From Candidatus Gastranaerophilales bacterium (GTDB taxonomy: Bacteria > Cyanobacteriota > Vampirovibrionia > Gastranaerophilales > Gastranaerophilaceae), in contig CALUSF010000006.1 of the NCBI GenBank assembly GCA_944323325.1, positions 1-33,671 of the forward strand: a stretch of DNA of 33,671 bases. The letters are read 5' to 3'. Within the stretch, counting starts at the first letter, position 1. Each line of letters opens with the position of its first letter. A program made the position numbers and the translations under genes. Under the pieces are notes generated by a model. That model did no database searches, was not told the origin of the DNA, and worked only from the letters and a program-made list of their open reading frames with translations. Of this stretch, positions 1 through 33,671 are shown one piece after another.

Positions 1-274
1 CTAACCCCATAAACAGCAAAGTTATAATAACTATCCAGGCAGAATTATCCATTTGCTGCGCCATAAAAAGCGTAATTACTGAAGCGATAATTATTGCAGC
101 AATTATAAAAACTCCCCCGGTAGTCGGAGTGCCAGCCTTCTTAGAATGCGCCTCAGGAGCAACATCCAAAATATACTGACCGATTGTTTTTTTTCTTAAA
201 AAATCAATATAAGGTACTCCGAATAACAGGCACAAAACCATACTTAAAAGTAACGCAACAGCAAGCATTATCAT
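1..274 (-). CDS. mraY: MraY, phospho-N-acetylmuramoyl-pentapeptide transferase (partial, N-terminal 91 residues)
   Basis: MraY moves phospho-MurNAc-pentapeptide from UDP to undecaprenyl phosphate, making lipid I on the inner face of the cytoplasmic membrane. Only the N-terminus is in the window; the gene runs off the left edge. What is visible is a first membrane segment (about residues 2-20), the family motif H-S-K-K-A-G-T-P-T-T-G-G at residues 43-54 and a second hydrophobic segment right after it (about 55-70). That motif is diagnostic of the MraY branch of the polyprenyl-phosphate phosphoglycosyltransferases. The ATG at 274 has a purine-rich Shine-Dalgarno (GGAAGATAAGGAT) just upstream. 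It diverges from the cysteine-rich protein gene at 393. A possible promoter is TTGTAC (324-329) and TAAAAT (301-306) with 17 bp between. Confidence 0.9.
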   Translation of the reverse strand, partial: MIMLAVALLLSMVLCLLFGVPYIDFLRKKTIGQYILDVAPEAHSKKAGTPTTGGVFIIAAIIIASVITLFMAQQMDNSAWIVIITLLFMGL

Positions 275-300
275 AATCAATATCCTTATCTTCCTGTATA

Positions 301-360
301 ATTTTACTCAAAAATGAAATCATGTACAAGCTTGACAAATACATGTAATCAAATTAGTAT
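301..360. promoter_or_regulatory. Divergent promoters with an inverted repeat over both -35 boxes
   Basis: The plus-strand promoter for the cysteine-rich protein is TTGACA (332-337), 17 bp, TAGTAT (355-360), with a perfect -35. The minus-strand promoter for mraY is TTGTAC (324-329), 17 bp, TAAAAT (301-306). The two -35 boxes are only 2 bp apart. An inverted repeat CATGTA (321-326) / TACATG (340-345) with 13 bp between spans both, which is a sensible place for an operator. Promoter elements are seen directly; the operator role is inference. Confidence 0.6.
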
Positions 361-392
361 ATTCAAAGCACAGAAAGAAGGGAGGTTTATAA

Positions 393-767
393 ATGAAAAA
401 ATTTTTAACAAGTTTAGTTGTATTTAGTGTTTTAACAATCATGACCGGAGTATCTTTTGCAAAAGAATGTGATAAAAATTGCACTTGCGGATGCCGGCAA
501 GGACAGGAATGCACCTGCGGTAAAAGTGACGGAACATGCACTAAAGACTGCACATGCGGATGTCAGGAAGGAAAAGATTGCTCTTGCAATCAAGCACAAG
601 CATCTGACGAAACAGCATCTGACGAATTAGCGCAACCGGAAACAAAAACACAGTTTACCGAAACGACAGAAAGCTCTTCGGTAATTGAAATCCCTGCACA
701 ACCGGAAACTCCAGCCGCAACAGACACCTCAGATAGGGCTGCCGGAACTGAAACTGCAAAAGAATAA
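393..767 (+). CDS. Secreted cysteine-rich protein with a duplicated metallothionein-like module
   Basis: A 124-residue protein in three parts. Residues 1-23 form a classic Sec signal peptide (MKK start, hydrophobic core, cleavage after S-F-A). Residues about 24-68 hold 12 cysteines in two copies of the pattern C-x3-C-x-C-x-C-x5-C-x-C, each containing the core C-T-C-G-C. The rest is a low-complexity tail rich in Glu, Thr, Ala and Pro with no cysteine. I do not recognise a named family. The cysteine spacing suggests metal binding or heavy disulphide cross-linking outside the cytoplasm; neither is shown. The start is well supported by AAGGGAGG 8 nt upstream and the promoter at 332-360. Transcription ends at the hairpin at 783-822. 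It is monocistronic and convergent with the next gene. Confidence 0.8.
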   Translation: MKKFLTSLVVFSVLTIMTGVSFAKECDKNCTCGCRQGQECTCGKSDGTCTKDCTCGCQEGKDCSCNQAQASDETASDELAQPETKTQFTETTESSSVIEIPAQPETPAATDTSDRAAGTETAKE

Positions 768-782
768 TTATAAATTTTTTAT

Positions 783-822
783 AAAAAGCACGCAGATTAT
801 ACCTCTTTTCTGCGTGCTTTTT
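783..822. terminator. Bidirectional rho-independent terminator
   Basis: The arms AAAAAGCACGCAG (783-795) and CTGCGTGCTTTTT (810-822) pair perfectly around a 14-nt loop, giving a stem with flanking A and T runs that works in both directions. It lies between convergent genes. The right arm is inside the last codons of the minus-strand gene, whose stop is at 797-799, so one hairpin serves both. Confidence 0.85.
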
Positions 823-2368
823 GCTGCGTAATTTTTGCATTCATCATAGGCAGAAGTATTCCGAGTGTAACAGCAGAATATACGATGCCGGCGGCATTTG
901 CCGTGTTTAATTTCCACATATTTTTCTTTGCAAATTCTTTTCCTTTTGAAGCAATTTCATTATGAGTTTTTAGACTTGTATTATTAAGCCAGTATTTGAT
1001 GTTTTTCAACATTCCTCCGCCCGCAAGCCCGTAAGTTTTTTCCGGCACAGCACCGGGTTTACCGTCAGGAGTTATAACAGCAGGCAAACTTTTTGAATAA
1101 TTAAATAGACTATTACCTTTCCTATCCAGAAGATTAGCAACACCTTTTGCGGCAAAACCTCCGAACACAAGCCAATTAAGGAATCCCAAATAATCCCTTG
1201 TCATAGATTCTCTTAATTCGGTTCCGTTATCAGCTGCCATAAATCGGCCGATAATCGTAGAGGCGTATACAGTCTTTATAGCGTTTCCGTCCGTTATCGG
1301 GCCGGAAAATTCTAATTTTTTTGCAAATTCTCTAAAATTTTTAACACGCATTACACTAAACACCATGCCGGCCATAAGTAAACTCGCACCAAGCTTTTTT
1401 GCAAATAAAAATTTATCTTTTTTCTGAACTTTTTGTGCAGAATCTGTATAATCCGTATCCCCTACAAATCCTTTTTTGCCGGTTCTTTTCTCGGTAATTT
1501 TTCTGTTGATGTACTGGTTTGTAAGTCCCAGTGCGCAAGCTGCCGCTATGGCTCCGAATGTTTTTATTTTATTTACCTTCTGTATTTTTTTTATTGCAAG
1601 TTCCACACTTTTGGGATTATTTTGAGAAAAAATATCCTTACCCATATCGTGAACATCTCTCAAAATGTTTTCCAATTTTGTCTCAAGCCTTTTACCGTTA
1701 ATATTCAATTCTATATTTCTCTCAGCACCGAGTGCGTTCACAATTCTTTTTTCCATTATTGAAAGAACATTCTTTTTATCAGATTCGGCAAGGTTTTTAT
1801 CGTTAATAAGCCCGGTCATTACTGATGAAAAACCATCTTTGGTTTTAAGTCTTTCCTGTATATTTTTATATTCGCTATTTTGCCAGTTTATTTTATCCCA
1901 CGCTGCTTCATCAGTCCAATTAACATTTTTCCAGCTAATGCGTTTAAATTCATTTGTATTATGTCCGTCTTGCCCCGAAAGATTTTCAAAAACCGTATCA
2001 ACAAAATTTTTCGTATCTCCCTTCCAGGCAGAATGCAAAATATCAAGTGACTCATCCGTATACCAACTTTTGGGATTAATTTTAATATCAGGCATAACCC
2101 TTTTTGATGCTATTTTAGAAATAACCTGCGCAAAAATTCCCGCAGAAAGACAGTTGATAAATGTTCCGCTGATTTCTCTAAAAAATGTCTCTGCTCCCGC
2201 GTATTCGTTTCTGTGCTTTGTATCATAATACGTTCTGGGCAAAACCATCGCTCCGACATCTAAACCCACCGCATTAACAGTTTCATTCATGTCGCATGTC
2301 CTAAAGAATCTTGTTACCATTCCGTCTAATGGCCCCTTAAAATTGATACCGCTATTGTTAATTTTCAT
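797..2368 (-). CDS. Unrecognised membrane protein with N-terminal INFKG tag
   Basis: A 523-residue protein I cannot assign to a family. It opens M-K-I-N-N-S-G-I-N-F-K-G, a short tag echoed in the proteins at 13557 and 12972. The body is mostly polar and lysine-rich, with hydrophobic stretches that could be membrane segments: one near residue 275 (F-G-A-I-A-A-A-C-A-L-G-L), one near 330 (L-L-M-A-G-M-V-F-S-V-M) and one near the C-terminus (A-G-I-V-Y-S-A-V-T-L-G-I-L-L-P). There is no signal peptide. The reading frame opens at a TTG (2383), but GAGAAAGGAC sits where a Shine-Dalgarno for the ATG at 2368 should be and overlaps that TTG, so 2368 is preferred. Expression is probably controlled by the leader at 2392-2532. 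Function unknown. Confidence 0.75.
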   Translation of the reverse strand: MKINNSGINFKGPLDGMVTRFFRTCDMNETVNAVGLDVGAMVLPRTYYDTKHRNEYAGAETFFREISGTFINCLSAGIFAQVISKIASKRVMPDIKINPKSWYTDESLDILHSAWKGDTKNFVDTVFENLSGQDGHNTNEFKRISWKNVNWTDEAAWDKINWQNSEYKNIQERLKTKDGFSSVMTGLINDKNLAESDKKNVLSIMEKRIVNALGAERNIELNINGKRLETKLENILRDVHDMGKDIFSQNNPKSVELAIKKIQKVNKIKTFGAIAAACALGLTNQYINRKITEKRTGKKGFVGDTDYTDSAQKVQKKDKFLFAKKLGASLLMAGMVFSVMRVKNFREFAKKLEFSGPITDGNAIKTVYASTIIGRFMAADNGTELRESMTRDYLGFLNWLVFGGFAAKGVANLLDRKGNSLFNYSKSLPAVITPDGKPGAVPEKTYGLAGGGMLKNIKYWLNNTSLKTHNEIASKGKEFAKKNMWKLNTANAAGIVYSAVTLGILLPMMNAKITQQKARRKEV

Positions 2369-2391
2369 AATGTCCTTTCTCAAATTTTCAT

Positions 2392-2425
2392 AAAAAAAGT
2401 CCCGTTTATAACTTATAAACGAGAC
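2392..2425 (-). terminator. Intrinsic terminator inside the 5' leader
   Basis: The arms GTCTCGTTTATAA and TTATAAACGGGAC (minus strand, 2425-2399) form a stem with one G-U pair, followed by seven T (2398-2392). It lies between a strong promoter and the ATG at 2368, so it should stop most transcripts before the gene unless it is disrupted. Confidence 0.75.
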
Positions 2426-2532
2426 CTTTTAATTTTATACCTGCTTTATCAATTGCACATCAAAAATCACCTAAGTCTCGTTCGAAACCCGGATGATGAG
2501 GTTGATGAATTGTTAAAAAATAATTTTTGCAT
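2392..2532 (-). promoter_or_regulatory. Structured leader with terminator and competing antiterminator (riboswitch or attenuator candidate)
   Basis: Read on the minus strand, transcription from the promoter at 2539-2568 should start near 2532. Three elements follow. First, an outer stem AUCAaCCU (2506-2499) with AGGUGAU (2472-2466) encloses a hairpin GGGUUUC-GAAC-GAGACUU (2490-2473). Second, AACGAGAC (2482-2475), most of which is locked in that hairpin, is perfectly complementary to GUCUCGUU (2425-2418). Third, GUCUCGUU is also the 5' arm of a terminator hairpin (2425-2399) followed by seven U (2398-2392). The ATG of the downstream gene is 24 nt further on. Mutually exclusive pairing of this kind is typical of transcription attenuators and riboswitches. 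It does not match a class I know. It could instead be a free-standing small RNA ending at the terminator. Confidence 0.55.
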
Positions 2533-2538
2533 ATAAGC

Positions 2539-2568
2539 AGTATACAACTTTTTTTCAAAACTTGTCAA
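2539..2568 (-). promoter_or_regulatory. Strong sigma-70-type promoter for the leader and gene at 797-2368
   Basis: On the minus strand, TTGACA (2568-2563) is a perfect -35 box, then 18 bp, then TATACT (2544-2539) as -10. Predicted start of transcription is near 2532. Confidence 0.7.
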
Positions 2569-2603
2569 TAGTTAACTTGATTTAGCCGGCTTAATATGAT
2601 ACC

Positions 2604-4460
2604 GTGAAACTTATGGAAAAATTTGAAACAGAAGCACATTCAAAAGAACTTAATATAATATACGAAACTCCTCGAAATAGTATTGATGACATTGTTTTTG
2701 AAGATTCTGACCTACTTTATGATTTTAAAGCAAAATTAAGACTTTTTAAAAGATATTTTCGACTATTTATAAAGAAAAAAGAAAAAAAATATTTTAAACA
2801 AATTCTTTTGATAACACTTGATAAAAATCCGGTTGAATTCATTCAGACCCTTAGAAAACAGTATCCGGACAAAGAAATCAAAGTCTTAATCCCGATAGAT
2901 ACTATCGAAGGTTTTCAAAAAACACATATAAGTTTTGAGTTTTTCCTTCAAAACAGAATGAATAATGCAGTTTTGTATAAAAGCAACAGGACCCGTGAAA
3001 ATATAGAAGTTTTCGGATTATATTCTCCGTCTTTTTCCGGGCATGACAGAACAAGGCTGCAGTATTTGGCTCCTTTTATCAAAGCTGCCGGAATCTGTGT
3101 TAAAAAACTAAAACCTGATATTGTTCATGCAGATAATATACCTTATTTTCTGGGCGAAGAATTTAAATATTCACGAAAAGGCAGCACAAAAGTATTACAA
3201 ATAATCAGAGATTTTTCCCAATTCGAAACCAATAAAACCGAAGCTTTCTGGGCTGCAATTAATCTGGTCGATAAAAAAGGTATGAAACGTATTTGCAGGG
3301 ATAAGATAATAAAAAAATGTATTGCTTCTTTATTTAACCTGCACAATACAAAACGATTTTATCAAATGCGCGAGTGCTTGGAATTTATTTATCAGAATTA
3401 TTTCAAATTTCGCAAATATATAGACAAGTGCGAAGATATAGATGAAAATATCCTTTTTAACCGTATGAACGCAAGGATTCTTAAACTGTTTCCGCAAATG
3501 GCCTATGAAGATGAAATGTTTTACAACTCAATGTACTACACCTTGAAAAAAACCGATTTCTGGGCAGTTACATCAAAAACATACTATAAAGCAATTCTTC
3601 AAAACCCTCAGCTCTCAGGGAAAATGTATAACAGAATTTTAAAAACCAAACAGAAAAGTTCTTATGTTTCTTACGGATGCAGCATAAACCCCGCAAAATT
3701 GTATATGCAATTTACGAGTGATAATTTCAGAGATATTCGCTGCCGAAATAAAAAATACATACTGCGAGAATTTGGACAAGAAAGAATCCGGTTAAATTTT
3801 GTAGACATCAATTTGTTTAAAAATAGTGAATTTATAATAAAAGGATATCTTGACTCTTTTTATGAAGCACCTTTACTATTTGCGCATTTTGAACAGCCTG
3901 AAATTTTACCTCAAGGTATCGATATTGCATTTAATACAATCTTAAAGCTTTTTGAACTCAATAAAAACATCCAGATTATTGTAAATATTCCGGATGGTCT
4001 TCAAAATAACTATATAAAATCGTGGGTTGATTTTCTTGAAAAAAATCCGTCTGTTAACGGGCGCTGGCTTTTTATTGACGGAAAAATCAATTTGGAACAG
4101 TTTTTTGCATCATCAGATATAATGCTTTTACCGCAGAGGATAAATGTCACCGACAATTACCATTTCCTTGGCTTGAAATACGGCTGCATACCCGTCGCAT
4201 CCAGAAGCGGAATTTATAATGACACTATTGCGGATATTTTTGATGATATAACTTACGGATGCGGATTTAAAACAAAAATTCCGCTAAATACGGAGGATGA
4301 TTCAAATGAAATATTTCTTAGCGCTATTATGAAAGCTTTGAATTTATATACAAACAACCCTTCCAGCTGGAATTTACTTATTAAAAATGCAATGAATTAC
4401 AACTCTGGCTGGACTTTCGAAATCATAGAAAAATACAATAAAATTTATGAATTAATGTGA
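2604..4460 (+). CDS. Degenerate GT5 / glycogen synthase-like protein
   Basis: 618 residues with the outline of a GT-B fold glycosyltransferase of the starch/glycogen synthase family (GT5). The N-terminal half contains K-P-D-I-V-H-A-D-N near residues 173-181, matching the D-(I/V)-(V/I)-H segment of GlgA. The C-terminal half contains F-A-S-S-D-I-M-L-L-P, then L-K-Y-G-C-I-P-V-A-S-R-S-G-I-Y-N-D-T-I and G-C-G-F, matching the GlgA donor-site region. Key residues differ: the N-terminal K-T-G-G-L loop is not recognisable, and the E-P-C-G-L segment with the catalytic glutamate reads I-N-V-T-D-N. An insert of roughly 200 residues separates the halves. It may be inactive or use another substrate. The start is GTG 2604; there is no Shine-Dalgarno, and TAATAT (2592-2597) ends 6 nt upstream. 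ATG 2613 is the alternative. Its 3' end overlaps the convergent broken gene by 16 nt. Confidence 0.6.
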   Translation: MKLMEKFETEAHSKELNIIYETPRNSIDDIVFEDSDLLYDFKAKLRLFKRYFRLFIKKKEKKYFKQILLITLDKNPVEFIQTLRKQYPDKEIKVLIPIDTIEGFQKTHISFEFFLQNRMNNAVLYKSNRTRENIEVFGLYSPSFSGHDRTRLQYLAPFIKAAGICVKKLKPDIVHADNIPYFLGEEFKYSRKGSTKVLQIIRDFSQFETNKTEAFWAAINLVDKKGMKRICRDKIIKKCIASLFNLHNTKRFYQMRECLEFIYQNYFKFRKYIDKCEDIDENILFNRMNARILKLFPQMAYEDEMFYNSMYYTLKKTDFWAVTSKTYYKAILQNPQLSGKMYNRILKTKQKSSYVSYGCSINPAKLYMQFTSDNFRDIRCRNKKYILREFGQERIRLNFVDINLFKNSEFIIKGYLDSFYEAPLLFAHFEQPEILPQGIDIAFNTILKLFELNKNIQIIVNIPDGLQNNYIKSWVDFLEKNPSVNGRWLFIDGKINLEQFFASSDIMLLPQRINVTDNYHFLGLKYGCIPVASRSGIYNDTIADIFDDITYGCGFKTKIPLNTEDDSNEIFLSAIMKALNLYTNNPSSWNLLIKNAMNYNSGWTFEIIEKYNKIYELM

Positions 4461-5077
4461 TTATAAAATTCTAAATATCTTTTAACGTACAAAACTGATA
4501 AATTCATTTTCTCGGCAATTTCTTCCAGAAACATATCCTGTCTTATAAATTTCATTATTTTATTTGCTATTATTAATCTTCTGTCGTTCCTACATGAATG
4601 TTCTTCACTGCCGAGATATCTGTATAATGTTTCCAAGGTACAACCCAGCTCTTGAGCGATTTCAGACAAATTTTTCCTTGATTTATTTGTGGTAAAATAT
4701 AGCCTTTTCTTAAACGCACTTTTAGTCTTTTTGCCTCCAATAAATCCCATTTTGGGGCATAATATGTTGTTTTCGGAACTGTTACCCCCTGCTCAGCCGC
4801 AAATTCCTTTATTGTAATACCGCTGCATATTCTCACAAGATTTTTCGGTCGAACTGTTACTGTTTTGTTTGCGTCGAGCCTGAGCCGCCAATTTTTAAGC
4901 CTCTCTAAAGGACATTTCATGTCCGGAAGGCATAGTCTTTAGAGCTTCTAAAAGTTCTATTCTTCCCTGAATACATTGTTTTATATACTCATAAGCTTTT
5001 TGTTTTGTATTTCTTTTTAGCTTGTCAAGCAGCATGCTTGCTGAAAAGCTTGTCACATATCCCGCCACATATATCAT
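4445..5077 (-). pseudogene. Broken helix-turn-helix gene in three reading-frame pieces
   Basis: Three overlapping minus-strand pieces look like one decayed gene. Piece 1 (5077-4895, 60 residues, from M-I-Y-V-A-G) ends at a TAA. Piece 2 (4920-4573, other frame) carries a helix-turn-helix-like stretch G-I-T-I-K-E-F-A-A-E-Q-G-V-T, then loses protein-like composition after about 4720. Piece 3 (4750-4445, same frame as piece 1) carries two more: N-L-S-E-I-A-Q-E-L-G-C-T-L-E-T-L-Y-R-Y-L and L-E-E-I-A-E-K-M-N-L-S-V-L-Y-V-K-R-Y-L. Joined with shifts near 4910 and near 4700-4745, they give about 210 residues with three helix-turn-helix units. None of the internal starts has a good Shine-Dalgarno. Alternatives are sequencing errors or programmed frameshifting. 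No transposon or phage genes adjoin it. Confidence 0.5.
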
Positions 5078-5146
5078 TTTTCAAATTTTTCTATATCCTC
5101 ATTAATTTTTCCTATATTTTGGTATATAATATTATAGGAGGTTTAT

Positions 5147-5692
5147 ATGGTTAAAGAAAATGCTTTGGAAGCCGCTAAAAAAATAAAAATGCTTGTATTT
5201 GATTGCGACGGTGTTATGACTGACGGCAGTATCACATACGACGAAAACGGAATTGAATATAAGACATTTAATGCTAAAGACGGACACGGAATTGTCAGAA
5301 TGAATCGTTCCGGATTTATAACAGCAATAATTACCGCCAGAAACAACGGTACGGTTAGACATCGTGCAAAAAACCTGAATTTTACAGAACTATATCAAGG
5401 GCATCAGTATAAACTTCCTGCTCTGGAAGAGCTTTTACAAAAATATAATTTAACTTACGAAAACGTCTCTTATATGGGTGACGACCTTCCGGATATTTGT
5501 ATTTTAGAAAAAGTCGGACTTGCATGCTGCCCGGCAGACGCCGTTAAGGAAGTTCTTGATGTATGCAATTTTAAATCAGCTTTCGGCGGCGGTAAAGGTG
5601 CCGTAAGAGAGTTATGTGACTTTATACTTGAAGCACAGGGTATAAAAAAAGAGTATATTGTAGCTGAAGGACCGGCTGCTAAGCAAATATAG
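5147..5692 (+). CDS. kdsC: KdsC, 3-deoxy-D-manno-octulosonate 8-phosphate phosphatase
   Basis: 181 residues, the usual length for KdsC. This HAD-superfamily phosphatase removes phosphate from Kdo-8-P in the cytoplasm, the step after KdsA on the way to CMP-Kdo and LPS inner core. HAD motif I is F-D-C-D-G-V-M-T-D-G at about residues 18-27; it is followed by I-T-A-R-N-N (motif II region), a lysine in Q-Y-K-L-P-A-L (motif III) and G-D-D-L-P-D (motif IV). The C-terminal G-G-G-K-G-A-V-R-E is characteristic of KdsC. The start is set by TAGGAGG 7 nt upstream; TATAAT (5125-5130) is a plausible -10. The kdsA gene is 11 kb away at 16578, so the pathway is not one operon. Confidence 0.93.
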   Translation: MVKENALEAAKKIKMLVFDCDGVMTDGSITYDENGIEYKTFNAKDGHGIVRMNRSGFITAIITARNNGTVRHRAKNLNFTELYQGHQYKLPALEELLQKYNLTYENVSYMGDDLPDICILEKVGLACCPADAVKEVLDVCNFKSAFGGGKGAVRELCDFILEAQGIKKEYIVAEGPAAKQI

Positions 5693-5780
5693 TTCATAAT
5701 TTTGATATGTAACTTTTGGTATAGATTTATCATAATTTATGGTAATTCATATTTTGTGCATATGAATTTAAAATAAAATT

Positions 5781-6110
5781 ATGGAAATAAAAATATCAGA
5801 AAAATTTTGTATACTTACTCCTCTAAACCCGAAACTCGACAAATATTACACATCAAAGTTACAGGAAGAAATTTCCCGATATTCAGAGTTGAGAATAGGA
5901 TTAGATTTAACATACGTCAGCGATTGTACTTTTGATTTTTTTGAAATGATAAAAAACTTAAAAACAATAAGTTTGTTTAATATTCATTCTGATATTTTTA
6001 CTCTGTTTAACATTATGAAAATAGATAAAATCGCAAATCTTTATGTCAGCGAATTAGATTTCAAAACCGATAAACACAGGCTACTAAACCGTGCTTTCTG
6101 TATTGTTTAA
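5781..6110 (+). CDS. Small STAS-like protein, phospho-site replaced
   Basis: 109 residues with the secondary-structure rhythm of a STAS domain (anti-sigma-factor antagonist type): a first beta segment (I-L-T-P), then L-R-I-G-L-D-L-T-Y-V-S-D-C-T-F-D-F-F, which aligns with the D-L-(S/T)-x-V-x-x-(I/M)-D-S-S-G core, then L-F-N-I-H-S-D-I-F-T-L-F-N-I-M-K-I-D-K, matching the helix-strand with a late 'L-x-x-L' pattern. The conserved Asp-Ser-Ser-Gly reads Asp-Cys-Thr-Phe, so the usual phosphorylatable serine is missing. STAS assignment rests on pattern only. No partner anti-sigma kinase is nearby. It has no Shine-Dalgarno; TAAAAT (5769-5774) ends 6 nt before the ATG, suggesting a leaderless message. 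Confidence 0.5.
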   Translation: MEIKISEKFCILTPLNPKLDKYYTSKLQEEISRYSELRIGLDLTYVSDCTFDFFEMIKNLKTISLFNIHSDIFTLFNIMKIDKIANLYVSELDFKTDKHRLLNRAFCIV

Positions 6111-6155
6111 AAATCGCCCATGTTGGCTATTATATACAAAATAAGGTGCAAAGGG

Positions 6156-6184
6156 TTGAAAAATTTTTAAGTTTGTATTAGTAT
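6156..6184 (+). promoter_or_regulatory. Promoter of the transglycosylase leader
   Basis: TTGAAA (6156-6161), 17 bp, TAGTAT (6179-6184). It has the same spacing and -10 box as the promoter at 332-360. It implies a transcript starting near 6191 and a 5' leader of about 205 nt before the ATG at 6396. TGACATAAT at 6190-6198 is an alternative extended -10. Confidence 0.55.
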
Positions 6185-6211
6185 GAATATGACATAATTT
6201 CTGTATAGTTA

Positions 6212-6345
6212 TTTATCCAAACCGGAGTGCGGGGAATAACAAAGGGGGTCGCCTAACAAGTTTTTTGGCGCAAGGGAACAAAAAATTTAGGAAGGACGCG
6301 TTGTCAGGAACCAAACGAGAACATAGCGAAACCGTAGGGAGGATT
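6212..6345 (+). ncRNA. Structured 5' leader, possible c-di-AMP (ydaO/yuaA-like) riboswitch
   Basis: This purine-rich, comparatively GC-rich island stands out in an AT-rich intergenic region. In order it has GCGGGGAATAACA (6229-6241), AAGGGGGTCGCC, a short hairpin closing CGCC/GGCG, CAAGGGAAC, and GTTGTCAGGAACC. From memory this order (GGGGAA..ACA, GGGGU, hairpin, AGGG, then GUCAG..AACC) resembles the ydaO/yuaA c-di-AMP riboswitch, which in Gram-positive bacteria often precedes cell-wall hydrolases; the gene downstream is a lytic transglycosylase. The match is loose: I could not find the expected closing P1 stem and see no terminator before the ATG. Structured RNA is fairly likely; the ligand is a guess. 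Confidence 0.42.
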
Positions 6346-6395
6346 TTTGAAAATAGTATACAGAATCCAATTTACAGTAATATAAGAGGATTTCA

Positions 6396-7010
6396 ATGAT
6401 TAGAAAAACAGTCTTAACAGCTATTGCATTGCTAACATTGCTGTGCGTTAGGGCTCAAGCGGCACCTACGCCGGAGCATGTAATTAAAGAAACCATCGTA
6501 AAACATTCACTGGAAATGGATGTTGATCCAGCACTTGCATTAAGCATAGCAAAAAAAGAGTCAGGATTTAAACACGAATTAAAAAGCCCTTACGGAGCGG
6601 TGGGAGTTTTTCAGCTGCTTCCGTCAACTGCCAAAAAACTCGGTTTTAATCCGTATTACCTAAGTGAAAATATTAAAGCCGGACTTACTTATTACAAGAT
6701 GATGTATCAAATGTTCGGTTCTACGGAGCTGGCGCTTGCAGCGTACAATGCGGGGCCGGGAAATGTAAAGAAATTCGGAGGCACGATTCCTCCATACAGT
6801 GAAACAAAACGTTTTGTCAACCAGATTATGCTGGAATATAACAGACAAAAGGTTGATCCGGATCCGGCAATAGTAAAAGTAAAACAGGCAAAAGCAGCCA
6901 TGCCGGAAAAAGCAACGGAAGCCGCAAATACTCCAATGCCGATAGAGCTGCCTAATTTGAAAGAGATACCGGAAGTTAAACATTCGGATCCTGTAATGGA
7001 AATATTATAA
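6396..7010 (+). CDS. Secreted lytic transglycosylase (SLT domain, Slt70/MltE type)
   Basis: 204 residues. Residues 1-22 are a Sec signal peptide (M-I-R-K-T start, cleavage after A-Q-A). Residues about 35-145 are a GH23 SLT domain: the catalytic glutamate is in K-K-E-S-G-F (about residue 54), followed by S-P-Y-G-A-V-G-V-F-Q-L-L-P-S-T-A and the L-A-A-Y-N-A-G-P-G-N-V motif that lines the active site. The C-terminal 55 residues are a Pro/Ala/Glu-rich tail with no recognised domain. Such enzymes cleave the MurNAc-GlcNAc bond of peptidoglycan, leaving 1,6-anhydro ends, in the periplasm. The start is supported by AAGAGGAT 6-7 nt upstream. The long leader suggests riboregulation. The gene ends at a strong terminator. 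Confidence 0.92.
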   Translation: MIRKTVLTAIALLTLLCVRAQAAPTPEHVIKETIVKHSLEMDVDPALALSIAKKESGFKHELKSPYGAVGVFQLLPSTAKKLGFNPYYLSENIKAGLTYYKMMYQMFGSTELALAAYNAGPGNVKKFGGTIPPYSETKRFVNQIMLEYNRQKVDPDPAIVKVKQAKAAMPEKATEAANTPMPIELPNLKEIPEVKHSDPVMEIL

Positions 7011-7015
7011 ATATT

Positions 7016-7047
7016 AAAAAGCTCTCAATTTATTTGAGAGCTTTTTT
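7016..7047. terminator. Bidirectional rho-independent terminator
   Basis: GCTCTCAA (7021-7028) pairs perfectly with TTGAGAGC (7034-7041) across a 5-nt loop. There is an A run before and a T run after, so it stops both the transglycosylase and the convergent glucokinase. Confidence 0.88.
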
Positions 7048-7074
7048 AATATTTTAATTGTGGTTATTAACACC

Positions 7075-8019
7075 TTAGGATTTAATCAGCAAGCTTGCAC
7101 CTATAACACCGGCAGTATTGCCCAGCTGCGCGGGAACAACTTCAACTTCCCTCTGGATTGTCATAGCACGTTTTGCTATTGTTTCACGTATGGGATTAAG
7201 AAGAATATCGCCTGCATCGGCAACACCTCCTCCTATAATAATTTTCTCCGGATTCAAAAGATTCACAACACTTGTAAGCCCCATTCCAATATATTCACCC
7301 ATAATTCTAAAAATTTGTCTTGCAACGGGATCACCTTCTTTTGCCGCAACCGCAACTATATAAGGAGTTATGTCCGGATTAGCCAATTCTCTGTATTTTG
7401 TGGACTTTCCGCCTCTTATATATTCTTCCGCCATTGCTACAATACTCGGACCTGATGCATAAGCTTCAAGGCAACCCCTGTCTCCGCAGCCGCACAGGGG
7501 ACCTCCGTCCATGTTCAATTTTATATGACCGATTTCTCCTGCCGCATTATTAGCACCGCGTACGAGTTTACCGTTAATAACAAGCCCTGATCCAATACCG
7601 GTTCCGACCGTTATACATACAAGATTTTCACACCCTACACCGGCGCCGTAATTTAATTCTCCCAAGGTTGCAGTTCTGACATCATTATCAACTCTTGTTT
7701 GAATGCCAAATTCTTTTTCCATAATACTTGCTATAGGAATATCAACCCAGCCCGGAATATTCGGAGCCAGTCTCACCACGCCTTTTTTGCAATCTATCTG
7801 CCCAGGGAAACCAAACCCGATAGCTTCAATATCAGAAGCTTTAAGTTTTGTTTCTTTTAATAAATCACTTATTGCTTCTTTCATACTGTTTATAGTATAT
7901 TCATATCCCATCTCCGCACGCGTGGGAATGGAATTTGAATAAATAATTTTTCCTTTATCGCTTACAAGCGCAATTTTGACATTGGTTCCGCCAACATCAA
8001 CACCGATTCTTTGTGCCAT
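7075..8019 (-). CDS. glk: ROK-family glucokinase
   Basis: 314 residues, the normal length of a bacterial ROK glucokinase, which phosphorylates glucose to glucose 6-phosphate with ATP in the cytoplasm. The N-terminal I-G-V-D-V-G-G-T-N-V-K is the phosphate-1 ATP-binding motif. Mid-protein there is V-G-T-G-I-G-S-G, E-I-G-H (the ROK metal-binding histidine) and the ROK signature C-G-C-G-D-R-G-C-L-E-A-Y with three cysteines that bind zinc. The C-terminus has I-I-I-G-G-G-V. There is no N-terminal DNA-binding domain, so it is a kinase and not a ROK repressor. The start has AAGGAG well spaced. Glucose is the likely substrate; N-acetylmannosamine or another hexose cannot be excluded. It is divergent from bioG. 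Confidence 0.88.
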   Translation of the reverse strand: MAQRIGVDVGGTNVKIALVSDKGKIIYSNSIPTRAEMGYEYTINSMKEAISDLLKETKLKASDIEAIGFGFPGQIDCKKGVVRLAPNIPGWVDIPIASIMEKEFGIQTRVDNDVRTATLGELNYGAGVGCENLVCITVGTGIGSGLVINGKLVRGANNAAGEIGHIKLNMDGGPLCGCGDRGCLEAYASGPSIVAMAEEYIRGGKSTKYRELANPDITPYIVAVAAKEGDPVARQIFRIMGEYIGMGLTSVVNLLNPEKIIIGGGVADAGDILLNPIRETIAKRAMTIQREVEVVPAQLGNTAGVIGASLLIKS

Positions 8020-8092
8020 TTATATATCTCCTTCCTAACTAAATAATAAATATAATTTACCATAAAGACAGGTTTTATGCTAGAATTAGGGT

Positions 8093-8689
8093 ATGAAATA
8101 TAAATGGCTAAATAAAGAAAATAACAATAAACTTATTATTTTTTTTAACGGCTGGGGAATGGATGAAAGTATTGTCAAACACTTAGAATTCGGCTGTTAT
8201 GATGTAATTATGTTTTATGATTACAATGATTTGAATATTGATTTGAATATAATCAGCGGTTACGATACCAAATACCTTACGGCATGGTCTATGGGAGTAA
8301 TGATAGCAAGCAAGTTTAATATTGAGTATGCATCTAAAACCGCAATCAACGGAACTTTAAAGCCGATTGATGATAAATACGGAATTCTGCCCAAAATATA
8401 CGATTTAACAATCAAGAGGCTTAATGTTAATAAATTTATGAAGCAGATGTTTGAACAAGATGAAAATATACCCGAAATAAATCGTAATTATGAAAATCAA
8501 AGAAAAGAGCTTAAAGCCATCAAAACATATTCGGCAAATCTTGATTTTAAGTATAACAAAGTTATTATAAGCAGCAATGATAAAATTATACCGACATCTG
8601 CTCAGGTTCGTTTTTGGAATATAACCCCGAATATAGAAGCCGGACATTGTCCGTTTTACCACTATAAAACTTGGGGTGAATTATTATGA
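8093..8689 (+). CDS. bioG: BioG-like (DUF452) pimeloyl-ACP methyl ester esterase
   Basis: 198 residues with the DUF452/BioG pattern: an early F-F-N-G-W-G-M-D-E (oxyanion loop, about residues 17-25), the nucleophile elbow T-A-W-S-M-G-V-M (serine near residue 66), S-S-N-D-K-I-I-P (acid) and a C-terminal A-G-H-C-P-F histidine. BioG frees pimeloyl-ACP by removing the methyl group that BioC added, ending the BioC-dependent route to the biotin pimelate moiety. The next gene is bioC and overlaps by ATGA (8686-8689), which strongly supports the call. No bioF, bioA, bioD or bioB is in the window. There is no proper Shine-Dalgarno; an extended -10 TGCTAGAAT (8078-8086) ends 6 nt before ATG, suggesting a leaderless transcript. 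Confidence 0.85.
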   Translation: MKYKWLNKENNNKLIIFFNGWGMDESIVKHLEFGCYDVIMFYDYNDLNIDLNIISGYDTKYLTAWSMGVMIASKFNIEYASKTAINGTLKPIDDKYGILPKIYDLTIKRLNVNKFMKQMFEQDENIPEINRNYENQRKELKAIKTYSANLDFKYNKVIISSNDKIIPTSAQVRFWNITPNIEAGHCPFYHYKTWGELL

Positions 8690-9414
8690 CAAACAAAACA
8701 CTGCTTGCCAAACGTTTTGCCAAAAGTCTTGAAACTTATAATGACAATGCAAAAGTCCAAAGAATTATGGCAAATAAATTGTTAACATACCTTGATTGCA
8801 GCAAATATAATAAAATACTAGAAATTGGCTGCGGAACAGGTTTGTTGACGGAACTTTGTGTAAATAAACTCAAATTTCAAAAGTATACGGCAAATGATAT
8901 TGTACCAGAGTGTAAAAATTACATAACCCAAATATTACCCCAAACAGAATTCCTTGCCGGTGATATTGAAGAATGCATTAACAAACTTGACGAGAATTAT
9001 GACTTAATAATTTCAAATGCCGCTTTTCAGTGGCTGAATAAATTTTACCCAACCGTCAAACTACTAGTATCAAAGTTAACCACTAACGGCATCCTGCTAT
9101 TTTCAACGTTCGGGGATAGGAACTTCAAAGAAATATTTCAAATTACACATAAAAAGCTGCCTTACTATTCTAAAGATACTCTTTGCAATATATTGTCAGA
9201 ATTTAAACCTATAATAGAAGAAGAAACATGCGTATTAAATTTTCAAACAGCGCATGACATTTTAAAACATTTAAAACTAACCGGAGTTAATGCAATCGAA
9301 CCGGTATCATGGACAAAATCCGACATTGTCAAATTCGAAAAAGAATATCAAAAGACCTGTCCGACAGCACCCACACTGACTTACAACCCGATATATATAA
9401 AAATTTATAAGTAA
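8686..9414 (+). CDS. bioC: BioC, malonyl-ACP O-methyltransferase
   Basis: 242 residues, a class I SAM-dependent methyltransferase. The N-terminus reads A-K-R-F-A-K-S-L-E-T-Y-N-D-N-A, close to the R-F-x-x-x-(A/S)-x-x-Y-(D/N)-x-x-A opening typical of BioC. Motif I is L-E-I-G-C-G-T-G-L-L (about residues 45-54); then D-L-I-I-S-N-A-A-F-Q-W-L-N, the motif that separates BioC from other methyltransferases, and G-I-L-L-F-S-T-F-G. It methylates malonyl-ACP so that fatty-acid synthase can extend it to pimeloyl-ACP methyl ester. It is translationally coupled to bioG by a 4-nt ATGA overlap. The two genes form a minimal pimeloyl module at an isolated site. Confidence 0.9.
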   Translation: MTNKTLLAKRFAKSLETYNDNAKVQRIMANKLLTYLDCSKYNKILEIGCGTGLLTELCVNKLKFQKYTANDIVPECKNYITQILPQTEFLAGDIEECINKLDENYDLIISNAAFQWLNKFYPTVKLLVSKLTTNGILLFSTFGDRNFKEIFQITHKKLPYYSKDTLCNILSEFKPIIEEETCVLNFQTAHDILKHLKLTGVNAIEPVSWTKSDIVKFEKEYQKTCPTAPTLTYNPIYIKIYK

Positions 9415-9496
9415 AATAAATAGGACAAGCGGTTAATATCCTGTTTGAAAAATTTATTATAGAATACTAACAACAAGTAATAAATATTGAGGATAT

Positions 9497-10618
9497 ATGG
9501 AAACTGCGCATACTAATGCGATTCTGAAATCTAAGGAACGCTTTTTTATCAACCAACCGCAAGTAGAGGCTTTACTGGCAAGTATACCGAAACTTATATA
9601 CATGAAAGATACAAACGGAAATTTTGTAACAGGTACAAGACACGCAAAAATATTTGTCAAACAGGGTAAAGATGTTTTAAATAACGTCTTGTTAGACATT
9701 GACAAAATGAAAGCAACAAATACAGCAGAAGACAAATTTGTTATTGAAAATAATAAGACAATAACAAGCGAACGGGAAATTGTTGATATAAACGGTTTAC
9801 CGCATTGCTATACAGTTTATAAAGCTCCAGTTAATAATTTTAATCACGAAGTTATAGGAATTGTTGTTATGGTTACAAACATTGATAAATCAAAATTATT
9901 AGAAACTCAAAGAGAAACTTTTGTTGCATCATTAGGACATGACTTAAAAAATCCGACCATTGCACAGATAAGAGCTATTGAACTCCTGCTGAAAGGAGAG
10001 TTCGGCGCGGTTCCCGAAGATCAAAAGGAAATTCTTGAGATGGTTTTGGATTCTTGCAGATATATGAACGGCATGCTGGCATCTTTACTCGCAACTTACA
10101 GAAACGAAAACGGTATTGTAAGATTAAATTCCGATAAATTTTCTTTAATAGATTTAGTTTCGGAATGCATCGGAGAAATGATATACGTAGCTAAAGATAA
10201 AGACGTAAAAATTGCAATCAATAATGAGTGCAAAAATCCGATAATCTTTGCGGATAAAGTTCAAATAAAAAGAGTTGTAATGAATTTACTCTCAAACGGA
10301 ATAAAATATGCATACCCAAAATCTACCATCAAAGTATCCGTATATAATGAAGGGAATTATACATGTTTTAAATTCGAAAACAACAGTCCTTATATTCCGC
10401 CAGAAAAACAGGATGCAATATTTGCACAATACGTTTCTTTTGCGGAATCGCATAAAGAACTCGGAATCGGACTCGGACTTTACGCTTCACAAAAAATTGT
10501 TGAATCACACGACGGTAAAATTTTTGTAGAAAGTTTTAAAGACGAAAGAAATATATTCGGATTTAAGATTCCAAATAAAGTGAAGGATAAAACCAAACCC
10601 AGAACAGTTACGTTTTAG
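9497..10618 (+). CDS. Soluble PAS-domain sensor histidine kinase
   Basis: 373 residues without a membrane segment, so a cytoplasmic sensor. Residues about 20-135 form a PAS-like domain (A-S-I-P-K-L-I-Y-M-K-D-T-N-G-N-F-V, then a C-terminal strand I-G-I-V-V-M-V-T-N-I-D). The HisKA region follows, with the phospho-accepting His148 in L-G-H-D-L-K-N-P. The ATPase domain has an N box (N-L-L-S-N-G-I-K-Y-A) and a G2-like G-I-G-L-G-L-Y-A-S-Q-K-I-V box. The D-x-G-x-G (G1) box is replaced by E-N-N-S-P-Y-I, an odd change at the adenine-contacting aspartate. No response regulator is adjacent; the NarL-type regulator at 23324 is 13 kb away. GAGGATAT precedes the ATG. Its stop is 1 nt from the end of the convergent phosphomutase. 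Confidence 0.85.
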   Translation: METAHTNAILKSKERFFINQPQVEALLASIPKLIYMKDTNGNFVTGTRHAKIFVKQGKDVLNNVLLDIDKMKATNTAEDKFVIENNKTITSEREIVDINGLPHCYTVYKAPVNNFNHEVIGIVVMVTNIDKSKLLETQRETFVASLGHDLKNPTIAQIRAIELLLKGEFGAVPEDQKEILEMVLDSCRYMNGMLASLLATYRNENGIVRLNSDKFSLIDLVSECIGEMIYVAKDKDVKIAINNECKNPIIFADKVQIKRVVMNLLSNGIKYAYPKSTIKVSVYNEGNYTCFKFENNSPYIPPEKQDAIFAQYVSFAESHKELGIGLGLYASQKIVESHDGKIFVESFKDERNIFGFKIPNKVKDKTKPRTVTF

Positions 10619-10619
10619 C

Positions 10620-12098
10620 CTACTCTTTTGCTGATGTGAATTCTTTGATAATTTCCAGCAATTTATTAACCATTAAATCTTCGTATTTTTCGGCATTTTC
10701 TTTACTGTCTGCTTCAAATCTCAAAGTAAATACCGGTTCTGTATTGCTTTGTCTGATAAGCGCAAACCCCTTTTCAAAAACTATTCTCATACCGTCAAGC
10801 GTAATAATATCTTTAATTTTTGTTCCGAAGAAATCGGGATTTTCTGCGATTACCTTTTGGAATTCCTCAAGGGTTTGTGCTTTTAAAGAATTAGGACACG
10901 GAAGCCTTACCTCTGACGAGCAGTACATCGATTCAAAAGGTTTCAGTATATCACTGATTTTGAAATTCGGATTTTCTTTTTTCTTTTTGGCAACAATTTC
11001 AATAATTCTGCATCCGGCATAAATAGCATCATCAAATCCGTAATACTTATCTTTAAAGAAAGTATGCCCGCTCATTTCTCCGGCAAGAACCGCCCCCGTT
11101 TCTCTCATTTTCGATTTTATATAACCGTGTCCTGTTTTACACATCACAGCGACTCCGCCCTGTGCGTTAATTGTATCATACAGCACCTGAGAGCACTTTA
11201 CTTCAGATACGATTACGGGTTTAATACCCTTTGCGTTATACTCTTTTATAACATCTTCAGCATATATAAGTAACAGCTTATCTCCTGTCATGGAGTTTCC
11301 GTCTGAATCTATAACTCCGATTCTGTCACTGTCTCCGTCAAACGCAATTCCCAAATCCGCTTTATTGGCAACAACAGCCTTTTTAATATCTCTTAAAGTC
11401 TTTTCATCGCTGGGATTAGGATGATGGTGCGGGAAACGCCCGTCAGGCATTGAATAAAGTTCTACAACCTCGCATCCCAAGGCTCTGTACAATTTCGGCG
11501 CAACAACACCGCCGGTCGCATTTGCACTGTCTACAACAACTTTAATACCTTCTCCGACGCGCCCGAAACGTTTTTTCATATCTTCAATATAATCAGGAAT
11601 TAAATCGTACTCATTTAATATTCCAAACGGAACGGGAGGAATTCCGAGCTTGTATTCTTCCATTGTCAAATCTCTGACAATTTTAATCTGCTCCTCGTTC
11701 AGTGATTGCTTTGCATAAGTCATCTTTAAACCGTTATACTGGCTCGGATTGTGACTTGCCGTAATAATCATTGCACCCGTAACAGGCATATATTTTGTAA
11801 TATAAGGCGGAAGCCCGACAACTTCGGAATAATATCCCAAAGGAGTGGGAGCAAGCCCCATATCAACGACATTTGCGCCGCAAGAACGAACCCCTTCTAT
11901 CAGAGATTTAGAAAGCGAAGGAGAATGCAGGCGCGCATCGCGGCACACACTAATCCAAATTTCTGATGGAAGTTTTCTTGTTTCTTTTGCCAAAAATTGA
12001 ACATATCCGCGTCCTGTATAATAAAACAGTTCTTCTGTTATATCATCGCCGTAAATTCCTCTGATATCGTTTTTTCCGAAAGCTGATTCTTTTAACAT
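10620..12098 (-). CDS. Phosphomannomutase/phosphoglucomutase (AlgC/ManB type)
   Basis: 492 residues, alpha-D-phosphohexomutase superfamily, four domains. The early N-D-I-R-G-I-Y-G-D motif matches the bacterial PMM/PGM subgroup. The active-site serine loop is T-A-S-H-N-P-S-Q-Y-N-G (about residues 112-122), the magnesium loop is D-G-D-S-D-R-I-G (about 253-260), the sugar-specificity loop is G-E-M-S-G-H and the C-terminal phosphate-binding loop is R-Q-S-N-T-E-P. G-E-M-S-G-H is the form found in enzymes using both mannose and glucose phosphates, so the product could feed GDP-mannose, glycogen or LPS sugars. The start has AGGAGG 5 nt before ATG. It diverges from the ABC permease; the gap is only 30 bp, so their promoters overlap. 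Confidence 0.9.
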   Translation of the reverse strand: MLKESAFGKNDIRGIYGDDITEELFYYTGRGYVQFLAKETRKLPSEIWISVCRDARLHSPSLSKSLIEGVRSCGANVVDMGLAPTPLGYYSEVVGLPPYITKYMPVTGAMIITASHNPSQYNGLKMTYAKQSLNEEQIKIVRDLTMEEYKLGIPPVPFGILNEYDLIPDYIEDMKKRFGRVGEGIKVVVDSANATGGVVAPKLYRALGCEVVELYSMPDGRFPHHHPNPSDEKTLRDIKKAVVANKADLGIAFDGDSDRIGVIDSDGNSMTGDKLLLIYAEDVIKEYNAKGIKPVIVSEVKCSQVLYDTINAQGGVAVMCKTGHGYIKSKMRETGAVLAGEMSGHTFFKDKYYGFDDAIYAGCRIIEIVAKKKKENPNFKISDILKPFESMYCSSEVRLPCPNSLKAQTLEEFQKVIAENPDFFGTKIKDIITLDGMRIVFEKGFALIRQSNTEPVFTLRFEADSKENAEKYEDLMVNKLLEIIKEFTSAKE

Positions 12099-12128
12099 AA
12101 CTCCTCCTGCTTATAGTAAAATAATAGC

Positions 12129-12962
12129 ATGAATAAATCAAAAAATGGACTGCTTTTTGTTCTTCCGGCCGTTGTCGGGACATTTATTTTCATTTTGATT
12201 CCGATATTCTGCTCTTTTGCGCTGAGTTTTACGGATTGGGATTTGCTTAACGAAATAAAATTTGCAGGATTAAATAATTATAAAGCGGTATTTTGCGAAA
12301 AAGAGTTTTTACAGATTCTTGCAAATACAGTTGTTTACGCAGTCTCAACTACATTTTTTGCGGTTATTATACCTCTTTTTATTGCATCCGTAATCAACAC
12401 GAAAATTCGCGGTGCCGAAATTTTTAAAACCGTGTATTTTTTGCCTTTTATTACCCCCGCTGTTGTTATAGCAATTGTGTGGTGCTGGATTTTTGATCCC
12501 AATATAGGTTTAGTAAATAATCTTTTGAAAACACATTACACCTGGCTTTTTGATACCGGACTTGCAATGCCTGTTTTAATTTTTGTATCAGTCTGGAAAC
12601 TTATAGGTTACAATACACTTTTATTTTTAACCGGGTTTGCTTCAATTAATCCTAATCTTTATGAAGCCGCAAAAATTGACGGAGCCGGAAGCTTCCAAAC
12701 TTTTAAAGAAATAACCCTGCCGCTTTTAAAACCTACAACGTATTTTGTGGTTCTTGTAACCGCAATATCGTCATTTCAGGTATTTGACTTAATTTATGTT
12801 ATGACCTCCGGCGGTCCGGATGACGCGACGAATGTTCTTGTATATTCCGTCTACAAATACGCCTTTGAATATTTTGATATAGGAAAGTCCTGTGCACTTG
12901 CTTATATTTTATTTGTAATAATTTTTATTCTTGCACTTTTACAGAGAAAGTTATCTAAATAA
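12129..12962 (+). CDS. Sugar ABC transporter permease (MalF/UgpA type), without partners
   Basis: 277 residues with about six membrane segments; the first is residues 7-30. The inner-membrane permease signature (EAA loop) reads E-A-A-K-I-D-G-A-G-S-F-Q-T-F-K-E-I-T-L-P-L near residues 178-198, as in the carbohydrate-uptake (CUT1) family. Permeases of this type normally act with a second permease, a substrate-binding protein and an ATPase. None is next to it: both flanking genes are on the opposite strand, so partners must be elsewhere. There is no Shine-Dalgarno; TAAAAT (12117-12122) ends exactly 6 nt before the ATG, suggesting a leaderless message. Substrate unknown. Confidence 0.88.
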   Translation: MNKSKNGLLFVLPAVVGTFIFILIPIFCSFALSFTDWDLLNEIKFAGLNNYKAVFCEKEFLQILANTVVYAVSTTFFAVIIPLFIASVINTKIRGAEIFKTVYFLPFITPAVVIAIVWCWIFDPNIGLVNNLLKTHYTWLFDTGLAMPVLIFVSVWKLIGYNTLLFLTGFASINPNLYEAAKIDGAGSFQTFKEITLPLLKPTTYFVVLVTAISSFQVFDLIYVMTSGGPDDATNVLVYSVYKYAFEYFDIGKSCALAYILFVIIFILALLQRKLSK

Positions 12963-12971
12963 TTCGGACTT

Positions 12972-13541
12972 TTAATTAATATTTTTACGTCCGTATTCAA
13001 ACGCAGATTCTCCTCTTTTTATAAGACCGTCACTGGACGATAATAATCTTTCTTTTTCATCAAAATTATAAGTTACGACGCCTTTATTTTTTGCAAAAAG
13101 AGGTGTATCAACTTCAATTTCTTTTACGAGTTTTCCGTTTTTGTAAAAATAGCCGCAAACTTCTTGTCCCAGCAAATTGTAATATAATTTTTCTTTCATT
13201 TGGCCTTTTTCAAAATTTACAACCTCTTTTTTTAAGCCAAAATGTTTTACATTGCGCTTTATTGTACCTGTATATAACTCACCGGTTTTAATTATTTTGG
13301 CAACACCGTCTTGTATACTTATCCCGTTTTTCTTAAGAACCTCCGCAAACTCTTTCTTAGCACCCTTTATCCCTGCAAACAGAGTAACTGCGGCTAACGT
13401 TCCATTTAATCCTATTGCATACAACAAATTGTTTTGGTTATTTTGCTTGTTTAAATCCATATTAGTGCCATTGCTAAAAGAAGGACAAAGCTTAACATTT
13501 GTTGATTGATGATAAAAAGTTTGAATACTACTTATATTCAT
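12972..13541 (-). CDS. Unrecognised protein with one membrane segment
   Basis: 189 residues, no family recognised. It begins M-N-I-S-S-I-Q-T, a style shared with the next gene upstream (M-I-S-S-V-S-S-I) and followed by N-V-K-L, a weak version of the N-V-N-F tag. One hydrophobic segment lies near residues 39-60 (L-L-Y-A-I-G-L-N-G-T-L-A-A-V-T-L-F-A-G-I). The C-terminal half has repeated short strands such as Y-Y-N-L-L-G-Q-E-V and Y-F-Y-K-N-G-K-L-V-K-E-I, which resembles YD-type or MORN-like 'text' repeats (F-x-x-x-G-x-L). The start has a purine-rich Shine-Dalgarno (AAGAGGCGG). It is 15 bp downstream of the HExxH gene and probably cotranscribed with it. Confidence 0.65.
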   Translation of the reverse strand: MNISSIQTFYHQSTNVKLCPSFSNGTNMDLNKQNNQNNLLYAIGLNGTLAAVTLFAGIKGAKKEFAEVLKKNGISIQDGVAKIIKTGELYTGTIKRNVKHFGLKKEVVNFEKGQMKEKLYYNLLGQEVCGYFYKNGKLVKEIEVDTPLFAKNKGVVTYNFDEKERLLSSSDGLIKRGESAFEYGRKNIN

Positions 13542-13556
13542 AAAACCGCCTCTTCT

Positions 13557-14516
13557 TTATAGTTTATTACCTAAGCTAAGTCTATTGCGTTTATCAAGTT
13601 TATGGGTTATATTACTAAATAAATTAGAAACCCCTGCTGCCATAGAACTTAATATTGCAGATTCAGATACTGACTCTTCCAGTTCTTTTATAGAACTTGG
13701 GACTGTTTGGGCATCAAGCTCCTTTAAATATCTATCAATTATCCTACCGGCTTCCTCAGCTTCTTCTACATCACCATTCCATACTTGTTGTGTGAAATAA
13801 TCTATGTAAGCTTGAGGCGAAGAGTATCTGTAATTCCATTTTTTTGAAAAAATATTTGCATAATCAAACTCTGAAGCCTCTCCCCAAAAAGTTCCACTAT
13901 CAGTTAATTTTTGAGTAATATCTTTTGAAATTCTTTCCGCCATAAACTCATTCATATTTTTGGCAGCGTATTTGCTTAACTTAAATTTTGTAATAAGCCT
14001 TCCTATTGATGTAGGTATTACTGTACTTCTTAGTTCATACAGGCTTGATGCATTTCCTTTTTTCTCTAAATTATGAAAATGTGCACTATGAGCCATTTCA
14101 TGAACAAATATATGTAATGGATTTATAGAAGAAAACCAATCTGGCAAGAAAAACAGATTCTTATGTTTCTTCATTTCATTGACTAATTTTTCTTTATTAG
14201 AAAAGCAATCCTTATCTTTATCAATTACGATTTCATCATAATAGCTACTGTAATATGCATATCCAAGCGGATCATTTGTAGACTTTACTGATATATTTCT
14301 GGGAAAGGACCAATAACCAAAGATTTTCTTATAAATATCAATAGTTTTTTCAACACATTCGGCAACAAAAGAATTATTACTAAATTCAGCATTTACAGCA
14401 TTCTTTGCAAGTCTTTTTTCTATATTATAAGCTTTTGGAGCTCGTATAATACTTGAAGTAAAATTGACATTATTACGACCCAAATTTTTATTAATACTTG
14501 ATACACTCGAAATCAT
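13557..14516 (-). CDS. Putative zincin metallopeptidase with N-terminal NVNF tag
   Basis: 319 residues, no named family recognised. It starts M-I-S-S-V-S-S-I-N-K-N and contains N-N-V-N-F-T-S near residue 18, the same kind of tag as I-N-F-K-G in the protein at 797. There is no signal peptide. The central H-E-M-A-H-S-A-H-F-H (about residues 136-145) is a HExxH zinc-binding motif in a hydrophobic helix context (H-I-F-V-H-E-M-A-H). About 50 residues later N-E-F-M-A-E supplies a glutamate that could be the third ligand, as in gluzincins. The C-terminus is helical and hydrophobic near the end. Peptidase activity is inference from the motif. AAAAGGAT lies upstream of the ATG. It probably heads a two-gene unit with the gene at 12972. 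Confidence 0.62.
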   Translation of the reverse strand: MISSVSSINKNLGRNNVNFTSSIIRAPKAYNIEKRLAKNAVNAEFSNNSFVAECVEKTIDIYKKIFGYWSFPRNISVKSTNDPLGYAYYSSYYDEIVIDKDKDCFSNKEKLVNEMKKHKNLFFLPDWFSSINPLHIFVHEMAHSAHFHNLEKKGNASSLYELRSTVIPTSIGRLITKFKLSKYAAKNMNEFMAERISKDITQKLTDSGTFWGEASEFDYANIFSKKWNYRYSSPQAYIDYFTQQVWNGDVEEAEEAGRIIDRYLKELDAQTVPSSIKELEESVSESAILSSMAAGVSNLFSNITHKLDKRNRLSLGNKL

Positions 14517-14597
14517 AATACTATCCTTTTGACAGTTATTATAAATAAAAAAAAACAGTATTTTACATATTTGTTACAAAAATTTTACATTTTAAAA

Positions 14598-15929
14598 TTA
14601 TCCCAAAGTTAAAGAAGAGAATAACTCTTCAAATTCCGGAAATGAGATCTTTGTCCATTCAAAGCCGTTAATTGCAATTTCATTTTGACACACAAGTCCA
14701 GCAACATAAAAGCTCATTGCAAGTCTATGGTCGTGATAAGTCTCAAGAGGTATATCTACCGGTTTTCGCGCCAACGCTTTTGCGCCTTGACCATGTACAA
14801 TAAATCCGTCGTCTTTTTCTTCAATATTCACACCGATTTTAGAAAGTTCTTTTACTAGACACGTAATTCTGTCAGACTCTTTATTCCTTAAATCTCCGGC
14901 GTCTTTCACAATCGTGTCACCTTTCGCTTGCGAAGCCAAAACCGCAATAACCGGTAATTCATCAATCAAGCGGGGAATATCCTCACCCTTAATTATACAT
15001 CCTTTTAAACTATCCGTATACTGTACTCGTATATCTCCAATATCTTCACCTGATACCGAATGCGGGTTGATTATCTCCATATTTCCGCCCATACGCTTTA
15101 CGACATCAATAATTCCTGAACGGGTAATATTTAATCCGACATTTCTTATAACAAAATCAACACCTTCAACAATCAACCCCGCCGTTATGAAAAATGCCGC
15201 AGAAGATATATCCCCAACCACGTCAATATCTTTTGCTTTCAAAACTGACGGACGAACGGTTACAGAATTGCCTGTAATTTCCATATCGGCATCCATATAC
15301 TTAAAAAGATTTTCCGTATGATTTCTCGAAAGATAAGGTTCTTCAAATGTTGTTTTTCCTTCGGCATTTAAACCTGCAAGCAAAATACAGGATTTAACCT
15401 GCGCACTGGCAAGCTTTGAGCGGTATATGATACCGTGCAGATTCCGCCCTCGTATTGTTAACGGTGCGTGACCGTCAACAGAAGAAATATCCGCTCCCAT
15501 TAAACTCAAAGGCTCAATTATACGTTTCATCGGACGCTTGGAGAGACTTTCATCCCCCGTTAAAACAGAATCAAATTTCTGTCCGGCAAGTATTCCCGAC
15601 ACAAGCCTCATTGTAGTACCGGAATTCCCGCAGGAATAGGAGTAAATAGAAGACGCAAAAGAGGCTTCCGATTGTTTTATCGGACTGAATTTTCCTCCGG
15701 CTCCCTTAATTTTAAGCGTTTTTTCATCAATAAATCTGATATTAACTCCTAGAGCTTTAAACAAATCCAAAGTTGAATGACAATCCGCACCGCTTGAAAA
15801 ATTTCTTACAATACATTCACCCTGTGCAATAGAAGAAAACATAACCGCACGGTGGGAAATAGATTTATCCGCAGGAATCGTAATAACACCCATCAAACGG
15901 CTTTCCGGCTTTTTAACAGTCTTTATCAA
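14598..15929 (-). CDS. aroA: AroA, 3-phosphoshikimate 1-carboxyvinyltransferase (EPSP synthase)
   Basis: 443 residues. It joins shikimate 3-phosphate and phosphoenolpyruvate to give EPSP, the sixth step of the shikimate pathway. Motifs: A-D-K-S-I-S-H-R-A (about residues 20-28, substrate lysine and serine), G-N-S-G-T-T-M-R-L (about 101-109, PEP-site loop), L-S-K-R-P-M (about 128-133), S-R-N-H-T-E, the catalytic D-E-L-P and the late D-H-R-L-A-M-S. The N-S-G-T-T loop has G-N-S-G-T-T-M-R rather than the A-G-T-A-x-R form, which suggests a class II type enzyme. The only sensible start is the TTG at 15929, 8 nt after GAGG; TTAGAAT further up is a possible -10. No other aro genes are adjacent. Confidence 0.92.
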   Translation of the reverse strand: MIKTVKKPESRLMGVITIPADKSISHRAVMFSSIAQGECIVRNFSSGADCHSTLDLFKALGVNIRFIDEKTLKIKGAGGKFSPIKQSEASFASSIYSYSCGNSGTTMRLVSGILAGQKFDSVLTGDESLSKRPMKRIIEPLSLMGADISSVDGHAPLTIRGRNLHGIIYRSKLASAQVKSCILLAGLNAEGKTTFEEPYLSRNHTENLFKYMDADMEITGNSVTVRPSVLKAKDIDVVGDISSAAFFITAGLIVEGVDFVIRNVGLNITRSGIIDVVKRMGGNMEIINPHSVSGEDIGDIRVQYTDSLKGCIIKGEDIPRLIDELPVIAVLASQAKGDTIVKDAGDLRNKESDRITCLVKELSKIGVNIEEKDDGFIVHGQGAKALARKPVDIPLETYHDHRLAMSFYVAGLVCQNEIAINGFEWTKISFPEFEELFSSLTLG

Positions 15930-16045
15930 AACAAATACCTCGAAAGATATTCTAACATAATTATTAATTTTTGTAAAAATATTTCGTCAAACTCTAAAGT
16001 TTTTAGAAATTTTGCCGATTATTAAAGTAAGACTTGGAGTGTGTG

Positions 16046-16414
16046 ATGACAATAAATAAAATAGAAAATATCGGATTTTCATCCTTTTATATTAGCTTTG
16101 GTATAGATGATGAATATCAAAAGATTATAGCCCGCCTGAGAATGTACGGCTACGAACCGACCGGAAATAAATCCGCTGATAGGGCAAAATTACATGAAAT
16201 AGAACTTAGGGAAGCAAAAAAAGAAAATTGTGTCACAACAAAGTTTTTGACCGTTTCAACGAATGAACAGGAAAAAATTCAGGAAAAAAAGCGGGAAAAA
16301 AAGCGGGAAGTGCGTAAAGAAAATAATCCTGAATTATATACAGATACAAAAGAAGCCGAAAAATTTCTCGGTGAACAAATCTATCTTGCAATAAAAATGA
16401 AAAAACAAAAATAA
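16046..16414 (+). CDS. Small charged protein, unrecognised
   Basis: 122 residues from the ATG at 16046. An upstream TTG in frame (16034) overlaps the Shine-Dalgarno GGAG (16036-16039), so the ATG is preferred. The first 60 residues look globular (I-G-F-S-S-F-Y-I-S-F-G-I-D-D-E-Y-Q-K-I-I-A-R-L), then comes a strongly charged helix with repeated K-K-R-E-K-K-R-E and a final helix E-A-E-K-F-L-G-E-Q. Composition suggests a soluble or nucleic-acid-binding protein, but there is no motif to support a role. It is single, between divergent aroA and convergent kdsA. Confidence 0.6.
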   Translation: MTINKIENIGFSSFYISFGIDDEYQKIIARLRMYGYEPTGNKSADRAKLHEIELREAKKENCVTTKFLTVSTNEQEKIQEKKREKKREVRKENNPELYTDTKEAEKFLGEQIYLAIKMKKQK

Positions 16415-16577
16415 GGGAATACTATAATATATTTAATTGTTAGCCTACAGCCTATAGTCTATATGTTTGTCTCCCTATTACTGTACATTTTTATTATGAT
16501 AAATTACAACAACTTATCGGCTTGTTATATCGGGCATTACAACCTATAGCAACCCCCAGTTAGCTTTTATTTCTTAT
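16415..16577. other. Intergenic stretch between convergent genes
   Basis: No open reading frame, no convincing terminator and no repeat array. A weak hairpin AACAA/TTGTT around 16511-16530 is the only structure noticed, and I do not rate it. Confidence 0.4.
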
Positions 16578-17393
16578 TTAATCTTCTCTTACAATTTCAA
16601 ATATTGCTTTGCACTTTTTAAATACTTTCTCCGCATCTTTTAATGCAAGCATATTTGGTCCGTCACAAAGTGCACAATCCGGATTCGGATGGATTTCAAA
16701 AAACAAAACATCAGCACCTGCCGCCATTGCAGCCTTTGCAAGAGTCGGTACGAATCTTCTGTCACCACCTGTTGAATCCCCGTTTGAACCGGGCATCTGA
16801 ACACTATGGGTCGCATCAAATACAACCGGATAGCCGAACTCTTTCATTATAGAAATGGCTCTAAAATCCACCACAAGATTATTGTACCCAAAGGTTACAC
16901 CTCTATCCGTAACCATGATATTTTTATTGCCGGATTCCTCTACCTTTTTGATTAAAGATTTCATCTGCTGAGGTGCTAAAAATTGTCCTTTTTTAATGTT
17001 AACAATTTTTCCTGTTTTAGCGGCTGCAACAAGTAAATCCGTTTGTCTGCACAAAAATGCCGGAATTTGGATAATATCAGCAACTTCCGCAACAACTGCC
17101 GCTTGTTCGGGAAGGTGAATATCCGTAACTATTGGAAGTTCAAATTCCTCTTTAATTTTAGCAAGCATTACAAGTCCATTCTCAAGCCCCGGACCTCTGT
17201 ATGAATTTATAGAAGAACGGTTAGCCTTGTCAAAAGAAGATTTGAAAACATAATTTATACCAAGTTCATTGCAGACAGATTTCAAGCCTTCAGCAGTTTT
17301 ACGTAAAACATCCATAGATTCTGCGGCACAAGGACCGGCAAGTATTGTTAATTTATCTTTCCCTATTTCAAAGTTATTTAATTTCACCTTCAT
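16578..17393 (-). CDS. kdsA: KdsA, Kdo-8-phosphate synthase (metal-dependent type)
   Basis: 271 residues. It condenses phosphoenolpyruvate with arabinose 5-phosphate to Kdo-8-P in the cytoplasm; KdsC (5147) then removes the phosphate. Visible motifs are L-A-G-P-C-A-A-E-S near residues 18-26, F-K-S-S-F-D-K-A-N-R-S-S (PEP site), Q-I-P-A-F-L-C-R-Q-T-D-L, V-F-D-A-T-H-S-V-Q (metal histidine) and the C-terminal H-P-N-P-D-x-A-x-C-D-G-P-N. The cysteine in G-P-C marks the metal-dependent class, as in Aquifex; the metal-free E. coli type has asparagine there. TCAGGAGAA precedes the ATG. It lies 63 bp downstream of the dehydratase activase on the same strand. A Kdo pathway implies an LPS-bearing outer membrane. 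Confidence 0.94.
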   Translation of the reverse strand: MKVKLNNFEIGKDKLTILAGPCAAESMDVLRKTAEGLKSVCNELGINYVFKSSFDKANRSSINSYRGPGLENGLVMLAKIKEEFELPIVTDIHLPEQAAVVAEVADIIQIPAFLCRQTDLLVAAAKTGKIVNIKKGQFLAPQQMKSLIKKVEESGNKNIMVTDRGVTFGYNNLVVDFRAISIMKEFGYPVVFDATHSVQMPGSNGDSTGGDRRFVPTLAKAAMAAGADVLFFEIHPNPDCALCDGPNMLALKDAEKVFKKCKAIFEIVRED

Positions 17394-17456
17394 TTTCTCC
17401 TGATAGCAATAACTTTTGCAACAAAATCAGAGGAGACAAGAACACACTTTTTAAAC

Positions 17457-18461
17457 CTATCCTATATCCCATCTTCCGCATGTGCCGCCCCAACGAGCAA
17501 TAATATTACCCTTTATATCACCTATTTTTTCAACGTGCCCTATGGGTTCTGCGCCTTCCAGGATGGTAATAACTTCACAATTATTTGAACAGCCGGTACA
17601 CTGGCAGGTTACGGATTGGAAACTCATATTACCGACATCCCAGCCTTTGAATTTCGTCGGAACTTCTGTGTACTGATGATTTTCCATCGCAAGTAGTGCG
17701 GCACCAATAGCCCCCATGGTCTGGTGATTTTCAGGAACAACAATCTTAGTATTCAGCGCTTCTTCAAAAGCTTTAACCATACCTGTATTCGTTGCAACTC
17801 CGCCCTGGAAAGAAACTGTAGGCAAAAGCTCTTTACCGAGCGCAAGATTGGAAAGATAATTCCTTACAAGAGCCTGACAAAGTCCGTATAATAAATCCTC
17901 TACCGGATATCCGAGCTGCTGTTTATGGATTAAGTCGCTTTCTGCAAATACACCGCATCTTCCCGCAATTCTTGCAGGATTTTCTGATTTAAGAGCAGTT
18001 TCACCAAACTTTTCTATAGGAACATTAAGTCTTTGAGCCTGATGATCCAAAAAACTCCCTGTTCCTGCAGCACAAACGGTATTCATTGCAAAATCCGTTA
18101 CAATACCGTCACGCAGAATAATTATTTTGCTGTCCTGACCGCCGATTTCAAGAATAGTTTGAACACCCGGTATATTTGTACTTGCTGCCACAGCATGTGC
18201 CGTAATTTCATTCTTTACAACATCCGCCCCGACTAATGCCCCTGCAAGATTTCTTCCGGACCCGGTTGTTCCGACACCCTGAACATTATAGTCACAAAGT
18301 GCCTGTGATATTATTTGTTTCAGCCCGATTTGTACGGCATCTACAGGCTTTCCGGCTGTTTTTAACATGTAAGAATCAATGTACTTACCCTTTTCATCTA
18401 CCAATGCCAATTTCGTAGTAACCGAACCTACGTCTATTCCTAAATATACATCCAAACTCAT
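17457..18461 (-). CDS. 2-hydroxyacyl-CoA dehydratase activase (BadF/BadG/BcrA/BcrD ATPase family), short form
   Basis: 334 residues. The fold is an ASKHA ATPase: G-I-D-V-G-S-V-T-T-K at the N-terminus (phosphate-1), E-I-G-G-Q-D-S-K (phosphate-2, about residues 115-122) and G-A-I-G-A-A-L near 255. The [4Fe-4S] cluster cysteines that bridge the dimer in HgdC-type activases are present in N-T-V-C-A-A-G-T-G-S-F-L and G-R-C-G-V-F-A-E-S-D. After the ATPase domain is a C-terminal extension with C-Q-C-T-G-C-S-N-N-C and a final G-G-T-C-G-R-W. In many anaerobes that cysteine stretch continues into a DUF2229 domain; here the protein stops. No dehydratase subunits adjoin it, so its target is unknown. AAAGGAAAG precedes the ATG. 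Confidence 0.82.
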   Translation of the reverse strand: MSLDVYLGIDVGSVTTKLALVDEKGKYIDSYMLKTAGKPVDAVQIGLKQIISQALCDYNVQGVGTTGSGRNLAGALVGADVVKNEITAHAVAASTNIPGVQTILEIGGQDSKIIILRDGIVTDFAMNTVCAAGTGSFLDHQAQRLNVPIEKFGETALKSENPARIAGRCGVFAESDLIHKQQLGYPVEDLLYGLCQALVRNYLSNLALGKELLPTVSFQGGVATNTGMVKAFEEALNTKIVVPENHQTMGAIGAALLAMENHQYTEVPTKFKGWDVGNMSFQSVTCQCTGCSNNCEVITILEGAEPIGHVEKIGDIKGNIIARWGGTCGRWDIG

Positions 18462-18531
18462 ATTATCTTTCCTTTACTACCCCTAATTGGATTATAGCAC
18501 AAATAAAAATTAAAAATTTTACCGGCTAATA

Positions 18532-21500
18532 TTAATCGACAGAGAAAATGTCTTTCAAGTCTTCCATTGTAAGAGATTTTGTAATATTTCTGTCGATAGA
18601 AACTACGCTGTCCACAAGGTCCCTTTTCCGGCCTTTAATTTTCTGAATTTTTTCTTCAACGGTATTTTTCGTAATAAGCCTGTACACGAAAACCTTTTTG
18701 GTTTGCCCGATACGATATGCTCTGTCTGTTGCCTGATCTTCAACTGCAGGGTTCCACCATGGGTCATAATGTATAACATAATCTGCACCCGTAAGGTTCA
18801 GACCGGTTCCGCCGGCCTTCAGGCTTATCAGGAATATCGGAATATTCGGGTTGTTATTAAAGTTTTCTACTGCTGCCTGACGATCTTTTGTCTTACCGGT
18901 CAGATATTCATAAGGAATACCTTCTCTTTCAAGCCAAGCTTTTATTATATCAAGCATATCTACAAATTGGCTGAACAGGAGCACTCTGTGCTTTTCCTGA
19001 ATAATTTGTTCAAGCATACCTTTTAAATATTCAAATTTTCCGGATTTCATGATGCCTTTAACATTTTCTTTGTCATAAAGCCGCGGATGGCAGCAGATTT
19101 GACGAAGACGAAGCAGAGCGGAGAATATAGACATTCTGCTCTTTTCAAGTCCGTTAAGTTCAATGCTCTTAAAGAGTTCTTCCTTCGTACTGTCGAGAAC
19201 TTCAAGATAAAAGTCTCTCTGTTCGTCTGTAAGTTCGCAATATGCCATATTTTCAACCTTATCCGGCAAATCTTTTGCAACATCCCTCTTCATACGTCTC
19301 AATATGAACGGGAAAATCTGGAGTTTTAAACGTTTCTCAACCGTCTTATCCTGTCTTTCCATAATTGGAGTAACATATCTGTAATTAAATTCCGCAACAT
19401 TAAATAAGAATCCCGGCATTAAGAAATCAAATACCGACCAGAGTTCTTCAAGTTTGTTTTCAATCGGAGTACCCGAAAGAGCCAGTTTATGATCGGATTG
19501 AAGTTCTTTAACCGCTTGTGCAGTTTGCGAAATAGCATTTTTTATGTTTTGAGATTCATCCAAAATAATATATCTGAAATTATATTTCTTTAACTTTGCA
19601 ATATCACGCCGCACCAAAGCATAACTTGTTATTACAATATCATATTCCGGAATATGTTTGAAAAGGGTTTTTCTGTCTGCACCCGTTAATTTCAAGCAGG
19701 TCAAATCCGGTGTGAATTTTTGAATTTCAGCCTCCCAGTTAAATACAACAGTTGTAGGTGCTATAACCAGTGTTGTCTGAGGACCGTCAACTTCTTTGGC
19801 CTTTTGAAGCAAGCTTAATGCCTGTAAAGTTTTTCCTAACCCCATATCATCGGCAAGTATGCCATTTAAACCGTATTGGTACAAAAACCACAGCCAATGG
19901 AAACCTTTTACCTGATATTCACGGAATTCCGCATTTACACCCTTTGGAATCTCCACCCCGTCAGACGTTGTAGAGAACGTAGATATTTGCTCCCAGAATT
20001 TTCTGAACTTATCACTCATTACCAGTTCAAACCCCTGGTTTTGCAGTTCTGTAATCAAGCCGACACGGTATGTTTTTACCAAAAATTTATTTTCGTTGTT
20101 TCTGTACGCATCAAAAGAGTTGAAAGAACGCATTATTTGATAGATATTTTGAGCCGGATATTCAACAAACCCGAGACTTCTTACACGCGCATATTTTTCA
20201 CCGCTCTGGATAGTTTCATAAATATCATCAAAATTTATAATCTCTTCACCGACTTGTCCGTAAAGCTGGATTTCCATACTGTCAATTGATTCTTCCGAGA
20301 AATCTATTTTAGCGCACATTCTGAAGGGTTCTTCCAGAAGCTTAAAGAAGTTCATATCATCGCGTTCTTCAAACTTCCAGCCTTCTCCGGCCTGCTGGAT
20401 ATAATAATTATAAAAGTCTATTGCATTTTCTTTTTCAAGGGCAAGGTTATTTGTCTGCATGGGAACAAACTTACATGCAAGGAGCATATTGTAAGCCTCT
20501 TGTTCATGTTCGTAATCTCTTTTTATCCAATAAACAAGTCCGTCTTCTTCTTTGCTCTTAACTGAAATATACGGAGATTTTTCTTTGCTCTTGGAATATG
20601 GAACTCTTACGCCGGAATAATCAAACTCTAAAGAAGCCTTTAAAGACTGGTCGTAATCAATACCCAGTGTAACAATATTCACAGGAGGTTTATGCTCCAA
20701 AAGAAGTTTGGAAATATTTTCCGCAATAGTTACATTCATTATCTCTTTAAGATGCGGAAGCTCTTCATAAACAAATTTTCCGCCATCAGCTTCTTTTAAA
20801 TCCGTAAAAGTAGATTTTATAATACTTTGCGGAAGTTCATTCATTGCAATATTAATCGGGAAAATAATATTTTTATACCTTCCCCATTTAATTTGGCGCG
20901 AAAAATATTTAACTTCTTCAAACGGGTAAATATCATCCTTATCAGGTCTTGTCCAGAAAAGTTCAAGCACAATATTTGTACCGCCGTTAATGGTTGTAGT
21001 GGAAACATCCAGATTCAAATCCCAAACATTGTTCGTAAAAGCGATTCTTTCTTTCGTTTTCTCATCCAAAACTTCTTCCAAGTCTGCCATTAGAGGAAAT
21101 ACCGGTGCAAATTTTGTTATCGGAATATCATACCAGCCGGCTTTTTTATCCTGTTTTGCTATTTTTAAAAGGGTTTGAAAAAGTAATAATTCCGACTTTT
21201 GAGCATCATTCAATTCAAAATCCGGATCATTTCTTTGAATGTCAATAAGTGCGCGTAATATATTTTCCAAAGAACGTACAATCTTATTTGTTGACCGGTC
21301 TCTTACTAAAATTGAGAAAAAGTTTTGCCTTCTCTTAGGATTAAAATGAAAAATATAACTGCCTTTTGGTGCCTCTTTTAACTCCGTATCAGTGTCTGAC
21401 CTGTCCGGCTCAACTCCGTATTTTTCATACATCCAATTCTCATACGCACCGTCTTCTATCGCTTTTAGTGCTATTGCAACGGAATGTTTACACCACTCTT

Positions 21501-21777
21501 CTTTAAGAGGACAATTACACCTTGCTTCAATTTTATTTTTCTTAAATATTAAATCGGTTACGTAAAAATCCTGATAGTTTCCTTTAACCTTACCCTTATA
21601 AAAGTTTTTCTCAGGATAACTCTCAAGAATCATCTCCTTTTGGTAATACTCATAACCGCGCCTCCAGCTCCCGGGCGTTGCATTTTTTTTAAGAAAATCG
21701 TAATTAAACTTAAACTCGCTCATTAATGTGAGGTACTCATCCTTTTCGGGCTTGGTAAATACTAAAATAGAAGCCAA
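18532..21777 (-). CDS. SWIM zinc-finger SNF2/Rad54 family helicase
   Basis: Up to 1081 residues. A SWIM zinc finger C-N-C-P-L-K-E-E-W-C-K-H lies near residues 87-98, followed by a long region that matches the bacterial SNF2-associated N-terminus. The ATPase begins with D-D-M-G-L-G-K-T-L-Q (motif I, about 643-652), then D-E-S-Q-N-I-K-N (motif II, about 740), L-S-G-T-P-I-E-N (III), F-S-Q-F-V-D-M-L (IV), and the C-terminal Q-A-T-D-R-A-Y-R-I-G-Q (VI). It should move along double-stranded DNA and remodel bound proteins. The start is uncertain: the frame opens at TTG 21777 without a Shine-Dalgarno; ATG 21723 (M-S-E-F) is the other choice. Possible promoter TTGCAT (21843-21838), 17 bp, CATAAT (21820-21815). 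Confidence 0.9.
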   Translation of the reverse strand: MASILVFTKPEKDEYLTLMSEFKFNYDFLKKNATPGSWRRGYEYYQKEMILESYPEKNFYKGKVKGNYQDFYVTDLIFKKNKIEARCNCPLKEEWCKHSVAIALKAIEDGAYENWMYEKYGVEPDRSDTDTELKEAPKGSYIFHFNPKRRQNFFSILVRDRSTNKIVRSLENILRALIDIQRNDPDFELNDAQKSELLLFQTLLKIAKQDKKAGWYDIPITKFAPVFPLMADLEEVLDEKTKERIAFTNNVWDLNLDVSTTTINGGTNIVLELFWTRPDKDDIYPFEEVKYFSRQIKWGRYKNIIFPINIAMNELPQSIIKSTFTDLKEADGGKFVYEELPHLKEIMNVTIAENISKLLLEHKPPVNIVTLGIDYDQSLKASLEFDYSGVRVPYSKSKEKSPYISVKSKEEDGLVYWIKRDYEHEQEAYNMLLACKFVPMQTNNLALEKENAIDFYNYYIQQAGEGWKFEERDDMNFFKLLEEPFRMCAKIDFSEESIDSMEIQLYGQVGEEIINFDDIYETIQSGEKYARVRSLGFVEYPAQNIYQIMRSFNSFDAYRNNENKFLVKTYRVGLITELQNQGFELVMSDKFRKFWEQISTFSTTSDGVEIPKGVNAEFREYQVKGFHWLWFLYQYGLNGILADDMGLGKTLQALSLLQKAKEVDGPQTTLVIAPTTVVFNWEAEIQKFTPDLTCLKLTGADRKTLFKHIPEYDIVITSYALVRRDIAKLKKYNFRYIILDESQNIKNAISQTAQAVKELQSDHKLALSGTPIENKLEELWSVFDFLMPGFLFNVAEFNYRYVTPIMERQDKTVEKRLKLQIFPFILRRMKRDVAKDLPDKVENMAYCELTDEQRDFYLEVLDSTKEELFKSIELNGLEKSRMSIFSALLRLRQICCHPRLYDKENVKGIMKSGKFEYLKGMLEQIIQEKHRVLLFSQFVDMLDIIKAWLEREGIPYEYLTGKTKDRQAAVENFNNNPNIPIFLISLKAGGTGLNLTGADYVIHYDPWWNPAVEDQATDRAYRIGQTKKVFVYRLITKNTVEEKIQKIKGRKRDLVDSVVSIDRNITKSLTMEDLKDIFSVD

Positions 21778-21864
21778 ATTTTGACTTACTATAAGGCTCC
21801 CAACCTTAATTAGTATTATGCCATAGTTTTATTTTTTATGCAAGTGGTAAAGCTCTAAAAGTTT

Positions 21865-21898
21865 ACAAAAAAGAAAGGCAGATAAAATCTGCCTTTCT
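21865..21898 (-). terminator. Rho-independent terminator of trigger factor
   Basis: On the minus strand GAAAGGCAGA (21898-21889) pairs with TCTGCCTTTC (21882-21873) around a short AT loop and is followed by a T-rich run. It is 18 nt beyond the tig stop codon. Confidence 0.85.
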
Positions 21899-21915
21899 AC
21901 ATACAAATTTATATT

Positions 21916-23208
21916 TTACTTTAAATTAACAGTATTGTTCTCTGCAAGGAATTGCGTAACTTTTTCATTAAGCGCTTGCTGAGACAGCGCATTAAATACC
22001 CCCGGAGTTTGTGTCAACTGTTTAATCATTGTAGGTGTATCTATATTGTACATTCTGCTTAATTCAGATAATTTTGCGCCAAAATCAGCCTGAGAAACTG
22101 TTATTTTTTCTTCTTTAGCAATTTTATCAATAACCAAAGAATTCTTTACCCTTACTGAAGCATCTTCTTTAAGATCTTTCATTATATTATCATAGCCCTG
22201 AGCTTCTACAGCTTGTTCCCAGCTAAAGCCCTGCATGCTAAGTCTTTGTTTATATTCATCTACCAATCTGTCAGTTTCTCTGTCTATCATAGATTGCTGT
22301 ATATCGACCTTTGCATCACCCGTAATCTTTTCAAATATAGCTTTTTCGGAATTTACTCTGTCAATATCAGCTTTTTGATTATCTAAATATTTTTGAATAT
22401 CTGCTTTAAGATCATCTACGGTTTTAAACGGTCCGACTTTCTGTGCAAATTCATCATTAAGTTCCGGTAAAACCTTTGATTTTATTTCGTTAATTTTGCA
22501 CTTAAATACAGCAGGCTGACCCGCTAATTTCTTTTCATGGTATTCTGCCGGAAAAGTAACATTTATTTCAAATTCTTCACCCAGAGAATGGTCAACCAGT
22601 TGTTCCGCAAAGCCGGGAATAAAGCTTGAATGAGCCAAATCTAATGTATAGTTCTTTGCATCACCATGTTCAATTTTTTCACCGTTTGAAAAACCTTCAA
22701 AATCAAAAACCACCGTATCATTAGCATTAGTTTTTCTGTCCGTAACAACCACTGTTGTTGCATGTTGTTCTAATAACCCGTCAATTGACTTTTGAAGAGC
22801 ATCCTCAGGAGTTTTGTATCCCTCAACATCTATTGTTAAACCTTTATACTGCCCCAATGTCACTTCCGGACGAAGTTCTATTTTTGCAACTATTTTTAAG
22901 TCACTGCCGATTTTGTAATCATAAGATTCAACATAAGGCTGAGCAACAACATCAAAATTATTTTCACGAATTACATCAGAAAAGATTTTCGGAAGCGCAC
23001 CTTCCAGAGCCTCGTGTTTAATTCTGTCTTCGCCGACATACTGCTCAACAATATTTCTCGGAGCTTTTCCTTTTCTGAATCCGGGAATATTAACATATTG
23101 CGCTAACCTCTTAGCTGCATTGTTATAGAATCCTACTGCATCTTTAGCCGGAATTTCTATATCAACTTTAACAATATTCTCCGGTTGTTTTTCAATCGTT
23201 GTATTCAT
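21916..23208 (-). CDS. tig: Trigger factor (ribosome-bound chaperone and prolyl isomerase)
   Basis: 430 residues, the usual size. It docks at the ribosomal exit tunnel and shields nascent chains. The ribosome-binding domain has the signature G-F-R-K-G-K-A-P at about residues 40-47. The FKBP-type middle domain runs from about 150 to 240 (D-T-V-V-F-D-F-E-G-F, F-I-P-G-F-A-E-Q-L-V, F-P-A-E-Y-H). The helical C-terminal domain completes the protein. The usual neighbours clpP and clpX are absent; the next gene downstream is the SNF2 helicase, separated by a terminator. AGAGGGT precedes the ATG. It is a single transcription unit with a perfect palindrome about 80 bp upstream. Confidence 0.94.
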   Translation of the reverse strand: MNTTIEKQPENIVKVDIEIPAKDAVGFYNNAAKRLAQYVNIPGFRKGKAPRNIVEQYVGEDRIKHEALEGALPKIFSDVIRENNFDVVAQPYVESYDYKIGSDLKIVAKIELRPEVTLGQYKGLTIDVEGYKTPEDALQKSIDGLLEQHATTVVVTDRKTNANDTVVFDFEGFSNGEKIEHGDAKNYTLDLAHSSFIPGFAEQLVDHSLGEEFEINVTFPAEYHEKKLAGQPAVFKCKINEIKSKVLPELNDEFAQKVGPFKTVDDLKADIQKYLDNQKADIDRVNSEKAIFEKITGDAKVDIQQSMIDRETDRLVDEYKQRLSMQGFSWEQAVEAQGYDNIMKDLKEDASVRVKNSLVIDKIAKEEKITVSQADFGAKLSELSRMYNIDTPTMIKQLTQTPGVFNALSQQALNEKVTQFLAENNTVNLK

Positions 23209-23290
23209 TTATTTACCCTCTTTTAAGTACTTATACATCATATAGGCTACTACAAACAGAGGATACATGCAATACTGATAAATAATCGGC

Positions 23291-23316
23291 GCCCTTTGAC
23301 CGGCCGGTCAAAGGGC
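23291..23316. repeat. Perfect 26-bp palindrome between response regulator and tig
   Basis: The 13-bp arm GCCCTTTGACCGG is followed directly by its exact complement, so the whole site is self-complementary. It is GC-rich in an AT-rich gap. On the minus strand it lies just after the response regulator's stop and before the tig promoter region, but no T run follows, so it is not a standard terminator for that gene. On the plus strand six A follow it. It could be a terminator hairpin without a U tract, or a dimer-binding operator. Confidence 0.7.
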
Positions 23317-23323
23317 AAAAAAT

Positions 23324-24010
23324 CTAGACAAGGCCTTCTTTAACAGCTTTTACTGCAGCCTGCACCCGATCATTTACACACATTTTTTGTAATATTGAAC
23401 AAACATGTGCCTTTGCTGTATGCACGCTTACAATCAGCTCTTTTGCAATTTCGGTGTTACTCTTTCCGTCAACCAGATGTTTCAATACTTCAAACTCCCT
23501 TTCAGTCAAAGGAACCCGGCCCTCTTCAGAACCTTTGTCGCTTAATATACCTATTGTCTCCTGTTTGGGAAATGAATCGAGAACTTTTCTTGCGATTACC
23601 GGATCAAGCCAGCATACACCGTTATTTACATCACGTATTACGTCTGCAAGCTTAGCAGGATCGATATCTTTTAAGCAATATGCCATTGCTCCCGACGAAA
23701 GCGATGCTATAACCTCTTCTTCTCTGTCATGGGATGTCAGGGCAATTACTTTAATATTTTTATTCATTTCTTTAACTTTTACGGTTGCTTCAATACCATT
23801 CATGCCGGCAAGTCCTAAATCCATAAGTACGATATCAGGTGTATGCTGTTCAATAAGCTTAAGTCCGTCTATCGCGTTATCACTTTCCGCTACAACATTT
23901 ATATCTTCATTAGAATTCAGTGCACACCTTAACCCGACGCGTGTAAGCTTAAAATCCTCAATTATGATTACACTGATTGTCTTCTTCTCTGTACTTACTG
24001 CTGTTGCCAT
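23324..24010 (-). CDS. NarL/LuxR-type response regulator
   Basis: 228 residues. The receiver domain (about 11-130) has acidic pair E18-D19, phospho-acceptor Asp64 in V-L-M-D-L-G, T in A-L-T-S-H and K in C-L-K-D. The C-terminal LuxR-type helix-turn-helix is L-T-E-R-E-F-E-V-L-K-H-L-V-D-G-K-S-N-T-E-I-A, with recognition helix S-V-H-T-A-K-A-H-V. The frame extends upstream to a GTG (24043), but TAGGAGGAT lies 8 nt before the ATG at 24010, giving M-A-T-A-V-S, so that start is used. No kinase is next to it; the soluble kinase at 9497 is one possible partner. Target genes cannot be told from the sequence. Confidence 0.9.
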   Translation of the reverse strand: MATAVSTEKKTISVIIIEDFKLTRVGLRCALNSNEDINVVAESDNAIDGLKLIEQHTPDIVLMDLGLAGMNGIEATVKVKEMNKNIKVIALTSHDREEEVIASLSSGAMAYCLKDIDPAKLADVIRDVNNGVCWLDPVIARKVLDSFPKQETIGILSDKGSEEGRVPLTEREFEVLKHLVDGKSNTEIAKELIVSVHTAKAHVCSILQKMCVNDRVQAAVKAVKEGLV

Positions 24011-24117
24011 TTGTATTATCCTCCTATCGGGGCATCCTATCACTAATTCAATTGCCCTGTTACCTCTCTATTAAATAATACTTACGGCTTAGAGTACATT
24101 ACCCGATTATCTAATAT

Positions 24118-25389
24118 TTATTGAACATATTTGTTTATAAGCTCTATTACCTCGCAAACAGAATAGTTTTCCCGGGTTACAAAAAGATTTTGTCCGGTTT
24201 TTTCTATTACATAATCAAGAGTTTGTCCATCCAAAAATAAGTCACTGTATGGCTTTAACATTATTGAAGGAACAATTATATAGTCTGCTTTTACATCTTT
24301 TATTGAATTAATTAAATCTTCTGAAGTTATCAGTCCTGCAACAGTTATATTTTCACCCCAGTAAGTTGATTTTACAGGGTTTATTATACACTTTAAATTA
24401 CTGACCTTATTTAGCTTTTCACCTATATATTCAAAAGCAGTTTTTGCGGCGACAGAGCATGCAAAACAAATAGTCAAACTTTTATTTAATCGTTCGGGAA
24501 GATTAAATGTATCAAAATCATCCATTAAACACCTTAAGGAGCCTACCCCGTCATCAAGCTGCGAGAAGTTACCGTAATATTCCGCCCCGGGAATTTCTTT
24601 TTCAGCGAGAAGAAAAAACTCATCTGAACAGCATACTTTTTTATATTTTGATGCAATTTTAATTGTTTGTAGAGCAACTTCTTTGTCTACGGTTTTAAGT
24701 TTACTTTCTCTAAACTGCGTCACACCAACAGGAACTATTGCTACGGAAAGCAAGGCATCTTCCAATGTCGATAAATCATCCAAAGTACGTTTTAATTCAT
24801 CCCCGTCATTATATCCAGGACATAGAACTATCTGTGCATGGAAAGGAATATCATTTTCTTTAAACCAATTCAAATTATCCATTATTTTCCCCGCGTTAGG
24901 ATTACGGAGCATTTTTACACGCAAATCCGGATTTGTCGTATGTACTGATATATAAAACGGTCCCAAATGTAACTTTGAAATTCTCTCCCTGTCTTGGTCA
25001 GTAAAGTTAGTTGTAGTAATATAAGTTCCTTGTAAATAAGAAAGCCTGTAATCATCATCTTTTACATAAAGTGTATCGCGCAATCCCTTAGGCTGCTGAG
25101 AAACAAAACAAAAAATACAATTATTAAGACAAGGCTTTACTCTGTCAAAAACGGCGCTCTCAAAAATTATCCCGAGATCCTCATCGTAATCTTTTTCAAG
25201 TTCAATTTCTTCAACTTCGCCGCTTCTTTTTTGAATTTCTAAAGTAATTAATTCATTTTTACACAAAAAATTGTAATCAATCATATCCCGGGGAATTTCC
25301 CCATCAATTGACAAAAGAATATCGCCCTCGTTAATTTCAAGTTCTTCCGCAATAGAACCCTCAACAACTCCGCTAATGAGCGCAGGCAT
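24118..25389 (-). CDS. PDZ-radical SAM protein of the DUF512 family
   Basis: 423 residues. An N-terminal PDZ-like domain (residues about 1-50: I-A-E-E-L-E-I-N-E-G-D-I-L-L-S-I-D-G) is followed by a radical SAM core whose cluster motif is C-L-N-N-C-I-F-C-F (C-x3-C-x2-C, near residue 88). Q-P-K-G-L-R-D-T-L-Y-V-K-D-D-D-Y-R-L-S and V-P-V-G-V-T-Q-F-R are family blocks, and the C-terminal half matches DUF512. The family is conserved in cyanobacteria and many Firmicutes; its reaction is not known to me. GGAGGG lies 8 nt before the ATG at 25389, which is preferred to the TTG at 25395. It overlaps the end of the PadR gene by 17 nt and so is probably translated together with it. Confidence 0.87.
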   Translation of the reverse strand: MPALISGVVEGSIAEELEINEGDILLSIDGEIPRDMIDYNFLCKNELITLEIQKRSGEVEEIELEKDYDEDLGIIFESAVFDRVKPCLNNCIFCFVSQQPKGLRDTLYVKDDDYRLSYLQGTYITTTNFTDQDRERISKLHLGPFYISVHTTNPDLRVKMLRNPNAGKIMDNLNWFKENDIPFHAQIVLCPGYNDGDELKRTLDDLSTLEDALLSVAIVPVGVTQFRESKLKTVDKEVALQTIKIASKYKKVCCSDEFFLLAEKEIPGAEYYGNFSQLDDGVGSLRCLMDDFDTFNLPERLNKSLTICFACSVAAKTAFEYIGEKLNKVSNLKCIINPVKSTYWGENITVAGLITSEDLINSIKDVKADYIIVPSIMLKPYSDLFLDGQTLDYVIEKTGQNLFVTRENYSVCEVIELINKYVQ

Positions 25390-25885
25390 GCTCAAAACCC
25401 TCCAAGAGCGATATAAAGTTTTTATATTCGCATATCAAATTATCAAATACCATTTTAGGATAAAAAGAAAGTTCTTTTGTCGACAGCATATTTTGAGTGT
25501 CAATAAAAATACTTTCAGCTTTCATCTTTAGCTGTCGAAAAAGTTGTACTTGTTCATTATTATTTAATAAATCAGCACAAGAAAGCTTAATTCTGGCACT
25601 GAAAAGAAACTGCACCGGATTATCAAGCGGCGGGGCCATAATTAACCTCTTCAATTCGTCTTTTCCGGAATCTGTTATTGTATAATAAACAGATGGGCGC
25701 CCCCCGGGAGACATTGTTTTTTGGGTTTTTACAAAACCGCCTTTTTCCAAACGCGTTAAAGCAGGCTTAATTGTTCCGTAACTCGGAGTAGTTAATACCG
25801 AAAATGAATTTCGTATTTCTTTCGAAACCCCGTACATAGTTAAAACTTTTTTGCTCAATTCAAATAAAATCATTAGTTCTATCAT
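25373..25885 (-). CDS. PadR-family transcriptional regulator
   Basis: 170 residues. The winged-helix N-terminus (M-I-E-L-M-I-L-F-E-L, then Y-G-V-S-K-E-I, then T-P-S-Y-G-T-I-K-P-A-L-T-R-L-E-K-G-G-F-V and G-G-R-P-S-V-Y-Y-T-I-T-D-S-G) is a clear PadR domain, about residues 1-85. The C-terminal part is helical and fits the PadR dimerisation helices. It starts 3 nt after the stop of the GGDEF gene and overlaps the next gene, so the three make an operon. PadR proteins usually repress their own operon or a transporter; the ligand is unknown. The Shine-Dalgarno is weak and inside the preceding gene, consistent with coupled translation. Confidence 0.85.
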   Translation of the reverse strand: MIELMILFELSKKVLTMYGVSKEIRNSFSVLTTPSYGTIKPALTRLEKGGFVKTQKTMSPGGRPSVYYTITDSGKDELKRLIMAPPLDNPVQFLFSARIKLSCADLLNNNEQVQLFRQLKMKAESIFIDTQNMLSTKELSFYPKMVFDNLICEYKNFISLLEGFEHACAH

Positions 25886-25888
25886 AAT

Positions 25889-27781
25889 TTAACCCAAATC
25901 GTTTTGAACAATTGCAATAAATTCTTTTGCAAGTTTCTCGCTCCACTTATTATTAATTTCGCTCTCTATTGTTTTTAATGCATCTTCCCGACTTAAAGCA
26001 TCTCTGTATGGGCGGTTTTCCATAAGTGCAAAATAAGAATCAATTATGAGAATTATTTGTGACTCTATAGGAATTTCTTCACCTGAAATATTTGCCGGAT
26101 ATCCCGTTCCGTTCCAATTTTCATGATGCTTTTCTATAATCGGAATAATATCAACAATATTTGAAATAGGCTTTAATATCTCACGTGCTGCAATTAAAGG
26201 ATGCTGTTTTATAGACAATTTGTCCTCTTCGCTTAATGGCTCTTTTTTACGCAAAAGCCCCTTCGGAAGCATTGTGTTTCCTATATCATACAAAAGAACT
26301 GCTATTTTTAGACGATCAATACTTTCCTTTGAGAGTTCAAACCGCTTTGCAAGAAGTGATGCTATTTGAACTTTTTGTTTTACGCCGCCCTCTATATGTT
26401 CGGGATTATAAGTCGAAACCAAAGCATCAGCCACCTGATACAGCTTCTCATTATTTATATTCATTTCCTGAAGCTTTTGTACCAGCATATTTGAAGTAGA
26501 TTCGTCAACCGGAATACGATGCTTCGACAATATGTCAACAAATGTATTGATTGCAATTTCCTGCCAAGAAGTTTGGCGCGCAGGCTTAGCAATTGTAACC
26601 CTGTTTCTGCCGTTTCTTTTGGACTCATACATTGCATGGTCGGTTATTTCCAGAAGCTCATCAATATCATCAGAATGCTCCAAATACGTTGCAACACCAA
26701 GACTTGCCGTTATATGCCCGATTTTTTCCAATTTAACGGCCTCTATTGCCTTTCTTATACGTTCTGCAGCAATACAACCACCGGCAGAATCTACCCCCGG
26801 AAGAATCAAGTTAAACTCCTCGCCGCCCATTCTTGCAGCAACATCAATCGAACGAGCATTATTTTTCAATACTTCCGCAATGGCTTTTATTGCAATATCG
26901 CCGTAATTGTGTCCATACATATCATTAATCTGTTTCAAGTGATCCAAATCAAGCCCTATAACCGTAAATTTTTGATTTTGTCTTTCCGACCGGATTGCTT
27001 CTTTCTTTATAAATTCCTCAAAATACCGCCTGTTATACAACCCTGTCATTCCGTCAGTTACAGCTTGTTCTTTTACAGCCTGAAATAAATCGGCAATAGT
27101 TATTGCAAGTTCAATTTGCTTAGCAAAAAGACTGAGGAAATTAAGTTCGCTGTTACTTAGCGTATCCCTTGAAGAAAACACTACTAAAGACCCAAAATGT
27201 GTTTGTTTAGAGACAAGCGGCACAAAAATATAAGATTTCATCTTAGCTTTGTCCAGAAAAGCCTTCGTTTTCGCTTCATCCAACTCCGGCAAAAAACCGC
27301 ATACAAGTTTAACAAGCTCTGCTGATTGATATATCGTATTTGTACTGATTGCATTTTTCAACTCTTCCATTTCCGGGAAATGCATTCTGTAATCCGTAAC
27401 TTCACATTTAAAATACTCGAAAAATTTCATTCCCAAATCATCACGCGAAGAAGCAACAACTTGCAGATAATTACCGTCGTTATCAGCTTTTTGTTTTACA
27501 ATAAAACTGTATAAGTACCCGAGTTCACCTTGCAAACTGTTAACAATTGCATTTAAAACGCTTGAGAGCGGTTTGGAAGAATTCATCATATCCCAAATAT
27601 GCTGCAAAGTAAGCATCTGTTTATTAGCCCGGTCTAATTCTTTAGTCCTGACCGCGATTTCTGCTTCCAACTTTGCATTACGTTCATAAACTTCAAGCAA
27701 AGAGCCGCTGCCCGAGTATACCGATGACTCAACCTGCTCCAACTGATTCTTAAACTTTTTTATACTGTCGAAAAAGCCCAC
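25889..27781 (-). CDS. GAF-GGDEF diguanylate cyclase with altered HD-GYP domain
   Basis: 630 residues. A short coiled-coil N-terminus (about 5-60) leads to a GAF-like sensor domain (about 65-230). The GGDEF domain follows, with active-site G-G-E-E-F at about 318-322 and R-S-I-D five residues before it, an intact product-inhibition I-site; it should make c-di-GMP. The C-terminal domain is HD-GYP-like with H-H-E-N-W-N-G-T-G-Y-P, but the catalytic H-D-x-G-K reads Y-D-I-G-N, so phosphodiesterase activity may be lost. No membrane segment is seen. The start is GTG 27781 (M-G-F-F-D), with AAGGACGG upstream. It heads an operon with the PadR and DUF512 genes. Confidence 0.87.
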   Translation of the reverse strand: MGFFDSIKKFKNQLEQVESSVYSGSGSLLEVYERNAKLEAEIAVRTKELDRANKQMLTLQHIWDMMNSSKPLSSVLNAIVNSLQGELGYLYSFIVKQKADNDGNYLQVVASSRDDLGMKFFEYFKCEVTDYRMHFPEMEELKNAISTNTIYQSAELVKLVCGFLPELDEAKTKAFLDKAKMKSYIFVPLVSKQTHFGSLVVFSSRDTLSNSELNFLSLFAKQIELAITIADLFQAVKEQAVTDGMTGLYNRRYFEEFIKKEAIRSERQNQKFTVIGLDLDHLKQINDMYGHNYGDIAIKAIAEVLKNNARSIDVAARMGGEEFNLILPGVDSAGGCIAAERIRKAIEAVKLEKIGHITASLGVATYLEHSDDIDELLEITDHAMYESKRNGRNRVTIAKPARQTSWQEIAINTFVDILSKHRIPVDESTSNMLVQKLQEMNINNEKLYQVADALVSTYNPEHIEGGVKQKVQIASLLAKRFELSKESIDRLKIAVLLYDIGNTMLPKGLLRKKEPLSEEDKLSIKQHPLIAAREILKPISNIVDIIPIIEKHHENWNGTGYPANISGEEIPIESQIILIIDSYFALMENRPYRDALSREDALKTIESEINNKWSEKLAKEFIAIVQNDLG

Positions 27782-27842
27782 AGATGCCGTCCTTAAGTTC
27801 CTGACTATTTATTAAGTATACCATACTTTTGAGAAAATTAAA

Positions 27843-27916
27843 CCTCCTTGGCGGGATTTGAACCCGCGACCTCAGGCTTCGGAGACCTGCACTCTATCCA
27901 ACTGAGCTACAAGGAG
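27843..27916 (-). tRNA. tRNA-Arg (anticodon CCG)
   Basis: A complete cloverleaf is visible on the minus strand: acceptor stem CTCCTTG/CAAGGAG, D arm GCTC..GAGT, anticodon stem CAGGT/GCCTG with loop CTCCGAA (anticodon CCG, reading CGG), T arm GCGGG/CCCGC with TTCAAAT loop, discriminator G. The CCA end is not encoded. It is a single tRNA gene in the 266-bp gap between the GGDEF gene and the gene at 28048. Confidence 0.93.
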
Positions 27917-28047
27917 ACTCACTTATTTAGTTTAACATAAAATTTTTATAAACTTCTTTACTTATACATAAATTTGGCAATATAACTTAACAAATAGCAA
28001 ATTTTTCTTTTACATGGTTTATAATAAAAAAATAATAAGGAGTTTAT

Positions 28048-28260
28048 ATGAAAATAACGTCAAATTATACCCTTTTCAATTCGGAAAGGTATGTTTTAAG
28101 AACTTTTAAAAATCGGACAGAAGACGAAATTCGGACTGAAGAACAAAAACTTGAAACAGAAGAAAAGCAAATACAGCGACAAATAGACCAGCTTACAAGA
28201 GAACAAAACAAACTTGAAGATGAGCAGCGAAAACTTGAAAGAGAAAAAAGTCGTTTTTAG
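28048..28260 (+). CDS. Short coiled-coil protein
   Basis: 70 residues. After an 11-residue start (M-K-I-T-S-N-Y-T-L-F-N), residues about 25-70 are one long, highly charged helix with heptad-like spacing (E-E-Q-K-L-E-T-E-E-K-Q-I, Q-L-T-R-E-Q-N-K-L-E, then R-K-L-E-R-E-K). No family recognised. AAGGAG stands 8 nt before the ATG, and TATAAT (28020-28025) is a good -10 box, so this small gene is likely real. It is convergent with nadC, whose end is 6 bp away. Confidence 0.65.
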   Translation: MKITSNYTLFNSERYVLRTFKNRTEDEIRTEEQKLETEEKQIQRQIDQLTREQNKLEDEQRKLEREKSRF

Positions 28261-28266
28261 GATTTC

Positions 28267-29097
28267 TTACATATCCAGTCCTAAATCCAAAGTAGGAGCT
28301 TTTGCAACAATTGCGCTGGATGAAATAATATCAACACCGGTTGAAGCTATTTCGCGTACAGTTTGAAGCGAAACATTTCCGCTTGCTTCCACTATAGCTT
28401 TTCCGTTTATAAGCTCAACACAATCTTTCATTAGTTCAACTGACATATTATCAAGCATTATAATATCGACTCCGCAATTAAGCGCCTCTATAACCTGTTC
28501 TTTTGTATCACATTCAACCTCTATTTTATGAGCATGAGAAATATGTTTTTTTAGCTGCTCTACCGCTTTTGTTAAAGTTCCGGCAAATTTAATATGGTTA
28601 TCTTTTATCATCGCACAGTCTGAGAGGTTAAATCTGTGCAAACTGCCGCCGCCGGCTTTAACCGCGTATTTTTCAAATGCACGGAAACAGGGAGTAGTTT
28701 TTCTGGTATCAACAATTTTTGCTTTATATTCCCCTATTGCTTTTTGATACCTGTTAGTTTCGGTGGCAATACCGCTCATACGCTGAATATAATTCAAAGC
28801 GGTTCTTTCTCCCATAAGAATATATTTTGCCGGCCCCTGAATTTCGGCAATTTTATCACCTTTTTTTATAACCTCACCGTCATTAAAATAAAATTTAATA
28901 TTAATCTCGGGAGAAAGAATTCTGAATACAGTTTCAAAAACAGTCTTACCGCAAAATATGCCGTCAGTTCTTGTATTTAATGCGCAAGACAACATATCTT
29001 CTTCTTTTGTTAAATAATCGGTTGTTATATCACCAAAACCTATATCTTCTTCCAATGCTTTTTTTACATGTTCTTCTATAAAAAAATTATTTAGCAT
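28267..29097 (-). CDS. nadC: NadC, quinolinate phosphoribosyltransferase
   Basis: 276 residues from the ATG at 29097. It turns quinolinate and PRPP into nicotinate mononucleotide, the last step of de novo NAD pyridine-ring synthesis. Motifs are D-I-G-F-G-D-I-T-T near residue 20, T-R-K-T-T-P-C-F-R (substrate arginines), K-A-G-G-G-S-L-H-R-F-N-L-S-D, K-D-N-H-I, E-V-E-C-D and S-G-N-V-S. The frame opens at a TTG (29103), but AAGGAG is correctly spaced (7 nt) for the ATG. It overlaps the end of nadB by 11 nt, so the two are translationally coupled. nadA is not in the window. Confidence 0.94.
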   Translation of the reverse strand: MLNNFFIEEHVKKALEEDIGFGDITTDYLTKEEDMLSCALNTRTDGIFCGKTVFETVFRILSPEINIKFYFNDGEVIKKGDKIAEIQGPAKYILMGERTALNYIQRMSGIATETNRYQKAIGEYKAKIVDTRKTTPCFRAFEKYAVKAGGGSLHRFNLSDCAMIKDNHIKFAGTLTKAVEQLKKHISHAHKIEVECDTKEQVIEALNCGVDIIMLDNMSVELMKDCVELINGKAIVEASGNVSLQTVREIASTGVDIISSSAIVAKAPTLDLGLDM

Positions 29098-30709
29098 ATT
29101 CAAACTCCTTATTTACGGTATTTATCATTTCCGTATGTAATGCTATTGTCGAAGTTTCCGGATAGTCGGAGCGGCAATGAGCACCGCGGGATTCTTTTCT
29201 TAAAAGTGCACTTTGAGTAATTAACATTGCAGTTGTCAACATATTACGATATTCGTATTCATCTTTATTCAAGCATTTCCTGTTGCGCTTAAAGTTTCTT
29301 TGCAAGACTTTGATTTCTTCAAGAGCTTTGCTTAATGATTCTTCGGAACGAATTATACCTACATTTTCCCACATTATGTTTTTTAGATTTTTCTTAAGAT
29401 TTTCAATATCGTAATCTGTTTCACTCAATAATGCAGAATATAGTTCAATAGTTTCCCGAATATTGTTATCTATTTTTTTAGGCGTCATAAGGTTAGCAAA
29501 AGATAAATAATCAGCAAGCTCATATGCACAAACAACACATTCCAAAAGAGAATTGCTTGCAAGCCGGTTTGCACCATGCAAGCCTGTTGAAGCACATTCC
29601 CCTATCGCATAAAGCCCCTTAATAGAAGTTTTGCCTTCAACAGTTGCTTTTATTCCGCCCATTGTATAATGTGCAGCCGGCGCGACCGGAATCGGTTTAT
29701 TTGAAATATCAATCCCTTCTTCACGGCATTTTTTTGATATCGTCGGGAACCTATCAAATAATTTTGTGTGATCAATTATTGAAGCATTAAGAAATACATT
29801 TTGTGTATGGAATTTTCGCATCTCGCTGTATATAGCTCTTGCTACAATATCACGTGGAGCAAGCTCTCTTTTATCGTGATAATTAGACATAAACTCTTCT
29901 CCGCTTTTGTTTAAAAGCTTGGCTCCTTCCCCCCTTACAGCCTCAGAGATTAAAAATCTGTTTTTGCTTTCCGTATTCAAGGCAAGAGCTGTAGGATGAA
30001 ATTGTATAAATTCCATATCTTGTATTATTGCTCCGGCATTATAAGCTAAATCAATACCGTCACCGGTTGCACCTTCAGGATTAGTTGTATATTTGTACAA
30101 TTGTCCGACCCCGCCGGTTGCAAGTACCAATGCTGATGTATACACAATTTCATGCTCGCCCGTTAATTCATTGTAAAGAATTGCACCCTTACATACCATA
30201 TCAGAATCAACAAGAAGTTCAACGGCCATTGAATGTTCCGCTATCGTAATATTTCCGTCAGCAAGGACCGCATCCATCAAAGCGCCCGTTATACCACGTC
30301 CGGTAGCATCTCCACCGGAGTGCAGAATTCTTCTTACCGAATGTGCAGCTTCGAGTGTAAATGTTAGTTCCCCGTTTTTATTCTTATCAAAAACGACCCC
30401 GCAATCCATTAAATCATTTATTACTTCATCTGAAGCTTCAGAAATATATTCTGCGGTTTCCTTTTCACTTAAACCGGCACCTGCTTTTAAAGTATCCTTA
30501 ACATGAAGGTCTACTTTGTCATCAAGGTTTTGGTGTAATACACCAACAATTCCGCCTTGTGCATACAAAGAATTGCTTTCCCCTAACGAAGATTTTGTTA
30601 CTATAAGAATACCGTCAGGTAAATTTATTTCCTGCGACAATTTTAAGGCCGCATACAAACCGGCCGCACCGCTTCCTACTACAACCACTGAATATTCGGA
30701 ATATTTCAT
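29087..30709 (-). CDS. nadB: NadB, L-aspartate oxidase
   Basis: 540 residues, FAD enzyme that oxidises aspartate to iminoaspartate for quinolinate synthesis. The FAD dinucleotide fold is V-V-V-G-S-G-A-A-G-L-Y-A-A at about residues 8-20. Further family motifs are S-L-Y-A-Q-G-G-I, A-A-H-S-V-R-R-I-L-H, T-G-G-V-G-Q-L-Y, Q-F-H-P-T-A and the substrate block A-P-A-A-H-Y-T-M-G-G-I, then G-L-H-G-A-N-R-L-A-S-N-S-L-L-E. The C-terminus carries the R-G-A-H-x-R-x-D-Y-P motif. GGTGGAG precedes the ATG. NadB uses oxygen or fumarate as acceptor; in an anaerobe fumarate is likely. Confidence 0.95.
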   Translation of the reverse strand: MKYSEYSVVVVGSGAAGLYAALKLSQEINLPDGILIVTKSSLGESNSLYAQGGIVGVLHQNLDDKVDLHVKDTLKAGAGLSEKETAEYISEASDEVINDLMDCGVVFDKNKNGELTFTLEAAHSVRRILHSGGDATGRGITGALMDAVLADGNITIAEHSMAVELLVDSDMVCKGAILYNELTGEHEIVYTSALVLATGGVGQLYKYTTNPEGATGDGIDLAYNAGAIIQDMEFIQFHPTALALNTESKNRFLISEAVRGEGAKLLNKSGEEFMSNYHDKRELAPRDIVARAIYSEMRKFHTQNVFLNASIIDHTKLFDRFPTISKKCREEGIDISNKPIPVAPAAHYTMGGIKATVEGKTSIKGLYAIGECASTGLHGANRLASNSLLECVVCAYELADYLSFANLMTPKKIDNNIRETIELYSALLSETDYDIENLKKNLKNIMWENVGIIRSEESLSKALEEIKVLQRNFKRNRKCLNKDEYEYRNMLTTAMLITQSALLRKESRGAHCRSDYPETSTIALHTEMINTVNKEFEYAK

Positions 30710-30778
30710 TTCTCCACCTCAAGCAGGTTATACTATTTATATTTTATTACAAAAACAGCAGAAAATATTAATATTATA

Positions 30779-31564
30779 TTAAATTTTGCGAATAGTTAAA
30801 ACTAACCTTTTTGGACGGATTAACTCATCTACAATTGATTTATCAAGATCTATCGTCGGAGAATATTCCTGTGCCTTTTTAACATCAGCATTATACCCGT
30901 CATAATCTCCTATTTTTTTCTTTAACTTTGCTCTATCAGCATAGGCTTGCGGATTATTCTTTTTTCTGTCAATTGCCAAATCCCAGACTTTAATCGCATA
31001 ATCGGGTCTTCCGATTGTATCATATAAATCCGCAAGACAGGCAAAACCGATGTACGCATTGCTATCCATACTCAAAATAGCATTACAATATGACTGAGCC
31101 TCCTTATAATTTCCGGCTTCTTTAAATAACATTGCGACTTTTATGTTATCGGTAAATTCTATATTCTGAGAATTTATAAAGTCATTTAAAGCTCCCGTAT
31201 GATCACCTAAAAACAATTTTATTTCAGCCCGCTCTTTATACAATCTATTTAATTCATTTTCAGATATATAAGCCGGCAAGGTTTTTATCGCTTTATCCAT
31301 TTCTATCAAAGCCTTTTTAGATTTCGGAAACATTTTGGCCAAATAAACCGCGTTATTCCTATGGAATAAATACTCCGTAGTTTCCGCACTATTGGTTAAT
31401 TTCGCAACAAAAAACCTTGTATTATTTCCCCAAAAACAAATTTGCAAAAACTTGTTTCCTGGCGGAGTACAAAGCCATACCGCAAATAAAAAACCGGCAA
31501 TAATCCAAATAAGCAGTTTCATGTCATCTTTTTTATTAGTTTTATTATTAAAATTCGAAATCAT
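30779..31564 (-). CDS. TPR-repeat protein with N-terminal membrane anchor
   Basis: 261 residues. A single membrane segment lies near residues 16-35 (L-L-I-W-I-I-A-G-F-L-F-A-V-W-L). The rest is helical, and several tetratricopeptide-like units can be picked out between about 100 and 240 (for example A-L-N-D-F-I, A-G-N-Y-K-E-A-Q-S-Y-C-N-A-I-L and G-R-P-D-Y-A-I-K-V-W-D-L-A-I). TPR proteins hold partners; with this topology it could be bound to the inner membrane facing either side. Function unknown. AGGAAGAG lies upstream of the ATG, and TGTACAAT is a possible extended -10. It follows the HExxH gene by 57 bp and may have its own promoter. Confidence 0.75.
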   Translation of the reverse strand: MISNFNNKTNKKDDMKLLIWIIAGFLFAVWLCTPPGNKFLQICFWGNNTRFFVAKLTNSAETTEYLFHRNNAVYLAKMFPKSKKALIEMDKAIKTLPAYISENELNRLYKERAEIKLFLGDHTGALNDFINSQNIEFTDNIKVAMLFKEAGNYKEAQSYCNAILSMDSNAYIGFACLADLYDTIGRPDYAIKVWDLAIDRKKNNPQAYADRAKLKKKIGDYDGYNADVKKAQEYSPTIDLDKSIVDELIRPKRLVLTIRKI

Positions 31565-31621
31565 CTTTATATGCTCTTCCTTCTAGTACATTGTACACGA
31601 AAACCATGAAAAAATAAAGTA

Positions 31622-32416
31622 TTATTTTAAAAGCATTGATAGCTCCTTGAGTTCAGAAATTTGCCCTTTTTCAATAACATTTTCCATAGTATTTACGGCA
31701 TTTGGTGCAATTTTTTTTGCCTTACTGTAATCGGAAAAAAACAATTCCGTAAATCTGGCAAAAAGCTCTGTCGGATTGTTATAATATTTATTCATCCTTG
31801 ATATTTTAGATGAATATCGCCTCAATGCGCGTTGTTTTGATTTTAATTTTATATAAGCTACCTGAACGGGTGTTAAATCATTAAAATCCTTTTCAAGATT
31901 CTCTATAGAAAGTATTCTGTTAAACAACCTGACCTTGTCATAGCTCAAAAGATAACTAACAGGATTATAGAGAGTTTTCTCGAGCTTTTTAGAAATATCC
32001 CGCAAATTCATCTCAGGATAAAATGAACGGACAGTATCTGCAAGAGAGTTTACTTCTCTTTTAAGCTGTTCCTGTTTTTGTACAAGAGATAATGCAAAAT
32101 CTTTTGGAATTTCATTAACAGTAACCCCTGTAAGTTCTTCTAAAATTTCGTCGCTAACGTTCTGAAAAACAAAATCGAGACTACTCAAAGTTTTATCATA
32201 GTTGTAGTGTATATAATGTGCAAATTCATGCAGCAATACTCCGAATATTCCGTCATTTTCAAGATTACATGAAACATCAATCCGGAACCTGCCTCCGGAT
32301 GTATATTTAAAATAACCCTTATTACCGCGTGCTTTGTTTTTACAGAGATTTACAGTAATTCCCTTGCTTTCAATATATTCTTTTAAAACTAAGATTCTGT
32401 TTCTTTCACCAGCCAT
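31622..32416 (-). CDS. Putative HExxH zinc metallopeptidase
   Basis: 264 residues, no signal peptide. L-L-H-E-F-A-H-Y-I-H-Y (about residues 59-69) is a HExxH zinc motif in a hydrophobic helix. About 150 residues later N-P-T-E-L-F-A-R-F-T-E-L-F resembles the N-x-x-E-x-x-A-R helix that supplies the third ligand in several zincins. The middle is helical and lysine-rich. It shares no clear similarity by eye with the other HExxH protein at 13557 beyond the motif, though their N-terminal parts are both anchored on a similar helix. The ATG at 32416 lies inside the end of cutA: a 28-nt overlap in another frame. There is no later methionine before the conserved region, so the overlap is probably real. 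Confidence 0.65.
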   Translation of the reverse strand: MAGERNRILVLKEYIESKGITVNLCKNKARGNKGYFKYTSGGRFRIDVSCNLENDGIFGVLLHEFAHYIHYNYDKTLSSLDFVFQNVSDEILEELTGVTVNEIPKDFALSLVQKQEQLKREVNSLADTVRSFYPEMNLRDISKKLEKTLYNPVSYLLSYDKVRLFNRILSIENLEKDFNDLTPVQVAYIKLKSKQRALRRYSSKISRMNKYYNNPTELFARFTELFFSDYSKAKKIAPNAVNTMENVIEKGQISELKELSMLLK

Positions 32417-32706
32417 TTTAAATAATCTTCACTACAATCTACAATAGGTAATGCTATTATCTCAGGAACGGTATATGAATGGACATCCTCAATAACAAGC
32501 TTAATTTTCCCGTAATTAGAGCGTCGGGTTTTTATCATCATTAAAATTTCTTTTTCTTCACAAATTTCTCCGTCCCAAGAAAAAACCGAACGAACATTCT
32601 CCACCATACTTACACAAGCAGCAAGCTTATGTTTCATCAAAATCTTTGTAATATTTTTTGCAATTTTTTTTTCGGGTACAGTACAATAAATAACTATAAT
32701 ATCCAT
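32389..32706 (-). CDS. cutA: CutA1-family divalent-ion tolerance protein
   Basis: 105 residues, typical of CutA1, a very stable trimer with a ferredoxin-like fold. Signature segments are A-K-N-I-T-K-I-L, K-L-A-A-C-V-S-M-V-E, the S-V-F-S-W-D-G-E-I core, M-M-I-K-T and H-S-Y-T-V-P-E-I-I-A-L-P-I, then Y-L-K-W-L. The family has been tied to copper tolerance in E. coli, but its molecular role is not settled. AAGGAG precedes the ATG. It is 11 bp after the GlcD-type oxidase and overlaps the HExxH gene, so the three make an operon. Confidence 0.93.
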   Translation of the reverse strand: MDIIVIYCTVPEKKIAKNITKILMKHKLAACVSMVENVRSVFSWDGEICEEKEILMMIKTRRSNYGKIKLVIEDVHSYTVPEIIALPIVDCSEDYLKWLVKETES

Positions 32707-32717
32707 AACTACTCCTT

Positions 32718-33671
32718 CTACATTTTAAAAACTTTGCCCGGATTCAATATATTATTAGGGTCAAATAATTTTTTAATCTGCTTCATGTATTCAATTGCCT
32801 GATTATCAACAGTATTTTTTATATATGACAATTTTTCCAAACCAACACCGTGTTCGGCAGATATAGTGCCGCCTAAGGACACAGCCAGCTCATACATTTC
32901 GGATTTTGCTCTTATATAATTTTTAAATTCTTCGTCATTTTCAAGGTTTAAAGCAACCTGCGGATGAATATTACCGTCCCCGACATGGCCCACTATACAA
33001 ACTTTCAGATTATATTTATCACAAATATTTTTACATCCGCTGACCATTTTCGCTAAATTAGACCTCGGCACTATAATATCATCCGATACTACATCCGGTG
33101 CAAGCCTGGCAGTTGCCGAATAACTTACTCGACGGGCGGCCCAGATTAAATCCTTTTCTTCATCGTTTACTGCGGTTTCAATCTGCGACGCCCCCGCAGT
33201 TTTCAGAGCTTCTAGAACTTTTTGCTGTTGAATTTCCATAGAAGACTCAAATCCGTCTATATCAATAAGAAGCATTGCTTCCTTATTTGTATTCAAACCG
33301 CAATGACAAAACTCTTCTACTGTTATAAGAGAATTCCTATCCATAAAGTCTATAGCGGCCGGAAAAATCCGCTCTTTTATAATTCTGTTTACACCTTCGG
33401 TTGCCGTCTCAAAACTGTCAAAATATGCCTTAATAGTCCGTGAAGCTTCCGGTTTTGGTATCAACTTTAATTCCGCCTCGACTACTACGGCAAGAGTTCC
33501 CTCACTTCCGACAATCAATTGATTCAAATGATAGCCGACGGCATCCTTAATCGTTCCCGCACCCAGCTTCATAAGTGTTCCGTCTGCCAATACAACGGTT
33601 AAACTTATTATATAATCTTTTGTAGTACCGTATTTAAATGACATGGCACCGCCGGAAGATTGAGCTATACT
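32718..33671 (-). CDS. GlcD-type FAD-linked oxidase (partial, C-terminal part)
   Basis: The gene runs off the right edge; about 318 residues of its C-terminal part are visible. The reading frame stays open beyond the ATG at 33644, and the residues before it (S-I-A-Q-S-S-G-G-A) with M-S-F-K-Y-G-T-T-K-D-Y-I form the conserved FAD-binding block of GlcD / D-lactate dehydrogenase proteins, so the true start is outside. Downstream are V-G-S-E-G-T-L-A-V-V, G-H-V-G-D-G-N-I-H (cap-domain histidines) and G-T-I-S-A-E-H-G-V-G-L-E-K. Such enzymes oxidise 2-hydroxyacids such as D-lactate or glycolate. The substrate cannot be set from this part. It is followed by cutA after 11 bp. Confidence 0.9.
   Translation of the reverse strand, partial: SIAQSSGGAMSFKYGTTKDYIISLTVVLADGTLMKLGAGTIKDAVGYHLNQLIVGSEGTLAVVVEAELKLIPKPEASRTIKAYFDSFETATEGVNRIIKERIFPAAIDFMDRNSLITVEEFCHCGLNTNKEAMLLIDIDGFESSMEIQQQKVLEALKTAGASQIETAVNDEEKDLIWAARRVSYSATARLAPDVVSDDIIVPRSNLAKMVSGCKNICDKYNLKVCIVGHVGDGNIHPQVALNLENDEEFKNYIRAKSEMYELAVSLGGTISAEHGVGLEKLSYIKNTVDNQAIEYMKQIKKLFDPNNILNPGKVFKM

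Follow-up and report, generated by a model that had tools for sequence, protein, structure and literature searches.

A probable serine-responsive transcription attenuator precedes an orphan membrane protein gene in the Gastranaerophilales and has cysteine and histidine counterparts

Results

A structured leader containing a serine-rich reading frame

The whole stretch of DNA analysed here, which we call the window, spans 33,671 nucleotides of a Candidatus Gastranaerophilales genome. On its minus strand lies a gene for a 523-residue protein, preceded by a promoter, a short upstream open reading frame (uORF) and a set of competing RNA arms:

2539–2568, minus strand: sigma-70-type promoter, TTGACA-18-TATACT, with 11/12 consensus matches; the same promoter is found in nearly all relatives
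2467–2532, minus strand: leader uORF MQKLFFNNSSTSSSGFRTRLR, 21 codons, stop codon TGA at 2469–2467; read from the sequence and conserved in relatives
2491–2508, minus strand: candidate regulatory codons TCA TCA ACC TCA TCA TCC (Ser Ser Thr Ser Ser Ser), directly 5' of arm 1
2484–2490, minus strand: arm 1, GGGTTTC, which pairs with arm 2 (folding, conservation)
2473–2483, minus strand: arm 2, GAACGAGACTT, of which the GAGACTT part pairs with arm 1 or, alternatively, the whole arm with arm 3
2454–2465, minus strand: conserved TTTTGATGTGCA element 3' of hairpin 1:2, kept in most same-genus leaders
2418–2428, minus strand: arm 3, AGGTCTCGTTT, forming the terminator's 5' side or, with arm 2, the antiterminator
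2392–2430, minus strand: intrinsic terminator formed by arms 3:4 (RNA folding, conservation), with a hairpin at about 2430–2396 and a U-run at 2398–2392
797–2368, minus strand: orphan membrane protein gene, 523 aa, specific to the Gastranaerophilales as far as seen

An earlier note on this DNA had described a strong minus-strand promoter, an intrinsic terminator shortly 5' of the ATG, and an 8-nt segment, AACGAGAC (2482–2475), able to pair either inside an upstream hairpin or with the 5' arm of the terminator. All of this holds up on closer analysis, the two partners of the segment being arm 1 (GGGTTTC) and GTCTCGTT in the 5' arm of the terminator. The terminator sits between the uORF and the gene and ends about 23 nt before the gene's ATG (2368), the predicted short transcript ending there is ~140 nt long, and the alternative helix 2:3 comprises 11 bp (GAACGAGACTT/AGGTCTCGTTT). 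The leader has a folding energy of -38.1 kcal/mol (z = -5.0), equalled by none of 200 shuffles. A simple terminator scan gave no entry for the leader terminator; RNA folding shows its hairpin clearly. At gathering cut-offs, no Rfam family (T-box included) matched the leader, the sole match in the window being a tRNA elsewhere.

The uORF that begins with the ATG at 2532 was missed in the earlier note. Its Ser run is broken by one Thr codon, and among 607 short open reading frames of the window it alone has at least five Ser in six residues. Across 64 Ser leaders, TCN codons, mostly TCC and TCA, make up 99% of the Ser codons in the runs (342 of 346), as against 361 of 524 Ser codons in the genes of the window. 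Serine starvation in Bacillus subtilis slows ribosomes at UCN and not at AGY codons (PMC3862929).

Judging from promoter spacing, the window uORF is probably leaderless: 6 nt separate the -10 box from its ATG on the minus strand, and transcription would start at or adjacent to that ATG. Where the -10 box lies 6–9 nt from the ATG, no Shine-Dalgarno-like site was found, and where it lies at least 14 nt away nearly all leaders have one. Since the short-spacing leaders have no room for a Shine-Dalgarno site, the weight of the argument for leaderless initiation falls on the long-spacing ones.

The reading frame and all three helices are conserved

Relatives of the leader in public genomes come from rumen and gut Candidatus Gastranaerophilales. 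In a first set from the same genus, a Ser-rich uORF lies at the same place in 19 of 19 genes, the window's own included. A covariance model of the leader gave a strong match in 35 of the 65 genomes of the genus, with a single match per genome, and every one of these 35 has both the Ser-rich uORF and an orthologous gene downstream. Among the 35 are 16 that were kept out of model building, and other genera of the order contribute 35 further Ser leaders of the same kind. Weak covariance matches in the genus (L073–L076) proved to be ordinary terminators, unaccompanied by any uORF rich in Ser or Cys, and were rejected, and a loose pattern, ATGN{12,40}TCHTCHTCHTCH, applied to 12 genomes, lacked specificity and was dropped.

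All three helices are conserved. Helix 3:4 pairs in 96% of the cells of a 19-row alignment, helix 2:3 in 91% and helix 1:2 in 81%; when the columns are slid by 1–3, pairing of helix 2:3 falls to 27–61%. Helix 2:3 has 12 cells altered on both sides in this alignment compared with 4.6 in shuffles, and compensatory changes are present in helices 2:3 and 3:4. Support for helix 1:2 is weaker because its variation is mostly one-sided. The competing pairings put forward in the earlier note are thus found, with compensatory changes, in homologous leaders. Within the uORF, the Ser run varies in length by whole codons, from 5 to 10, with synonymous UCA and UCC, and it is kept while the C-terminus of the peptide varies among relatives (SGLE, SGLW, SRLR, DLRDFDL and others).

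Cysteine and histidine versions occur in relatives

Poly-Cys uORFs, for example MKNSFVNNLICCCCKSCC, combined with unchanged downstream wiring, are found at paralogues and orthologues both within the genus and outside it, and a model of the Cys leader found a match in 33 of the 286 genomes of the order. Three Cys loci precede genes other than that for the membrane protein, and these belong to cysteine synthesis, in line with the usual, though not strictly defining, link of amino-acid attenuators to the metabolism of the amino acid they sense. At one (L133) the next gene encodes a cystathionine gamma-lyase/synthase homologue and is followed by a CysK-like gene; at another (L132) a methyltransferase gene comes next and then a lyase of the L133 kind; at the third (L192) such a lyase comes next. 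Identification of the L132 and L192 lyases relies on close similarity to the L133 lyase alone.

Running the Ser model across the order also brought up poly-His uORFs (KHHHTHH and similar) before a second membrane protein family. hhalign gave no support for homology between the two families (probability 19%). The window's own genome (G000) has a poly-His uORF, MTYLSTKHHHTHRDPKGPGVLLLI, at locus L194 on contig C121, upstream of a plus-strand gene at 1469–2710. This gene belongs to the second family, which is likewise order-specific, and where the upstream region is intact, nearly all relatives in the genus have a poly-His uORF too.

The gene hisG is absent from 20 of 20 tested genomes of the genus and present in 12 from other families. 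Its absence from the tested genomes makes histidine a probable required nutrient for the genus. Both of the examined His-family homologues from hisG-bearing genera are without a His leader. A different conserved uORF (MINTRRITQANRKLVRIANLIWGL, MKNSRSKTQVNAKQIRVANLLWGL), possibly encoding an arrest peptide, lies upstream of the homologue of the His-type gene at two loci (L221 and L222) from another family of the order.

Proteins behind the leaders are poor in the leader's amino acid

Enzymes of amino-acid biosynthesis have been found to be poor in their cognate amino acid (PMC4209129). Here, proteins behind Ser leaders contain 4.4% Ser and 0.61% Cys, against 7.4% Ser and 0.09% Cys in their homologues behind Cys leaders. 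Entirely Cys-free proteins make up 21 of 34 in the Cys-leader group and none of 79 in the Ser-leader group, and a residue-by-residue comparison with the Cys group shows the Ser group to be most strongly depleted in Ser and most strongly enriched in Cys. Proteins behind His leaders contain 0.09% His, with 24 of 34 free of it. AGY codons supply 38% of Ser codons in Ser-type genes versus 22% in Cys-type genes.

The Ser and Cys contrasts persist once close copies are taken out (p about 1e-6 and 3e-4, from tests that ignore relatedness). On the tree, two gains or losses suffice to explain the Ser label, so the composition contrast represents few independent events. The one recent switch (L072) shows no shift in composition. 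The window protein itself contains 5.5% Ser, compared with 5.8% in its neighbours, and depletion therefore characterises the group more than it does the window protein.

Proposed mechanism and folding test

We conclude that the leader very probably acts as a ribosome-mediated transcription attenuator, responding to serine by sensing its charged tRNA. The mechanism is drawn from sequence comparison, that is, from the uORF, its Ser codons, the co-varying helices, the amino-acid swap and the scarcity of the sensed residue in the regulated proteins; from these we infer translation of the uORF, pausing, stalling and a response to serine starvation. A ribosome would initiate on the leaderless uORF soon after transcription starts. 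With seryl-tRNA plentiful, it would reach the stop codon and mask arm 2, allowing terminator 3:4 to form and transcription to stop near 2392; with no translation, helix 1:2 would form first, again leading to terminator 3:4. When seryl-tRNA is scarce, the ribosome would stall in the UCA/UCC run and mask arm 1. Helix 2:3 would then form and block the terminator, and the membrane-protein gene would be transcribed.

In a computational ribosome test, the RNA was truncated 5' of arm 4, the bases covered by the ribosome were forced to be unpaired, and the probability that arm 3 is captured was calculated. For the Ser leaders (n=62), mean capture was 0.98 with the ribosome stalled at the best Ser codon, 0.40 with it at the stop codon and 0.59 without a ribosome. 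The corresponding values were 0.99, 0.34 and 0.67 for Cys leaders (n=31) and 0.84, 0.27 and 0.68 for His leaders (n=11). In these models, the placement of the regulatory codons fits a stalled ribosome that masks arm 1 and a stop-codon ribosome that masks arm 2.

The window leader gave a weaker contrast than the average, with capture of 0.98–1.0 when stalled, 0.99 ribosome-free and 0.59 at the stop codon. Because it favours the antiterminator at equilibrium even when ribosome-free, termination must depend on the order of folding and requires co-transcriptional formation of helix 1:2, perhaps with help from a pause. The E. coli his leader has a pause at GAUGUGU. Most same-genus leaders have a TTTTGATGTG element 3' of hairpin 1:2, and Cys leaders and several His leaders have something similar there; the TTTTGATGTGCA element of the window, placed where a pause would be expected, is a possible RNA polymerase pause signal.

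Alternative explanations

The earlier note had called the arrangement the wiring of a riboswitch or attenuator, matched the upstream fold to no known class, and regarded both signal and output as open. The strong fold and mutually exclusive hairpins would indeed suit a metabolite-binding riboswitch, in which a small molecule bound by the upstream fold sets the availability of arm 2. However, the leader has no Rfam match, the region 5' of arm 1 is conserved as codons, with whole-codon length changes and synonymous UCA/UCC, Cys or His codons replace the Ser run in relatives with the same downstream wiring, and the pairings that are conserved are the three attenuator arms. We give such a riboswitch almost no weight, and rejected a conserved ligand-binding fold because what is conserved upstream is a reading frame, with a different amino acid in different relatives. 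Of the earlier proposal, the attenuator half is retained and the riboswitch half discarded. The fold does lack an Rfam class, but what senses is a uORF of Ser codons and not a new ligand-binding structure. The signal can now be named from the Ser codons, and from Cys and His in relatives, while the output is still an orphan membrane protein.

An attenuator built on the same uORF could also respond to an antibiotic or a nascent-peptide arrest motif instead of serine shortage, and its general wiring would be identical. The window peptide ends in RTRLR, which resembles +X+ motifs known from macrolide-dependent arrest. Conservation, however, lies in the Ser run and not in the C-terminus, and the Cys and His versions, the codon choice and the product composition all point to tRNA charging, leaving arrest only a slim chance. 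That the leader is a plain terminator with chance pairings, limiting read-through without regulation or making a short RNA, would account for the terminator and the predicted transcript of ~140 nt, but neither a conserved helix 2:3 with compensatory changes nor a conserved Ser-rich uORF would be expected from it, and we find it hardly credible. Charged serine tRNA remains the signal that we favour.

The regulated protein

The 523-residue protein has a few hydrophobic segments, solely on account of which it is called a membrane protein, and a mostly helical AlphaFold model (mean pLDDT 84). Pfam and NCBIfam searches with it found nothing significant, and comparison of the model with the PDB gave no fold match (best E-value 0.12, TM-scores around 0.1). 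Both in the window and in many relatives, the next gene downstream has the opposite orientation, and control by the attenuator is therefore probably confined to the membrane-protein gene. It is a plausible guess that the product aids survival of serine shortage through uptake or salvage. We found no serine-synthesis genes under Ser leaders, and no association between presence of the Ser-leader gene and loss of full-length serA among 20 genomes compared.

Convergent to the regulated gene, the plus strand of the window encodes at 393–767 a small protein that has Cys-rich repeats (CTCGCRQG...) and an N-terminus resembling a signal sequence; it may bind metal. Two public records carrying the order-specific gene, titled uncultured Acinetobacter (L249) and uncultured Brachyspira (L256), are probably mislabelled metagenome bins.

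Discussion

The mechanism proposed here is already known; what is unusual is the sensed amino acid, the targets, and the series of Ser, Cys and His leaders across one order. In a literature search that took in few subscription papers, neither a serine attenuator nor any attenuator from the Gastranaerophilales was described, which is weak evidence of novelty. As a broader but tentative proposal, one that could well be wrong, modular attenuators, each with its own leader amino acid (Ser, Cys and His so far), may switch on order-specific membrane proteins when that amino acid is scarce; these proteins would have shed much or all of the sensed residue and form a new class devoted to its acquisition or salvage. 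In support of such a modular set, the genus with the His-leader family lacks hisG (20 genomes tested) and the two homologues examined from hisG-bearing genera have no His leader. Through the present case an uncultured gut lineage gains a readable starvation response, and orphan membrane proteins an assigned signal. The leaders also provide a natural experiment, in which the same RNA wiring swaps between Ser and Cys sensing and the controlled proteins differ in composition to match, and the function of two orphan membrane families becomes testable.

Comparison with known systems

Two known observations bear on parts of this arrangement. Serine shortage is also read through slow UCN decoding at B. 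subtilis sinR (PMC3862929), where there is no leader peptide or RNA switch; here the UCN codons lie within an attenuator. Like the enzymes with low cognate bias (PMC4209129), the proteins described here would be made in shortage and are poor in the scarce amino acid, but they are orphan membrane proteins matched to the amino acid of their leader.

As for the switch itself, polycysteine-encoding leaderless uORFs of mycobacteria reportedly attenuate a downstream gene (the work of Canestrari et al. 2020, listed in PMC13236596). They share with the present leaders the leaderless start and the run of one amino acid, and differ in that here the run consists of Ser in the window's leader and of Cys or His in related ones, is coupled to an intrinsic terminator and antiterminator, and occurs in another phylum. 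There is likewise a close likeness to the ribosome-mediated amino-acid attenuators of the trp/his type (PMC1183508), with which the leader shares a short reading frame with regulatory codons, arms pairing as 1:2, 2:3 and 3:4, a terminator before the gene and, possibly, a pause element after hairpin 1:2. Unlike them, it has Ser codons in an apparently leaderless uORF, and its target is an order-specific orphan membrane protein instead of a biosynthetic operon.
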